Source of the DNA: Spiribacter halobius
GTDB lineage: Bacteria > Pseudomonadota > Gammaproteobacteria > Nitrococcales > Nitrococcaceae
NCBI RefSeq assembly: GCF_020883455.1
Contig: NZ_CP086615.1
Location: forward strand, 992,001-1,056,000
DNA: 64,000 bases
Direction of reading: 5' to 3'
Of the stretch, positions 1-64,000 are shown one piece after another; positions within the stretch are counted from its first letter, which is position 1; each line of letters begins with the position of its first letter. Made by a program: the position numbers and the translations under genes. The notes under the pieces are model-generated. The model saw only the letters and a program-made list of their open reading frames with translations, had not been told where the DNA came from and did not search any database.

Positions 1-470
1 GGATGCCCCTCGAGCCAGGCGATGCGCTCGGCCATGGCGCCGCCGCGCAGATCCTCAGCGGCCTCCTCCAGGAGCGCGTGGACGATCATCTCGTCCCGGG
101 AGAGCGCCAGCGTGACCGTGCCCGGGGTCAGGGTGACGGAATTGCCGTAGGTCACCTTCGCCACCGGCGTGTGCAGCGGCACCGGCACCCGCACCACCTG
201 CGGTCGGATGCGCTCCGGGTTCAGCACGCTGCGCGCCACGGCGATGTTGGCCAGCACGATCTGCCACACCAGCCACGCCCAGTAGCCCGGCAGCCGCCAG
301 GAGAACAGCCCCGGGTCGTGCTCGGCGCCGAGCACCTCCATGCGCTCTGCCAGCCAGACCACCAGCGCCACGGACGCCGCCCCGAGCAACAGGATCAAGG
401 GCTTGTAGACCCCGGAGATCCCGAGCCAGAGCAGAGCAAGCAGCAGCGACAGCGTGATGAGGTAACGCAT
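1..470 (-). CDS. mrpE: Na+/H+ antiporter subunit E (MrpE/MnhE), 3' end cut by window edge
   Basis: The reverse strand reads from an ATG at 470 to the window edge without a stop (156 codons). The product begins MRYLITLSLLLALLWLG, a hydrophobic membrane segment, and a second segment follows (YWAWLVWQIVLANIAVA). It then has NSVTLTPGTVTLAL, which matches the conserved NS(I/V)TLTPGT motif of the MrpE family. MrpE is an inner-membrane subunit of the multi-subunit Mrp/Mnh sodium-proton antiporter used for salt and alkali tolerance. The family is about 160 residues long, so nearly the whole gene is present. mrpF and mrpG would be expected beyond the left edge. It is transcribed divergently from the DUF1631 gene across a 193-bp gap. 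Confidence 0.92.
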   Translation of the reverse strand, partial: MRYLITLSLLLALLWLGISGVYKPLILLLGAASVALVVWLAERMEVLGAEHDPGLFSWRLPGYWAWLVWQIVLANIAVARSVLNPERIRPQVVRVPVPLHTPVAKVTYGNSVTLTPGTVTLALSRDEMIVHALLEEAAEDLRGGAMAERIAWLEGH

Positions 471-584
471 AAGCGGCGGAGACTACCAATCCCCCTGCCC
501 GGCGGCCAGAATTGACGACCGGCAGAGTCTGCCACGGTAACCGGCGCGTCTCCAGATTCCGGTCACCGAACGGTCATGGGTCGC

Positions 585-600
585 TGTGATTGGGATCACA
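585..600. promoter_or_regulatory. CRP/Vfr-type operator
   Basis: The sequence TGTGA-TTGGGA-TCACA is a perfect match to the CRP core, TGTGA-N6-TCACA. Its centre lies about 71 bp before the ATG of the DUF1631 gene and about 122 bp before the divergent mrpE start, so it could act on either. The motif match is direct; use by a CRP or Vfr protein is inference. Confidence 0.65.
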
Positions 601-663
601 GTCGTCAGCCCTGGGGTGGTCTACAACTACACAGACTGAGAACTCCCGCACGGAGTAGCGAGC

Positions 664-2886
664 ATGGCACCGTCGGACAACGTCGTTTACCTGGGCGCCG
701 GGCGCAGTCCCCGGGCCGCACTGGAAACGCTCGATGCCCTGCGCGGACTGGCCTCCCGGGAGCTGGAGGGCCTTCTGGGGCGGCTGTTCGAGGAGGTGGA
801 CGACGCCTTCTTCGACCGTGCCGAGCGTGCCGGCAGCGATTCGGAGCAGCAGCGCTACTTCGTGGCCATGCGCCAGGTGCGCCTCGGCCGCCCGCAGATC
901 CAGACGCGATTCCAGGAAGCACTGGACGAGCGCTTCGCGGCGCTGACGCGTGCGCAGGCCGGAGCGGGCCCGGACCCGCAGGACAACGTCATCGAGCTGG
1001 AGCTGATGGACGATACCCGGGTGGAGGAGGGCGTCGCCCGGGACAACGCCAGCAGTCGCGCCCGCGCCCGGGCCAGCCTGCCCCTGGCCCAGCTCTGCCA
1101 GCGACTGGACCACCTGGTCGCCGAGCGCACCGTGGACGAGGAATCCAATCCGCTGGACCCCCGCCAGCTGGCGGAGGCGTTTGGCGAGGGTGTCTCCGCG
1201 CTGGATATCGACATCCAGCCGAAACTCATCCTCTACAAGCTGTTCGAGAAGCAGCTGCTGCAGCACCTGCCCCGGCTCTGCGAACAGGCCAACCGCCAGC
1301 TGGCGGAGGCCGGCGTGCTGCCGGACCTGCGCACCGGGGGCCAGGTCTCCCGCCCCGCTTCCGGCAGCCGTCGTGGCGGCACCGGCGTGACGGCCCCCGC
1401 CACTGGTGACGCTGCCGGCCACGGCGCCGGCAGCTGGGCCGGCGACGCCACCGGCACGGCGCTCCCGGACGAGGATCGCGAACTCCTGGGCGTGCTGCGG
1501 GAGCTGCTCGCCGAGGGCAAGCCGCGGGAGCCGGGAGCCCAGGGCGGCGCGCAGCCGCAGGCGGCCGTGGCCGAGGTCAGCCAGGCGCTCGGCCAGGTTC
1601 AGGGCCAGCTCGGCGGCGCCCCGCGCGCCCTCGATGCCGGCGAGATCCGGGCCGCGCTCGGGCAGGTGCTGAGCGCCGGGCAGGGCATCAATCGCGCGGC
1701 GGACGACACCATCGACATCGTCAGCCTGCTGTTCGACGTCATCCTGGACGATCATCGGCTGAGTCCTTCGGTGAAGGCGCTTATCGCGCGGCTGCAGATC
1801 CCCGTGCTGCGGGTGGCGCTGCAGGATCGCAGCCTGTTTGCCAGCCGCCAGCACCCGGCGCGCCAGCTCATCAACGAGCTCGCCCACGCTGCCGCCGGCT
1901 GGACCGAGCCGGAGGACCCCGAGCGCGACGGGTTCTACACGCGCATGGCCGCCGTGGTGGAACAGGTTGTCGATCACCGGGAGCAGGGTCCGGAGGTGTT
2001 CGCCGAGGCCCTGGCCGGCTTCCGCGATTACCTCGAGCAGGAGCGCGAGCGCGCACGGCTGATCGAGGAGCGCACCCGGCAGGCCGCAGAGGGTCAGGCC
2101 AAGGTCGAGGATGCCCGGGAACGGGTGCAGGCGGCGATCGACCAGCGCCTCTCCGCCGATGCGCCGGACGTGGTGCGCCGGTTGCTGCAGGAGGCCTGGT
2201 ACAAGGTGCTTTTCATCACCGCGGTGAAGGAGGGCACCGAGGGGGAGCTCTGGGCCGAGCGGGTCGCGGTGATGGACCGCCTGGTGTGGAGTGTCGAGCC
2301 GAAGACGGACCCCGCGGCGCGCAAGCGCATGCTCACGGAGATGCCGGGCCTGCTGCACGACCTGCGCGAGGGGCTGAACGCGGTCATGTTCAATCCGCAC
2401 GAGATGGCGCGGCTGTTCCGTGAGCTGGAAGCCGAGCATCTCGACCGCCTGGCGAGCCCCCCGGCGCCCGCGACGCCGACGCCTGCGCCGGAGCGCGTGG
2501 CGGAGCCCGCCGCAGGCTATGGCGACCGCACCGAGCCGCCGGCCGTTACCAGTGACAAGGCGGATGGCGCCGGCGAGCCGATGGACCCGGATCTTGCGGC
2601 CGCACTGGAGCGCCTGCGTGGCGTGGATCTCGGCACCTGGTTCGAGCTGCGCGACGGCGAGGGGCGCGAGCTGCGGGCGAAGCTCTCGGCACGGCTGAAC
2701 CGCGGCAGGCGTTTCATCTTCGTCAACCGTGCCGGCTTCAAGCTCGCCGACCGCGAGGCCGAGCCGCTCGCCGAGGACTATGTCGGCGGCCGCGTGATCA
2801 TCCTCGACGACGACACCCTCTTCGACCGCGCCCTCGAGAGCGTGGTGACCTCCCTCCGCGAGATGCGCGCCGGCCAGGAGCGGTAG
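664..2886 (+). CDS. DUF1631 family protein with PilZ-like C-terminus
   Basis: This 740-residue protein matches the DUF1631 family, sometimes labelled 'thymidine phosphorylase' without support. It is rich in Arg, Glu, Ala and Leu and mostly helical. It has a low-complexity Gly/Ala/Thr linker around residues 235-265, a long charged helical stretch around 455-490, and a Pro/Ala linker around 600-640. The last 75 residues (from WFELRDGEGRELRAKLS to the end) look like a beta-rich PilZ-like fold, consistent with proposed c-di-GMP-linked roles for the family. No membrane segment or signal peptide is visible, so it is probably cytoplasmic. The ATG at 664 was chosen because the family-like sequence starts there; the Shine-Dalgarno is weak. 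A CRP-type site lies upstream. Its exact function is unknown. Confidence 0.85.
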   Translation: MAPSDNVVYLGAGRSPRAALETLDALRGLASRELEGLLGRLFEEVDDAFFDRAERAGSDSEQQRYFVAMRQVRLGRPQIQTRFQEALDERFAALTRAQAGAGPDPQDNVIELELMDDTRVEEGVARDNASSRARARASLPLAQLCQRLDHLVAERTVDEESNPLDPRQLAEAFGEGVSALDIDIQPKLILYKLFEKQLLQHLPRLCEQANRQLAEAGVLPDLRTGGQVSRPASGSRRGGTGVTAPATGDAAGHGAGSWAGDATGTALPDEDRELLGVLRELLAEGKPREPGAQGGAQPQAAVAEVSQALGQVQGQLGGAPRALDAGEIRAALGQVLSAGQGINRAADDTIDIVSLLFDVILDDHRLSPSVKALIARLQIPVLRVALQDRSLFASRQHPARQLINELAHAAAGWTEPEDPERDGFYTRMAAVVEQVVDHREQGPEVFAEALAGFRDYLEQERERARLIEERTRQAAEGQAKVEDARERVQAAIDQRLSADAPDVVRRLLQEAWYKVLFITAVKEGTEGELWAERVAVMDRLVWSVEPKTDPAARKRMLTEMPGLLHDLREGLNAVMFNPHEMARLFRELEAEHLDRLASPPAPATPTPAPERVAEPAAGYGDRTEPPAVTSDKADGAGEPMDPDLAAALERLRGVDLGTWFELRDGEGRELRAKLSARLNRGRRFIFVNRAGFKLADREAEPLAEDYVGGRVIILDDDTLFDRALESVVTSLREMRAGQER

Positions 2887-2925
2887 CCCCGCGCACCCCT
2901 TGCGGTTAATCAGCCGCTGTTTTTC

Positions 2926-3017
2926 AACACAACGACACCACGGACACAACGTTACACAACGCCGGAAAGTTTGATTCCCGACGTGGTGTCTCGTTGTGTC
3001 CGTGGTGTCGTTGTGTT
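2926..3017. repeat. Inverted-repeat element, CACAACGA-word family
   Basis: Two perfect 26-base arms (2926-2951 and 2992-3017) are built of repeated words such as CACAACGA and GGACACAAC and enclose a 40-base spacer. The element lies between the DUF1631 gene and the acyltransferase gene. Related words recur at 32401-32720. There is no ORF in it. It could form a long hairpin, but no T-run follows that would make it a classical terminator. Confidence 0.85.
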
Positions 3018-3087
3018 TAAAGGCGGCGTTAATAAAGGCCATGGCGCTTGAAGCGCAGGCCGGCGTGTGCCGGTAGGGAGGATTTCG

Positions 3088-3942
3088 GTGCTGCGTGCTC
3101 TGCGGGTCGTGACCTTGGTGCTGCTGGTGGTCTTCGGGGGCCTGGGGATCCTGCTGGGGGTCGGGGTCGACCGCTTGCGCGGGCGGGATCCGCTGGCCGG
3201 GGCCGGGCGGTGGGCACAGGCGTTGTGGTGCCGGACGTGCTGCCGGGTCCTTGGCGTGCGGCTGCGCACCACCGGTGAGGGGATCGCCCCCGGCCCCGTG
3301 CTGCTGCTCGCCAACCACATCTCCTGGCTCGACATCATCTGCCTGGCCGCAATGGCCCCGGTGACGTTCCTCAGCAAGTCCGAGGTGCGGGGCTGGCCGA
3401 TCGTGGGCCGCGTGGCGAGCGCGCTCGGCACGGTGTACATCGATCGCGGCCGTGACCGTGCGGCCGAACGCGCCCGGGCGGCCATCGCCGAGAGCCTCGC
3501 CGCCGGCCGGCGATTGGTGCTCTTCGCCGAGGGCACCACCGGGCCTGGTGATACCGTACGACCTTTCCGACCGCGACTGGTGCAGGCGGCGCTGGACGCC
3601 GGCACGCTGGTGCAGCCGGTGACGATCTGTTACCGCAATGCCGCGGGCGGCGCCTGCCGCAGCGTGGCCTTTCTCGACGACCAGGGGCTGCTGGCGAGCG
3701 TCTGGGGCGTGGCCGGGGAGGCCGGGCTGGAGGCCGTGGTGATGCCGCACGCGCCGCTGACGCCGGAGGCCGGGCGCACGGCGGTCACCCGGGAGAGCCA
3801 CCGTCGGGTCAGCGAGGGGCTGAATGCCCTGCTGGACGGCGCCGCACTGTCACAGTCGCGTCATATGTCATTTCCTATAATGCGCCCGGAATCGACAGCA
3901 GGGGACCGTAATGGCTGCGAGCATTCTGATCGTCGAGGATGA
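3088..3942 (+). CDS. PlsC-like 1-acylglycerol-3-phosphate acyltransferase
   Basis: This is a lysophospholipid acyltransferase of the PlsC family, which transfers an acyl chain to lysophosphatidic acid at the inner membrane. It has an N-terminal hydrophobic helix ([16 protein letters not shown]), the catalytic HX4D box in NHISWLD, and a second block in [10 protein letters not shown]. The GTG at 3088 is preferred because AGGGAGGA lies 6 bases upstream; an in-frame GTG at 3067 is the alternative. The reading frame runs 32 bases into phoB. The last 25 or so residues (after SQSRHMSF) are translated from the phoB promoter and Pho box, so the natural C-terminus may have been replaced when the pho genes came to lie here. 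Confidence 0.85.
3847..3881 (+). promoter_or_regulatory. Pho box and -10 of the phoB promoter
   Basis: CTGTCAC (3847-3853), a 4-base spacer, and GCGTCAT (3858-3864) form the two 7-base half sites of a PhoB box with the usual 11-base period. A consensus TATAAT follows at 3876-3881, 11 bases after the box, so the box takes the place of a -35 element as in known Pho promoters. The phoB ATG is 30 bases further. The site lies inside the 3' coding end of the acyltransferase gene and implies autoregulation by PhoB. Confidence 0.8.
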
Positions 3943-4600
3943 GGCGGCGATCCGCGAGATGATCGCCATGGGGCTGATGCGCTCGGGCTTCGATGTCCGC
4001 CATGCCGAGTCCGCCGAGGACGCCGACGCCGCCATTCGGCTGAACCGCCCCGATCTGATGCTGCTGGACTGGATGCTGCCGGGGCAGAGCGGGCTTGACC
4101 TGGCCCGGCGCCTGAAGCGCGAGCCGGCCACCAAGGACATGCCCATCATCATGCTCACCGCCAAGGGCGAGGAGGAGGACAAGGTCCGCGGCCTCGATAC
4201 CGGCGCCGATGATTACATTACCAAGCCCTTCTCCCCGCGCGAGATGATCGCCCGCATCAAGGCCGTGCTGCGGCGGGTGCAGCCCACCAGCGCCGACGAG
4301 CCGGTGGAGGTGGACGGCCTGCGGCTTGACCCGGTGAGCCATCGCGTCAGTGCCGGCGACCGGGGCGTCGATCTCGGGCCGACCGAGTTCCGGCTGCTGC
4401 ACTTCTTCATGACCCATCCCGAGCGGGTGTTCACCCGCACGCAGCTGCTGGACAACGTCTGGGGCACCAACGTCTACGTCGAGGAGCGCACCGTGGACGT
4501 CCACGTGCGCCGCCTGCGCAAGGGGCTGACGCCCACCGGCCACCACGAGCTGGTGCAGACCGTGCGCGGTACCGGCTACCGCTTCTCCGCGCGGCGCTGA
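3911..4600 (+). CDS. phoB: Phosphate regulon response regulator PhoB
   Basis: This 229-residue OmpR/PhoB-type regulator has a receiver domain (residues 1-120; acidic pair E9-D10, phosphoacceptor D53 in [12 protein letters not shown]102-P in ITKPFSP) and a winged-helix DNA-binding domain ([31 protein letters not shown] and the [17 protein letters not shown] recognition region). Length and motifs are typical. When phosphate is scarce, PhoR phosphorylates PhoB, which then binds Pho boxes. Candidate boxes lie upstream of phoB itself, pstS and phnD in this window. It is followed by phoR after 83-86 bp. Confidence 0.97.
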
Positions 4601-4628
4601 GCGGCCCTCGGGCCGCGTCCGCCGGCCG

Positions 4629-4651
4629 TGAATCGGTGCGATATGCGGGCT
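4629..4651. repeat. Half copy of the 180-bp inverted-repeat element
   Basis: This sequence in the phoB-phoR gap ends in ATATGCGGGCT and resembles the right-hand end of the 180-bp element seen complete at 30402, 51800 and 61681. Only one arm is present here. Confidence 0.6.
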
Positions 4652-4683
4652 AGAATCAGCGCCGCCGGCGAACGCGGAAGGGC

Positions 4684-6021
4684 GTGATGCTCACCACCAG
4701 CCCCTGGCCAAGCTATCTGCTGCGCGTCGCTCTGGGCGCAAGCGCGCTGCTGCTGATCGGCCTGATCAGCGGCCGGCCTCTGCTGGTGTGGCTGGTCGCG
4801 GCACTGGGGGTGCTGGCCTACCACGGCCGTCAGATCGTGCGTCTCGAGCGCTGGCTGCGGCATGGGCGGCGGCTGCGTCCGCCCGAGGCGGGCGGCCTCT
4901 GGGGCGCCATCTACGACAGCCTGTACCGGCTGCAGCGCCGTCACCGCCGGCGCCGCTTCCGGCTCGCCCAGCTGCTTCGCCGCTTTCGCGAGAGCGCCAA
5001 CGCCATGCCCGACGGCACCGTGGTACTGCGCGATACCGGCGAGATGCAGTGGTGGAACGGCGTGGCGAGCCGTTACCTCGGCCTGCAGTGGCCGCGGGAC
5101 CAGGGGCAGCGCATCGCCAATCTGCTGCGGCATCCGGATTTCGCCGAGTTCCTTCAGCGGGGTGACTGGCATCAGGCGGTGAAGGTGCCCTCGCCGGCAG
5201 ACTCGCGCCGCGTGCTGGAGATTCGCATCGTGCCCTACGGCGAGCATCAGCAGCTGCTGCTGGCGCGCGAGGTCACGCGGCTCCACCGGCTCGAAACCAT
5301 GCGCCGCGATTTCGTCGGCAACATCACCCATGAGCTGCGCACCCCGCTGACGGTGCTGCGGGGCATGTCCGAGCAGCTCGGTGACCTCGAGGAGCCCACG
5401 GCGGAAGAGCTGCGCCGGCCACTGCAGCTCATGGACCAGCAGATCGAGCGCATGGGGCGGCTCGTGGACGACCTGCTGCTGCTCTCCCGACTGGAGACGG
5501 CTGCGCCCGATGCCGACCAGGAGCCGGTGGACGTACCCGCCGTGCTGCGCGGACTGCTGGACGAGGCCCGGACCTTGAGCGAGCGCCAGCACCGCTTCTC
5601 GCTGGAGGTGGACGAGTCGCTGCTGGTGGAGGGCGACGAGAACGAGCTGCGCAGCGCGTTCTCGAATCTGCTCACCAATGCCATCAAGTACACCGACCCG
5701 GGCGGGCGGGTCGATGTGCGCTGGTTCGTCGCCAGCGGTGCCGCCTGCCTGACCGTCGCCGACACCGGCCGCGGCATACCGGCGCACCATCTGCCACGGC
5801 TCACCGAGCGCTTCTATCGCGTGGACGGCGGTCGCGCCAGCAGCAATGGCGGCACCGGCCTCGGCCTCGCCATCGTCAAGCATGTCCTCTCCCGGCACGA
5901 CGCCCATCTGGAGGTCACCAGCGAGGTCGGCGTCGGCAGCACCTTCTCCTGCGTGTTCTCGCGCTACCTGCGCCGCGCCGACGGGCACGCCTCCCGGGAA
6001 GTGGCCCGCCGCCCGTCGTGA
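4684..6021 (+). CDS. phoR: Phosphate regulon sensor histidine kinase PhoR
   Basis: This 445-residue membrane histidine kinase has two N-terminal hydrophobic segments (about residues 11-48), a basic linker, a PAS-like region (about 100-200, starting FRESANAMPDGTVVL), a HisKA domain with phosphoacceptor His216 in NITHELRTPL, and an HATPase domain with N box (NLLTNAIKYTD), G1 (DTGRGIP) and G2 (GGTGLGLAIVKHV) motifs. As in other PhoR proteins there is almost no periplasmic domain, so phosphate status is read through the Pst transporter and PhoU. A GTG at 4684 and an ATG at 4687 are both possible, with GGAAGGG just upstream. It is cotranscribed with phoB. Confidence 0.96.
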   Translation: MMLTTSPWPSYLLRVALGASALLLIGLISGRPLLVWLVAALGVLAYHGRQIVRLERWLRHGRRLRPPEAGGLWGAIYDSLYRLQRRHRRRRFRLAQLLRRFRESANAMPDGTVVLRDTGEMQWWNGVASRYLGLQWPRDQGQRIANLLRHPDFAEFLQRGDWHQAVKVPSPADSRRVLEIRIVPYGEHQQLLLAREVTRLHRLETMRRDFVGNITHELRTPLTVLRGMSEQLGDLEEPTAEELRRPLQLMDQQIERMGRLVDDLLLLSRLETAAPDADQEPVDVPAVLRGLLDEARTLSERQHRFSLEVDESLLVEGDENELRSAFSNLLTNAIKYTDPGGRVDVRWFVASGAACLTVADTGRGIPAHHLPRLTERFYRVDGGRASSNGGTGLGLAIVKHVLSRHDAHLEVTSEVGVGSTFSCVFSRYLRRADGHASREVARRPS

Positions 6022-6042
6022 ACCGAACCCTGGGCGATGGAC

Positions 6043-6076
6043 GGGTCATGGAGCTGTCACATTCGTCCTTTAGCCT
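6043..6076 (+). promoter_or_regulatory. Candidate Pho box and -10 of the pstS promoter
   Basis: GGGTCAT (6043-6049), GGAG, then CTGTCAC (6054-6060) gives half sites at 11-base spacing. A possible third half site follows at 6065-6071. A -10-like TAGCCT lies at 6071-6076, 10 bases after the second half site. This is the only promoter-like sequence I see in the 139-bp phoR-pstS gap. Confidence 0.65.
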
Positions 6077-6160
6077 TCGCGGCGAACGTGGCCCGAAAGG
6101 GGGGCCGGGTTCGTAAACCGAGAACGAACTGACGCAATCGACCAACTCAGGAGTTGCCTC

Positions 6161-7174
6161 ATGCAGACCTGGAAGACTTCGGCCATCGCGGTTGCTGCGA
6201 TCGTCGGCATGACTTCGGTGGCCAGCGCCCAGGAGCGCGAGCAGATCCGAATCGTCGGCTCCAGCACCGTGTACCCGTTCGCGAGCTACGTCGTCGAAGA
6301 ATTCGGCGCTACCACCGAGTTCCCCACCCCGGTGATCGAGTCCACCGGTTCCGGCGGCGGCCTGCGCCTGTTCTGCGAGGGTGTGGGCGTGAGCACGCCG
6401 GACATCAGCAACGCCTCGCGGCGCATGAAGCCGAGCGAGTTCGATCGCTGCCAGGAGAACGGTGTCGAAGAGATCACCGAGGCCAAGATCGGCTCCGACG
6501 GCATCGTCATGGCCCAGAGCGTGGACAACGAGCCGGTGGCGCTGACCCGCGAGCAGATCCTCCTCGCGGTGGCTGCGCAGGTGCCGCAGGACGGCGAGCT
6601 CGTCGACAACCCCTACGACAACTGGAACCAGATCGACTCCAGCCTGCCGGACCGCGAGATCGAGATCCTGGGTCCGCCGACCACCTCCGGCACGCGGGAC
6701 GCCTTCGAGGAGCTGGTGATGGAGGCCGCCAGCGAGTCGGCCGGCTACCCTGAGGCGTACAGCGACGTGCGCGCCGACGGCGCCTACGTGGATTCTGGCG
6801 AGAACGACAACCTCATCGTGCAGCGCATCCGCGAGAACACCGACGCCTTCGGCATCTTCGGCTACAGCTTCCTCGAGGAAAACAGCGACACCATCGAGGC
6901 GGCCACCATCGACGGCGTCGAGCCCACGCCGGAGTCCATCTCGGAGGGCGAGTATCCGGTGGCCCGGAGCCTGTGGTTCTACATCAAGAAGGCCCACGAG
7001 GGCGTGGTCCCGGGCATCGACGAGTACGTCAGCCTGTTCATGGACGACCTGATGATCGGCTCCGACGGCCTGCTGCGGGACATCGGCCTGATCGTGCTGC
7101 CCGAGGGCGAGCGCAGCGAGTGGCAGGAGCGCGTGGCGAACCGCGTCAACCTGCAGCGTAGCGACCTCGAGTAG
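6161..7174 (+). CDS. pstS: Phosphate ABC transporter substrate-binding protein PstS
   Basis: This periplasmic phosphate-binding protein has 337 residues with a Sec signal peptide (MQTWKTSAIAVAAIVGMTSV, cleavage after ASA). The mature start IRIVGSSTVYPFA carries the phosphate-binding GSST loop. STGSGGG and TTSGTRDAFEEL supply further anion-binding Ser, Thr and Arg residues typical of the PstS fold. It is very acidic (many Asp and Glu, few Lys), as often seen in periplasmic proteins of halophiles. An AGGAG ribosome-binding site precedes the ATG. It is the first gene of the pstSCAB-phoU run and is preceded by a Pho-box-like sequence. Whether this copy separates phosphate from arsenate unusually well cannot be judged from sequence alone. 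Confidence 0.95.
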   Translation: MQTWKTSAIAVAAIVGMTSVASAQEREQIRIVGSSTVYPFASYVVEEFGATTEFPTPVIESTGSGGGLRLFCEGVGVSTPDISNASRRMKPSEFDRCQENGVEEITEAKIGSDGIVMAQSVDNEPVALTREQILLAVAAQVPQDGELVDNPYDNWNQIDSSLPDREIEILGPPTTSGTRDAFEELVMEAASESAGYPEAYSDVRADGAYVDSGENDNLIVQRIRENTDAFGIFGYSFLEENSDTIEAATIDGVEPTPESISEGEYPVARSLWFYIKKAHEGVVPGIDEYVSLFMDDLMIGSDGLLRDIGLIVLPEGERSEWQERVANRVNLQRSDLE

Positions 7175-7187
7175 GCACAGGTAGGAT

Positions 7188-7255
7188 GCCGGCCACCCGA
7201 ACGGGTGCGCCGGCGGTCACGGAGGAGACCCGACCGGCGCGCCGCCGGTCGGGTC
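7188..7255. terminator. Tandem hairpins between pstS and pstC
   Basis: Two GC-rich hairpins follow pstS. The first is at 7188-7214 (GCCGGC-CACCC, loop GAAC, GGGTG-C-GCCGGC). The second, at 7227-7255, has 13-base perfect arms beginning GACCCGACCGGCG and a 3-base loop. A short T-run (CTGTTTCC) follows. They probably limit read-through, so that the binding protein is made in excess over the membrane components, and may protect the pstS 3' end. Confidence 0.7.
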
Positions 7256-7316
7256 GACTGTTTCCTGGGCGCGGCTGGCAGCCGCGCAGGCGTGAACACG
7301 ATCCCGGAGGCGCATC

Positions 7317-8564
7317 TTGGGCGTAGGCGAGACAATCCTGTTGCTGCTGGGCGGGCTGATCCCGCTCGGCTACGCCGCCTATTACCTGGGCCGGCGCAAG
7401 GCGCTGGTGGCGACGGCGGAAGGCATCCGCATGCATTCGCGGCCGCAGCAGTACGGCTGGTACTCGGTGGTGTCCATGGCCCTGCCGGCCATGGGGGTGG
7501 CCATCGCCGCCTCGCTGCTGAACCTGCTGGGCGTGGTCACGCCGCCGCGGGAGATTGTGCTGCTGATGGCGCTGGTGACGGCCGCCGTCGGCCTGGCCGT
7601 GGGCCTGCGGGTGATCCGTCCGAGCCTGCGGGCGCGCAATATCCTCGACAACCTCATCCGCTGGCTGCTGCTGGGCGCCGCGCTGATCTCCATCATCACC
7701 ACCATCGCCATCGTGCTCTCGGTGATCTTCGAGGCGATGCGCTTCTTCCGCGAGGTCAGCGTCTGGGAGTTCGTCACCGGCACGGTGTGGTCGCCGGGGG
7801 ATTCCTTCCTCGAGGCGGCCGGGCGCGGTGACGAGGTTACCGAGGGCAGCAGCTCCTTCGGTTCGGTGCCGCTGTTCGCCGGCACGTTCATGGTCACCGC
7901 CATCGCCATGGCGGTGGCTCTGCCCATCGGGCTGCTGTCGGCGATCTTCATGTCGGAGTACGCGAGCCCGCGTATCCGCGGCACCGCCAAGCCGCTGCTG
8001 GAGATCCTCGCCGGCATCCCCACCGTGGTCTATGGCTTCTTCGCCGCCATCACGGTGACGCCGGTGGTGGTGGACATCGCCAGCTTCTTCGGGCTCGACG
8101 CCTCCTACAGCAACATTCTCTCGCCGGGCATCGTCATGGGGATCATGATCATCCCCTTCATCTCCTCGCTCTCGGACGATGTCATCAACAGCATCCCGCA
8201 GAGCCTGCGCGAGGGGGCCTATGCCCTCGGCACCACGCGCTCGGAGACGATCCGCCAGGTGGTCCTGCCGGCGGCCCTGCCGGGCGTGATCTCGGCCTTC
8301 CTGCTCGGCGTCTCGCGGGCGCTGGGGGAGACCATGATCGTGGTCATGGCCGCCGGCGTGCGGCCGAACCTTACCTGGAACCCGCTCGAGGACATGACCA
8401 CGGTCACCGTGAACATCGTGTACTCCCTGACCGGGGACCAGGCCTTCGACAGCCCGCAGACGCTGTCCGCCTTTGCCCTCGGGCTGGTGCTGTTCCTCGT
8501 CACCCTGGCGCTGAACCTGGTGTCCACGATACTGGTTCGGCGCTTCAAGCAGCGATACGACTGA
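7317..8564 (+). CDS. pstC: Phosphate ABC transporter permease PstC
   Basis: This 415-residue inner-membrane permease has the binding-protein-dependent transport fold. The EAA loop is visible as LREGAYALGTTRSETIRQVVLPAALPG. Compared with E. coli PstC (about 320 residues) it has an N-terminal extension of about 110 residues with its own hydrophobic segments, as in a known longer PstC subgroup. The start is a TTG at 7317, with GGAGG about 8 bases upstream; no in-frame ATG fits better. PstC and PstA form the channel for phosphate delivered by PstS. It follows pstS after a hairpin region and precedes pstA by 9 bases. Confidence 0.94.
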   Translation: MGVGETILLLLGGLIPLGYAAYYLGRRKALVATAEGIRMHSRPQQYGWYSVVSMALPAMGVAIAASLLNLLGVVTPPREIVLLMALVTAAVGLAVGLRVIRPSLRARNILDNLIRWLLLGAALISIITTIAIVLSVIFEAMRFFREVSVWEFVTGTVWSPGDSFLEAAGRGDEVTEGSSSFGSVPLFAGTFMVTAIAMAVALPIGLLSAIFMSEYASPRIRGTAKPLLEILAGIPTVVYGFFAAITVTPVVVDIASFFGLDASYSNILSPGIVMGIMIIPFISSLSDDVINSIPQSLREGAYALGTTRSETIRQVVLPAALPGVISAFLLGVSRALGETMIVVMAAGVRPNLTWNPLEDMTTVTVNIVYSLTGDQAFDSPQTLSAFALGLVLFLVTLALNLVSTILVRRFKQRYD

Positions 8565-8573
8565 GCGACTGTT

Positions 8574-9746
8574 ATGGCCACCCGACGACTTACCGGTTCG
8601 GTCAACGATGCCCGCCTGCAGCGGCGCTACCGCGCGGAGCAGCGATTCCGGATCTACTGCGCCTCGGCGGTGCTGCTGGCGCTCGCCATCATCCTGACCT
8701 TCTTCAGCAACATCATCAGTCAGGGCTACACGGCGTTCTGGCATCACGAGGTGCAGGTGACGCTGGACTACAACGAGCGCGCCGCCCGCATCGGCACCTT
8801 CGCCCTGGACGAGGATCTGCGCGACATCGCCTCCCGCGGCGCGACGCGGGCGATCCCGCTACAGATGCGCAACAACCCCGAGCTGGCCGGTACCACCGAG
8901 ACCACCTGGGTGCCCGTGCGCGGCGAGATCGATCAGTACCTGAAGGGCGGCCGGGACCTCGAGCCCGAGCTGCGGCGGCAGGTGGACGCGCTGATGGAGC
9001 AGGGGGTGATCCAGAGCGGCTTCAACACGCGCTTCTTTACCGCCGGCGACTCCAAGCTGCCGGAGCTGGCGGGCATCCTGTCCGCCGCCATCGGCTCGCT
9101 CTATGTGCTGTTCGTCACGCTGCTGTTCGCCTTCCCGGTGGGGGTGATGTCGGCGATCTACCTGGAGGAGTTCGCCCCGGACAACCGCTTCACCCAGGCC
9201 ATCGAGGTCAACATCAACAACCTCGCGGCGGTGCCGTCGATCATCTTCGGCCTGCTCGGCCTGGCGGTGTTCATCAACTTCTTCGGCGTGCCGCGGTCCT
9301 CGGCCATGGCCGGCGGCCTGACTCTGGGCCTGATGACGCTGCCCATCATTATCATCAGCACGCGTGCGGCGCTGCGGGCGGTGCCGGATCCGATCCGCCT
9401 GGGCGCCTTCGCCATGGGCTGCTCGCGCTGGCAGGTGGTGCGTGACCATGTGCTGCCGGTGTCGCTGCCGGGCATCCTTACCGGCACCATCATCGGGCTG
9501 GCCCAGGCCATGGGCGAGACGGCGCCGCTGATCATCGTGGGCATGATCGCCTACATCCCCGAGGCCCCGACGGGTCTGTTCGAGTCGGCCACGGTGCTGC
9601 CCGCGCAGATATTCACCTGGGCCGGCGAGCCGGAGAAGGCCTACGTGGAGAAGACCGCGGCCGGCATCATCGTGCTGCTGGCCATCCTGCTCAGCCTGAA
9701 CGCTGCCGCGGTGCTGCTGCGGCGGAAGTTCGAACGTCGCTGGTAG
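8574..9746 (+). CDS. pstA: Phosphate ABC transporter permease PstA
   Basis: This 390-residue permease is the partner of PstC. One membrane helix near residues 28-46 is followed by a periplasmic insert of about 110 residues (roughly 50-160), then the conserved transmembrane core from ILSAAIGSLYVLFVTLLFAF onwards. The EAA loop is LGAFAMGCSRWQVVRDHVLPVSLPG. The large periplasmic insert goes with the longer PstC subgroup. The ATG at 8574 lies 9 bases after the pstC stop, indicating translational coupling. Confidence 0.94.
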   Translation: MATRRLTGSVNDARLQRRYRAEQRFRIYCASAVLLALAIILTFFSNIISQGYTAFWHHEVQVTLDYNERAARIGTFALDEDLRDIASRGATRAIPLQMRNNPELAGTTETTWVPVRGEIDQYLKGGRDLEPELRRQVDALMEQGVIQSGFNTRFFTAGDSKLPELAGILSAAIGSLYVLFVTLLFAFPVGVMSAIYLEEFAPDNRFTQAIEVNINNLAAVPSIIFGLLGLAVFINFFGVPRSSAMAGGLTLGLMTLPIIIISTRAALRAVPDPIRLGAFAMGCSRWQVVRDHVLPVSLPGILTGTIIGLAQAMGETAPLIIVGMIAYIPEAPTGLFESATVLPAQIFTWAGEPEKAYVEKTAAGIIVLLAILLSLNAAAVLLRRKFERRW

Positions 9747-9764
9747 CGACAGTCGAGGTGCCCC

Positions 9765-10613
9765 ATGTACTCTGATGCCACCACTGCCACGTCGCCCAAG
9801 ATGACGGTCAAGACTGATACCGAAGCCGCCGGCCGCCGCCGAGCCTCAGGTACACGCGACATCAAGGTCCGGGCCGAGAAGCTGAATCTCTGGTACGGCG
9901 ATACCCAGGCCCTGTTCGACGTGGACCTGGACGTCTATGCGCGCGAGGTCACCGCGCTCATCGGCCCCTCCGGCTGTGGCAAGTCGTCGTTCCTGCGCTG
10001 CCTCAACCGCATGAACGACCTCATCCCCAGCGTGCGCGTAGAGGGCCGGGTGACGCTGGATGACGAGGACATCTACGACCCGAGCGTGGACGTGGTCCAG
10101 CTGCGCAGCCATGTGGGCATGGTGTTCCAGAAGCCGAACCCGTTCCCGAAGAGCATCTACGAGAACATCGCCTATGCGCCACGCCTGCACGGCATCGTCA
10201 ACGGCCGGGCGGCGCTGGACGAGCTGGTGGAGAGCTCGCTGAAGCGTGCCGGGCTCTGGCGCGAGGTGGCGGACCGGCTGGACACGCCGGGTACCGAGCT
10301 CTCGGGCGGCCAGCAGCAGCGCCTGTGCATCGCCCGCGCAATCGCGGTGAATCCGGAGGTGATCCTCATGGACGAGCCGGCCTCGGCGCTGGATCCTCTG
10401 GCCACGGCCACCATCGAGGAGCTCATCGACGAGCTCAAGGACAACTACACCATCGTCATCGTTACCCACAATCTGCAGCAGGCGGCGCGAGTGGCGGGCT
10501 ACACGGCCTTCTTCCACATGGGCCGGATCATCGAGTTCAACGACACCGACACGCTGTTCACCAATCCGCGCGAGCAGCGCACCGAGGACTACATCACCGG
10601 CCGCTACGGCTGA
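9765..10613 (+). CDS. pstB: Phosphate ABC transporter ATP-binding protein PstB
   Basis: This 282-residue ABC ATPase energises phosphate uptake. It has Walker A GPSGCGKS (residues 67-74), a Q-loop in [11 protein letters not shown], the signature LSGGQQQR, Walker [14 protein letters not shown], and the switch His in [12 protein letters not shown]. It carries about 35 extra N-terminal residues, rich in Thr, Ala and Arg, before the standard PstB start; a downstream start cannot be excluded. It follows pstA by 18 bases and precedes phoU by 20. Confidence 0.96.
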
Positions 10614-10633
10614 GCCGGCAGGGAGTGGCGGTC

Positions 10634-11356
10634 ATGGACAAGAAGGGTTTCTCCCAGCACATCTCCCAGCAGTACAACGAAGAGCTGGAGCAGATCATCA
10701 ACCGCGTCATGACCATGGGCGGCCTCGTGGAGCAGCAGCTCGAGACGGCCCTGGTGGCGCTGGTCGAGGGCGACTCCGAGAGCGGTGAGCGCGTGGTCAC
10801 CTCGGACTACCGCGTCAACGCCATGGAGGTGGAGCTCGACGAGGCCTGTACGCACGTGCTCGCCCGCCGGCAGCCGGCGGCCAGCGACCTGCGCCTGGTG
10901 CTCGCGGTGATCAAGACCATCACCGACCTCGAGCGAATCGGCGACGAGGCCGAGCGGGTAGGGCGCATGGCCCTGCATCTGCTGGAGGAGGACCGGCGCC
11001 GCAGCCCCATGGGCGAGATCCAGTCCCTCGGCGAGCAGATCAAGAAGATGCTGCACGGCGCCCTGGACGCCTTCGCCCGAATGGACGCCGAGCAGGCGGT
11101 GAAGGTCGCCCAGGAGGACATCAAGGCCGATGCCCAGTACGACGCCATCGTCCGGCATCTGGTGAAGTACCTGGAGGACCATCCGAAATCGGTGCCCCCG
11201 GTGCTGGATATCATGTGGGCGGCACGCTCGCTGGAGCGCATCGGCGACCGCTCCCGCAACATCTGCGAGTACGTGGTCTACTTCGTCCGCGGCAAGGACG
11301 TGCGGCACACGAGCTTCGAGCAGATGGCGGCGGAGGCGACGGGCGACCGGCGCTGA
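10634..11356 (+). CDS. phoU: Phosphate signalling protein PhoU
   Basis: This 240-residue all-helical protein has two PhoU repeats, each with an E/D-rich metal-binding motif (DLERIGDEAERVGRMA and SLERIGDRSRNICEYV). It links the Pst transporter to PhoR and keeps the Pho regulon off when phosphate is plentiful. The ATG at 10634 gives the family's usual start (MDKKGFSQHISQQYNEEL); the frame stays open further upstream inside pstB, but that part is out of frame with PstB and unlike PhoU. It is the last gene of the pst run and ends 96 bases before arsR. Confidence 0.96.
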   Translation: MDKKGFSQHISQQYNEELEQIINRVMTMGGLVEQQLETALVALVEGDSESGERVVTSDYRVNAMEVELDEACTHVLARRQPAASDLRLVLAVIKTITDLERIGDEAERVGRMALHLLEEDRRRSPMGEIQSLGEQIKKMLHGALDAFARMDAEQAVKVAQEDIKADAQYDAIVRHLVKYLEDHPKSVPPVLDIMWAARSLERIGDRSRNICEYVVYFVRGKDVRHTSFEQMAAEATGDRR

Positions 11357-11426
11357 GACCGGACAATACTTCCGAAACGATCAGTGATGCGGGGCGGGGC
11401 TGCAATCACGGCGTCATCGTGATCCA

Positions 11427-11450
11427 ATATATTCGTTGATACGGATATAT
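11427..11450. promoter_or_regulatory. Candidate ArsR operator
   Basis: ATATATTCGT (11427-11436), spacer TGAT, then ACGGATATAT (11441-11450) is an AT-rich inverted repeat with one mismatch in 10. It lies immediately before the arsR start in otherwise GC-rich DNA. It resembles known ATTCG-type ArsR sites and would block arsR transcription when bound. Confidence 0.65.
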
Positions 11451-11452
11451 GA

Positions 11453-11806
11453 ATGGATGGATCGATGGTGCCGGAACAGCTCTTCCATGCCCTGTCCGAC
11501 GGTACGCGGCTGCGTGCACTGGCGCTGCTGCATGCGGAGGGCGAGCTCTGCGTCTGCGAGCTCACCCATGCGCTGGAGCTCGCGCAGCCGAAGGTCTCGC
11601 GGCATCTCGCCCTGCTGCGGGATACCGGCGTGGTAAGCGACCGCCGCTCGGCGCGCTGGGTCTACTACCGCCTGGCCCCGGAGCTGCCCGCCTGGGCCCG
11701 CGCCGCCATCGGCGCCGCCGCCCAGGGCACCGCCGCGCAGCTGCTGGAGGACCGGGAGCGGCTGGCGACCATGCCCGGACGGCCTGAGGTGGGCCGCTGC
11801 GCCTGA
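11453..11806 (+). CDS. arsR: Arsenic-responsive transcriptional repressor ArsR
   Basis: This 117-residue winged-helix repressor of the ArsR/SmtB family has the arsenite-binding motif ELCVCEL (Cys33 and Cys35) at the start of the recognition region, followed by ALELAQPKVSRHLALLRDTGVV and the wing DRRSARWVYYRL. Binding of trivalent arsenic or antimony releases it from DNA. Two in-frame starts are possible, ATG 11453 and ATG 11465. The first overlaps the operator dyad closely, so the second (MVPEQLFHALSDG) may be the real one. arsC and acr3 follow on the same strand after a 136-bp gap holding a repeat. Confidence 0.92.
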   Translation: MDGSMVPEQLFHALSDGTRLRALALLHAEGELCVCELTHALELAQPKVSRHLALLRDTGVVSDRRSARWVYYRLAPELPAWARAAIGAAAQGTAAQLLEDRERLATMPGRPEVGRCA

Positions 11807-11845
11807 GCAGGCACCTGCCCGGTGCTCGCCGCACCAATCCGAGCG

Positions 11846-11918
11846 CGTAGGAGCGGCGCCCTCGCCGCGAGCAGTGCTGAACCGCAAGGAATTGCGCGCC
11901 GAGGGCGCCGCTCCTACG
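11846..11918. repeat. REP-like inverted repeat between arsR and arsC
   Basis: Perfect 19-base arms (11846-11864 and 11900-11918), each carrying the word GTAGGAGCGGCGCCCTCG or its complement, enclose 35 bases. The GTAGGAGCGGC core resembles REP sequences of pseudomonads and relatives. It fills most of the arsR-arsC gap and could act as a transcript-stabilising or terminating hairpin. Confidence 0.75.
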
Positions 11919-11942
11919 GGCTGATATGACTATGGAGGCAGC

Positions 11943-12392
11943 ATGACCCGTCAACGCCCCCGCGTCCTGTTTCTCTGCACGGGCAACGCCTGCCGCTCGC
12001 AGATGGCGGAGGGCTTCGCGCGGGCCCATCTGGGTGACGCCTTCGAGGTGCATTCCGCCGGCACCAGCCCCCACGGCGTCGACCCGCGGGCGGCCACGGT
12101 GATGGCCGAGCGCGGCATCGACCTCTCCGCGCACCGCTCGAAACACGTGGACGACCTGCACGGCCTGGATTTCGACTGGGTGGTGACCGTCTGCGACCGC
12201 GCCGCAGAGGCCTGTCCGGTGTTCCCCGGGGCCGCCCGCCGCCTGCACCGAAGCTTCGAGGACCCGCCGCGGCTGGCCCGCGAGGCGGCTACCGAGGCCG
12301 AGGCCCTCGCGCCCTACCGCCGGGTGCGTGACGAGATCGAGGCGTTCGTGCGCACCCTCCCGGAAACCCTGGCACAGGAGCACACCGCATGA
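11943..12392 (+). CDS. arsC: Arsenate reductase, thioredoxin-coupled low-molecular-weight phosphatase type
   Basis: This 149-residue cytoplasmic enzyme reduces arsenate to arsenite. The P-loop CTGNACRS (Cys12, Arg18) is the CX5R catalytic motif of low-molecular-weight tyrosine phosphatases. Cys84 and Cys91 ([10 protein letters not shown]) correspond to the redox pair Cys82/Cys89 of the thioredoxin-dependent ArsC of Staphylococcus and Bacillus. It is therefore not of the glutaredoxin-linked E. coli type. It overlaps acr3 by 4 bases (ATGA), indicating coupled translation and a joint detoxification role. Confidence 0.93.
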
Positions 12393-13519
12393 GCGAAGCC
12401 GTGGGCAAGCGCATGGGTCTGCTGGACCGCTATCTGACCCTGTGGATCCTGCTGGCGATGCTGGCGGGCGTGGCACTGGGGCGGCTGGTACCGTCGATTG
12501 CCGATCTGATCAACCGCATGGAGGTGGGCACCACCAACCTCCCCATCGCCATCGGCCTCATCCTGATGATGTACCCGCCGCTGGCGAAGGTGCGCTACGA
12601 GCTGCTGCCGGCGGTATTCCGCGACCTCCGCATACTCGGCATCTCGCTGTTCCAGAACTGGCTAGTGGGTCCGGTGCTGATGTTCGCCCTGGCCCTGCTG
12701 TTCCTGCACGACTACCCCGAGTACATGACGGGGCTGATTCTGGTGGGGCTCGCCCGCTGCATCGCCATGGTGCTGGTTTGGAACGACCTCGCGGACGGCA
12801 GCAGCGAGTACGGGGCCGCGCTGGTGGCGCTGAACAGCCTCTTTCAGGTGTTTCTCTACGGGGCCTACGCCTGGGTGTTTATCACCGTGCTGCCCACCTG
12901 GTTCGGCATGGCCGGCTCGGTCGTGGACATCTCCATCGGCGAGGTCTTCCAGAGCGTGATGATCTACCTCGGCATCCCCTTCGCCGCGGGGATCGCGAGC
13001 CGGGTCGTCCTCACCCGCACCCACGGCGAGCGCTGGTACGACGAGGTCTTCATTCCGCGCGTCTCGCCGATCACGCTGGTGGCGTTGCTGTTCACGATCA
13101 TCGTGATGTTCAGCCTCAAGGGCGAGGCCATCGTCGAGATTCCGCTCGACGTCGCCCGCATCGCGGTACCGCTGGCGGCCTACTTCGCCCTGATGTTTCT
13201 GGTGAGCTTCTGGCTCGCCTGGAAGGCCGGCGCCGACTACCCCCGCAGCGCCACGCTCGCCTTCACCGCCTCCGGCAACAACTTCGAGCTGGCCATCGCC
13301 GTCGCCATCGCGGTGTTCGGCATCAACTCCGGTGTGGCGTTCGCGGCCGTCATCGGCCCGCTGGTGGAGGTGCCGGTGCTGATCGGCCTGGTGCACGTCG
13401 CGCTGTACTTCCGGCGCCGGTTCTATGCCGGGCGGGAGGAGGCCGGCGCTGAACCGGCGGGCGCCGGACGCACGAACGCCGAGCCGGCGCGTGCCGGCGG
13501 CGGTGACGCCCCGCGCTGA
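12389..13519 (+). CDS. acr3: Arsenite efflux carrier Acr3
   Basis: This 376-residue inner-membrane protein of the ACR3/BASS superfamily has about ten hydrophobic segments starting at [20 protein letters not shown]. The conserved arsenite-binding Cys is in [19 protein letters not shown], and the late helix [21 protein letters not shown] is typical of the family. It exports arsenite using the proton motive force. The last 30 residues are a Pro/Ala/Gly/Glu-rich tail. The ATG overlaps the arsC stop. It converges on the HAD phosphatase gene 19 bp away. Confidence 0.95.
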
Positions 13520-13538
13520 GGCGGCGTCCCGGTGCCGG

Positions 13539-14333
13539 TTACGCCGTGCCGGTGCCGCCAAGGGCTGCGGTGAGGCGCTCGGTGACCGCGCGGATATCGG
13601 GAAGCCGAAGCGCCGGGGCCACCGGCGTGACGCGGGGTATCGGGCTGCCGGTCTCCACCAGTACGGAAGGGACGCCGGCCGCCCGGGCGCCGACGATGTC
13701 CGTATCCACGGTATCGCCAACCATCACCGCCTGCCCCGGGGCGATGCCCAGCTGCTCCAGGGCGTAGCGGAAGATCCAGGGATTCGGCTTGCCGATGGTG
13801 GGGATGAGCCGGCCGGTGGCGTACTCCAGGAAGGCGATAATGGCGCCGCACTCCGGCTCGTAGCCGCCGGCCACCGGGATCAGGCGGTCGGCGTTGGTGG
13901 CCACCGCCTGCGTGCCGGGCCGCAGCAGGTGGTTCACCGCTCCGCAGAGGTCGCGGTAAGCGAGATCAGCGTCTATACCGATGATCAGCATGTCCGCGTC
14001 CGCGCGCTCCTCGAGCCCGCGGGCGAGCAGACACTCGCGGAGGGGAGCGCTGCCAAGCATGGCGAACCGCCCATGACTGTGACGGACCAGCCACTCCGCC
14101 GTCGCGCTGCCGGCGGTGACGATGCGTGCCGCGGGCAGCTCGATGCCCATGCCGGCGAGCTTGCGCTCGTAGGCCTCGGGGGTCGCCCGGGCGTTATTGG
14201 TAAGCGCGCAGCAGGGCAGGCCGTGTTCGGCCAGTACCCGGAAGAACTCCCGTGCCCCGGGCAGCACCGCGCCGCTGCGGTAGATCACCCCGTCCAGGTC
14301 GAGCAGCACGCCCCGGACCCTGCTCCATTCCAT
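13539..14333 (-). CDS. HAD-superfamily subclass IIA phosphatase (NagD/PGP-like)
   Basis: This cytoplasmic phosphatase has about 264 residues. It has the nucleophile motif DLDGVIY, motif II in CALTNNARATPEAY, and motif IV VMVGDTVDTDIVGARAAG, plus a C2-type cap (FAMLGSAPLRECLL to YEPECGAIIAF) as in NagD and phosphoglycolate/nitrophenyl phosphatases. The frame is open further upstream, but the ATG at 14333 has GGAGG about 9 bases upstream and gives the family's normal start (MEWSRVRGVLLDLDG). It stands opposite to and between acr3 and phnD, the only opposing gene in the pho-ars-phn run. It may release phosphate from imported or internal phosphoesters; the substrate is unknown. Confidence 0.85.
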   Translation of the reverse strand: MEWSRVRGVLLDLDGVIYRSGAVLPGAREFFRVLAEHGLPCCALTNNARATPEAYERKLAGMGIELPAARIVTAGSATAEWLVRHSHGRFAMLGSAPLRECLLARGLEERADADMLIIGIDADLAYRDLCGAVNHLLRPGTQAVATNADRLIPVAGGYEPECGAIIAFLEYATGRLIPTIGKPNPWIFRYALEQLGIAPGQAVMVGDTVDTDIVGARAAGVPSVLVETGSPIPRVTPVAPALRLPDIRAVTERLTAALGGTGTA

Positions 14334-14418
14334 CACCACCTCGCCTCCCGCGCCTGCAAGCCGCCGAGCATAGAGCCGGCGTGGCCGCCGCGAAAGCGGG
14401 CCGTGCGGCATCGCCGGC

Positions 14419-14458
14419 CTGTCATCGGATCGCAATCAAACCTTCAGCCCACTGTCAC
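14419..14458 (+). promoter_or_regulatory. Phased Pho-box-like half sites upstream of phnD
   Basis: Four 7-base blocks start exactly 11 bases apart: CTGTCAT (14419), TCGCAAT (14430), CCTTCAG (14441) and CTGTCAC (14452). The first and last match the PhoB half-site consensus well; the middle two are weak. A -10-like TACACT lies at 14481-14486. The spacing favours a PhoB-controlled phn promoter, but the distance from box to -10 is longer than usual. Confidence 0.5.
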
Positions 14459-14563
14459 GGGAGTGGCTGCGGCGGCCTTCTACACTACGGCGCGTGGCGC
14501 CCGCAGCCGCGGCGCCGCTATCCGCAACCGGCCTGTCCAACGTCAGCAACGGAGACCGACATC

Positions 14564-15571
14564 ATGTTCTCGATGCGAGCCGAGGGGAGCCTCCCCGCCA
14601 GCCTGTTCGGCGCCGCCATTGCCGGTGCGCTGCTGTTTGGCGCCTCGCAGGCGCCCGCGCAGATGACCGAATGCGTGCACCGCGGTGACCTGGCCGAGCG
14701 CTACTGCGACGACGACCTCGACCTGGTGGCGGATCTGCCGCTGGACGAATCCGAGTGGGAGGATCCGGACACGCTGTTCTTCTCCTACGTGCCGGTGGAG
14801 GACCCCGCCATCTACGCCGACGTCTTCGAGCCGTTCATTGCCCATCTCGAGGAGGTGACCGGCAAGGACGTGCGCTACTTCTCCGCCCAGTCCTATGCGG
14901 CACAGATCGAGGCCCTGCGCAGCGGCCGGCTGCACGTGGCGGGCCTGTCCACCGGTTCCGTGCCCTTCGGCGTGAACATCGGCGGCTTCGTGCCGTTTAC
15001 CATCATGGGTACGGACGAGGGTCAGTACGGCTACCGCATGCAGGTGATCACCCACCGCGACAGCGGCATCGAGTCGCTGGACGACCTGCGTGGCGAGACG
15101 GTCGCGCACACTGAGCAGGCCTCGAACTCCGGCAACCAGGCGCCGCGGGCGTTGCTCGCCGAGCAGGGCGTGGTGCCGGGCGAGGACTACGAAGTGGTCT
15201 ACTCCGGCGGCCACGATCGCAGCATCCTGGGCGTGGCGAACCAGGACTACGTGGCGGCGCCGGTGGCCTCCTCGGTGCTCGACCGCATGGCCGACCGGGG
15301 CGTGGTGGACCGCGAGGACCTGCGGGTGATCTTCGAGACCGCCTCCTTCCCCACGACCGGCTTCGGGCACGCGCACAACCTGCACCCCAGGGTGGCGCAG
15401 CTCGTGAAAAAGGCCTTCTTCACCTTCGACTTCGAGGGGACCAGCGTCGGCGAGGAGTTCACGGACGCCGATCAGTTCATCCCCATCACCTATCGTCAGC
15501 ACTGGGTGGATATCCGCACCATCCAGCGCGCCAACGACGTCGAGTACACCCAGGACGCCCTGTCCGAGTAA
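14564..15571 (+). CDS. phnD: PhnD-type periplasmic binding protein of a phosphonate/phosphite-family ABC importer
   Basis: This 335-residue periplasmic binding protein has an N-terminal signal sequence (about residues 10-33, [20 protein letters not shown]). The PhnD/PtxB fold is shown by [44 protein letters not shown], and the ligand-loop motif [14 protein letters not shown] (compare SNSG in PhnD and PtxB). The start is ATG 14564 with GGAGA 8 bases upstream. It heads phnD-phnC-phnE-phnE. No C-P lyase genes are nearby, so the ligand may be phosphonate, phosphite or phosphate rather than a compound degraded by this locus. AioX, 5-6 kb away, belongs to the same binding-protein superfamily. Confidence 0.9.
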
Positions 15572-15647
15572 GGGGCCATGCGAACGGGGCCGGCGGCGGC
15601 TGAAGCCACCGCCGGTTCCCGTCGTTGCCGCCCCCGGGAGCCGGCTG

Positions 15648-16454
15648 ATGCTTGAGATCAATGACCTGGTCAAGACCTACCCGGATGGCCAGCAGGCGCT
15701 GCGCGGCTGCAGCCTCACGGTGCCGGCCGCCGAAGTGGTGGCGATCATCGGCCCCTCGGGCGCCGGCAAGAGCACGTTCATTCGCTGCATCAACCGTCTG
15801 GTCACCCCGACCGGCGGCAGCATCCGCCTCGATGGCGAGGAGCTCACCACGCACCGCGAGCGCCGCCTGCGCGAGACACGGCGCCAGATCGGCATGATTT
15901 TCCAGGAGTTCAACCTCATCGAGCGCCTGACGGTCATGGAGAACGTCCTCGCCGGGCGGCTTGGCTCCGTGGGGTTCCTGCAGGCGTTCCTGCGCCGGTT
16001 CCCGGCGCAGGATGTGGAGCGTGCCTTCGAGCTGCTGGAGCGGGTCGGCCTCGGCGGCTACGAGAACAGCCGGGCGGACGCGCTCTCCGGCGGCCAGCGC
16101 CAGCGCGTGGGCATTGCCCGCGCGCTTATGCAGGAGCCCCGCCTGCTGCTGGTGGACGAGCCCACGTCGTCGCTGGACCCGAAGGTGGCACGCTCGATCA
16201 TGGCGCTGATCTGCGAGCTTGCCGGCGAGCGGCGGATCCCGGCGCTCATCAACATTCACGACGTCGGGCTCGCCCTGGGTTTCGCGCAGCGCGTCGTCGG
16301 GCTGAATGCGGGCAGCGTGGTCTTCGACGGACCGCCGTCCGCGGTGGACGAGGCCGTGCTCACCCGCATCTATGGTGCCGACGACTGGCGTGACGCCTTC
16401 CGCCAGGAGGGCGAGGAGGATCGTCACCTGGGCTCGCGGGAGGCGGTCTCGTGA
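15648..16454 (+). CDS. phnC: ABC importer ATP-binding protein PhnC
   Basis: This 268-residue ABC ATPase has Walker A GPSGAGKS (about residues 38-45), Q-loop [10 protein letters not shown], signature LSGGQRQR, Walker [14 protein letters not shown], and switch His in [10 protein letters not shown]. The sequence [15 protein letters not shown] is typical of PhnC. It energises uptake by PhnD and the two PhnE permeases. The ATG at 15648 lies 76 bp after phnD, and the 3' end overlaps phnE by 4 bases. Confidence 0.92.
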
Positions 16455-17254
16455 GCGTGACCGCCGCCGCCCCGCGGCGCTGGCGCCGGCCGCCGCTGAT
16501 CGCCAGTCCGCTGCTGCGCTGGCTCGCGCTGGCGGGCACCGTCGCCTATCTCGTGTTCGCACTCCTGGACATGGAGTTCGACTACGCGCGCTTCGTGAGC
16601 GGCATCCCGCGCGGCGTGGACATGCTCGCGTCCATGGTCCCGCCGGACTTCAGCCGCTGGCGCCTGCTGCTGGACGGTCTCCTGGAGAGCCTGCAGATGG
16701 CTTTCTTTGCGACCGCCATCGGCGTCGTGCTCAGCATCCCGATCGCGGTGGGCGCCGCCACCAACGTCGCTCCGCGCTGGCTGTACGCGGTCTGCCGGGC
16801 CTACATCGGGCTCTCGCGGACCTTCCCGGAGGTGCTGATCGCCATCTTCTTCGTCAAGGCCTTCGGCTTCGGCGCGTTTGCCGGGGTGCTGACACTGGTG
16901 ATCGCCTCCACCGGCTTCGTCGGCAAGCTCCTCGCCGAGGAGATCGAGGCCATCGACCCCGGCCAGGTGGAGGCCATGCGGGCCACCGGCGCCGGCCCCC
17001 TCGGCGTGCTCCTGTTCGGCGTCGCGCCACAGGTGATGCCGCGCTACATCGGGCTCGTCATCTACCGCCTCGACATCAACCTGCGGGAGTCCACGATTCT
17101 CGGCATCGTGGGTGCGGGTGGCGTCGGGGCCGTCCTCTACAACTCCTTCGCCCGCTACGAGTACGACTTCTCGCTCGCCATCCTGCTCGCGATCATCGCG
17201 GTGGTCCTGGTGGCCGAGTGGTTCAGTGGCTTCGTGCGGGCCCGGATCAAATGA
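16451..17254 (+). CDS. phnE: ABC importer permease PhnE (first copy)
   Basis: This 267-residue inner-membrane permease has about six hydrophobic segments. The EAA loop is visible as [30 protein letters not shown] and the C-terminal signature as [17 protein letters not shown]. It starts inside the phnC stop region (GTGAGC at 16451) and ends in a 4-base overlap with the second phnE. Two different PhnE subunits, as here, occur in many phnCDEE operons and would form a heterodimeric channel. Confidence 0.91.
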
Positions 17255-18069
17255 GCAGCGCAGCAGAGATCCGCCAGCGTGCCGGCGCCAAGGCCTGGCA
17301 GCGGCACACACCGCGCGAGCGGCTGGCCCGTTTCGCCGCCTATCTGGCGGCGGTGGCGGTCATCGTCTGGTCGGCGACCACGCTGGATATCCACTGGCCG
17401 TTCGTGCTCGACGCCCCGGCCCAGGTGGCGGACCTCGCCGACCGCATGGTGCCGCCGGACTGGCCGTACTTCCTGCAGATCATCGCCCCGATGGTGGAGA
17501 CCATCAACATCGCCACCCTGGGCACCATCCTGGGGGCGGCGCTGTCGGTGCCGGTGGCCCTGCTCGCGGCGCAGAACACGACGGTCAACCAGGCGACGCT
17601 GTGGCTCGCGCGGGTCATCGTCGTTGGCTCACGCTCGGTGAACGAGCTGGTCTGGGCGCTGCTCTTCGGCGTGGTCTTCGGGCCCGGGCCGACCGCCGGC
17701 ATGGTGGCCATCGCCGTCTCGTCCGTCGGGTTCACCAGCAAGCTCATCGCCGAGGGCATCGAGGAAATCGACGAGGGGCAGGTGGACGCCATCCGCGCCA
17801 CCGGTGCCGGGCGTGGCCAGGTGCTGATCTACGGCGTGCTGCCACAGGTCATGCCCACCATCATCGGCGTGCTCACCTTCCGCTGGGATATCAACATCCG
17901 CCAGTCCTCGATCATCGGCCTGGTGGGCGCCGGCGGTATCGGCATTACCCTCAATAACCAGATGAACAGCTTCGCCTGGGACAACGTGACGGTGATCCTG
18001 ATCGCCATCTTCGCCGTGGTGATGGCGAGCGAGTGGGTGTCTGCGAAGCTGCGCGCGCGGGCAACCTGA
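17251..18069 (+). CDS. phnE: ABC importer permease PhnE (second copy)
   Basis: This 272-residue permease is homologous to the preceding gene. Shared motifs are PPDWPYFLQIIAPMVETINIA, the EAA loop IDEGQVDAIRATGAGRGQVLIYGVLPQVMP, and LVGAGGIGITLNNQM. The start ATGAGCAGC at 17251 overlaps the stop of the first phnE. It is the last gene of the phn run. Its stop lies 134 bp from the convergent aioR end, a gap with only short GC palindromes and no ORF. Confidence 0.92.
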   Translation: MSSAAEIRQRAGAKAWQRHTPRERLARFAAYLAAVAVIVWSATTLDIHWPFVLDAPAQVADLADRMVPPDWPYFLQIIAPMVETINIATLGTILGAALSVPVALLAAQNTTVNQATLWLARVIVVGSRSVNELVWALLFGVVFGPGPTAGMVAIAVSSVGFTSKLIAEGIEEIDEGQVDAIRATGAGRGQVLIYGVLPQVMPTIIGVLTFRWDINIRQSSIIGLVGAGGIGITLNNQMNSFAWDNVTVILIAIFAVVMASEWVSAKLRARAT

Positions 18070-18203
18070 GGTCAGCCCTCGGGTCGGAGCGCAGCTGCGC
18101 TGCGCCAGGGTGCCTGCAACGGCGCTCTCCAGAGAGACGCGTGCAGCGCAGCCACGCCGCCACCGGGCGAGACGGGGTTTCTGTGCCACTTTGGCGCCGA
18201 TCC

Positions 18204-19583
18204 TCAGCGCCCGCCCGCACGCGGCACCTGCAGGCCATGGCGCCGCATCTTCTGCCAGAGCCCCTTGCGCGAGAGCCCCAGGGCCTCGGCGGTGCGGGTG
18301 ATGCGCCAGCCGTTGGCCGCCAGCGCGCGCTCGAGGTGGGCACGCTCGGACGCTCCCAGGCGTTCACTGAGCGAGGCCCCCGCCTGGCCGTCCGGCGGGC
18401 GCTCCAGGAACAGATCCTGCGGCGCCAGCACGGGGCCGGCCGCGAAGACGCAGGCGCGCTCGATCGCGTGCTGCAGCTCGCGCACCTGCCCGGGCCAGTC
18501 GTGGGCGAGCAGGGCCTCGCGGGCGGCGGGGGAGAGCTGCCGCGGCTCGGCCGGATAGCGCCGTCGGTGCTGATCGAGGAAGCCCTCGGCGAGCCAGAGT
18601 ATGTCGTCGGGCCGCTCCGCAAGCGGGGGTACCCGGAGGCTCACCACGTGGATGCGGTAATAGAGGTCCTTGCGGAAGCGCCCGGCGGCAACATCCGCCT
18701 CCAGGTCCCGGTGGGTGGCAAAGACCAGGCGGGCCCGCACCGGGATCGGCTCGCTGCCGCCCACCGGCGTCACGGTGCGATCCTGAAGCACCCGCAACAG
18801 CTTGGCCTGCATGGCCTCGGGCATGTCGCCCACCTCGTCAAGCAGCAGCGTGCCGCCGGCAGCCTGCTCGAAGACACCGGGGCGACTGTGCTCGGCGCCG
18901 GTGAACGCGCCGCGGCGCTGGCCGAAGAGCTCGGTCTCGACCAGCCCCTCCGGCACCGCCGCGCAGTTGAGCGCCACCAGCCGCCCGGTGCCTCCCTGCA
19001 GCTCGTGCAGGCGCCGGGCGACGACTTCCTTGCCGACGCCGGTGGGGCCGAGGATCAGCACCGGCATGTCGCGGTAGCGGGCGATAGCCTGCAGCCGGGC
19101 CTCGAGTTCCCGCATGGCAGGCGATACGCCCATGGGGCTCGGGTCGCGCGCTGGGGCGCAGCCAGCGCAACGGCAGATCTCTCGCAGCCGGGCGACCAGG
19201 CGCTCCGGGTCCACCGGCTTGGTGAGGTAGTCCGCCGCGCCCAGCTTGAGCAGGGCGACGGCATCGTCGATGTCCGCGTACGCGGTGATGAAGATCGCCG
19301 GCGGCAGATTCTCGGGCGCGTCTGCCTGCAGCCGCTCGTAGAGATGCCGGCCGTGGCCGTCGCCGAGGCGGACATCGCTCAGCAGCAGATCGTGTCCGCC
19401 GGCGGCGATGCCGCAATAGCCCGCCGACGCCGTCCGGTACCAGTCGACGCGGAAGCCCTCGAGCTGCAGATGCTCGGCCAGCGACTCGCCGAGGATCGGG
19501 TCGTCCTCGACCAGCGCCACCCTAGGCGGCGGCGCGGCGCCGGCGCCCGGGGATGCGGACGTGGAAGGTCGTACCATGGTCAT
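18204..19583 (-). CDS. aioR: Sigma-54-dependent response regulator AioR
   Basis: This NtrC-class activator of arsenite oxidase genes has a receiver domain (acidic pair near 27-28, phosphoacceptor D70 in LLLSDVRLG, K122 in LTKPVDP), an AAA+ domain (Walker A GPTGVGKE 179-186; sigma-54 contact loop GAFTGA 225-230; Walker B TLLLDEVGDMP), and a C-terminal Fis-type helix-turn-helix (ITRTAEALGLSRKGLWQKMRRHGL). The ATG at 19583 has GAGG 8-9 bases upstream but lies 62 bases inside aioS; a GTG at 19520, one base after the aioS stop, is the alternative. The linker after the receiver holds three close cysteines (C137, C139, C142). The name rests on its position beside aioS, aioX and aioBA. Confidence 0.92.
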   Translation of the reverse strand: MTMVRPSTSASPGAGAAPPPRVALVEDDPILGESLAEHLQLEGFRVDWYRTASAGYCGIAAGGHDLLLSDVRLGDGHGRHLYERLQADAPENLPPAIFITAYADIDDAVALLKLGAADYLTKPVDPERLVARLREICRCAGCAPARDPSPMGVSPAMRELEARLQAIARYRDMPVLILGPTGVGKEVVARRLHELQGGTGRLVALNCAAVPEGLVETELFGQRRGAFTGAEHSRPGVFEQAAGGTLLLDEVGDMPEAMQAKLLRVLQDRTVTPVGGSEPIPVRARLVFATHRDLEADVAAGRFRKDLYYRIHVVSLRVPPLAERPDDILWLAEGFLDQHRRRYPAEPRQLSPAAREALLAHDWPGQVRELQHAIERACVFAAGPVLAPQDLFLERPPDGQAGASLSERLGASERAHLERALAANGWRITRTAEALGLSRKGLWQKMRRHGLQVPRAGGR

Positions 19584-20964
19584 CGCTGGTCACCTCGATG
19601 CTGCCCTCGAGCTCGCGCACCAGGCGCTCGATCACCCACAGGCCGAAGCCACCCCGGACCGGACGCTCGGACGGGGCGCGGAACAGGACCTCGGGCCGTG
19701 TGTCCGCAAGCGGCGGGCCGGGGTTGGAGACCTGCAGCTCGAGGTTGTGGTCTTTATCGCTGCGCACCCGGCAGCGGACGGTGCCGTGCGGCCCGGCGGC
19801 GTCGACGGCGTTGAGCAGGAGGTTGAGCAGGATCTGCCGCACCGGGGTCGCCTGGACCGGAACCGCGGACTTCAGCCCGTTGTGCCAGTCCAGCGCTGCG
19901 CGCCGCCGCTGGGCGCTGACCAGGGTGCGCACGTCCTCGATGTCCGCCGGCGTCAGCGGGTGGCCATCCACCCGCGCCTCCTCGAGCAGGGCGGCGACCG
20001 TGTCCTGGATCTGGCGCAGGCCGCGCTCGAGCAGATCGGCGCTGCGCAGAACGGCCGGATCGTCGCTGCGCCGGCGCAGGTTGCTGACCGCCAGCAGCAG
20101 CCCGCTCAGCGGATTGTTGATCTCGTGGGCGACACCACCGGCGAGCTGGCCCACGGCAGTCAGCCGCTCGCGCTCGATCAGCCGTGCCTCCAGCTCGTCC
20201 TTCTCCTGCAGCGCCTGGAGCATGTGCCCGAACTGGGTGGCGAGCTGGCCGATCTCGTCGTCGCGTACGCGCCCGGGCTGCCGGATCGCCTCCGGTCGCT
20301 CGCGGCCCACCCTGGACATGGCGTCCGCAAGCTCGCCGAGGGGGCGCGTCATGCGCTTGCCCCAGAGCCAGCCGAGGGGAGCGAGCAGGGCCATCAGGGC
20401 AAGTATCGAGACCGCCGCGGTGCCGGTGATCTCGCGAAAGCGGGGCCACATGAGCGTGTCGGGATACAGCATCAGCAGCCCGCCGACGCTTACCCCGTCC
20501 TGGCGGATGGGCGTGTATAGCGCGCGGTGGCCGGAGATGACATCGGGGGCATCGACGAAGCGTGCCGGCAGCTCCGGGCCAAGGCGATCGGCGAGGGCGG
20601 AGAATTCCTCGCCGGCCGCCGCCAGCGGGGTGGCCACGGGGAAGCGTTGCGGCTGGTTGGCCGCGAACACCTGCTGCTCGTCATCCAGCACGATCAGCAG
20701 CGTGCGCTCGTCGAACAGGCTGCCGTGGCTGCCCCGCAGCGCGGCGTAGGCGCGCCAGACATCGTCGTGCCGCAGCGCGGGGCTCACCGCCGTGGCCAGC
20801 GCGTCGCTCAGCTGCCGGCCGGTGGTGACGAGGTCACGCTCGACGTTGCGCCAGGTCTGTACGGCGATGGCGAGGCCGAGCACCAGCGCCGTGACCCCGG
20901 CTGCTGCCAGCAGGCTCAAGGGCAGCCGGATGCGATAGCTGCGCAGCCGCCGGCCGAGGCTCAT
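19522..20964 (-). CDS. aioS: Arsenite-sensing histidine kinase AioS
   Basis: This 480-residue membrane kinase has two transmembrane helices (about 15-36 and 183-202) around a periplasmic domain of about 145 residues, then HAMP (KRMTRPLGELADAM), HisKA with His280 in GGVAHEINNPLSG, and HATPase (LLNLLLNAVDAAG, GGFGLWVIERLV). The periplasmic part would contact AioX with bound arsenite; the kinase would then phosphorylate AioR. It overlaps aioX by 4 bases and aioR by up to 62 bases, so the three are one operon. The second glycine box (GGFGLWV) departs from the usual GTGLGL. Confidence 0.93.
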   Translation of the reverse strand: MSLGRRLRSYRIRLPLSLLAAAGVTALVLGLAIAVQTWRNVERDLVTTGRQLSDALATAVSPALRHDDVWRAYAALRGSHGSLFDERTLLIVLDDEQQVFAANQPQRFPVATPLAAAGEEFSALADRLGPELPARFVDAPDVISGHRALYTPIRQDGVSVGGLLMLYPDTLMWPRFREITGTAAVSILALMALLAPLGWLWGKRMTRPLGELADAMSRVGRERPEAIRQPGRVRDDEIGQLATQFGHMLQALQEKDELEARLIERERLTAVGQLAGGVAHEINNPLSGLLLAVSNLRRRSDDPAVLRSADLLERGLRQIQDTVAALLEEARVDGHPLTPADIEDVRTLVSAQRRRAALDWHNGLKSAVPVQATPVRQILLNLLLNAVDAAGPHGTVRCRVRSDKDHNLELQVSNPGPPLADTRPEVLFRAPSERPVRGGFGLWVIERLVRELEGSIEVTSDDHGTTFHVRIPGRRRRAAA

Positions 20965-21848
20965 GGCGGCACTGGTGTCCCGGCCATGAGGGCGATCTCC
21001 CGGAACAGCGCCGGCTCGCCCCGGGTGAAGGCGTCCAGATTGAGCCGCTGCAAGAGCTCCCGCCCCCGGGGGCGCTCGTCCATGGAAAGCAGTGCCGAGC
21101 GCAGGCGCTCGGCCAGCGCCGGGTCGAGATTCTCACGCACCACGACGGGCGGAAAGCCGAAGGCCGGCGAGCGTTCCACCACCCGCGTGCGCTCGGTGAG
21201 CTCCGGCTCGAAGCGCTGCAGCGTCTCCCAGACGTAGCCGTCGACGGCGCCGGCCTCGGCCAGGCCGCTCGCCACCGCTTCCACCACATTGCGGTGCCCC
21301 CAGGCGTGGAAGCTCTCGCGGAACAGGGCGTCCGGCTTGAGGCCGCGCTCCGCCATCGCCGTGCGCGGATAGAGCGAGCCGGAGTTCGAGTCCGGGTCCG
21401 AGTAGGCGAATACCTTGCCCCGGAGGTCCGTCCAGCCCTGCGTTTCCTCGTCCTCCGCCGGCACGATCAGGTAGGAACGGTAGCGGGGTTCGCCGTTGAA
21501 CACTGGCACCGCCAGCAGCTTGAGCTGATCCTGCCGCCGCACGTAGGGCGCGCCGCAGATCCATGCGGCGTCGATCTCGCCGCGGGCGAGCAGGTCGCTG
21601 ATCTCCCGGTAGCTGGTGCGCTGAACAAAGTGGACGGGATGGCCGGTCTCGCGCTGCAAGTCCGCCTGCCAATCGCGCAGCAGCGAAAGCTGGTCATCAA
21701 GGAATACCGGTGTGAGGCCGATGCGCAGCGGGGTTTCGGCCGCCGGCAGCGGCGCGATCACCGCGAGCCAGAGCAGCGCGGCGAACAGCGCCAGCAGCGC
21801 CGCGCGCAACCTGCGCCGGCACCGTCGCTCGGGTGGCAGGCTCACCAT
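20961..21848 (-). CDS. aioX: Periplasmic arsenite-binding protein AioX
   Basis: This PhnD-like periplasmic protein (about 295 residues) is the arsenite receptor for AioS. The ATG at 21848 is chosen because GGAGGAGGG lies 6-7 bases upstream; the frame opens further upstream without a ribosome-binding site. A basic N-terminus and hydrophobic segment (LRAALLALFAALLWLAVIAP) form the signal sequence. The mature part has LRIGLTPVFLDDQLSLLRDW and WICGAPYV; Cys98 in the latter corresponds to the single Cys shown to matter for arsenite sensing in other AioX proteins. It is the first gene of the aioXSR operon, divergent from aioBA across a 319-bp control region. Confidence 0.92.
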   Translation of the reverse strand: MVSLPPERRCRRRLRAALLALFAALLWLAVIAPLPAAETPLRIGLTPVFLDDQLSLLRDWQADLQRETGHPVHFVQRTSYREISDLLARGEIDAAWICGAPYVRRQDQLKLLAVPVFNGEPRYRSYLIVPAEDEETQGWTDLRGKVFAYSDPDSNSGSLYPRTAMAERGLKPDALFRESFHAWGHRNVVEAVASGLAEAGAVDGYVWETLQRFEPELTERTRVVERSPAFGFPPVVVRENLDPALAERLRSALLSMDERPRGRELLQRLNLDAFTRGEPALFREIALMAGTPVPP

Positions 21849-21943
21849 GGGTATCCCTCCTCCCGGGCGCTCGACGCTGCCCCAGCGTCGCCGCCCACTT
21901 TGCAGCTGTTTCAGTATAGGCCGCCACGGCTGGGTGGCGGGCA

Positions 21944-21993
21944 CGTTACCGACGGGTAACGTCGCGGCCCGCGGACATTACCCGGGGGTAACG
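21944..21993. promoter_or_regulatory. Twin dyads, candidate AioR binding sites (UAS)
   Basis: Two near-identical dyads, GTTACC-GACG-GGTAAC (21945-21960) and ATTACC-CGGG-GGTAAC (21977-21992), each followed by GTCGC, start exactly 32 bases apart, about three helical turns. They lie about 95-140 bp upstream of the predicted aioBA transcription start, the usual range for enhancers of sigma-54 activators. They are also close to aioX, so feedback on aioXSR is possible. Binding by AioR is inference. Confidence 0.6.
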
Positions 21994-22037
21994 TCGCAGC
22001 GGGTCCGGACCGACACCGGAAGCCCGCAGACCGCGGC

Positions 22038-22074
22038 GGGCCCGGCCCTTGCCGTCTCTGGTCCGGTCCTTGCT
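22038..22074 (+). promoter_or_regulatory. Tandem sigma-54 promoter candidates of aioBA
   Basis: TGGTCCGGTCCTTGCT (22059-22074) matches the -24/-12 pattern (TGG-N3-G, then TTGCT) with correct spacing; GGGCCCGGCCCTTGCC (22038-22053) is a second, weaker match 21 bases upstream. Transcription from the first would start near 22085, about 83 bases before aioB. A sigma-54 promoter is expected from the GAFTGA motif in AioR. The 319-bp aioX-aioB gap (21849-22167) holds these sites and no gene. Confidence 0.6.
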
Positions 22075-22167
22075 CCTGCGCAGGGTAGCGACCGGCGGGG
22101 CAAGCCTCTGGGCCGAGTGGCCGCCGGAGCCGGCATAACGATGGCAGCCCTGGAGGAGGGGGATCGC

Positions 22168-22701
22168 ATGAGTGGTATCTCGCGACGGAATTTCCTGAAG
22201 CTCGGCGGCGGTGCTGCCGCCGGCTCCGCCTCGCTGGTGTTCTGGGGCGGCGCCCGGGCCCAGTCCGGATCTACCGGGGCCGCCCGCACGACCCTGGATT
22301 ACCCGGAGCAGTCCATCGGCGCGGCGAGCGAGCTGGCGGTGGGCAGAACCCGAAGCTTCACCTATCCCGATCGCAGCTCGCCCTGCGTGGCGATCCGGCT
22401 CGGCGAGTCCGTACCCGGCGGCGTGGGGCCTGACGGGGACATCGTCGCCTACAGCAGCCTGTGCACGCACATGGGTTGCGGCGTGCAGTACGACGGCGAG
22501 GCCCGCGTATTCAAATGCCCCTGCCATTTCAGCATGTTCGATCCGGGACGCGAGGGTCAGCAGGTCTGCGGCCAGGCCACGGTGGATCTGCCGCGGATCC
22601 AGCTGAGTTACGACAGCGACAGCGATGAGCTGTACGCGGTGGGCGTGCAGGGACTTATCTACGGCCGCCAGTCGAACATCCTGCCGGAGGCGTCGTCATG
22701 A
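22168..22701 (+). CDS. aioB: Arsenite oxidase small subunit AioB (Rieske protein)
   Basis: This 177-residue [2Fe-2S] Rieske subunit has a twin-arginine signal ([11 protein letters not shown], Arg6-Arg7). The cluster ligands are Cys99 and His101 (CTHMGC) and Cys117 and His120 (CPCH). Cys104 and Cys119 would form the disulfide that stabilises high-potential Rieske centres. It carries electrons from AioA towards a periplasmic acceptor and takes AioA to the periplasm through Tat. The ATG at 22168 lies 6 bases after a strong GGAGGAGGGGG. Its 3' end overlaps aioA by 4 bases. Confidence 0.96.
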
Positions 22702-25169
22702 GCCGCTATCACGATCGCATTGCACTGCCGCCCGCGGATGCTCAGCGCACCAATCTGGTCTGCCATTTCTGCATCGTCGGCTGCGGGTATCACGCCTACA
22801 AATGGCCGGTGAACCGGGAGGGCGGACTCGCCCCGGAAGACAATGCGCTGGGCCTGGATTTCCGCCGTCAGGTGCCGCCGCTGCAGGCCACGATGACCCA
22901 GGCGATGACGTCGGTTGTCAGGGACCGGGACGGTTCCGAGCATCGCGTCATGATCGTGCCCGACCATGAGTGCGTGGTGAACGATGGCCAGGCCTCCACT
23001 CGCGGGGGCCAGCTCGCCTCGGTGCTGTACGGGGATACCGCCGTGTCCTCCCACCGCTTGCTGCATCCACGCCTGCATACCGGTGACGACTGGGTGGATA
23101 CCACCCGGGATCATGCGGCGGAGCTGTACGCCGCCGTCTCCCAGCGCGTGCTGGACTCGGAAGGGCCGGACGGGCTGTACTTCAACTGCTCCGATCACGG
23201 CGGGGCCGGCGGCGGCTTCGAGTTCACCTGGGGTACGGGCAAGCTGATGTTCTCCGCCATCGGTACCCAGATGGTCCGCATCCACAATCGGCCCGCCTAC
23301 AACTCGGAATGCCACGCCAGCCGGGACATGGGCGTTTCCGAGCTGAACAGCGCCTACGAGGATGCGGAGCTGGCGGACACCCTCCTGGCCATCGGCACCA
23401 ACCCCTACGAGTGCCAGACCAACTATTTCCTCGTGCACTGGTTGCCGAATCTGCAGGGGCAGACCCGCGAGCGGAAACGGGAGCGCTTCGGCGAGGAGTC
23501 CACGGGACCCGGGCGCATCATCATCGTCGACCCGCGACGCACGCCGACGGTGGCCGTCTGTGAGCACGCGGCGGGCCGCGACAATGTCCTTCACCTGGAC
23601 ATCGAGCCCGGCACGGACACGGCGCTCTTCAACGCCCTGTTCACCCATGTGGTCGACCAGGGCTGGCACGACGAGGCGTTCATCGAGCAGCACACCCGCG
23701 GATTCCGGGATGCCGTCGAGGCAAACCGGATCAGCCTGGAGGAGGCCGCGCAGATCACCGGGGTAAGTGCCGAGCGGATCCGCAAGGCGGCGGAGTGGGC
23801 GTATGCGCCGAAGGCGTCGGGGCATCGCCCGCGCACGCTCCACCATTACGAGAAGGGCGTGATCTGGGGCAACGACAACTACCGCATCCAGAGCGCCATC
23901 GTGAATCTTGCGCTTGCCACCCGCAGCTTGGGGCGCGAGGGCACCGGCGTCTCGCGCATGGGCGGGCACCAGGAGGGCTATGCCCGGCCGCCCTATCCGG
24001 GCCCGAGGCCCGCTCCGTTCATCGATCACGAGATCATGCAGAACCGTGGCCGCATGCTGACCGTCTGGGGGTGCAATGCTTTCCAGACCACGATCAACGC
24101 GGACAGCTACAAGGCCGCCATCCACCGGCGCTCAGGGATCACCCGTGCCGCCATGGCCCGGGCGCGCGGGGCTGATCTGGAGACCCTGGCCGATGCCATC
24201 CATGAGTCCACGCTCCAGGGCGGACTGTTCATCGCCGCGGTGGATCTCTACCCGACGAAGTTCGCCCAGGCGGGCCACCTCATGCTGCCTGCGGCCCATC
24301 CGGGCGAGGTGGAAATCACCGCCATGAACGGAGAGCGGCGGATACGGCTCTCCGAGCGCTTCATGGACCCCCCCGGCGAGTGCGAGGGGGACGCCCTGAT
24401 CGCCGCGCGGCTGGCTCGTGCCCTGCAGCGTCGCTATCGGGAGGCGGGCAACGAGGAGATGAGCGAGCGCTTCAGTGGCTTTGACTGGTCCACCCACGAG
24501 GACGCCTTCAACGACGGCTTCCGCAAGGCCCACGAGAAGGAGGTCGCGAGCCAGGGTGGCCCTACCGGCGAGCTGGTGACCTACGACCGGCTGCGCCAGG
24601 CGGGTAACAACGGGGTGCAGCTACCGGTGCGGGAGTATCGGGACGGAAAGCTCATCGGCACGCCGCGCCTGTACACCGACGGCGAGTTCGATACCGAGGA
24701 TGGCCGCGCCCGCTTCCAGGCCGCACCGTGGAACGGCATGCTGGAGGCCGCTGCGCGCCAGCGCAGTCGCTACCCGTTCTGGGTGAACAACGGGCGCACC
24801 AACCACATCTGGCAGTCGGCCTACCACGACGAATACATCGTCTACCGCAACCGTCGCTATCCGATGACGCCGCTGGAGCTGAATCCGGAGGACGCCGCGG
24901 AGCGCGGTATCGAGAACGGGGACATCGTGGAGGTGCACAACGATTACGGCTCCACCATGGGGCTGGCCTACCTGGTGGAGGAGATCAAGCGGGGTCACGT
25001 GTTCCTGATGTTCGGCTACTTCAACGGCGTGGCCGGAGAGGTGGTGACCGACGCCGTGGACGAGAACATCATCCCCTATTACAAGGGCACCTGGGCCGAT
25101 CTGCGGCGCATCGGGCACAGTGAGGCCTACGCACGGGGGACCTCGTTCAGGTCACGGCGCTACGTCTGA
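22698..25169 (+). CDS. aioA: Arsenite oxidase large subunit AioA (molybdopterin)
   Basis: This 823-residue catalytic subunit oxidises arsenite to arsenate at a molybdenum bis-pyranopterin centre. The [3Fe-4S] ligands are Cys22, Cys25 and Cys29 in CHFCIVGC; a Ser ([10 protein letters not shown]) replaces the fourth Cys, as in true AioA. Other DMSO-reductase-family blocks include [31 protein letters not shown] and [16 protein letters not shown]. It has no signal peptide, so export depends on AioB. The Aio type is clear (not Arx or Arr). Neither a cytochrome c nor a molybdenum-cofactor gene follows; the next gene is argF on the other strand. Confidence 0.97.
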
Positions 25170-25221
25170 GCCGTAGGCGGGTCTGGGCACCCGGCAGGCG
25201 CCGGTGCCCCGACCTTGCGCG

Positions 25222-25306
25222 TGGGAGCGGTCTCCGACCGCGGTAGTGGCCGCAGACTCCTCGCGTACGGCGCTGCGCGCCGTCTCGCGGTTGGAGACCG
25301 CTGCCC
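25222..25306. repeat. REP-like inverted repeat downstream of aioA
   Basis: GGGAGCGGTCTCC-type arms (25222-25242 and 25285-25306, one indel and one mismatch) surround a GC-rich core with its own small hairpin. It lies between the convergent aioA and argF ends and may work as a two-way transcription barrier. Confidence 0.65.
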
Positions 25307-25314
25307 CGGCGTTG

Positions 25315-26214
25315 CTACTCCCCCAGCAGCAGCAGCTCCAGCAGCGCCTTCTGGGCGTGCAGCCGGTTCTCGGCCTCGTCGAAGACCACGCTCTGGGGGC
25401 CGTCGATGACCTCGGCGGTGACCTCCTCGCCGCGGTGGGCCGGCAGGCAGTGCATGAACAGCGCATCCGGCGCCGCCAGGCCCATCAGCCCGGCATTGAC
25501 CTGGTAGTCGCGGAACGCCGCGAGTCGGGCCTTCTGCTCGTCCTCCATGCCCATGCTCGCCCAGACGTCGGTCACAACGAGATCGGCGCCGCGCACGGCC
25601 TCGGCGGGGTCGGGCACATGCCGCACCCCGGTGGCCCCCGCCAGGTCCGGGGGCTCGTAGCCCTCGGGGCAGCCGATGCGCAGCTCGAAGCCGAGCAGCG
25701 CCGCGGCCTGCATCCAGGAGCGGCAGACGTTGTTGCCGTCCCCGAGCCAGGCCACGCGCCTGCCCGCAGGCTCGCCCCGGTGCTCGCGCCAGGTCTGCAG
25801 GTCCGCCAGCAGCTGGCAGGGATGGTGGTCGTCGGTGAGGCCGTTGATTACCGGCACGCGGGAGACGGCGGCGAAGCGCTCCACGTTGTCATGGGCGAAG
25901 GTGCGGATCATCACCGCGTCCACCATGCGCGAGAGGACCTGGGCGGTGTCCTCGATGGGCTCGCCGCGGCCGAGCTGGCTGTCCCGGGGCGAGAGGAATA
26001 TCGCCGCCCCGCCGAGCTGCGCCATGCCGGCCTCGAAGGAGACGCGGGTACGGGTCGAGGACTTCTCGAAGATCATGCCGAGCACCCGGCCGCGCAGCGG
26101 CTGATGCAGCGTGCCGGCACGGTGCAGCTCGCGGAGCTCGCTGGCCCGCCGCAGCAGACGGTCGAGCTCGGTGGCGGTGAGGTCGTCCAGGGTCAGGAAG
26201 TGGCGCAGCGGCAT
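25315..26214 (-). CDS. argF: Ornithine carbamoyltransferase
   Basis: This 299-residue cytoplasmic enzyme makes citrulline from ornithine and carbamoyl phosphate in arginine synthesis. The carbamoyl-phosphate-binding motif is [26 protein letters not shown] is the HPCQ motif, and the C-terminal [12 protein letters not shown] carries the HCLP motif. Length is normal for the anabolic enzyme. It follows argD by 21 bases on the same strand, so the two form an arginine operon. Confidence 0.97.
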
Positions 26215-26235
26215 CGGCGGGGCGCTCCGGTGGGT

Positions 26236-27435
26236 TCAGGCGGGGGTGGTGCCGCGGTCGGCCGCGGCGGCGGCAAGGTGCTCCTTCACCAGGGCGATGA
26301 CCGTGTCGGCGATCTGCTCGGCCTCGGCATCGCTCAACACCAGGGGTGGCAGCAGCCGGATCACCCGACCGGCGGTGACGTTGATCAGCAGCCGCCGCTC
26401 CAGCGCCCGACCGACCAGCTCAGGGCAGGGCGTCTCCAGCTCGATGCCGATCATCAGCCCGCGGCCGCGGATCATGCGCACGCCATCGAGCGGTGCCAGT
26501 GCCTCGTGGAAGCGCCGCCGCAGGCGCTCGCCGAGCAACTCGGCGCGCTCCAGCAGCCCGTCCCGCTCCAGGGTGTCGATCACCGCGAGCCCGGCGCGGC
26601 AGGCCAGGGGGTTGCCGCCGAATGTGGAGCCATGGCTGCCCGGGCCCAGCACGTCCGCGGCAGGGCCGCCGGCGAGGCAGGCACCGATGGGCACGCCGTT
26701 GCCGAGGGCCTTGGCGAGGGTAACCACGTCCGGGCGTATGCCGTCGTGCTGAAAGGCGAACCAGCGCCCGGTGCGCCCCATGCCGCTCTGGACCTCGTCC
26801 AGCATGAGCAGCCAGCCGTGCCGGTCGCACAGCTCGCGCAGTGCCTGCAGATAGCCGGGCGAAGGGACGATGATGCCGCCCTCGCCCTGAATCGGCTCCA
26901 CCAGCACGGCGACGACGTCAGCATCGGCGGCTGCGGCCGCTGCCGCGGGATCATCATAGGGGATGCGCCGGAAGCCCTCGGGCAACGGCCCGAAGCCCTC
27001 CTGGGCGCTGGCGTTGCCGGTGGCGGCGAGTGCCGCCAGGGTGCGCCCGTGGAAGGCGTTGCCGGCCACCAGGATCCGCGGCGCCGCGACCCCGCGGCGG
27101 TGGCCGTAGAGGCGGGCCAGCTTGATCGCCGCCTCGTTGGCCTCGGCGCCGCTGTTGGCGAAGAACACCCGCTCCAGCCCGGCGAGCCGGACAAGGCGCT
27201 CCCCGAGCTGCTCCTGCACGGGAATGCGGTACAGGTTGGAGGTGTGCACCAGCGTGCGGGCCTGATCGGCCAGCGCGTCGGCTACCGCCGGATGGGCATG
27301 GCCCAGGCCGCAGACGGCGATGCCGGCGAGCGCATCCAGATAGCGCTCGCCATGCTCGTCCTCCAGCCAGGTGCCCTCGCCGCGGCGGAAACTGACCGGC
27401 AGACGCTTGTAGGTCGGCATGAGGGGATCGGACAC
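26236..27435 (-). CDS. argD: Acetylornithine aminotransferase
   Basis: This class III PLP-dependent transaminase has about 399 residues. Its motifs are FFANSGAEANEAAIKLAR, the aspartate loop LLMLDEVQSGMGRTG, and PLP lysine in TLAKALGNGVPIG. It converts N-acetylglutamate semialdehyde to N-acetylornithine, and may also serve lysine synthesis. The GTG at 27435 is preferred because GGGAGGG lies about 5 bases upstream; the frame opens 7 codons earlier without a site. A good -10/-35 pair lies upstream. Confidence 0.93.
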   Translation of the reverse strand: MSDPLMPTYKRLPVSFRRGEGTWLEDEHGERYLDALAGIAVCGLGHAHPAVADALADQARTLVHTSNLYRIPVQEQLGERLVRLAGLERVFFANSGAEANEAAIKLARLYGHRRGVAAPRILVAGNAFHGRTLAALAATGNASAQEGFGPLPEGFRRIPYDDPAAAAAAADADVVAVLVEPIQGEGGIIVPSPGYLQALRELCDRHGWLLMLDEVQSGMGRTGRWFAFQHDGIRPDVVTLAKALGNGVPIGACLAGGPAADVLGPGSHGSTFGGNPLACRAGLAVIDTLERDGLLERAELLGERLRRRFHEALAPLDGVRMIRGRGLMIGIELETPCPELVGRALERRLLINVTAGRVIRLLPPLVLSDAEAEQIADTVIALVKEHLAAAAADRGTTPA

Positions 27436-27485
27436 CGGACCCTCCCGCAAAAACAAACGGCAGCCAGTGGCTGCCGGAGCTGCAG

Positions 27486-27514
27486 AGTATAGAATCGGGC
27501 CGGTAGCCGGACAA
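27486..27514 (-). promoter_or_regulatory. Sigma-70-type promoter of argD-argF
   Basis: On the reverse strand, TTGTCC (27514-27509) and TATACT (27491-27486) are separated by exactly 17 bases, close to the TTGACA/TATAAT consensus. The argD start is about 50 bases downstream. Confidence 0.7.
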
Positions 27515-27542
27515 GCCGGCGGGGGTGACCACCCCCGCCGGC
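27515..27542. terminator. GC hairpin upstream of the argD promoter
   Basis: A perfect 13-base inverted repeat (GCCGGCGGGGGTG and its complement) with a 2-base loop sits 17 bases past the end of the small gene at 27560-27784 and directly before the argD -35. It probably ends the small gene's transcript. It has no T-run. Confidence 0.6.
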
Positions 27543-27559
27543 GCGCCCTCGCGGATTGG

Positions 27560-27784
27560 TCAGTGGCCGCGCAGGCGCTGTCTCAGGTCCGCGAAGGGTT
27601 GATAGGTGGGCGGTCGTCGCAGGGACCCGCTGGCGTTCGTGGTCCGGCGCCCACCCTCCGCCCGACCGCGGCGCTCGCCGTCCTCGTCGAGTGGTTCCAG
27701 GGCGTCCAGGATGTCGTCATCCAGGCGGTTGCCGGCCACGGGCATGTCGTGCAGCTTTCTCGGGTCCGTACGCTTGATCGCCAT
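27560..27784 (-). CDS. Small hypothetical basic protein
   Basis: This 74-residue reading frame begins MAIKRTDPRKLHDMPVAGNRL and ends in a Pro/Arg-rich tail (RRPPTYQPFADLRQRLRGH). GAGGAGG lies about 9 bases before the ATG at 27784. It has no signal peptide, membrane segment or known motif; the middle (DDDILDALEPLDEDGERRG) is acidic. The clear ribosome-binding site, the hairpin behind it and codon choice support a real gene. I do not recognise the family. It is divergent from the PHP-domain gene. Confidence 0.6.
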   Translation of the reverse strand: MAIKRTDPRKLHDMPVAGNRLDDDILDALEPLDEDGERRGRAEGGRRTTNASGSLRRPPTYQPFADLRQRLRGH

Positions 27785-27889
27785 GCTGGGGATCCTCCTC
27801 GTGGGTTGGGTCCACCCCTGAGCGTAGTCAACCGGGGCAGCTCTGCCACTTCCCTGTAACACGGGCGAAGACGTGTCCAGAGGTCTGTT

Positions 27890-28750
27890 TTGTCGATAAA
27901 AAACACGCCTGTCAGCCGGGTGGATCTGCATCTGCACAGCACGGCCTCCGATGGGCGGCTGCCCCCGGCCGATGTAATGCAGCGAGCCGCCGACGCCGGC
28001 GTCGGGCTCGCCGCGCTCACCGATCACGATACCGTGGCCGGGCTGGACGAGGCCGCCGCGGCGGCGCGGCGGTTGGGAATTACGCTGGTACCGGGCAGCG
28101 AGCTCTCCGCCCGCTGGGCTCGCGGGACGCTGCACATCGTCGGACTCGGGCTGGACCCGCAGGCGCCCGGCCTGGAGGCGGGCCTCGCGCGGCACGCGGC
28201 GGTCCGCCACGAGCGTGCCCGACGCATGGCCGAGCGGCTGGCCCGTCACGGGGCCCCGGCGCTGCATGAGCAGGTTCTGGCCATGACGGGCGGCGCGCCA
28301 CCCGGCCGGCAGCACTTCGCCCGGGCGCTGGTGGCGGCGGGGGTGGTCGCGGACAGCCGGGCGGCGTTCCGGCGCTTTCTGGCCCGCGGCCGCCCTGCCT
28401 ACGCCCCGGCGGAGTGGGCGCCTCTGGCGGACGTGGTGGGCTGGATTCATGGGGCCGGGGGGCTCGCCGTGTTCGCCCATCCGACCCGCTACGGTCTCTC
28501 CCGCGGCGCGCTGCGGGAGGCGCTAAAGGCCTTCGTCGCCGCCGGCGGCGACGCGGTGGAAGTCGCCTGCGGCGGCTTCGGGCCGGGGGACGTCGGCCAG
28601 GCGGCGGCGCTGGCGCGGCGCCACGGCCTGGCTGCCTCCGTGGGCTCGGACTTCCACGACCCGGAGTTCCCCTGGATCGGCATCGGCCGGCTGCCGCCGC
28701 TGCCGGGGGATCTGGAGCCGGTGTGGCGGCGGCGCTACCTCGGCCGCTGA
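27890..28750 (+). CDS. PHP-domain phosphoesterase (RNase AM/YciV type)
   Basis: This 286-residue metal-dependent phosphoesterase has the PHP motifs DLHLHSTASDG, ALTDHDTVAG, PGSELSA, FAHPTRYGLSR and a C-terminal VGSDFHDP, which together bind the metal ions. The family includes 3',5'-nucleoside bisphosphate phosphatase and E. coli RNase AM (YciV), which trims 5' ends of rRNA and RNA fragments. The TTG at 27890 has AGAGG about 9 bases upstream; a GTG at 27920 directly before DLHLH is the alternative. Confidence 0.88.
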   Translation: MSIKNTPVSRVDLHLHSTASDGRLPPADVMQRAADAGVGLAALTDHDTVAGLDEAAAAARRLGITLVPGSELSARWARGTLHIVGLGLDPQAPGLEAGLARHAAVRHERARRMAERLARHGAPALHEQVLAMTGGAPPGRQHFARALVAAGVVADSRAAFRRFLARGRPAYAPAEWAPLADVVGWIHGAGGLAVFAHPTRYGLSRGALREALKAFVAAGGDAVEVACGGFGPGDVGQAAALARRHGLAASVGSDFHDPEFPWIGIGRLPPLPGDLEPVWRRRYLGR

Positions 28751-29046
28751 CCCACGTCCCCGTTCCGCCGGTATTCGCCCTCGATCACCCTTCCGTCGGG
28801 CGCCGGCGTGCGGCGCCGGCGCACCTGCCAGCGCACCTGTCCGCCGCGCAGGATGCCGACTACCGCCAGCAGCAGGCCTGCCCCTAGAACCAGCAGGAAC
28901 AGCAGGGCCCCAAAGGCGAAAGCCGCCAGCGCCAGCACCGCGAACGCGACCAGCGCCAGAAGCTGTATCAACGGATTCGGACCGGGTGCACTGCGCATGG
29001 TGGGCTCCGCGGCTGGCTGCGTTGGTGGTTCCGCCGGCTGGTTCAC
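28735..29046 (-). CDS. Small membrane protein of unknown function
   Basis: This 103-residue frame has a Pro-rich N-terminus, two adjacent hydrophobic segments (about residues 26-47 and 48-66, LIQLLALVAFAVLALAAFAFGALLF onward) and a basic Arg-rich C-terminal tail. An internal ATG at 28998 (MRSAPGPNP) is an alternative start. It overlaps the end of the convergent PHP gene by 16 bases. It is likely an inner-membrane protein with its tail in the cytoplasm. I do not recognise the family. Confidence 0.6.
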   Translation of the reverse strand: MNQPAEPPTQPAAEPTMRSAPGPNPLIQLLALVAFAVLALAAFAFGALLFLLVLGAGLLLAVVGILRGGQVRWQVRRRRTPAPDGRVIEGEYRRNGDVGQRPR

Positions 29047-29110
29047 GGTGCCGGTGGCGGTGAGGCCCTAGTCTACGCGCGGGGTGTCAGCGTGGGGAGC
29101 GGAGCCGGCG

Positions 29111-30403
29111 ATGATGAGGCGGTGCGTGGCGGTCGATGACCTGGTGCCGGGGCTCTATGTGGCGGAGCTCGATCGCCCGTGGCTGGAGACGCCGTTCCTG
29201 TTCCAGGGCTTCGTCGTGGAGGACGAGGCGGCGCTACGGACCCTGCGGGAATACTGCCGCCATGTCTACGTCGACCCGGAACGCTCCCGCCCCGAGGCGC
29301 TGCGGCGGGTGCCGCCGGCGGCCTCGCCGCCGCCGGCCCGCGTCACGCGGTTGCGCGGGGCGCCCCGGGTCGTGGAGCCGGGTCACGCTGACGTGGTGCG
29401 GGCCTTCGGCGAGGCGCCGCAGCCCTCCGGCAACGAGTTCCGGGCACTGCTGCGCCTGGCACGGGACGTCCGCGGGCGCAGTCGGCGCATCGTCGACCGC
29501 ATCTTCCGGGACGTCCGGCTCGGCCGCAGTGTGGATACCGCCGAGGTGCGCGAGATCATGCGCGACCTGGTCGCCGTGGTGACCGAGAACGCCAGCGCCT
29601 CGCTGTGGCTGACCAACCTGCGCAAGCGCGACGAGTACACCTCGATCCACAGCATGAACGTGTGCGTGCTGGCGCTGGCCTTCGGCCGCCACCTCGGCCT
29701 GCGCCGACACGATCTCGAAGAGCTGGGCACCGGGGCCATACTGCACGACGTCGGCAAGGTGCGTACGCCGGACGAGATCCTCAACAAGCAGGAACGCCTG
29801 ACCGAGGCGGAAATGGCCATCGTCCGCCGTCATCCGGAGGACGGCTACCGGCTGCTGCAGCCCACCGGGGCGCTGCCCGAGGCGGCCTTGCAGATCGTGC
29901 GCCTGCACCACGAGCGGATCGACGGCAGCGGCTATCCGCTCGGCCTCGCGGGCGAGCAGATCCCGCAGCCGGTGCTCATCGCCGGCATCTGCGATGTCTA
30001 CGATGCCATGACCAGCGACCGGCCCTACCGCAAGGGCGTGCCGGCGGATCGGGTGCTGCGCATGCTCTACGATCGCGCCGAGTTCGACTTCGGTCAGGCC
30101 CTGACGGAGGGATTCATCCGCTGCCTGGGCATCTACCCGCCGGGCTGTCTGGTGCAGCTGGACGACAATGCCCTGGCGGTGGTGGTGACCGCGGACCCTC
30201 ATGCCCGGCTGCGCCCGGTGGTGATGCTGGTGCGCGATGCCGAGGGGGCGCTCTGCCGCCGCCGGACGCTGCGCAATCTCGCTGCCATGGCCGCGGAGAG
30301 CGATCGCCCCGGCCGGGGCTGCAACGTCCGCCGGGTGCTCAACCCCGCGGACCACGACGTCGACATCGCCGCGGTTCTCGCCGCCGACCTCGCCACGCGC
30401 TAG
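29111..30403 (+). CDS. HD-GYP domain c-di-GMP phosphodiesterase with DUF3391 N-terminus
   Basis: This protein of about 430 residues starts with a DUF3391-like region (VDDLVPGLYVAELDRPWLETPF), then a helical linker, then an HD-GYP domain: HSMNVCVLALAFGRHLGL, the metal-binding pair HDVGK, and the signature HHERIDGSGYP with DVYDAMTSDRPYRKG. All catalytic residues of the class are present, so it should hydrolyse cyclic di-GMP in the cytoplasm. Of two upstream ATGs I chose 29111, after AGCGGAG. The stop codon TAG lies at the first bases of a 180-bp repeat element. Confidence 0.9.
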   Translation: MMRRCVAVDDLVPGLYVAELDRPWLETPFLFQGFVVEDEAALRTLREYCRHVYVDPERSRPEALRRVPPAASPPPARVTRLRGAPRVVEPGHADVVRAFGEAPQPSGNEFRALLRLARDVRGRSRRIVDRIFRDVRLGRSVDTAEVREIMRDLVAVVTENASASLWLTNLRKRDEYTSIHSMNVCVLALAFGRHLGLRRHDLEELGTGAILHDVGKVRTPDEILNKQERLTEAEMAIVRRHPEDGYRLLQPTGALPEAALQIVRLHHERIDGSGYPLGLAGEQIPQPVLIAGICDVYDAMTSDRPYRKGVPADRVLRMLYDRAEFDFGQALTEGFIRCLGIYPPGCLVQLDDNALAVVVTADPHARLRPVVMLVRDAEGALCRRRTLRNLAAMAAESDRPGRGCNVRRVLNPADHDVDIAAVLAADLATR

Positions 30404-30581
30404 CCCGGATCGCTCACCGATTCGCGGCTGCGGCCGCGGATCTGGCGGGCAGGCCGGCGTTGCGCTCGGCCCGGGTGCTCGACGTACTGTCGAGTACGCC
30501 TGCGCGCCCGGACTCTCCCGCGCCTTGTCCTGCCCGCCAGATCCGCGCCCTCGCTTCGCGAATCGGTGAGCGATCCGGGCT
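30402..30581. repeat. 180-bp inverted-repeat element, copy 1
   Basis: The element starts AGCCCGGATCGCTCACCG and ends with the reverse complement; the first 25 bases of each arm match perfectly, and a second matching block (GATCTGGCGGGCAGG) follows in both arms. A central hairpin CTCGAC-GTACT-GTCGAG is present. Full copies lie at 51800-52246 (with internal additions) and 61681-61860. It contains no gene. It is the size of a MITE but encodes nothing, and no target duplication is evident. Confidence 0.88.
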
Positions 30582-30591
30582 AGTGCACAGC

Positions 30592-30616
30592 CGTGAGTCG
30601 GTGAGAGATGCGGGCT
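30592..30616. repeat. Half copy of the 180-bp element
   Basis: The right-arm sequence GTCGGTGAGAGATGCGGGCT lies 10 bases after copy 1. It carries the ATGCGGG form seen in copies 2 and 3, not the ATCCGGG form of its neighbour. Confidence 0.65.
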
Positions 30617-30647
30617 GGCGGAGGCCGCGCCTGCTATCCTCGCGGCC

Positions 30648-31637
30648 ATGAGCGCCGAAGCCCCGACCCATCCGTTTGCCAGCCTCGGCCCGGATACCCT
30701 GCTAGGGGCCGTTGAGGCTGTGGGGCTCGAGCCGGACGGCCGTCTGCTTGCCCTCAACAGCTACGAGAACCGCGTCTATCAGATCGGTCTCGAGGAGGCC
30801 GCGCCGGTGGTGGTCAAGTTCTACCGCCCCCGGCGCTGGAGCGAGGACGGGCTGAGGGAGGAGCATGCCTTCGCCGAGGAGCTCGTCGGGCACGACATCC
30901 CGGTGGTGCCGCCGCTGCGGCTGCAGGGAGAGACGCTGCATCGCCACGACGGCTTCCACTTCGCGGTCTACCCGCGGCGCGGCGGCCGGCCCCCGGAGCT
31001 GGACGACCCGGATACCCTGGAGTGGCTCGGTCGGTTCCTTGGCCGTATCCACGCCGTCGGCGAGGTGCGCGGCTTCGTCCATCGCCGTGCCATCGACGTC
31101 GCGGGCATGGGGCAGGGCTCGCGAGACTATCTGCTCGCCAGCGGATGGATCCCGGCGTACCTGGAACCGGCCTACGCGAGCGTCACGCGGGACCTGCTGG
31201 AGGCGGTGGAGGCGGCCTGGCAGCGCGCCGGGGCGTTCCAGCAGCTGCGCCTGCACGGCGACTGCCACCCCGGGAATATCCTCTGGACCGACGCCGGGCC
31301 GCACTTCGTGGATCTCGACGACTGCGCCACCGGCCCCGCCGTGCAGGACCTCTGGATGCTGCTCTCGGGCGAGCGGGAGGAGCGCACCGTGCAGCTCTCC
31401 GATCTAATCGCCGGTTATGAGGACTTCCACGACTTCGACCGTCGCGAGCTGCATCTGGTGGAGCCGCTGCGCACCCTGCGCATCATGCACTACGCTGCCT
31501 GGCTCGCCCGGCGCTGGGACGATCCGGCCTTTCCCACCGCGTTCCCCTGGTTCGGCACGGACCGCTACTGGGAGGAGCACCTACTCGCCCTGCGCGAGCA
31601 GGCGGCGGCTCTGCAGGAGCCGCCGCTCGTGGTATGA
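30648..31637 (+). CDS. srkA: Stress response kinase A (YihE/SrkA)
   Basis: This 329-residue cytoplasmic protein kinase of the YihE/SrkA family has an aminoglycoside-phosphotransferase-like fold. Motifs are LNSYENRVYQI (glycine-loop equivalent), VVKFYRP (ATP-binding Lys), the catalytic loop LHGDCHPGNILW, and FVDLDDC (metal-binding Asp). In E. coli it counters programmed death under stress. The start at 30648 is the family's normal position. Its TGA overlaps the next ATG (ATGA). Confidence 0.93.
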   Translation: MSAEAPTHPFASLGPDTLLGAVEAVGLEPDGRLLALNSYENRVYQIGLEEAAPVVVKFYRPRRWSEDGLREEHAFAEELVGHDIPVVPPLRLQGETLHRHDGFHFAVYPRRGGRPPELDDPDTLEWLGRFLGRIHAVGEVRGFVHRRAIDVAGMGQGSRDYLLASGWIPAYLEPAYASVTRDLLEAVEAAWQRAGAFQQLRLHGDCHPGNILWTDAGPHFVDLDDCATGPAVQDLWMLLSGEREERTVQLSDLIAGYEDFHDFDRRELHLVEPLRTLRIMHYAAWLARRWDDPAFPTAFPWFGTDRYWEEHLLALREQAAALQEPPLVV

Positions 31638-32401
31638 ACCGGCTGCCGGCGGAGCTTGAGGTCGCCGGGCAGGCGCTGCCGATAGTCCTGCGCCGCAGCC
31701 GCCGCCGCACGGTGGCGCTGCATCTGCTGCCCGGCCCGGAGCTGCAGGTGCGGGCACCGCGACACTGTCCGGAGTCGGTGCTGGTGGGTTTTCTGTTCTC
31801 GCGCCGGGGGTGGATCCAGCGCCATCTGCAGCGCCTGCCGCCGCCGGCGCCGCAGAACGAATACCGGGCCGGCGAGGCGCATCCGCTGCTCGGGCGGGCC
31901 TACCCCCTGGCGCCGCTGCAGGCGCCGCGGCGTCGGGTGCGGCTGGCCGACGGCAGGCTGCGGGTGGCGGTGCCGGCGCCGGGGGATTCGGAGCAGGTGG
32001 CGCGGGCGCTGCAGGCCTGGTATCGGGCGGAGGCGGCCCGTGTCTTCCAGGAGCGCCTTGAGCACTGGGGGCCGCTCGCCGCCGCGCGCATCGGCACGCC
32101 ACCGGCGCCCAGGCTGCGCCTGCGGCGCATGCGCCGGCGCTGGGGCAGCTGCACCGGCAGCGGCGTGGTCACCCTCAACACGCGGCTGGTGGAACGCTGC
32201 CGCTGCCTGATCGACTACGTCCTGGTCCACGAGCTCTGCCATCTGCGCGAGCTCAACCACTCGCCGCGCTTCCACGCCCTGGTCACCGAGCTCATGCCCG
32301 ACTGGCGCACCCACAGCGAGGCCCTGGACCGCGGGGCGCTTGTCCTGTCTCCGGGTTGCACCGGGACGGCCTGCACTGTGCCCGGAACCGTCGGGGATTG
32401 A
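31634..32401 (+). CDS. YgjP/DUF45-type zinc metalloprotease
   Basis: This 255-residue protein has the metallopeptidase motif HELCHLRELNH (the HEXXH zinc site plus a third His), preceded by RRRWGSC and VTLNTRLV, as in the YgjP/SprT-like M48-related family. It probably acts in the cytoplasm; its substrate is unknown. It is translationally coupled to srkA. The last residues (GCTGTACTVPGTVGD) and the stop codon come from a sequence that is repeated at 32549-32580, so the natural C-terminus may have been altered by the repeat. Confidence 0.88.
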   Translation: MNRLPAELEVAGQALPIVLRRSRRRTVALHLLPGPELQVRAPRHCPESVLVGFLFSRRGWIQRHLQRLPPPAPQNEYRAGEAHPLLGRAYPLAPLQAPRRRVRLADGRLRVAVPAPGDSEQVARALQAWYRAEAARVFQERLEHWGPLAAARIGTPPAPRLRLRRMRRRWGSCTGSGVVTLNTRLVERCRCLIDYVLVHELCHLRELNHSPRFHALVTELMPDWRTHSEALDRGALVLSPGCTGTACTVPGTVGD

Positions 32402-32720
32402 ACACAACGACACAACCGACACAAAGGTGCACAACGGGGAATTGGGTGGGACTAGGTCGGGCACGGCCGAAGGCAGTGTTCGACGTCTTCGGCCGCTATG
32501 CCCAGAGTCCCCTGAGTCGCACACCGCTGCGAGGTGCACCAGCTACCTCTGCATTTTGCCCGGGGCCGTCGGGGATTAAACACAACGACACAACGAGCAC
32601 AAAGGTGCACAACGTGGGAAGCGGGTTGGATTCGGTCTGGAACGGCCGAAGGCAGTGTGCGACCTGGTCCAATCCAATTCTCCGTTGTGCACCTTTGTGT
32701 CCGTTGTGTCGTTGTGTTTA
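32371..32720. repeat. CACAACGA-word element with a 110-bp direct duplication
   Basis: The 377-bp gap between ygjP and typA (32402-32778) has no gene. It holds two direct copies (about 32371-32484 and 32549-32663, offset 178-179) of a block with the ygjP 3' end, the words ACACAACGACACAAC and ACAAAGGTGCACAACG, and CGGCCGAAGGCAGTGT. One inverted copy of the words follows (32683-32720); its 38 bases match the second left copy (32577-32614) with two differences. It belongs to the same family as the element at 2926-3017. Confidence 0.85.
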
Positions 32721-32778
32721 AAGCCCCACGCCGGAGCACGACCCGGCGCCCGGCAAGGGGTCGGACGGGGTCGAAGGG

Positions 32779-34596
<1,818 letters not shown>

Positions 34597-34722
34597 GATG
34601 GGGTCGGGCTCTTGGGCAAGGGCAAAGTGGGGCCGGAAAAGGATCCGGCGCAGCCGGCCATGATCCGGTACCCGCAGGGTTTTGTCGAGTAGTTTGTTGC
34701 AGTGCGGCAGTCCGCCGATCCC

Positions 34723-36189
34723 TTAGCGCCGGCCGGCGGCCCAGGCGGCGAGCACCAGCAGCGGGAAGATCTCCAGGCGCCCGAGCAGCATAAGCGCGCT
34801 CAGGACCGTGGCGGCGGGGCCGGAGAGGTCCGCGCCGGCCACTCCGGTGGAGAGGCCGGAGTTGAACAGCGCCGAGGCCGTGTCGAAGAACACATGGGCG
34901 AGTCGCGTCTCCGCCGGCAGCAGGTGAAGCAGCACGAACACCCCCAGCAGCCAGAGCAGCATGAACGTGCCCACCAGCTGTGCCGAGGCCCGGGCGAGCC
35001 CGGCGACCTCGTCCAGGGACAGGCGACGGCGGTCGTAGCCGATGCGCACCACCTCGTGGGGGCTCGCCCGGAGGCGCAATAGCTGGGCCCTCAGGTCCGT
35101 CAGCAGCAGGCTGACGCGCAACAGCTTGACGCCGCCGCTGGTGGATCCGGCCATGCCGCCCACGAGCACGGCGGTGAGCAGCAGCAGCAGCGGGGCGTCG
35201 GCCCAGAGGGAGAGATCGGCGCTGGTGAAGCCGGCGGTAGTGATCGCCGAGACCCACAGGAACACCGTGGCCACGCCGCCCTCCGCGCCATCGAACAGCC
35301 AGCGCTCCAGGATCAGCAGTCCTGCGCCGCCGATGACGATCCAGCCCAGCAGCCGGAGCTCCGCCGAGTGCCTGAGCGCCGCCAGGCGCCGGCGCTCCAC
35401 CAGCAGGCGGTAGTGGACGAGGAAGCTCACCGCCCCGGCGAGCATCACCGGGATGTAGGCGAGCTGCACCCGCGCCGGGGCGCTGATCATGCTGTCATCG
35501 GTGATGGAGAAGCCGCCGGTGGCGATGGCGGTCATGCCGTGGTTGAGCGCCCGCCAGGTCGGCTCCCCGGCGAGCCACAGCAGGCCGACGGCGAACACCG
35601 TATAGCCGAGGTAAATGGCCCAGATCGCACGCACGGTGGACTTGACCGTGGGCAGGATCTTCTCCTCCCGGGCCTCGGAGAAGTAGAGGTGCAGGGCCCC
35701 GCGCTCGGCGGGCAGCACGGCGAGCAGCAGCAGGATGACGCCGATGCCGCCCACCCACTCGGTGAAGCTGCGCCACCACTGCAGGTGCGCCGGCAGCGCG
35801 GAGGCGTACTCGACCACGGTGAGCCCCGTGGAAGTGAACCCGGATACCGACTCGAAGAGCGCCTTCGTCGGGCTCAGGAACGCCGCCATGCCCAGGGCCT
35901 CCGCGTCCGCGACGGCGTGCGCGGAGGCGACGAAGGGCAGCGCCCCGAGCAGCGAGATCAGCACCCAGCTCACGCCGGCGATCTGCATCGAGTGGTAGCG
36001 CTGGAAGTGGGTGGCCCCCCGGGTGCTCCAGACCAGGGCCTGGCCGCTGCCGAGGGCGATGGCGGCGGTGGCGAGCAGTCCCGGCAGGCCCCAGGGCTCG
36101 CCGGCGGCGAGCGCTACCGGCACTGTGAGCAGCGCCATCAGCCCCGGCACGTGCAGCATGAAGCCGACGCCGTGCAGGACCTCGCGCAA
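34723..36189 (-). CDS. trkH: Trk-type potassium channel subunit TrkH
   Basis: This 488-residue inner-membrane K+ transporter has four filter loops: ESVSGFTSTGLTVVE, MTAIATGGFSITD, ITTAGFTSADLS and GGMAGSTSGGVKLLR. The glycines of each loop form the selectivity filter. It follows trkA by 3 bases in the same operon. Potassium uptake is an early response to salt stress, in keeping with the Mrp antiporter at the window's left end. Confidence 0.95.
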   Translation of the reverse strand: MREVLHGVGFMLHVPGLMALLTVPVALAAGEPWGLPGLLATAAIALGSGQALVWSTRGATHFQRYHSMQIAGVSWVLISLLGALPFVASAHAVADAEALGMAAFLSPTKALFESVSGFTSTGLTVVEYASALPAHLQWWRSFTEWVGGIGVILLLLAVLPAERGALHLYFSEAREEKILPTVKSTVRAIWAIYLGYTVFAVGLLWLAGEPTWRALNHGMTAIATGGFSITDDSMISAPARVQLAYIPVMLAGAVSFLVHYRLLVERRRLAALRHSAELRLLGWIVIGGAGLLILERWLFDGAEGGVATVFLWVSAITTAGFTSADLSLWADAPLLLLLTAVLVGGMAGSTSGGVKLLRVSLLLTDLRAQLLRLRASPHEVVRIGYDRRRLSLDEVAGLARASAQLVGTFMLLWLLGVFVLLHLLPAETRLAHVFFDTASALFNSGLSTGVAGADLSGPAATVLSALMLLGRLEIFPLLVLAAWAAGRR

Positions 36190-36192
36190 GGC

Positions 36193-36864
36193 TCAGCTCC
36201 GGCCGCCGTTGAAGACGTCGAGATCCTCGCGGCGGATGGCGCTGCGGGAGAACACGATCAGCTGGTCGCCGCCCTCCAGGCGGGTGGCGTGGCGAGGGAA
36301 GAAGGCCTTGCCCTTCCGCGCGACGGAGATGATGAACAGCCCGGGGCCGAGCAGCTCGCGCTCGGCGATCTCCTCCAGGGTCAGCCCCGCCAGCGGCGAG
36401 CCGGGGGCGAGGGTCAGCTCGATCACCTGCTCGCTGTCCTGCAGGGTGGTGACGTCCGTGGTCCGGGGCAGCAGGGTGATGTCCAGCAGGTGCTGGGCGA
36501 CAAGCCGCTCCGGGTCGGCCAGCACCCGTACGCCGAGCCGGCGGAAGAGCTGGACGTGGCTGTCGTGGTTGACGGTGCTCGCCAGGGTCGCCACGCCGGT
36601 CTCGCGGCCGAGAAAGACCGCCATGAGGTTGGTGGAGTCGTCCGTGGTGGTGGCGATCAGGGCGTCCGCCTGCTCCAGTCCGCTCTCCTCGGGGAACTCG
36701 TCCTCGGCCACGTCCATCGCGAGCACCCGGACGTCGTGCCGGTCGGCGCAGTGCTCGGCGCGCGCCGCATCCGGCTCCACCATGACCACATCGTGCCCGG
36801 CCTCCAGTGCCAGCTCGATCAGGCTGTTGCCTACCGGGCCGGCGCCGACGATCACCAGATACAT
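36193..36864 (-). CDS. trkA: Single-RCK potassium uptake regulator TrkA (KtrA-like)
   Basis: This 223-residue cytoplasmic regulator has one nucleotide-binding RCK_N domain (MYLVIVGAGPVGNSLIELALEAGHDVVMVE, with GXGXXG and the acidic end of beta-2) and one RCK_C domain (VIELTLAPGSPLAGLTLEEI). Classical E. coli TrkA has two such pairs (458 residues), so this is the half-length KtrA-like form that works as a multimer under TrkH. It is encoded first in the trkA-trkH operon. The 212 bp upstream hold no gene that I can support. Confidence 0.93.
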   Translation of the reverse strand: MYLVIVGAGPVGNSLIELALEAGHDVVMVEPDAARAEHCADRHDVRVLAMDVAEDEFPEESGLEQADALIATTTDDSTNLMAVFLGRETGVATLASTVNHDSHVQLFRRLGVRVLADPERLVAQHLLDITLLPRTTDVTTLQDSEQVIELTLAPGSPLAGLTLEEIAERELLGPGLFIISVARKGKAFFPRHATRLEGGDQLIVFSRSAIRREDLDVFNGGRS

Positions 36865-37076
36865 GGCTGTGAACCTTCCAGTAACCTGATTACGTACCTG
36901 AATCAGCCACGCTTGCGAGGCCTTCGCCGCGACGCTGCGGGTGGATCGTCGGCCGTGCCGGTGCGGGGCGATGACGTAGCCCCTCTCGCCCCGCCTTGCA
37001 CAGCCAGCGCTGATGCCCGCCGCCGCGCAGCCTTGGCTGAGGCAGCCACGTCATCAGGCCGCCCTTTGCCAGCCGT

Positions 37077-38051
37077 TCAGTCGGTCCCTCTGCAGTCTGC
37101 CGGGCTATCCTCGCAGCGCACGCGCTCGAGCGTGCGGCGATAGGTGGACATGCGCTCGCCACCTACGGCCACGGCGCTGCGGGCAGCCTCCAGGGCGGCA
37201 TCGGTGTTGCCCAGGGCGAGCTCCAGCCGGGCGAGGTTGTTGAGCACATCACCGCGGTGGTCTTCGGCGGTTTCCGCGGCCCGGGCCAGGGCATCGCGGG
37301 CGGCGGCCGTGCGCTCGCGGTCATGCAGGGCGTTGGCGAGGCCGAGCGCCAGGAGGCCGCTACGCGGCCAGCGCGAGACCGCGGCCTGCCAGTAGGGCAG
37401 GGCGGCGGCGGTGTCGGCGGATTCCTCCAGGGCCGCCAGGGCGCGGAACAGCGGACCGGGCTCCGCGGTAGCGGGGAGCATGCCGGGCGCCGGGGTAACC
37501 ATCGCCCAGCGCTCGCCGCGGGCCCAGGTGCGGGCAAAGCGCGGCGTCTCGGTGAGATGCCGCCGATGCTCGCCGGAGCGCAGGATTACCTGCTGCGAGT
37601 CCGGGTCTATGCCCACTGCCACCGCGTAGTGCCAGTACGGCACCCAGTCGAGACCGAGATTCTGCAGAACGATCACCGGCTGGCCGCCCAGCAGCTCGCG
37701 GGTGAGGGCGTGCAGATCGGGCTCGATGACGTAGGCGAGCCGGCCATTGCTGCGGGCGGTGGCAAGCATCTCGGGCTGCAGCGTGCCCCCGCGGTCAGGC
37801 ACGATCAGGCGTCCGGCCAGGTCCTCCGGAGTGGTCTCCACACCGCTCCAGACCAGCGTCGTGGCCAGCGCGGCGGGGCCGCAGTAATAGCTCGTGTCCG
37901 GAAAGAACGGCACATCGGTGAGCTCGGCAGCCGGGGCCCGGTCGGACAGCGCCGTCTGCTCCCGCGGCAGGCTGCCGCAGCCGGCCAGCGCGAGGGTCAG
38001 CAGCAGGCAGAGGGCGGCGGACGGCCACGCCGCCCGCCGGTGGGGCGCCAT
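37077..38051 (-). CDS. PA2778-family lipoprotein: C39-like cysteine peptidase with TPR repeats
   Basis: This 324-residue protein has a lipoprotein signal (LLLTLALAGCGS; lipidated Cys25). A papain-like C39 domain follows (VPFFPDTSYYCGPAALATTLVW with the catalytic Cys; VPYWHYAVAVGID with the His), then tetratricopeptide-like helices in the C-terminal 130 residues. Known as the PA2778 family in pseudomonads; the function is not established. It overlaps the PA2779-family gene (ATGA), the partner arrangement seen elsewhere. Confidence 0.88.
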   Translation of the reverse strand: MAPHRRAAWPSAALCLLLTLALAGCGSLPREQTALSDRAPAAELTDVPFFPDTSYYCGPAALATTLVWSGVETTPEDLAGRLIVPDRGGTLQPEMLATARSNGRLAYVIEPDLHALTRELLGGQPVIVLQNLGLDWVPYWHYAVAVGIDPDSQQVILRSGEHRRHLTETPRFARTWARGERWAMVTPAPGMLPATAEPGPLFRALAALEESADTAAALPYWQAAVSRWPRSGLLALGLANALHDRERTAAARDALARAAETAEDHRGDVLNNLARLELALGNTDAALEAARSAVAVGGERMSTYRRTLERVRCEDSPADCRGTD

Positions 38052-38458
38052 CAGCGTGCGGTGCTGGTCACGAACGGGAAGACATCCGTAAAGCCGAGGA
38101 TGTCGGTCAGCAGCAGCACCAGGAAGATGAGCACGGCGGCGCCGATGACGCTGCTCGAGCCCGCCGGGAGCTCCTCCATGCGTGCCGCCATCTGCCGGGC
38201 CTCGGCATCGGACAGGGCCGCCACGCGCTCCTCGGCCATCGCCGGGTCCACGCCCAGGCCGACCAGCTGGTCGCGGACGTCATCACGCTCCAGCAGGCTG
38301 TGGATGCGCTCGCGCGCTTCGGTGGCGGACTGCGCCTCGGCCAGGGTGGCGGTGTCGATCATGGAGGCCTGGGCGGCCGGCAGAGCCAGGCTCACCGAGA
38401 TCAGGGCCATGGCCAGCAGTACGGCGATCCAGCGGGTTGCTTGGGGGAGCTGAGTCAT
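38051..38458 (-). CDS. PA2779-family protein
   Basis: This 135-residue protein has a signal peptide ([22 protein letters not shown]), a helical region ([42 protein letters not shown]) and a C-terminal membrane segment ([28 protein letters not shown]). The [15 protein letters not shown] motif is typical of the family. The ATG at 38458 is preceded by AGGAGA; the frame is open upstream without a site. It is the first gene of the pair with the C39 lipoprotein, which suggests a shared envelope role. Confidence 0.88.
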
Positions 38459-38679
38459 TGCGCGTTCTCCTTCTCTTGGGTGGCAACCACGGGGATCATA
38501 GCCCACGCCCGCGGTGCGGCGTCGAGTGCCGTGGCCGCGAACGCGAGGCAAGCGTCAGCCTGCAGGCCCGGTCTGCAAGACGCCAGCCCGTCATGCCGCC
38601 GATTCGCGGTGACGGCCATGGCCTGCCGGGACAGTCCGGCTACACTGTCGCGCATTCCCGACAGCCGACGCCTCGAGCC

Positions 38680-39564
38680 ATGAACCTGAAGACCCTGGAA
38701 CGCCGACTGACCTATCTCACCGGCCGCGCCATCCGCGACTACCGCATGATCGAGGAGGGCGACCGGATCATGGTCTGCCTCTCCGGCGGCAAGGATTCGT
38801 ACACCCTGCTCTCGGTGCTGCGCCTGCTGCAGGCGCGGGCACCGGTGCGCTTCGAGCTGGTGGCGGTGAACCTGGACCAGAAGCAGCCGGGTTTCCCCGC
38901 CCACGTGCTACCGGAGTATCTGGAAGGCCTGGGCGTGCCCTACCGCATCGTCGAGGCGGACACCTACAGTACCGTGAAGCGCGTGATCCCCGAGGGGCAG
39001 ACCGCCTGCAGCCTCTGCTCCCGGCTGCGCCGCGGCATCCTCTACGGCACCGCCCGTGAGCTCGGGGCCACGCGCATCGCCCTCGGCCATCATCGCGACG
39101 ACATCCTCGAGACGTTCTTCCTGAATCTGTTCTACGGCGGGCGTCTGGCGGCGATGCCTCCCAAGCTGCGCAGCCAGGACGGGGACAATGTCGTCATCCG
39201 TCCGCTTGCCTATGTGCCGGAGCGCTACACCGAGCGCTATGCCGAGCGCATGCAGTTTCCCATCATCCCCTGCGACCTCTGCGGCTCGCAGCCGAACCTG
39301 AAGCGCCAGGCCATCAAGGCGATGCTCCGCGGCTGGGAGGACGAGGACCCGCGGCGGCTGAAGAGCCTGTTCAGCGCCCTGCAGAACGTCCAGCCCTCGC
39401 AGCTCGCCGACCGCAACCTGTTCGATTTCCGGGGGCTGGAGGCGCTGGCCGGCGCCGCCGGGCGGCAGTCACCGGCGGCGGAGACTGCACCCGAGGAGTC
39501 CGAGGACGACCCCCTCGCAGCCGTGGAGGCGGTGCCGCTGGCATTCGGCGGGGTGCGGCCCTAA
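38680..39564 (+). CDS. ttcA: tRNA 2-thiocytidine(32) synthetase TtcA
   Basis: This 294-residue enzyme puts sulfur on cytidine 32 of certain tRNAs. It has the PP-loop SGGKDS (residues 35-40), the CXXC pair Cys110/Cys113 (CSLC), and a further Cys198/Cys201 pair (CDLC); three of these hold the [4Fe-4S] cluster. The ATG at 38680 gives the usual start ([10 protein letters not shown]). The last 40 residues are an acidic, Ala-rich tail not needed by the fold. Confidence 0.96.
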
Positions 39565-39569
39565 AACGA

Positions 39570-39607
39570 CTATCTCAACGCCCTCGCTCCGCGAATCGGT
39601 GAGATAG
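39570..39607. repeat. Short relative of the 180-bp element
   Basis: CTATCTCA (39570-39577) and TGAGATAG (39600-39607) flank CCCTCGCT-CCGCGAATCGG, which matches the inner right end of the 180-bp element. The paired ends differ from those of the full copies but still complement each other. Confidence 0.6.
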
Positions 39608-39654
39608 GCGCGTCAAGCCCTTCCGCGGCGGATCGGGACGGTCGCGTTTGGTGC

Positions 39655-39768
39655 CGGGACAGGCGCCGCGTACCTCCCGACGGGACACGCCGTGAATCCG
39701 TCCATGGAGGCTCCACTGCGACATCCCTGTCGCAGAGGGGCCCGTCGGGAGGCACACGGCACCTGTCC
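39655..39768. repeat. Composite inverted repeat containing a GTGAATCCGTCCATGG core
   Basis: CCTCCCGACGGG (39673-39684) and CCCGTCGGGAGG (39741-39752) are perfect arms, with outer GGACAGG/CCTGTCC and an inner hairpin CTGCGACA-TCCC-TGTCGCAG (39715-39734). The core GTGAATCCGTCCATGGAGG resembles a dispersed repeat that I know from other halophilic gammaproteobacteria. It lies in the 364-bp gap between ttcA and the ATP-grasp gene (39565-39928), which has no gene. Confidence 0.65.
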
Positions 39769-39804
39769 ACCAGACGCTGGGTGGCCGCCGCCGCGGGTCT
39801 GTAG

Positions 39805-39833
39805 GTCGGGAACCGCCGCAGGCGGTACCCGAC
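39805..39833. repeat. REP-like palindrome
   Basis: GTCGGGAACCGCC-GCA-GGCGGTACCCGAC is an inverted repeat with one mismatch and a 3-base loop. It is similar to the GTAGGTCGGG-type REPs of many gammaproteobacteria. Confidence 0.65.
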
Positions 39834-39893
39834 ACGCCGGCAGGCGAATCCCGACAGGGCCGCCTGCGTCGCAGGTTTCGGGGGCGGGAAGGC

Positions 39894-39921
39894 GCATGCG
39901 GGGGCGGATGCCCCCGCATGC
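39894..39921. terminator. Hairpin behind the ATP-grasp gene
   Basis: Perfect 12-base arms (GCATGCGGGGGC and complement) with loop GGAT lie 8 bases past the stop codon of the reverse-strand ATP-grasp gene. There is no T-run. The likely role is a transcript end. Confidence 0.6.
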
Positions 39922-39928
39922 CGATCGC

Positions 39929-41152
39929 TTAGACGTAGAAGTCCAGCTCTTCCTGGTGCTTCAGCAGGTCGCGCAGCTTGTGCGGATCGTCGCCGAAGAA
40001 GAATACCAGTCCCCAGTGGGTGCCGAAGGCGGTGCGCTTGGTCACCGTCTCTTCCGCGGGCGGCGTGAGCTCGTGGAAATCGAAGTACGGGTGGTTCTCC
40101 GTCTCCTCCGGGATCTCCAGCTTGCTGACTACGCGCCGGCGCGGGTAGACGCCGAAGCAGCCTGCATAGCCCTTGGCCCCCTTGACCGGCTCCGGGAAGA
40201 AGTTCTCCACCTCGTCCTTGGTGGTCTTCGGATCCATCACCAGGATGGAGGCCTGGTAGGCGTTGAACCCGTAGGCCCGCTCCATGAGCTCGAAGGCCTT
40301 GAACCCCGGCGGCCGATAGGCCACCTCACCGAAGTACATGGTGCCGTCACTGGTGACGAAGTACTCGGGATGAATCTGACCGAACTGGATGTCGAAGGTC
40401 TTGATGAGCTTCTCGATCTCCTTTTCGATCAGCGGCCGCCAGCTCTCGAGCTCCGGGGTCGCCGGCACGAATACCGAGTAGCCCAGCGTCACGTACTCGG
40501 AGATGTTCAGGAAGGCGATCTTGCCGTCGTGGATCCAGGCCTCCACGGCGAACTCCCAGCCGTCCAGATGGCTCTCCATCAGGACCGGGAATTCCTCCTC
40601 GGGGATCAGGTCCACCTCGTCCGGCGTGCGGATCACCCGGTGGCCGAGGCAGCCGGCCTTGTCGAAGGCCTTGAGATGGATCGGGTCGTTGGGGTCGCCG
40701 TCCAGCTTCAGCAGCGTCTGGTTGACCCGCTTCAGGAAGCGGATGACGTCGGCCTTGTCGTGAGCCTCCTCGAAGATGCCCACGCGGATGCCGCCGAGCT
40801 GCGCGCGGCGCTTCATCAGCGCCTTGTCGCGGAACAACACGGCCTGGCCGTGCAGGCGCGGATTGCCCATGAGCACGGCGTTGATGGCGCCGGCCCACTC
40901 CACGGTTTCCTCGTACAGCGGGATCGCGACGTCCACGCCCTTGTCCTTGAGCAGCTCGGCGATCTCCATGGAGCGGTCGTTCAGCCGCTCGAAATTCCAG
41001 GGAATGAAGGGGATGTCGTGCTCTTCTGCGTAGTCCTGCGCCCACTCGGGGGCGACCACGACATAACGCCGGTCGAAGTTCTCGGCAGCGTCGATGGCGC
41101 CAAGCGCCCATCCGAGCAGGGCGACGTAGCCCTTCTCCGGGTTCTTCTCCAT
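39929..41152 (-). CDS. ATP-grasp domain protein of unknown substrate
   Basis: This protein of about 407 residues has ATP-grasp features: VLFRDKALMKRRAQLGGIRVG (lid and Lys), LLKLDGDPNDPIHLKAFDKAG, VLMESHLDGWEFAVEAWIHDGKIAFLN, and a metal-binding block (GQIHPEYFVTSDGTMYFGEVAYRPPGFKAFELM). It should join a carboxylate to an amine or thiol with ATP, but I cannot name the substrate. The ATG at 41152 (MEKNPEKGYVALLGW) is favoured over an upstream start that adds 18 unlike residues. It contains more Lys than neighbouring Arg-rich proteins. It stands alone between repeats and a divergent protease gene. Confidence 0.75.
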   Translation of the reverse strand: MEKNPEKGYVALLGWALGAIDAAENFDRRYVVVAPEWAQDYAEEHDIPFIPWNFERLNDRSMEIAELLKDKGVDVAIPLYEETVEWAGAINAVLMGNPRLHGQAVLFRDKALMKRRAQLGGIRVGIFEEAHDKADVIRFLKRVNQTLLKLDGDPNDPIHLKAFDKAGCLGHRVIRTPDEVDLIPEEEFPVLMESHLDGWEFAVEAWIHDGKIAFLNISEYVTLGYSVFVPATPELESWRPLIEKEIEKLIKTFDIQFGQIHPEYFVTSDGTMYFGEVAYRPPGFKAFELMERAYGFNAYQASILVMDPKTTKDEVENFFPEPVKGAKGYAGCFGVYPRRRVVSKLEIPEETENHPYFDFHELTPPAEETVTKRTAFGTHWGLVFFFGDDPHKLRDLLKHQEELDFYV

Positions 41153-41276
41153 GGTGCGGAACTCCAGTTTGGGCGGAGATGTGTGGCGCGCGTGGAGCGC
41201 GACCACACCTTGAGCCTAGCACGGGGTTCCGGGGGCGCCGAACTGTGCGCCAGGCCTCGCTCCGGTCCGGGAAGCG

Positions 41277-42026
41277 GTGCGACGATACCGGAAAACAGGC
41301 CTGCGGAGCTCCGGCATGGGTCGATGGCCAGCCCGCACATGCCACCGGTTCGCGGCCGCGGGCCGCAGGGCGAGAAGGGCGTTGTCAAACGGAACACCAG
41401 CGTTGCTGGCGCTGGCCTTCGCTGTTGCCGCGACGGCCGCGGACCTGCCGCGGGTGGCGCTGGTGGGGCTCTTCCCGGGCAAGGCGGTGCTGGAGATCGA
41501 GGGCGAGCGCTACGTCCTCGCCGAGGGTGAGCGCAGCCCCGAGGGCATTACGCTGATCCAGGCGGGCGAGGGCAGCGCCGTCATCAGCCACGAGGGCCGC
41601 CGGCACGAGGTTGCCCTGAGTCGGGCCGTCGGCGGCCGCTACGCCGAGCCCGAGCGGCGCACCGTGCGCATCGCCCGCGACGGCCGTGGCATGTATTCGG
41701 CGAGCGGCAGCATCAATGGCCGCGGTGCGTCCTTCCTGGTGGACACCGGGGCGACACTGGTGGCCGTCAATCGCAATGACGCCCGGCGCTTCGGTATCGA
41801 CTTCGAGCGCGAGGGCACCCGTGTCATGGCGGAGACGGCCAGCGGCCAGACCGCGGCATGGCGGGTGCGTCTGGACCGCGTACGGGTCGGCGAGATCGAG
41901 CTGCGCGACGTCCCGGCCCTGGTGGTAGACGGCGGCAGTCCGCGCACGCCGTTGCTGGGCATGTCCTTCCTGGGCCGCCTGAGCCTGCGGGAGGAGGGCG
42001 GGCTCCTGTTGCTGGAGCAGCGTTGA
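41277..42026 (+). CDS. Retropepsin-like aspartic protease (clan AA)
   Basis: This single-domain aspartic protease of the TIGR02281-like family has the catalytic motif FLVDTGATLVAVN, the matching GQTAAWRVRLDRVRVGEIELRDVPALV, and LLGMSFLGRL (the hydrophobic Gly motif). A signal-like segment (ALLALAFAVAATAADLPR) shows export to the periplasm. The start is unclear: ATG 41277, ATG 41316, and a TTG at 41382 with GAGAAGG close by and directly before the signal segment are all possible. The last 23 coding bases are mirrored right after the stop codon, making a long palindrome. Confidence 0.8.
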   Translation: MRRYRKTGLRSSGMGRWPARTCHRFAAAGRRARRALSNGTPALLALAFAVAATAADLPRVALVGLFPGKAVLEIEGERYVLAEGERSPEGITLIQAGEGSAVISHEGRRHEVALSRAVGGRYAEPERRTVRIARDGRGMYSASGSINGRGASFLVDTGATLVAVNRNDARRFGIDFEREGTRVMAETASGQTAAWRVRLDRVRVGEIELRDVPALVVDGGSPRTPLLGMSFLGRLSLREEGGLLLLEQR

Positions 42027-42179
42027 GCGCTGCTCCAGCAACAGGAGCCCAGTTCAAGGTCCGCAGTTCAAGGTTCAAAGTCCGCATCCGCACCGCCGTG
42101 CGGAGAGAATCTTTGAACTTGCAACCTTGAACTCGGAACTCGCGATCACTGACCGCGCCTTGCGCGGTCAGTGATCGCG
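42000..42179. repeat. TTCAAGG-word element bordered by two gene-end palindromes
   Basis: The left palindrome has 42000-42022 and 42028-42050 as perfect 23-base arms around TTGAG, covering the last codons of the protease gene. The middle (42051-42140) has imperfect arms of TTCAAGGT and TTCAAAG words around a GC-rich centre. The right palindrome has 42141-42158 and 42162-42179 as 18-base arms with a 3-base loop, covering the last codons and stop of ispA. The two genes converge on it. Confidence 0.85.
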
Positions 42180-43052
42180 CTCCACGACGTACTCCGCCAG
42201 CGCCCGCAGCGTGTCCGCCTCCGGGCCGAACCGCTCGAGGGCGGCGAGGGCGCTGTCGCGGAGCTCGCGGGCGAAATCCCGCGCCTCGGCGAGGCCGATG
42301 AGGGCGGGGTAGGTGGGCTTGTGGTGGCGGGCGTCGGCGCCGCTCTCCTTGCCGAGGACGCTGGCATCGCCGGCGACGTCCAGGATGTCGTCCTGGACCT
42401 GGAAGGCGAGACCGATGCACTTGGCATAGCGGTCCAGGCGCTCCAGGGCCGTGGCGTCGGCGCCCGGCGCGCACAGCGCCCCGAGCCGGACGCTGGCCCG
42501 AATGAGCGCGCCTGTCTTGTGGATGTGCATGTCTTCGAGCTCGGCGGCGTTGAGCTCACGGCCCACGGCGGCGAGATCCAGCGCCTGGCCGCCCACCATG
42601 CCGCGGGAGCCGGCGGCCAGCGCCAGCTCGTCGATCATCTGCAGCCGCCGCGCCGGTGCCGGCTCGCTGGCGTGGGCCAGGGTGCGGAAGGCCAGCGTCT
42701 GCAGGGCATCGCCGACCAGAATCGCCGTGGGCTCGTCGTAGGCGCGGTGCACCGTGGGCCGCCCGCGGCGCAGGTCGTCGTCGTCCATGGCCGGGAGGTC
42801 ATCGTGAACCAGGGAGTAGGCGTGAATCAGCTCCACCGCGCAGGCCGGCGTGTTCAGCACCGGGCCGTCCACGCCGAGGGCCTCGCCACCGGCGTACACC
42901 AGCAGCGGCCGCAGCCGCTTGCCATCGCCGAGGACGGCGTAACGCATGGCCTCGTGCAGGCGCGCCGGGTGCAGGGTCGGGGCCGGCAGCAGACGCTCCA
43001 GTGCGGCCTGAACGCGGCCCTGGCTCTGCTGCAGGCGGCGCTCAAGCGTCAT
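42168..43052 (-). CDS. ispA: Farnesyl diphosphate synthase
   Basis: This 294-residue polyprenyl synthase makes farnesyl diphosphate. The first Asp-rich motif is [17 protein letters not shown] and the second [28 protein letters not shown] is the conserved N-terminal block. It overlaps xseB by 11 bases in the common xseB-ispA order. Its stop codon lies within a perfect palindrome. Confidence 0.96.
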
Positions 43053-43299
43053 CGCCGGCGCCTGGCCCGGTGTCCCCCTCGAAGGGCTCGGCCCGCGCCT
43101 CCTCGCCGCTGCCGATCAGCACTTCCACCTTCTGCTCGGCCTCGCGCAGGGCGCGCTGACATTCCCGGGTGAGCCGGATGCCGCGCTCGAAGGATTGCAG
43201 GGACTCCTCGAGGGTGAGGTCACCGCGCTCCATGCGCTCGACCAGCGCTTCCAGCTCCTTCAGCGATGCCTCGAAGTCGAACGGGTTGTCTTCGGCCAT
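43042..43299 (-). CDS. xseB: Exodeoxyribonuclease VII small subunit
   Basis: This 85-residue helical protein matches XseB well ([43 protein letters not shown]). It binds XseA to form exonuclease VII. An acidic tail ([20 protein letters not shown]) overlaps the ispA start. The ATG at 43299 is the family's normal start. Confidence 0.94.
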
Positions 43300-43341
43300 G
43301 GGTGGGCAGTCGTGGTCGCTGGCGACGGGGCGCCAGTGTAG

Positions 43342-45553
<2,212 letters not shown>

Positions 45554-47851
45554 CACACCTTCACCGAAAAGGCCTACCTCGACTACTCCATGTACGTCAT
45601 CCTCGACCGGGCGCTGCCCAATGTCGGGGACGGGCTGAAGCCGGTGCAGCGGCGGATCGTCTACGCGATGTCGGAGCTCGGGCTTTCGGCGCTGGCGAAG
45701 TACAAGAAGTCGGCGCGCACGGTGGGCGACGTGCTCGGCAAGTATCACCCGCATGGGGATTCGGCCTGCTACGAGGCCATGGTGCTCATGGCCCAGCCCT
45801 TCTCCTACCGCTATCCGCTGGTGGACGGGCAGGGCAACTGGGGCTCGCCGGACGACCCCAAGTCCTTCGCCGCCATGCGCTACACCGAGGCGCGACTCGC
45901 GCCCTACGCCCAGCTGCTGCTCCAGGAGCTTGGCCAGGGCACGGTGGACTGGCAGCCGAACTTCGACGGCACCATGGAGGAGCCGGTGGTGCTGCCGGCA
46001 CGGGTGCCGAACGTGCTGCTGAACGGCGGCACCGGCATTGCCGTCGGCATGGCCACCGACATCCCGCCGCACAACCTTCGCGAGGTGGTGGCGGCCTGCA
46101 TCCGTCTGCTGGAAGAGCCGGACAGCGAGGTGGCCGTGCTCTGCGAGCACGTCCAGGCCCCCGACTTTCCGACGGCGGCGGAGATCATCACCCCGCGCGA
46201 GGACATCCGCCGGGTCTACGAGACCGGCCACGGCGGCCTGCGCCTGCGGGCGCGCTGGGAGCGCGAGGGGCGGGATATCGTGGTCACCGCGTTGCCGTTC
46301 CAGGTTTCCGGCAGCAAGGTGCTGGAGCAGATCGCCGCGCAGATGCAGGCGAAGAAGCTGCCGATGGTGGAGGACCTGCGCGACGAGTCCGACCACGAGA
46401 ACCCGACGCGGCTGGTGATCACGCCGCGCTCCAGCCGAGTGGATGCCGAGGAGCTGATGCAGCACCTCTTCGCCACCACCGACCTGGAGAAGACCTATCG
46501 GGTGAATCTCAACGTTATCGGTCGCGACGGCCGGCCGCGGGTCCGCAACCTGCGGGAGATCCTCACCGAGTGGCTCGCCTTCCGCCGGGACACCGTCCGC
46601 CGGCGCCTGCAGTGGCGCCTGGACCGGGTGGAGGCGCGCCTGCACGTGCTGGAAGGCCTGCTGGTGGCCTACCTCAACATCGACGAGGTGATCGCCATCA
46701 TCCGCGCCGAGGACGAGCCGAAGCCCGTGCTCATGGAGCGTTTCGGCCTCACCGATACCCAGGCCGAGGCGATCCTCGAGCTGCGCCTGCGTCATCTGGC
46801 GAAGCTCGAGGAGATGAAGATCCGTGGCGAGCAGGACGAGCTGGAGCAGGAGCGTGACCAGCTCCAGACCATCCTGGGCTCCGAGGCCAAGCTGACCCAA
46901 CTGATCCAGGACGAGCTCGCGGCCGATGCCGAGAAGTACGGCGACGACCGGCGCTCGCCGCTGGTGGCCCGCGACAGCGCGCGGGCGCTGAGCGAGACCG
47001 AGCTGGTGCCGAGCGAGCCGGTGACGGTGGTGCTCTCGGAAAAGGGTTGGGCGCGCGCGGCCAAGGGCCACGACGTCGAGCCCGAGAAGCTCTCCTACCG
47101 GGCAGGCGATGCCTTCCGCGCCGCCGCCTGCGGGCGCACCAACCAGCTCGCCGTGTTCCTGGACGACACTGGCCGCAGCTACAGTCTCCCCGCGCACTCG
47201 CTGCCCTCGGCCCGGGGGCAGGGTGAGCCCCTCACCGGCCGCCTGCAGCCGCCGAGCGGCGCACGCTTTATCGAGGTGCTCTGCGGTGAGCTGGCGAGCC
47301 GCTGGGTGCTCGCCTCCGACGCGGGTTACGGCTTCGTCACCGCGCTCGGGAGCCTGATCGCCAAGAACCGCGCCGGCAAGGCGGTGCTGACGGTGCCGGC
47401 CGGCGCCGCCGTGCTGCCGCCGGCGCGGGTCCCGGAGGCGGCGGAGGGTGCGCTGCTGGCGGCGGTGACCAGCGCCGGGCGGCTGCTGGTCTTCCCCCTC
47501 GCGGAGCTGCCGGAGCTCGCCAAGGGCAAGGGCAACAAGATCATCCATGTGCCGAAGGAGCGACTCGCCGACGGCAGCGAGCGCGTGGCCGCACTGTGTG
47601 CCCTGGCGGCGGGGCAGCCGCTGGTGGTGCAGGCCGGGCGCCGCACGCTGACGCTCAAGGGCGGCGACCTCGAGGCCTACGCCGGAGAGCGCGGTCGCCG
47701 CGGCCGCGCCCTGCCACGGGGCTTTCAGCGTGTGGACGGCCTGCGCGCCGGCGACCTGCCGGGCGCTTGAACCCGGGCCGGCCGGACCCTATCCAAGCTT
47801 TCGACGCCGCGGCGCGGGGCCGCGGCCCGGGATCAGGCTGCTGGAGTGGTC

Positions 47852-48736
47852 ATGAAACGCATCCTGCTGTTCCTCGGCACCAATATCGCGATCATCGTGG
47901 TCCTCGGCACCGTGCTGCGCCTCCTTGGCGTGGACCGGCTGCTGGAGGAGCAGGGCGGGGGGCTCAACTATCAGGCCCTGCTGATCTTCGCCGCCGTCTT
48001 CGGCATGGGCGGCAGCTTCCTGTCGCTCGCCATCTCCAAATGGATGGCGAAGCGCATGATGGGCGTGCGCATCATCGAGCAGCCGCGCAGCGCAGTGGAG
48101 CAGTGGCTGGTGGAGACGGTGCGCCGGCAGGCCCGGGAGGCCGGCATCGGCATGCCGGAGGTGGGCATCTACGACTCGCCCCAGGTGAACGCCTTCGCCA
48201 CCGGCATGAGCCGCAACAACGCGCTGGTGGCGGTGAGCTCCGGCCTGCTGCAGACCATGAGCCGGGACGAGGCCGAGGCGGTGCTGGCGCATGAGGTCAC
48301 CCACATCCAGAACGGCGACATGGTGACGCTGGCGCTGATCCAGGGGGTGGTGAACACCTTCGTGATCTTCTTCGCCCGGGTGATCGGGCACTTCGTCGAC
48401 CGCGTGATCTTCAAGAATGAGCGCGGTCACGGCATCGGCTTCTGGGTGACCACCATCGTCGCCGAGATCCTGCTCGCGGTGCTGGCCTCGATCATCGTCA
48501 TGTGGTTCTCGCGCCAGCGGGAGTTTCGTGCCGATGCCGGGGCCGCGCGCCTGGCCGGCCGCCAGAAGATGATCGCCGCCCTCCAGCGTCTCGGCGGCAC
48601 GCCGCCGGCGGAGGACCTGCCCGACCAGATGGAGGCCTTCGGCATCTCCGGCAAGATCGCCAGCGGCGGCTTCAAGCGCCTGTTCATGTCCCACCCGCCG
48701 ATAGAGGAACGCATCGCCGCCCTACGCGGTGGTTGA
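47852..48736 (+). CDS. htpX: Membrane protease HtpX
   Basis: This inner-membrane zinc metalloprotease of about 294 residues (M48B) has two N-terminal membrane segments ([23 protein letters not shown] and [23 protein letters not shown]), the zinc motif [10 protein letters not shown], two further hydrophobic segments, and the third ligand region [17 protein letters not shown]. It degrades damaged membrane proteins with FtsH. The ATG at 47852 follows GGAG by 5 bases. Confidence 0.96.
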
Positions 48737-48757
48737 GCGCGCGCCGCACGGGGATTT

Positions 48758-48906
48758 ACCGCGAAGGCGCAAAGGACGCTAAGAAGACGCAAAGAAAACG
48801 CGATGAATTCGGATAGCTCCGTGGCCACGGCTAGCCCGTGGCGAGGGCGAATGGCCGAAGTCCCCGAAAGCAATCGCTTTCTTGGCGTCCTTTGCGTCTT
48901 TGCGGT
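48758..48906. repeat. GCAAAGG-word inverted-repeat element
   Basis: Left arm 48758-48785 (ACCGCGAAGGCGCAAAGG and on) and right arm 48878-48906 match with about three differences, around a spacer of about 90 bases. Such GCAAAGACGCAAAGG words are common between genes in many unrelated bacteria. It fills the 206-bp gap between htpX and the convergent regulator, whose stop codon sits in a short palindrome GGCCTAGGCC. Confidence 0.8.
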
Positions 48907-48942
48907 TGTCCCTTTCCCCGTTCAGGCGCCTGAAGGCGCGGC

Positions 48943-50322
48943 CTAGGCCTCGTCGCCGTCGAGCTTGCGGTAGAGGGTGCGGCGGCCGATGCCGAGGATG
49001 TCGGCGGCGCGGCGCTTGTTGCCGTCCACGGCCTCCATGACCTGCTGGATGTAGCGGCGTTCCACCTCGGCCAGCGGCGGCAGCTCGCTGGCCGGGGTCA
49101 GGCCGTCCGGCAGGGCAGAGGGCTCGCTGGTGCCAGGGCGGCGGACCCGCTCCGGGAGATCGGCGGGCTGGACGCTGTCGCCATCGGCGAACGTCACCGC
49201 CCGCTCGATGGCGTTGGCGAGCTCGCGCACATTCCCCGGGAAGGCGTAGCGTCGGAGGCAAGCCAGGGTCTCCGGGGCGAGGCGCGGCGTGGCGCGGCCG
49301 AGGCGCTGGGCGAACCGGGACACCAGCCGGGCGGCCAGCAGGTCGACGTCGTCTCCGCGCTCGCGCAGCGGCGGCACCGGCAGGCGGAAGGTCTCGAGGC
49401 GGTAGAACAGATCGGCGCGGAAGTCTCCCCGCTCGACGGCCGCCTCCAGGTCCTGATGGGTCGCCGCGACGATGCGCAGATCCACCGCCTGCTCGCGGTC
49501 GGCGCCGACCGGGCGTACACGGCTGTCCTCCAGCACCCGTAGCAGCTTTGCCTGCAGCGCCGCGGGCATCTCCGCGATCTCGTCCAGGAACAGGGTGCCC
49601 CCGTCGGCGGCCTGGAACAGCCCGGCCCGGGCACGGTGGGCGCCGGTGAAGGCACCCTGCACATGGCCGAAGAATTCGCTCTCCAGCAGCTCGGCCGGCA
49701 CGCCGGCGCAATTGACGGCGATGAAGGGGCCCGCCTGTCGCGGGCTCTCAGCATGCACCGCGCGCGCAACCAGCTCCTTGCCCGTGCCGCTCTCGCCGGT
49801 GACGAGCACCGGCCCCTCGCCGGCGCCGATGCGGCGGATGCCGGTGAAAAGGGCCTGCATGGGCCGGCTGCGGCCGATCAGGCCGTGGAAGTCGTCTCCG
49901 CCGAGCAGCGCCTCGAATTCACTCACCCGCCGGCGCAGCCTGCGATGCTCCAGCACGCGGCCGACGCCGAGCAGCAGGTGCTCGAGATCCAGCGGCTTGG
50001 TAAGGAAGTCGTCGGCTCCCGCCTTCAGCGCCTCCACCGCCTGGCTGATGGTGCCGAAGGCGGTGATGACGATAAAGCCGACGGCATCGCCGCCGCTGCC
50101 CTCGCGGGTCGCCCGCAGCAGGGCCATGCCGTCGCTGCCGGGCAGCCGCAGGTCGCTGACAACCAGCTCCACCGGGTCCGAGTCGAGCACCTCCCGGGCC
50201 GCCGGCGCGGTTCCGACCGCTGTCACCGTGTAGCCGGCCTCGCGCAGCTCCTCCACCAGCAGGCCGCGCAGGCTGTCGTCGTCCTCCACGACGAGGATGC
50301 GGGCGCCATCGGTCTCACTCAT
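48943..50322 (-). CDS. NtrC-family sigma-54 response regulator
   Basis: This 459-residue regulator has a receiver domain (VVEDDD, phosphoacceptor Asp in LVVSDLRLPGSDG, LTKPLD), an AAA+ domain with Walker A GESGTGKE, the sigma-54 loop GAFTGA, Walker B TLFLDEIAEMP, and a C-terminal Fis-type helix-turn-helix (NKRRAADILGIGRRTLYRKL). It activates sigma-54 promoters. It overlaps its kinase gene by 8 bases. A sigma-54-like promoter lies about 2 kb away before the DUF4168 gene and is a candidate target. Confidence 0.93.
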   Translation of the reverse strand: MSETDGARILVVEDDDSLRGLLVEELREAGYTVTAVGTAPAAREVLDSDPVELVVSDLRLPGSDGMALLRATREGSGGDAVGFIVITAFGTISQAVEALKAGADDFLTKPLDLEHLLLGVGRVLEHRRLRRRVSEFEALLGGDDFHGLIGRSRPMQALFTGIRRIGAGEGPVLVTGESGTGKELVARAVHAESPRQAGPFIAVNCAGVPAELLESEFFGHVQGAFTGAHRARAGLFQAADGGTLFLDEIAEMPAALQAKLLRVLEDSRVRPVGADREQAVDLRIVAATHQDLEAAVERGDFRADLFYRLETFRLPVPPLRERGDDVDLLAARLVSRFAQRLGRATPRLAPETLACLRRYAFPGNVRELANAIERAVTFADGDSVQPADLPERVRRPGTSEPSALPDGLTPASELPPLAEVERRYIQQVMEAVDGNKRRAADILGIGRRTLYRKLDGDEA

Positions 50323-51793
50323 GCTCGGGTTCCTTCACGTCTGCGGCCCGGCCCTCGGCCGGCAGGATGATCTCGAAGCGGGCGCCGCCAAAGGGACTCT
50401 CGCCCACGCGGATACGGCCGCCATGGGCCTCCACGGCCCCGTGGACCACCGCGAGCCCGAGCCCCGTGCCGCTGCCGACGGGCTTGCTGGTGAAGAAGGG
50501 CTCGAACAGCCGTTCCTGGGCATCGGGGTCGATGCCGGGGCCGTCGTCGTCCACCCGCAGCACGCACTCCGCCCCGTGCTGCGCGACCCCGACGCGTATC
50601 TCGCCACCGGGGCTTGCCTGGAGCGCGTTCTGCACCAGGTTGGCCAGGGCCTCCTCCAGCCGCGTGGGGTCGGCGTGAAGGGTGAGCCCCTCGCCGCCGT
50701 CGTCCAGCGCGAGGCGCGCGCCGGCGGCCTCCGGCATGGCCTGGGCTCGCTCGATCACGCCCTCCAGCAACGGGCGGATCTCCAGCCGGCGGGGTCGCAG
50801 CGGGCTGCGCCGGGCGAAGTTCATCAGCTCGCGGACGATCCGGGACATGCGCTGGACCTCGCCACGGATCGATTCCAGCGCCTCGCGTACCGGCGGCGCC
50901 AGGTCCGACCGGCGCAACGCGCGCTGGGCGCGCCCGTCCACGACGCTCAGGGGCGTTCCGAGCTCGTGGGCAACGCCGGCGGCGAGCTCGCCCACGGCGG
51001 CGAGCTTGCGCGACTCCCGCAGGTCCGCCTCCAGACTCTCCTGCCGCTCCCGGCGGCGCGCGATCTCGGCCTCGGAGCGGGCCAGGCTCTCCAGCATGCT
51101 GTTGAAGCCCCGGGCCAGCTCGCGGATCTCCGCCGGCCCCCCGGGCCGGGCCCGATGCGAGCGCGCACCGGTGGCGACTGCCTCCATGCTGCGGCTGAGC
51201 TCCCGCAGCGGGCCGCCAATGGCCCAGCGGTGGCCGATGATGACCACCGCGGAGAGCAGCAGCGCCAGGAGCCCGAGCCCGATGGCGCCGCCGCCACGGA
51301 TCAGCGCCAGGGTGTCGCGGAAGTCGTCGGCGTGGCGCGTGATCTGGAGCAGGGCGGCGAACCGGCCGCCGGCGTCGCTCAGCGGGAGGAAGTAGACGTA
51401 CAGTGCCTCGCCGTCGACCCGGGTGTATTCGCTGCCCTCCTCGCCACGGAGGGCCAGGGCCTCGATCTCGCGGGTGGGGAGGGCCCTGGCGCCCGCACCG
51501 GCGCCGGCGACCAGCTGCCCCTCGCGCCCGAACACATGCACGCCATAGACCCGGCCGAAGGAGAAGGCCGAGCGCAGCATCTCCTGCATGCGGTAAGGCT
51601 CGCCGCGCTGGATGGCGCGGCTCAGCGGGAACTGCAGCGCCCGGGCGATCAGCTCGATATCCTCGCGCATGCGCGCCTCGGCCTGACGCTCCAGCACAGA
51701 CAGACCCACCGAGCCCACCGCGCCTATCATGAAGGTGAGCGGCACGACGACGAAGGCGATGAGGGCGGCACTGAGGCGCAGCCGGGACAGCAT
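50315..51793 (-). CDS. Membrane sensor histidine kinase, partner of the NtrC-family regulator
   Basis: This kinase of about 492 residues has one N-terminal transmembrane helix (LSAALIAFVVVPLTFMIGAVGSVGLSV), a periplasmic domain of about 130 residues, a second helix (GGAIGLGLLALLLSAVVIIGH), HAMP, HisKA (GVAHELGTPLSVVDG) and HATPase (NLVQNALQASPGG, GTGLGLAVVHGAV). The ATG at 51793 is preferred; an in-frame ATG at 51808 lies inside the neighbouring repeat. The signal is unknown. It is cotranscribed with the regulator gene. Confidence 0.92.
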   Translation of the reverse strand: MLSRLRLSAALIAFVVVPLTFMIGAVGSVGLSVLERQAEARMREDIELIARALQFPLSRAIQRGEPYRMQEMLRSAFSFGRVYGVHVFGREGQLVAGAGAGARALPTREIEALALRGEEGSEYTRVDGEALYVYFLPLSDAGGRFAALLQITRHADDFRDTLALIRGGGAIGLGLLALLLSAVVIIGHRWAIGGPLRELSRSMEAVATGARSHRARPGGPAEIRELARGFNSMLESLARSEAEIARRRERQESLEADLRESRKLAAVGELAAGVAHELGTPLSVVDGRAQRALRRSDLAPPVREALESIRGEVQRMSRIVRELMNFARRSPLRPRRLEIRPLLEGVIERAQAMPEAAGARLALDDGGEGLTLHADPTRLEEALANLVQNALQASPGGEIRVGVAQHGAECVLRVDDDGPGIDPDAQERLFEPFFTSKPVGSGTGLGLAVVHGAVEAHGGRIRVGESPFGGARFEIILPAEGRAADVKEPEHE

Positions 51794-51799
51794 CAGGCT

Positions 51800-52246
51800 A
51801 GCCCGCATCTCTCACCGATTCGGGGCTGCGGTCGCGGATCTGGCGAGCAGTACTGCGTTGCGCTCGGTCCGGGTGCTCGACGTACTGTCGAGTACGCCTG
51901 CGCGCCCGGATTCTCCCGCGCGTTGGGCAGCGCGGAGCCCTTCCCGCGGGCCTCTGGCCGCACAGCGCGTGTGCAGACAAGGCGCGCTGCGCAGCGCTGT
52001 ACCGCGGTACAGTCAAGCAGCGCAACGCCGGCTGCGCGCGCGCTGTACGGCCCCGCAGGGCGCTTCAGAGCGGCGCCCTGGACTGCGTTGGCGTTCTTGC
52101 AAAGGGCTACGGCCATTCGCTGCGAACGCCGCCTTGCCAGGTCGCCGCTCTGAAGCGCAGAGGCCCGCGGGAAGGGTTCCGCGCTGCCCCTCTCCTGCCC
52201 GCCATCTCCACGACCTCGCTTCGCGAATCGGTGAGAAATGCGGGCT
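51800..52246. repeat. 180-bp element, copy 2, enlarged by nested inverted repeats
   Basis: The outer ends (AGCCCGCATCTCTCACCG and complement) are those of the 180-bp element. Inside lie 32-base arms at 51925-51956 and 52158-52189 (one mismatch), within these 22-base arms at 52060-52081 and 52137-52158 (one mismatch), and within these GGCGTTC/GAACGCC at 52090 and 52124. CTGTACCGCGGTACAG is a separate palindrome. No convincing gene lies in the 600-bp gap 51794-52393. Confidence 0.85.
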
Positions 52247-52328
52247 ACTGTGTCATGCTGGCAGTATGTGTCAATAAGGCACATTCACATCGGCACATTG
52301 TGGCTGGCAGGTGATGGCACGACGCCGG

Positions 52329-52344
52329 TGGCACGTCGCGTGCA
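52329..52344 (+). promoter_or_regulatory. Sigma-54-like promoter of the DUF4168 gene
   Basis: TGGCACG-TCGC-GTGCA matches the sigma-54 consensus TGGCACG-N4-TTGCA with a single mismatch. It lies 50 bases before the ATG. Upstream, ATGTGTC-AATAA-GGCACAT (52266-52284) is a dyad that could be an activator site. Confidence 0.6.
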
Positions 52345-52393
52345 AGGATCGCACCCGACAGTTGGGCAATCACTGCATCGAGGGAGGAACGAC

Positions 52394-52744
52394 ATGACTC
52401 TGCGACCCATGATGGCGGCCCTGGCACTGCTGCTCGCGCTCGCCCTCGGCGGCCCGGTGCTGGCCCAGAACGACGAAGGCGGCGCCGGCGGCTACTCCGA
52501 GGAAACGCTGCAGCAGTTCGTCGAGGCCCACAGCGGGGTGCTGGCCATCCGCGACGAGTACACCCAGCGGCTTCAGGAGGCCGACGACCGCGAGCAGGCA
52601 ATGGCGCTCCAGGAGGAGGCCAACGAGCGCATGGTCAACGCCGTCACCGACACCGGTCTTTCGGTGGAGGAATACGGCGAGATCGCCCGCGCCGCCTCGG
52701 GTGATACCGAGCTCTCGGAGCGCATCCAGGACATGATGGAGTAG
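52394..52744 (+). CDS. DUF4168 family exported protein
   Basis: This 116-residue protein has a Sec signal peptide (MMAALALLLALALGGPVLA, cleavage before QND) and a DUF4168-type helical domain (LQQFVEAHSGVLAIRDEYTQRL, VNAVTDTGLSVEEYGEIARAA). It is acidic and periplasmic or secreted; its role is unknown. GGGAGGA lies 8 bases before the ATG. Its promoter looks sigma-54 dependent. The last 13 coding bases are mirrored after the stop codon. Confidence 0.85.
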   Translation: MTLRPMMAALALLLALALGGPVLAQNDEGGAGGYSEETLQQFVEAHSGVLAIRDEYTQRLQEADDREQAMALQEEANERMVNAVTDTGLSVEEYGEIARAASGDTELSERIQDMME

Positions 52745-52946
52745 CGTCTTGCGCTACTCCATCATGAGTTGCAAGTGACAAGTAGCAAGTTGCAAGGGAC
52801 GGCCTCGATCAGGAATCGAGGCACTCGGGGCTCCCGGCGGCGCTCTCGTCTTGCAACTTGCAACTTTGAACTTGCAACTACGACTTCACCGGCATGGTGA
52901 TCTAGGCCGCACCAGCGGCCTAGATCACCATGCCGGTGAAGTCGTA
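52732..52946. repeat. CAAGTTG-word element bordered by two gene-end palindromes
   Basis: The left palindrome has 15-base arms (52732-52746 and 52752-52766) with loop TCTTG, covering the end and stop of the DUF4168 gene. The middle (52767-52878) has AGTTGCAAGTGAC words, a GC-rich spacer with its own hairpin, and complementary words. The right palindrome has 32-base perfect arms (52879-52910 and 52915-52946), loop ACCA, covering the end and stop of the reverse-strand FimX-like gene. Confidence 0.87.
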
Positions 52947-54998
52947 CCCCATGTCCGGCAAAGGCTCCTGCAGGAAGTGGCCCTGAACCAGGTCGACCTG
53001 GTACTGCCATAGCATGGCAAGCACCGTGGCCTCCTCCAGGTAGCCCGCGATGACGCGCTTGCCCATCTCGTGGCCGGTGGCGATGAGCTCGCGCACCTGC
53101 TGCTGGTGCCGGTCGTTGCTGCCGAGGTCTTCGGTGAGCTCGCGGGCGATCTTGAGGTAGTCCGCCGGCAGGTGCTGGATGAGCTGGGTGGTGTTGCCGG
53201 TGACGCCGAAGCCGTCCAGTGCGAAGCCGCAGCCGAGTGCCCGGGCCCGTTCATGAAACGCCTTGGCCTGGTTGAGCTGTGTGACCGCGACGCTCTCGGC
53301 GATCTGCAGCACCAGCCTTTCCCCCGGGATCTCCAGGCGCTGCAGCGTCTCGGCGAGCTGCTCCACCACCGCCTGCTCGCCGAGGCTCGCCCCGCCGATG
53401 CGCACGAACAGGGTGGTCTCGTGGCCGCGTTGCTGGCGCGCCGCCACGGCGGCAGCGGCCTGATCCAGCACCCAGCGGTCGATGGCCGCAGCCAGCCCGT
53501 GGCGCTCGGCATGGGGCAGAAAGGCCCCGGGCTCCAGCATCTCGCCGTCGGTGGCCCGTAACCGGAGACTCACCTCGTAGCGCTCGGTCTGGTCACCGTC
53601 CAGCGCCACGAGGGGCTGATAGTAGAGATCGAAGCCCTCGCCGGCCAGGGCATCCTCGATCAGTGTGCGCCAGTCGTCCCCGCCCTCGGGCTCTTCGCCG
53701 GCATGCAGCTGGACCCGGTTGCCGCCCTCTTCGGCGGCCGCCTCGCAGGCGGCGGAGGCGAGGTTGATGGCCTGCTCCGCGGTGGCGACCCCGTCACCGA
53801 GCACCGCGACGCCGAGGCTGCAGGTCTTGGTGATGGTGCGATTGCCGGCTTCGGTGACGTGATCCTCGACGCTCTTGCGGATCGACTCCGCCACCGCCAG
53901 CGCCTCGTGCACGCCGTGATGGCGCAGCAGCAGGGTGAACACCGCGTCGCTGTAACGGGCGGCCAGGCCGCCGCCGCCGGCCTGGCGTTCCACCAGCGTA
54001 GCCACGTCCCCGATGACCATGTCCAGCACGGTAATGCCGTGGGTGGCGCGTACCGCCTCCAGGTTGTCGAGGCGGACGTAGAGCAGGGCGCTGGTACTGC
54101 CGTCGTCGGCGTCCAGCTGCTCGGCGAGTGCGCGGTCGAGCACGTCGACGAAGTAGTTGCGGTTGAACAGACCGGTGAGCAGATCCTTGCGGCTCAGGTC
54201 CTCGAGCCGCTCCTCGAGCTCGGCGCTGGAGCTCTGCTCGCGGATGAGGATCTGGCTGCAGTCCTCCCCGTCCCAGCTGGCCGCGGAGAACTCCATGTGC
54301 ACGCGCTCCACCTCGCCGTCCGCGGCCTGGATGTGGACGTCGATCGCCTGCTGGTCGCTGTCGCCGCGCATGTAATGACGGAAAAAGGTCTTGAAGCGGT
54401 CCTGGTCTTCGCTGGCGATGAGGTCGAGCACCGGCAGGCCCTGGATCTCGTCGAGATCGCGTACGCCGAAGCGCTCGAGATAGCTGCGGTTGGCATACAC
54501 GTGCATGCCTTCGTGGACGTAGGCGATGGCGTCGCGGGAGCTGTCGAGCAGCGCGTGGCAGCGGCGCTCGGTCTCCCGCAGGGCTGCCTCGACGCGGCGG
54601 ATGCGGCGGCGCTCGTGCAGCCCGGCGAGCTCGCGGGCCACCACCAGACGGAAGTGCTCGGGATCGGCCTTGCTGACCAGATCCACCGCGCCCTCCGCCA
54701 TCACCTCGCGGCGGCGCTGCGGCTCCTCGCCGTCCGCGAGGACGAGCAGCGGCAGATCGCGCCCGGCCTGGTGGAGGACGCGGATGGCACTGGCGAGGGG
54801 CAGCTCCTCCAGGCCGTCGGCGCAGAGGAAAAGGTCGTAGCTGTGACCGGCGAGCGCCTCGCCGAGGGACTCCGCGTCCGCCACTGCGGTGGCGCGCACC
54901 GCCAGCCCTGCGTTGCGCAGGACGCTGGTCAGCTGCTCGACATCGTTTCCGGCGGCGTCGGCATACAGCAGCCGCAGCAGCCCGTTGTCGCTTTCCAT
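52920..54998 (-). CDS. FimX-like protein with degenerate GGDEF and EAL domains
   Basis: This 692-residue protein has, in order, a degenerate receiver domain (1-125; no acidic phosphoacceptor in YDLFLCADGL), a PAS domain (about 145-255), GGDEF (about 265-435) and EAL (about 440-690). The GGDEF site is ARYSDAVF (347-354) and the EAL site EVS (475-477), so neither cyclase nor diesterase activity is expected. The domain order and lost sites match FimX of Pseudomonas, a c-di-GMP receptor that controls type IV pili. It lies 18 bases after the PilZ-like gene on the same strand, so the two are cotranscribed. Confidence 0.88.
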   Translation of the reverse strand: MESDNGLLRLLYADAAGNDVEQLTSVLRNAGLAVRATAVADAESLGEALAGHSYDLFLCADGLEELPLASAIRVLHQAGRDLPLLVLADGEEPQRRREVMAEGAVDLVSKADPEHFRLVVARELAGLHERRRIRRVEAALRETERRCHALLDSSRDAIAYVHEGMHVYANRSYLERFGVRDLDEIQGLPVLDLIASEDQDRFKTFFRHYMRGDSDQQAIDVHIQAADGEVERVHMEFSAASWDGEDCSQILIREQSSSAELEERLEDLSRKDLLTGLFNRNYFVDVLDRALAEQLDADDGSTSALLYVRLDNLEAVRATHGITVLDMVIGDVATLVERQAGGGGLAARYSDAVFTLLLRHHGVHEALAVAESIRKSVEDHVTEAGNRTITKTCSLGVAVLGDGVATAEQAINLASAACEAAAEEGGNRVQLHAGEEPEGGDDWRTLIEDALAGEGFDLYYQPLVALDGDQTERYEVSLRLRATDGEMLEPGAFLPHAERHGLAAAIDRWVLDQAAAAVAARQQRGHETTLFVRIGGASLGEQAVVEQLAETLQRLEIPGERLVLQIAESVAVTQLNQAKAFHERARALGCGFALDGFGVTGNTTQLIQHLPADYLKIARELTEDLGSNDRHQQQVRELIATGHEMGKRVIAGYLEEATVLAMLWQYQVDLVQGHFLQEPLPDMGYDFTGMVI

Positions 54999-55016
54999 GC
55001 TCCCCCTTGCGAAAAA

Positions 55017-56741
55017 TCAGCCGCGGAACAGTGTCTCGATGCCATCACTGTCGCCGGCGTCGCTGTGGCGGCGGAACTCGAGCTGGACGTAGTGGGCACT
55101 GCCATCGCGCTCGCGCAGCAGGTCCAGCTCGGTTTCTCGATTGCCATGGCACAGGCGTGCCCGCCGGCCGGAGACGAAATGCGGCCCGGGCGCCAGCAGC
55201 GTCGGCGGCTGATCGCGCCCCTCGACCCGCGGCAGCAGCAGCGCCCGCTCGGCGGGCCCGAAGCGCCCGTCGTCCAGCTCGGCGCGGAGCTCCAGCGGCA
55301 CCGGGTCGCTGCCGAGGATCTCGATGCCCACTTCGAGCCCGTGCCGCGGGGCGGCACGCAGCCAGCGGACGGCCCCGAGCTGCATGGGCAGACCGCGCCC
55401 CGCCAGCTCCCGCATCAGCAGCAGCTCGCCGACGGTGAGCCGCCGTGGCGCTTGATCCCCGGACAGCAGACAATAGCCGCTGGCACTGATGTTGACCAGC
55501 TGCCAGATGTCGTCTTCGGCGTGCTCCGAGGGCGGCGCCGCGGGGACATCGTCTGAGACGCGGTCGGCCTCCCGCAGCGAGGCCAGCAGCTCGCTCGGGT
55601 AGAGCACGCTCCATACATCCGGCCGCGCCGACTGTTCGGCGCGGGGGGTGCCGGCCTCAAAGCGGCTGCGCTCGCGTTCGGCGGCGTCCGCCCGCCGTCC
55701 GAGCCGCTCGCAGAGCGTCGCGTGCACCTGGCGGAACCCGGCCTGGACCTCGGCGCGAGCCTCGGCGCGCAGGCGCCGGTGGCGGCGCGTCGGCACGGCT
55801 GCCAGGGCGAGAGCGATCCGCCCGGAAAGCTCCGGGTCCAGCCGGGACAGCTCCCCGCTGCGGCCCTGGCCGCCGGACAGGGCCCGGCGCAGGCGTTGCA
55901 GCAGGGGTGTGGTCTGCAGCGTGCGGTCGTCCGCCCGGTCCAGCTCAGGGATGGCCGCGTGGGGCGGACCGTCGGCGCTCCGCGGCACCCGGTAGACGGC
56001 GTCATCGGTGCCCTCGTCCGCGCCTGCCTCGCCCAGGCGGGCGCTGTCGGCGAGACGCCCGAGCAGCTCCCAGACCTCGACGATCTCGTGCTGGTCCAGT
56101 CGGTGCGGGCCGATCGCGGCGCACAGCAGGAGCTGCTTGTAGGCCTCCTCGGGGCTTGCGCCGCCGCCATCGCTCGCGCGCACCCGCACGCCGGCAACCC
56201 CCTCGGCCTCCGCCAGGGCGAACAGGCGATGCACCCGCGCCCACAGGCCCTCGCCCGGGGGGGCGTAGGCCAGCCAGTGCTCGAGCAGCTCGCGGCCGCG
56301 CAGGCGCAGGGCATGCTCCAGCGCCAGCGCCACCCGCCGCCGGCGGCGCAGGCCGGACGGCACCTCGGTGGCGGCGATCTCGTGGCCGAGGGCCGCCTCC
56401 GCCAGCAGGCGGCGGGCCAGCGTGGCCGCGCCGGCCGCGTTGCCGCGCAACGGCAGCGGCCGACCCAGGCAGTGCCGGCGCAGCGCGTGCACGAGGTAGT
56501 CGATCAGCGGCAGCAGGCGCTCCAGTGCCGCGAGGCGCTCGCCCACCGGCAGCGACCAGCGATTGAGCCGGTTCAGCGCACGGAAGACCTGCGGTCCGGT
56601 CTCGGCGAGATTGGCCAGGGGGAGGCCGTCGATCCAGCTGCCGATGGCTCGCGGATGCCAGTCGAACTCCTCTCGCTGCGGGTGCGAGCGCGCGGGCAGC
56701 TCCAGTGCCGGAGGGGTGGTCATCGGTCTGCAAGATCCCAT
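55017..56741 (-). CDS. Uncharacterised protein with PilZ-like C-terminal domain
   Basis: This 574-residue cytoplasmic protein is not one I can name. The first 380 or so residues are helical and Arg/Leu/Glu-rich. From about residue 410 a PilZ-like pattern appears: WQLVNISASGYCL (N-x-S-x-x-G at 417-422), then LTVGELLLM, LGAVRWLR and LEVGIEIL. The RxxxR part of a c-di-GMP site is not evident. The ATG at 56741 and the ATG at 56723 are both possible. Position before the FimX-like gene suggests joint work in c-di-GMP control of surface motility. Confidence 0.72.
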   Translation of the reverse strand: MGSCRPMTTPPALELPARSHPQREEFDWHPRAIGSWIDGLPLANLAETGPQVFRALNRLNRWSLPVGERLAALERLLPLIDYLVHALRRHCLGRPLPLRGNAAGAATLARRLLAEAALGHEIAATEVPSGLRRRRRVALALEHALRLRGRELLEHWLAYAPPGEGLWARVHRLFALAEAEGVAGVRVRASDGGGASPEEAYKQLLLCAAIGPHRLDQHEIVEVWELLGRLADSARLGEAGADEGTDDAVYRVPRSADGPPHAAIPELDRADDRTLQTTPLLQRLRRALSGGQGRSGELSRLDPELSGRIALALAAVPTRRHRRLRAEARAEVQAGFRQVHATLCERLGRRADAAERERSRFEAGTPRAEQSARPDVWSVLYPSELLASLREADRVSDDVPAAPPSEHAEDDIWQLVNISASGYCLLSGDQAPRRLTVGELLLMRELAGRGLPMQLGAVRWLRAAPRHGLEVGIEILGSDPVPLELRAELDDGRFGPAERALLLPRVEGRDQPPTLLAPGPHFVSGRRARLCHGNRETELDLLRERDGSAHYVQLEFRRHSDAGDSDGIETLFRG

Positions 56742-56796
56742 GCGTATTGGGGCGGCCGGTCGCCCGTTCGCGGCGAGTATAGCAGTGAGAATTGCG

Positions 56797-57846
56797 TCAC
56801 TCCGCGTCGTCGCCGTTGCGGTCCCGGGTCCAGTCCACCGGGGTCTTCCAGGGGCGTCCGGCGTCCTCGCGCACGAGCCGCGGCAACAGATACCCGGGCA
56901 CGCGCTCGGCCAGCGCCCGCATCAGCGCCCGCGCCTCGCGCTCCGGCACCTCGAAGTGCGCGGCACCGCGGACGCGGTCCAGGAGGTGGAGGTAGTAGGG
57001 CTGCACGCCGAGCTCGAAGAGCCGCTCGCCCAGGGCTTCCAGGGTGTCGACCTGGTCGTTGACGCCGCGCAGCAGAACGGCCTGATTGTAGAGCGCGACC
57101 CCGGCCCCGCGCAGCCGTGCGACGGCATCGGCCACCGCGGCGTCGAGCTCAGCGGGATGATTGGCGTGGAGGACGAGCACAGGGCGCAGCCGGCCACCGG
57201 CCAGCCAGGCGAGCAGGGCGTCGTCCACCCGTTCCGGCAGGACCACGGGGAGACGGCTGTGCACCCGCAGCCGCCGCAGGTGCGGGATCCCGTCCAGCGC
57301 GGCGGCGAGGTCCTGCAGACGACGGTCGCTCAGGCTAAGCGGGTCGCCGCCGCTCAGCAGCACCTCCTGGATGTCCGGGCGCTCGCGCAGGTAGGCGAGT
57401 GCGCCCTGCCACCGGTGTACGGCGGCGTTTTCCTCGGCGTAGGGGAAATGCCGCCGGAAGCAGTAGCGGCAGTGAATGGCGCAGGCGCCGGTGGCGATCA
57501 GCAGCGCCCGGCCGCGATACTTGTGCAGCACGCCGCCCCCGACCAGGCTCTGCGCATCGCCTACCGGATCCTCGATGAAGCCGGGCGTATCCGCGGCCTC
57601 GGCGTCCAGGGGCAGCACCTGGCGCAGCAGGGGGTCAGCCGGGTCGCCCCGGCGCATCCGCCGCACGTAACCCCACGGTACCCGCAGCGGGAACAGCCGG
57701 GCGCCGTGGTGGGCACCCGCCAGCAGCGCGGGGTCAAGATCCAGGGCCCGCAGCAGCTCAGCCGGGTCCCGGATAGCCGCCGCGAGGGCCTGCTGCCAGG
57801 CGGGTGGCCCGTCGGTGGCCTGGCGGCGCGCGGTCTCGGCGCTCAT
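56797..57846 (-). CDS. epmB: EF-P (R)-beta-lysine synthase EpmB (lysine 2,3-aminomutase family)
   Basis: This 349-residue radical SAM enzyme turns L-lysine into (R)-beta-lysine. The cluster motif is CAIHCRYCF (Cys122, Cys126, Cys129); LLSGGDPL follows, and a PLP Lys lies near the C-terminus ([10 protein letters not shown]). The length fits EpmB rather than catabolic lysine aminomutase. It is divergent from efp across 86 bp, and epmA follows efp. Confidence 0.95.
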
Positions 57847-57932
57847 GTTCTATCGCTCCCGCATTTCCGTTAGCATGCGCCAGTTTCGGCCCCGGGCCGC
57901 CATCAGCGGCCGCTGCAGAGAACGGAGAGGGC

Positions 57933-58502
57933 ATGGCGACCTACAGCACCAACCAGTTCAAGTCGGGCCTGAAGATCATGCTCGACGGCGAACCCTACAC
58001 CATTGTCGAGAATGAGTTCGTCAAGCCGGGCAAGGGCCAGGCGTTCAATCGCGTGAAGGTGCGCAACCTCAAGACCGGCAAGGTCATCGACCGGACCTTC
58101 AAGTCCGGCGACAGCGTCGAGGCGGCGGACGTCCTCGAGACGCAGATGCAGTATCTGTACACCGACGGCGAGTTCTATCACTTCATGGCGCCCGAGTCCT
58201 TCGAGCAGCATGCCGCCCCGGCCGCGGCAGTGGGTGACAACGCCAAGTGGCTCAAGGAGCAGGAGCTTTGCAGCGTCACCCTGTACAACGGCGCGCCGCT
58301 GTCTGTGGAGCCGCCGCCCCATGTGACCCTGAAGGTGGTGCAGACCGACCCCGGTCTCAAGGGCGACACCAGCAGCGGCGGCAGCAAGCCGGCCACGCTG
58401 GAGACCGGGGCGGTGGTGCAGGTGCCGCTGTTCATCCAGGAGGGCGAGGTGCTGAAGGTGGACACGCGCACCGGCGAGTACATTTCCCGCGCGAAGGACT
58501 GA
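57933..58502 (+). CDS. efp: Translation elongation factor P
   Basis: This 189-residue EF-P has three beta-barrel domains. The loop VKPGKGQAF places Lys34 at the site that receives beta-lysine. EF-P relieves ribosomes stalled at proline runs. GGAGAGG lies 3-6 bases before the ATG at 57933. The frame opens upstream, but those residues are not EF-P-like. The Lys34 loop matches the EpmA/EpmB type, not the arginine-rhamnosylated type. Confidence 0.97.
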
Positions 58503-58507
58503 GCCGC

Positions 58508-59458
58508 GTGGGCGCGGCAGGCGGCGCCGACTGGCGCCCGGCCGCGAGCCGGGAGGCGCTGCGCCGGCGCGCGGCGCGCCTGGCCAGCATCAGGGCCTTC
58601 TTTGCGGAGCGCGCGGTCACCGAAGTGGAGACGCCGGTGTTGGCGGCGGCCGGTGTCACCGACGCCCAGCTCGATGGCTTCCCGGTCCCCGCCGCCGACA
58701 GTCGCTGGCTCCAGACCTCGCCCGAATACGCCATGAAGCGCCTGCTCGCGGCAGGCTTCGGCGACTGCTACCAGATCACCCGGGCATTCCGCGCCGGCGA
58801 GCGCGGGCGCCGGCATAACCCCGAGTTCAGCCTGCTGGAGTGGTACCGGGTCGGGTTCGACCATCACCGGCTGATGGCCGAGGTGGCGGCCCTGGTGGCC
58901 GAGGTGCTGGGCCCGGGGACCACGGCAACCCTGAGCTATGCGGAGGCCTTCCGCCGGGCCGGCCTGCCGGATCCGCTCACCGCGCCGACGGCGCGCCTCG
59001 CCGCCGCGGCGGAGGACCATCATGGTGCCCTGACCGCGCCACTGGAGCGCGATGAGCTCCTGGATCTGCTGTTCGGCACGATGGTACAGGCGGCGCTGCC
59101 GGCGCGCTGTTTCGTTACCGAATTCCCGGCGAGTCAGGCGGCGCTGGCCCGGCTCTCCCCGGCCGACCCGCGCGTGGCCGAGCGCTTCGAGCTCTTCGCC
59201 GAGGGCATCGAGCTCGCCAACGGCTTCCACGAGCTCACCGACCCCGAGGAGCAGCGCGCCCGCTTCGCCGCCGATACCGCCCGCCGCCGGGCCGCCGGCC
59301 GGCCCACGCCCGCCATCGACGGGCGCCTACTCGCCGCCCTGGAGTCCGGCCTCCCCCCCTGCGCCGGCGTCGCCCTGGGCCTGGACCGGCTGTTCATGCT
59401 GGCGGAGGGCGCGGATTCGGTGGACGCGGTGATGGCCTTCCCCTGGGAGCGCGCCTAG
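58508..59458 (+). CDS. epmA: EF-P lysine ligase EpmA (GenX/PoxA)
   Basis: This 316-residue class II lysyl-tRNA-synthetase paralogue lacks the anticodon-binding domain and attaches beta-lysine to EF-P. Its motifs are FFAERAVTEVETPVL (motif 1), TRAFRAGERGRRHNPEFSLLEWYR (motif 2), and GVALGLDRLFML (motif 3). The start is a GTG 5 bases after the efp stop, so translation is coupled to efp. Confidence 0.94.
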   Translation: MGAAGGADWRPAASREALRRRAARLASIRAFFAERAVTEVETPVLAAAGVTDAQLDGFPVPAADSRWLQTSPEYAMKRLLAAGFGDCYQITRAFRAGERGRRHNPEFSLLEWYRVGFDHHRLMAEVAALVAEVLGPGTTATLSYAEAFRRAGLPDPLTAPTARLAAAAEDHHGALTAPLERDELLDLLFGTMVQAALPARCFVTEFPASQAALARLSPADPRVAERFELFAEGIELANGFHELTDPEEQRARFAADTARRRAAGRPTPAIDGRLLAALESGLPPCAGVALGLDRLFMLAEGADSVDAVMAFPWERA

Positions 59459-59466
59459 CGGGCGAG

Positions 59467-59629
59467 AGTTGCAAGTTGCAAGTTGCAAGTGACAAGACCA
59501 GCTTGGCCTGTCGCTCTGTGGGAGGGTTTCGCCCCCAGCTCGCAACCTGTTACTCGCCACTTGCAACGTGCAACTTGCAACTTGTTACTCGGATCCGGAG
59601 CTGGGGGCGCGCCCGCGCCCCCAGCTCCG
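59467..59629. repeat. CAAGTTG-word element at the end of epmA
   Basis: The left words (AGTTGCAAGTTGCAAG, from 59467) and the right words (59541-59590) are complementary around a short spacer. The right side is bordered by a palindrome with 16-base arms (59596-59611 and 59614-59629) that lies in the last codons of the next, reverse-strand gene. That gene's TAA is inside the right-hand words. Confidence 0.82.
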
Positions 59630-61594
59630 CACCACCATGTCCCGGACGCGCGCCACCGCGTCCTCGGGAACGGCGGCCGGGTCGCCGGACTCGCGGGGGT
59701 CGTAGTGGAAGATGTAGAGCCGGGAGACGAACTGCTCGAAGGGCAGGGAGCCCTCGCCGAAGCGCTCGCCGTGGCCCTCGATGGCCACCTCGACCCCGTT
59801 CCCCCAGTCCTGGCCGCTGTCGTTGTTGGGGTTGAAGAAATACACCCGCATCCCGCCCTCCGGGTCGAGGCCGACCCGGTGCAGCGAGATCGCGTGCCAG
59901 CCGATGAAGCGCGCGGCGCTGTCGGTCATGGCGAGCCCGACCGGCTGCGGGTGAATCACCGGCATGTTGCCGTTGTAGAGCGGGTGGTAGGCGGCATGGA
60001 ACTGGCGGATGAAGTCATCCAGATCCACCAGCTTGCCAGTGGGCACGTCCACCGCGATGGCAAAGCCGTGGCTCACCCACCAGCCGTGGAACTGCGGATT
60101 CACCCAGCGGTGGAAGTCGCCCTCGCGGTGGGCGCAGCGCCGGCCCATCTCCTCGTAGAGGGCGTCGAGGTGCGGCACCGTCACCGCCGAGACCGCATCC
60201 ACATCCGACAGCAGCGGCGGCAGATCGGCGGCGAGCAGGGGACCGGAGTGCAGCGGCTTGCCCTCGAAGGCGATGACGATGTCGTCGTGCCGTGCCGCCC
60301 ACGCCACCAGCTGCAGGAGGTAGTCCGGGTCGTTGCTGGACCACATCGACAACGCACGCGCCGACTGGCAGGTGGGGTTGTTGCCCTGCCCCACGCCGAG
60401 CGGATGGCCCAGCATGCAGAGCACGCCCTCCAGGAGCGTCGCCTCGGGCCCGGGGTGGTCCTCCGGCAGCCAGCCGAGGCGTATGCGCGCCGGCTCGCAC
60501 AGCGGCAGCTGCATCTGCCGCCACAGCGCCGGCGCCACCGGCGGGTCGTACAGCACGCCGCGCTCCAGCAGCCCCGCCAGGCCAAAGACCGCCTGCGGCG
60601 TCTCGGGCCAGACGGCCCGGCGAATGAGCTCGCGCACCAGCTCGCCATAGCAGGCGAAGCCGTCCGTGCCGGTCGCGCTCAGGCCAAGGGCGGTGGGGAT
60701 GAGATCCTCGTTCTGGCCCACGACGTGCCGCAGGAACACCGGGTGATAGGGGGAGACCAGCCCGGTGTCATGCATGGCGCGGGCGAAACCCAGCGCCTCC
60801 TGGCGCAGCGCCTGATAGTCCATGCCCTCCAGGCGCTCGGCATAGGCCGCGAGGCCCGGGTCCTCGCGGCAGCCGTTGGTGGGCGCGAACAGGGCGCTGA
60901 TCAGCCGCTCGGCGCCGCGGCCCTGCCCCGGGCCGAGCTCGGTGGCGTCCTCCCGGGCCAGGAACGCCGCCACGCCGGTGATCATCTCCTTGACCGGCGT
61001 CACCATGATCGGGCGCTGCGCGAGGATGCGCCAGATCTCGCGGATCAGCTCCTCGAGCACGTCGCCGAAGCCCACGTGCTCGACGACGAAGCGGAAGTGG
61101 CGCTGCACCGGCTCCGCCAGATTCCCAAGATGAACGCGTTCTGCCTCGGTGAGCTGGCCGAACAGCAGGCGCAGATTGAGCGCGAGTATCTGCGAGAGCA
61201 GGTGCCGGGCCTGCTCGGCCGACAGGTTCGGGTGCGCGTATCGGCCTACGGCCACCGCGGTCAGCCGCAGCTCGTTGAGGCACTCCAGCACCACGTCCGC
61301 GGGGCTGCCCTGGTGCAGCGTATTGGCGCAGAGCGTTGGCTGCAGACGCACCGGGTGCTCGTAGTCGCCCCCGGCAAAGACGCCCGCCCGGTCGAGCCTC
61401 GCGATGCGCTCGAACAGGGCCTCCTCGCCACCGGGCATCGCCAGCAGCCGCCTGATGGCGTCCAGCACCCGGGCGCTGCGGGTGTGCTTGGCGAAACGCT
61501 GGGCACTCTCGAGCTGGGCGATGCCCTCGTCCAGGCGCTCGAGAAGCCGCTCCAGGCGCTCGCGCTCGCCGGCTGCCGGGTCGGTGTCGGTCAT
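59585..61594 (-). CDS. Large protein of unknown function
   Basis: This protein has about 669 residues. The ATG at 61594 is chosen because GGAGG lies 6-7 bases upstream; the frame is open further without a site. It has no signal peptide or clear membrane helix. The N-terminal 250 residues are helical. The C-terminal half has strongly ordered, conserved-looking blocks: GQGNNPTCQSARALSMW with one Cys, RWVNPQFHGWWVSHGFA with His, and FFNPNNDSGQDWG. A Cys-His-Asn/Asp set like this could belong to a papain-like enzyme, but that is a guess. The C-terminal tail (RGRAPSSGSE) is read from a repeat. Confidence 0.7.
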   Translation of the reverse strand: MTDTDPAAGERERLERLLERLDEGIAQLESAQRFAKHTRSARVLDAIRRLLAMPGGEEALFERIARLDRAGVFAGGDYEHPVRLQPTLCANTLHQGSPADVVLECLNELRLTAVAVGRYAHPNLSAEQARHLLSQILALNLRLLFGQLTEAERVHLGNLAEPVQRHFRFVVEHVGFGDVLEELIREIWRILAQRPIMVTPVKEMITGVAAFLAREDATELGPGQGRGAERLISALFAPTNGCREDPGLAAYAERLEGMDYQALRQEALGFARAMHDTGLVSPYHPVFLRHVVGQNEDLIPTALGLSATGTDGFACYGELVRELIRRAVWPETPQAVFGLAGLLERGVLYDPPVAPALWRQMQLPLCEPARIRLGWLPEDHPGPEATLLEGVLCMLGHPLGVGQGNNPTCQSARALSMWSSNDPDYLLQLVAWAARHDDIVIAFEGKPLHSGPLLAADLPPLLSDVDAVSAVTVPHLDALYEEMGRRCAHREGDFHRWVNPQFHGWWVSHGFAIAVDVPTGKLVDLDDFIRQFHAAYHPLYNGNMPVIHPQPVGLAMTDSAARFIGWHAISLHRVGLDPEGGMRVYFFNPNNDSGQDWGNGVEVAIEGHGERFGEGSLPFEQFVSRLYIFHYDPRESGDPAAVPEDAVARVRDMVVRSWGRGRAPSSGSE

Positions 61595-61680
61595 GGTCGT
61601 CCTCCGGCCAGCGGTCGCCCCGCGGCCCACGGCCGCTACGGTCGTCGAAAGCGCGCGGCCGTGCAACCGGCGTGGCGCTC

Positions 61681-61860
61681 AGCCCGCATCTCTCACCGAT
61701 TCACGGCTGCGGCCGTGGATCTGGCGGGCAGTCCGGCGTTGCGCTCGGCCCGGGTGCTCGACGTACTGTCGAGTACGCCTGCGCGCCCGGACTCTCCCGC
61801 GCCTTGTCCTGCCCGCCATCTCCACGCCCTCGCTTCGCGAATCAGTGAGAGATGCGGGCT
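61681..61860. repeat. 180-bp inverted-repeat element, copy 3
   Basis: It starts AGCCCGCATCTCTCACCG and ends GTGAGAGATGCGGGCT, with the same central hairpin CTCGAC-GTACT-GTCGAG and the same length as copy 1. Its inner hairpin reads CACGG-CTG-CGGCCGTG where copy 1 has CGCGG-CTG-CGGCCGCG. It overlaps the 3' end of psd. Confidence 0.88.
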
Positions 61861-62720
61861 AGCGTCTCGCCGAGGCGAACCGGCGCTTCGGGCCGCAGGC
61901 CGGCGTTCCAGCGGACCTGGCCCGGGCCGAACGCGAGGATCACCGTGGAGCCGAGATTGAAGCGGCCGAGCTCCTCGCCGCGCGCGAGTGCCGGACCGCG
62001 GTCGCCGTAGTCCCAGGTGCGCAGCGTCTTCGCGGCGGGCGGCGTGATCTCGCCTGCCCAGACCGTCTCGATGCTGCCGACACCGATGGCCCCGACCAGC
62101 ACGACGGCGAACGGCCCGCGGGCCCCGTCGAACAGGCAGACGACGCGCTCGTTGCGGGCGAACAGCTCCGGCACCGCGCGCACCAGCGGTGGCGAGACGC
62201 CGAACAGCCGGCCGGGTACGTGCAGCATGCGCCGCAGCCGTCCGGCGCAGGGCATGTGCACCCGGTGGTAGTCCCTGGGCGAGAGGTAGAGCGTGGCGTA
62301 GGCGCCATCCCGCAGTCCTGCGGCGAGGCCAGGGTCACCGCCGAGGAGCGCGGTGAGGGTGTAATGCTGGCCCTTCGCCTGCATGAGCTGCTCGCCCTCG
62401 AGGCGCCCGTGGGCGCTAAGGCGGCCGTCCACCGGGCTCGTGACCGCATCCGCGGTCGCCGGCTGCGGCCGCACGCCGGGGCGCAGCGCCCGGGTGAAGA
62501 AGGCATTGAAGCTTGGATAGGCGGCCGGGTCCGGCTCCGCCGCCTCGCCGAGGTCTACGGCATAGAGCCGGCGGAACGCGCCGATCAGCACCGACTTCCA
62601 CGGCCGCCAGGGCCAGCGCGCGGCCCGGTGCACGCAGCGGGAGAGGGCGTGCTGAGGCAGCATGGCCAGAAGCCGGGCGAACAGGCGGTCGGCCGCGCTT
62701 GCGGCCTCGGGAGCGGGCAC
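61842..62720 (-). CDS. psd: Phosphatidylserine decarboxylase
   Basis: This 292-residue inner-membrane enzyme makes phosphatidylethanolamine. The self-cleavage motif LGST (Ser258) yields the pyruvoyl group; other family blocks are PSFNAFFTRALRPGVRP, SPVDGRLS and LYLSPRDYHRVHMP. The start is a GTG at 62720. The last residues (ARISH) and the TGA are translated from the terminal repeat of the 180-bp element. It lies 5 bases downstream of the SCO1 gene. Confidence 0.95.
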   Translation of the reverse strand: MPAPEAASAADRLFARLLAMLPQHALSRCVHRAARWPWRPWKSVLIGAFRRLYAVDLGEAAEPDPAAYPSFNAFFTRALRPGVRPQPATADAVTSPVDGRLSAHGRLEGEQLMQAKGQHYTLTALLGGDPGLAAGLRDGAYATLYLSPRDYHRVHMPCAGRLRRMLHVPGRLFGVSPPLVRAVPELFARNERVVCLFDGARGPFAVVLVGAIGVGSIETVWAGEITPPAAKTLRTWDYGDRGPALARGEELGRFNLGSTVILAFGPGQVRWNAGLRPEAPVRLGETLARISH

Positions 62721-62725
62721 CGGGC

Positions 62726-63364
62726 TCAGCCCTCCTCGCCGTAGCGCTCGCGCATGCGCAGGTAATCGCCGGCGAGAACGCGGCGCCCGTGCGGCGGCTG
62801 GAATACGGCCTGCAGCCGGCCCGCGGGGTTGATCAGCAGGACTGCCGAGCTGTGATCGACGCTGTAGCTATCGCCGCCGCCCTCGTCGTGCACGGTGTAG
62901 GCGATGCCAAGGGCCTTGGTGAGCCGGTCGAGGGCGGCGCGGTCACCGGTGGCGCCGGTGAATTCGGGATGGAAATGGGTGACGTAGCTGGCGAGCCGCT
63001 CCGGCGTGTCGCGGGCTGGATCCACCGAGATGAACAGCATGCCGGTATCGGCCGCTACGCCTTCCGCTTCCAGTCGCTCCCACGCGCCGGCAAGGTCCGC
63101 CAGGGTGACCGGGCAGACATCGGGGCAGTGGGTAAAGCCGAAGAACAGGAAATGCCACTCGCCCTGGAGGTCCCGGGTCGAGAGCGGCTCCCCGCGGTGG
63201 TCGATCAGTGTGACTTCGGGCAGCGGCCGGCCGCCCGGCAGCCAGGTGCCGTTGAGCGGCGGCTCGGGCTCGCTCGTGAGCCAGAGCACGGCGCCCACGG
63301 TGCTGGCGGCCCCGGCAATGAGGGCCACGGCGAGCAGCAGGGTCATCAGGCGAAGGCGTGTCAT
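62726..63364 (-). CDS. SCO1/SenC-type copper chaperone
   Basis: This 212-residue membrane-anchored thioredoxin-fold protein has an N-terminal helix (LRLMTLLLAVALIAGAASTVGAVLWL). The copper site is CPDVC (Cys80, Cys84) with the His in YSVDHSSAV. It delivers copper to the CuA centre of cytochrome c oxidase or serves as a periplasmic thiol reductase. It precedes psd by 5 bases, so the two may be cotranscribed. Confidence 0.93.
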   Translation of the reverse strand: MTRLRLMTLLLAVALIAGAASTVGAVLWLTSEPEPPLNGTWLPGGRPLPEVTLIDHRGEPLSTRDLQGEWHFLFFGFTHCPDVCPVTLADLAGAWERLEAEGVAADTGMLFISVDPARDTPERLASYVTHFHPEFTGATGDRAALDRLTKALGIAYTVHDEGGGDSYSVDHSSAVLLINPAGRLQAVFQPPHGRRVLAGDYLRMRERYGEEG

Positions 63365-63488
63365 CGTTGAGCGGTCCCGGCCGACCCGTGAGACGGCACA
63401 CGCCGCCGTGGCGGCATGGCATCATTCAGCCCGACATCCTAACCCTGGGCCGCGGGCGCGGAAAGGCGCCCCCGATGAGGCCGCAACG

Positions 63489-64000
63489 ATGACCGGACTT
63501 CCCGAATCGCCGCCGCCGGAGCTGGAAACGGTGGGCGATTACGTGCGCTGGGCGGCGAGCCGGTTCCAGGCCGCCGGGCTCGCCTATGGCCACGGCACCG
63601 ACAACGCCCTGGACGAGGCAGCGGCGCTGGTGCTGGCGACGCTGCAGCTGCCACCGGATCTGCATGCCGCCTATTTCTCGTGCCGGGTGACGGCGCCGGA
63701 GAAGGCGGCCCTGCTGGCGGCGGTGCGCGAGCGGGTGCAGGTCCGCCGGCCGCTGCCCTATATCACCGGCGAGGCCTGGTTCTGTGGGCTTGCCTTCCGG
63801 GTGGACGAGCGCGTGCTCATCCCCCGCTCGCCCATCGCCGAGCTGATCGAGGCCGGCTTCCAGCCCTGGCTGGATCCGGACCGTGTGCAGCGCATCGCCG
63901 ACGTCGGTACCGGCAGCGGCTGCATCGCCATCGCCTGCGCACTGGCCTTCCCGGGGGCGGAAGTGGCTGCGCTGGATCTCTCGGAGGCGGCGCTGGCGCT
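63489..64000 (+). CDS. prmB: Ribosomal protein L3 glutamine methyltransferase PrmB (3' part beyond window)
   Basis: The frame from the ATG at 63489 is open to the window edge (170 codons). It contains the helical N-terminal domain, then RRPLPYITGEAWFCGLAF, VDERVLIPRSPIAELI and the SAM-binding start DVGTGSGCIAIACA, all matching PrmB/PrmC enzymes; RSPIAELI is typical of PrmB. The catalytic NPPY lies beyond the edge. It is divergent from the SCO1 gene. Confidence 0.93.
   Translation, partial: MTGLPESPPPELETVGDYVRWAASRFQAAGLAYGHGTDNALDEAAALVLATLQLPPDLHAAYFSCRVTAPEKAALLAAVRERVQVRRPLPYITGEAWFCGLAFRVDERVLIPRSPIAELIEAGFQPWLDPDRVQRIADVGTGSGCIAIACALAFPGAEVAALDLSEAALA

Follow-up and report, generated by a model that had tools for sequence, protein, structure and literature searches.

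How did a block of inverted repeats, one inside another, come to lie at 51799–52247 of the window, the whole 64,000-nt stretch of Spiribacter halobius DNA analysed here, and what keeps its arms matched? The block stands between a divergent sensor histidine kinase gene (HAMP, HisKA, HATPase; 50315–51808) and a DUF4168 gene (from 52394). We conclude that it is very probably a non-autonomous MITE within a MITE, which arose by one insertion and then multiplied, the inner element being inverted at least twice along the way. At the gene border, window positions 51799–51808, the left end of the outer element supplies the histidine kinase gene with an in-frame ATG (GGTGAGAG-ATG-CGG), and GGTGAGATATG is present at many other outer ends.

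Architecture and predicted fold of the block

The features of the block, together with two empty copies of the outer element in the window, are as follows.

51799–52247, plus strand: composite nested element with a flanking TA on each side (51799–51800 and 52246–52247)
51802–52244, plus strand: outer MITE of the composite, CCCG...CGGG
51802–51925, plus strand: outer MITE, left part, which carries a hairpin of its own and ends in GTTG (51922–51925, a decayed copy of the CTTG target)
51926–52188, plus strand: inner MITE, GGCAGC...GCTGCC, which also occurs free with 4-bp YTAR duplications
51925–51956, plus strand: left 32-nt arm of the inner element
51956–52052, no strand assigned: hairpin A of the inner element, with 21-nt arms, overlooked in the earlier note
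52060–52158, no strand assigned: hairpin B of the inner element, with 22-nt arms, including the 7-nt pair 52090–52096/52124–52130
52158–52189, minus strand: right 32-nt arm of the inner element
52189–52192, plus strand: CCTC, the other copy of the CTTG target, likewise decayed; most sister copies have CATC here
52193–52244, plus strand: right part of the outer MITE
30402–30583, plus strand: empty outer MITE, copy 1
61681–61862, plus strand: empty outer MITE, copy 3

The outermost arms (51799–51822/52224–52247; 24 nt, 96% match) enclose the hairpin of the outer element, on the left, and the insert. The insert is bounded by the 32-nt arms (51925–51956/52158–52189; 97% match), which enclose both hairpins A and B, placed head to head: an additional pair of 21 nt at 51956–51976/52032–52052 (86%) is next to the 22-nt pair at 52060–52081/52137–52158 (95%). 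The 7-nt pair, GGCGTTC/GAACGCC, was read off the sequence. The insert as a whole is 69% alike to its own reverse complement.

The predicted single-strand fold of 51799–52247 has a free energy of −184 kcal/mol compared with −119 ± 4.8 for shuffled sequences, a gain of 65 kcal/mol (z = −13.6), and the longest arm with an exact match measures 19 nt, where simulation gave a mean of 9.5 and a maximum of 13. A chance origin of the nested inverted repeats is excluded. The earlier note had described four concentric layers of arms. The arms are indeed present within a few bases of the positions it gave, and beyond chance, but the layers are not concentric throughout: the 32-nt arms hold two side-by-side hairpins, the second of which has the 7-nt arms as its upper stem. 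Nor does the insert occupy the centre of the outer element, as had been supposed; it sits at about 70% of the outer length, off-centre because the outer element has its own hairpin to the left of the insert.

Two element families and a single nested origin

Copies of both elements were enumerated by pattern searches with up to three mismatches. The core pattern of the outer element occurs at 52 places in the genome, and 53 outer copies were read, 37 of them empty and, counted from CCCG to CGGG, 176 bp long without exception. YTAR is favoured in the flanks, a TA being present to the left of 46/53 copies and to the right of 43/53; where the flanks are of the kind TTAG...CTAA, a TA duplication of 2 bp in a YTAR context is a better fit than one of 4 bp. 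Within 33 of the 53 copies the first 14 nt of both ends match exactly, in 13 different versions, while between different copies these ends match in only 15% of comparisons. One empty copy with the same CCTTG-TC junction was also found in another genus (G004, L081), and the empty form is therefore ancestral.

The inner element is found free at full length at four places in this genome and also in related genera, which in addition carry shorter versions of ∼52–58 bp and ∼170–200 bp with the same ends. Identical 4-bp flanks were seen for 12/20 free end pairs (CTAG, TTAA and, once, CAAG). As CAAG is not self-complementary, it represents a true direct duplication; it is the reverse complement of CTTG, the target in the outer element.

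Insertion of IS5 elements typically produces a YTAR duplication, YTAR being the reported IS5 motif (PMC10359306). The inner element resembles IS5-family MITEs in being short and multicopy, in having inverted ends that start with GGAAACGCTGA, in the 4-bp YTAR duplication (CTAG, TTAA) of its free copies and in the lack of an internal transposase gene, and we infer that its transposase belongs to the IS5 family. It differs from them in an interior made of two head-to-head hairpin modules and in that no IS with these ends was found, and the nested copies differ further in sitting in CTTG with altered ends. Inner (263 bp) and outer (176 bp) both have the hallmarks of MITEs: they are multicopy with terminal inverted repeats, they are flanked by target-site duplications at distinct sites (perfect in the above 12/20 for the inner, flanking TA for the outer), and they contain no transposase gene, being <450 bp, with the PF01609/PF05598 matches of the genome lying elsewhere. 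Those matches comprise one transposase family that is not the partner, its ends (CCAGGC.GTGTGAAAAC) being unrelated, a second family whose ends were not delimited, and a fragment. In the subset of genomes searched we detected neither a full-length IS with the inner ends GGAAACGCTGAACAATTC nor a pair of these ends ∼1 kb apart. The hairpin A module (CAAGGCGCGCTGCGCAGCGC...AAGCAGCGCAACG) is high-copy in another genus (g15: L062, L064, L065, L066), where its copies sit in elements with GGAAACACTGATTTATTC-type ends, a common interior module with different ends.

Both MITE families are new, although their kind is already known. BOX, ERIC and Correia repeats, like the nested pair, are palindromic repeats of bacterial intergenic regions that are modular or bear inserts; their sequences and ends are probably other than those of these MITEs. 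REP elements are described as palindromes of 20–40 bp (PMC3733652), and by that description they do not include the two elements here, which measure 176 and 263 bp and have terminal repeats as well as target duplications. The Tn3-derived TIMEs and TIME-COMPs (PMC4133298) are similar in that miniature non-autonomous elements build larger non-autonomous mosaics; a TIME-COMP, however, is bounded on both sides by miniature elements that enclose other DNA, whereas here one miniature lies inside another and the ends are of IS5 type.

The junctions record how the two elements were joined. Empty outers read CGCGC-CTTG-TCCTGCC, and filled ones CGCGC-GTTG-(inner)-CATC (or CCTC)-TCCTGCC. Full filled copies are 443–445 bp long, equal to 176 + 263–265 + 4 (267–269 bp added). 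The CTTG target is deduced from the empty copies and these lengths, the duplication itself being degraded in the nested copies. Since every nested copy with the parts intact has GTTG together with CATC or CCTC, the simplest reading is that the CTTG duplication decayed before the composite multiplied. In the tree the nested inners form one clade and the free inners another, each with support of 100/100. Their consensus sequences differ at 29 positions, of which 20 are accounted for by ten base pairs in which both partners changed; half of these pairs, five, lie within the 32-nt arms, and one of the five is G.T in the consensus. The symmetric arm changes are common to the nested copies. These comparisons demonstrate two separate families, the insertion site, the match in length and a single nested origin. 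The proposal of the earlier note that one palindromic element had been inserted into another is thus borne out by the empty outers, the free inners, the added 263 + 4 bp and the CTTG target; sought apart elsewhere in the genome, its arm pairs are found as the outer alone (the 37 empty 176-bp copies) and as the inner alone (the free copies).

A different history would have the inner element insert repeatedly and site-specifically, in either orientation, into empty outers whose hairpin it prefers, each nested copy being independent. The spread of nested copies over many loci, the occurrence of both inner orientations and the scatter of their outer parts among empties would fit such a history. 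We nevertheless regard it as very improbable: the degraded flanks are identical in outer coordinates irrespective of inner orientation, the nested inners form one clade separate from every free copy, no nested copy has free-type ends, and free inners sit at YTAR sites. In its simple form, one insertion per copy, it is refuted by the common degraded duplications and the single nested clade.

The same evidence of a single insertion event (a common degraded duplication and one clade) lends no support to the suggestion that hairpin centres are preferred targets. The CTTG occupies positions 121–124 of 176, at the edge of the stem on its 3′ strand, ∼32 nt past the apex loop (86–89), a position that rules out the apex as target. 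Free inners follow YTAR/CTAG sites, and three of the four full ones in the genome abut outer-type ends. In the 64-kb window CTAG is about tenfold depleted (base composition predicts 175 occurrences and 17 are present), and 5 of those present lie at outer-type MITE ends. Scarce CTAG and free inners at outer-type ends together explain the association of inner and outer better by rare CTAG-like targets carried on MITEs than by a preference for hairpin centres.

Multiplication and inversion of the composite

Six full nested copies were found (the window copy and L009–L013) along with three truncated ones (L018, L019, L023) and four loci with only a scar at the insertion site (L021, L022, L025, L026); all nested and scar copies are at different places. 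The inner element has the same orientation as the outer in the window copy, L009, L010 and L018, and the opposite one in L011, L012, L013, L019 and L023, and where the flanks are preserved either orientation lies between the same flanks. L010 and L011, of opposite orientations, are nearest relatives (99/95), and the starred branches of the tree require that orientation changed at least twice among the six full copies, which demonstrates recurrent inversion. Inversion within the 32-nt arms is the simple explanation of both orientations.

How the composite spread is less certain. The inner may have been passed between outers by gene conversion, that is by ectopic recombination in outer sequence, without transposition of the composite. 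This would agree with an identical junction in filled outers that do not cluster on the outer tree, a weak tree on which they are scattered among empties (9 changes compared with a shuffled mean of 9.3), and with short arms that have clearly been exchanged elsewhere in the family. However, the outer tree is poorly resolved and does not reject a single clade of filled outers (p-AU 0.13), and paired, recurrent changes at outer sites scatter copies even without conversion. We consider gene conversion a serious candidate, with a chance somewhat below even. One truncated copy (L023:721–942) has a deletion that runs from GCGTTGCGCT in the outer hairpin to the identical word in inner hairpin A, which points to recombination between similar modules of the outer and inner families.

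Whether the block is a fixed unit present in many genomes, the finding by which nested insertion was to be refuted in the earlier note, has a divided answer: every copy in this genome has the same junctions, but the inner element is flipped in some of them, and no other genome searched contains the block. Searches of relatives and members of the order, in two overlapping sets (59 and 54 genomes), and of plasmids and phages did not find the composite. G005 and G014 gave apparent matches to the junction, which by eye proved to be a free mini-element and a clpP-like coding sequence.

The history we favour, a single insertion followed by multiplication, would run as follows. A 263-bp MITE with IS5-type ends would have transposed once into CTTG in the stem of a 176-bp MITE copy, making a 4-bp duplication that later decayed to GTTG...CATC/CCTC. 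The resulting 443-bp composite would then have multiplied in this genome to at least nine sites, plus the four now reduced to scars, either through a putative transposase acting on the outer ends or by recombination with resident empty outers, and the inner segment would have inverted at least twice within its 32-nt arms. A single genome thus gives an order of events for nested bacterial MITEs: insert, decay, multiply, flip, scar. The nested pair is an uncommonly clear yet basically ordinary stacking of small mobile elements.

Paired changes in the arms

In both families the arms change in step. Among 23 inner copies, 44/99 pairs have two-sided changes, amounting to 196 two-sided cells compared with 55 in shuffles (0/500 reaching it) and at most 24 when the partner was slid. 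For the outer element, 37 empties of one genome gave 43 two-sided Watson-Crick cells as against 8.0 when shuffled (0/2000) and 1–6 in three slide controls. At least half of the types of two-sided change require a transversion. One-sided changes show no wobble excess in the inner element (18 G.T and 19 A.C types), and in the outer A.C cells outnumber G.T cells (35 to 9), many of these cells being shared copies of few changes. It is possible that the covariation stems instead from inherited subfamilies.

The very stable predicted fold and the strong covariation might suggest that the nested hairpins are kept as a functional RNA (a terminator, stability element or small RNA) and that compensation reflects selection on the transcript. 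Compensation in RNA is commonly held to run via G-U intermediates (PMC8794818), while the inner family has no wobble excess and transversions are needed by at least half of the two-sided types; many copies are truncated or scarred, and the block carries the hallmarks of mobile elements. No Rfam family matched at its gathering score, the only hit being RF04159, whose 27.5 bits compare with a threshold of 168. We find a role as RNA improbable. Hairpins between bacterial genes may thus covary strongly without being a functional RNA: two-sided changes dominate here without the wobble intermediates expected from RNA selection.

Another way to keep the arms matched would be a transposase that recognises folded DNA and so selects for paired ends. 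The outer two-sided changes fall mostly at the ends (positions 5–13), which speaks for such selection, but inner covariation also runs through the interior hairpins, far from the ends, and inversion of the spacer is left unexplained. We hold this to be rather unlikely.

Template switching is reported both to homogenise arms and to invert the spacer (PMC8604942), so one process could explain both the matched arms and the flips. Replication template switching between the arms would then underlie the homogenisation as well as the inversions, a reading for which we see the balance as about even. The broader view, that MITE arms are continually rewritten from each other here and in relatives and that the same process flips the inner element, we advance tentatively, at a shade under an even chance; it would account for arms that match in every copy although the sequences of different copies drift apart. 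Quasipalindrome template-switch mutation (PMC8604942, PMC8794818) likewise leaves inverted repeats with homogenised arms and inverted spacers. That process is described for short repeats in yeast genes and also for RNA genes, whereas here it would act on MITE families of bacteria, in which the arms are 32 nt long and the spacer is ∼200 nt. If this is right, both families are a natural, countable record of bacterial template switching, with hairpin covariation arising without RNA selection, and such families would allow the footprint of template switching to be measured in nature.

Other palindromic repeats are present in the window. A heptamer-rich element (AGTTGCAAGT...CTTGCAACTTGCAACT) occurs at 42051–42179, 45305–45460, 52732–52946 and 59467–59589, and perfect palindromes beside it copy the 3′ end of the adjacent gene including the stop codon. 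One such palindrome is of 31 nt (45305–45367), two flank a single element on both sides (15 nt at 52732–52766 and 32 nt at 52879–52946), and one is of 18 nt (42141–42179), where the match to a gene 3′ end is only putative. A separate, CACAACG-rich family of palindromic repeats lies at 2915–3028 and 32349–32730, with complementary arms of up to 89 nt that match at 82–90%.
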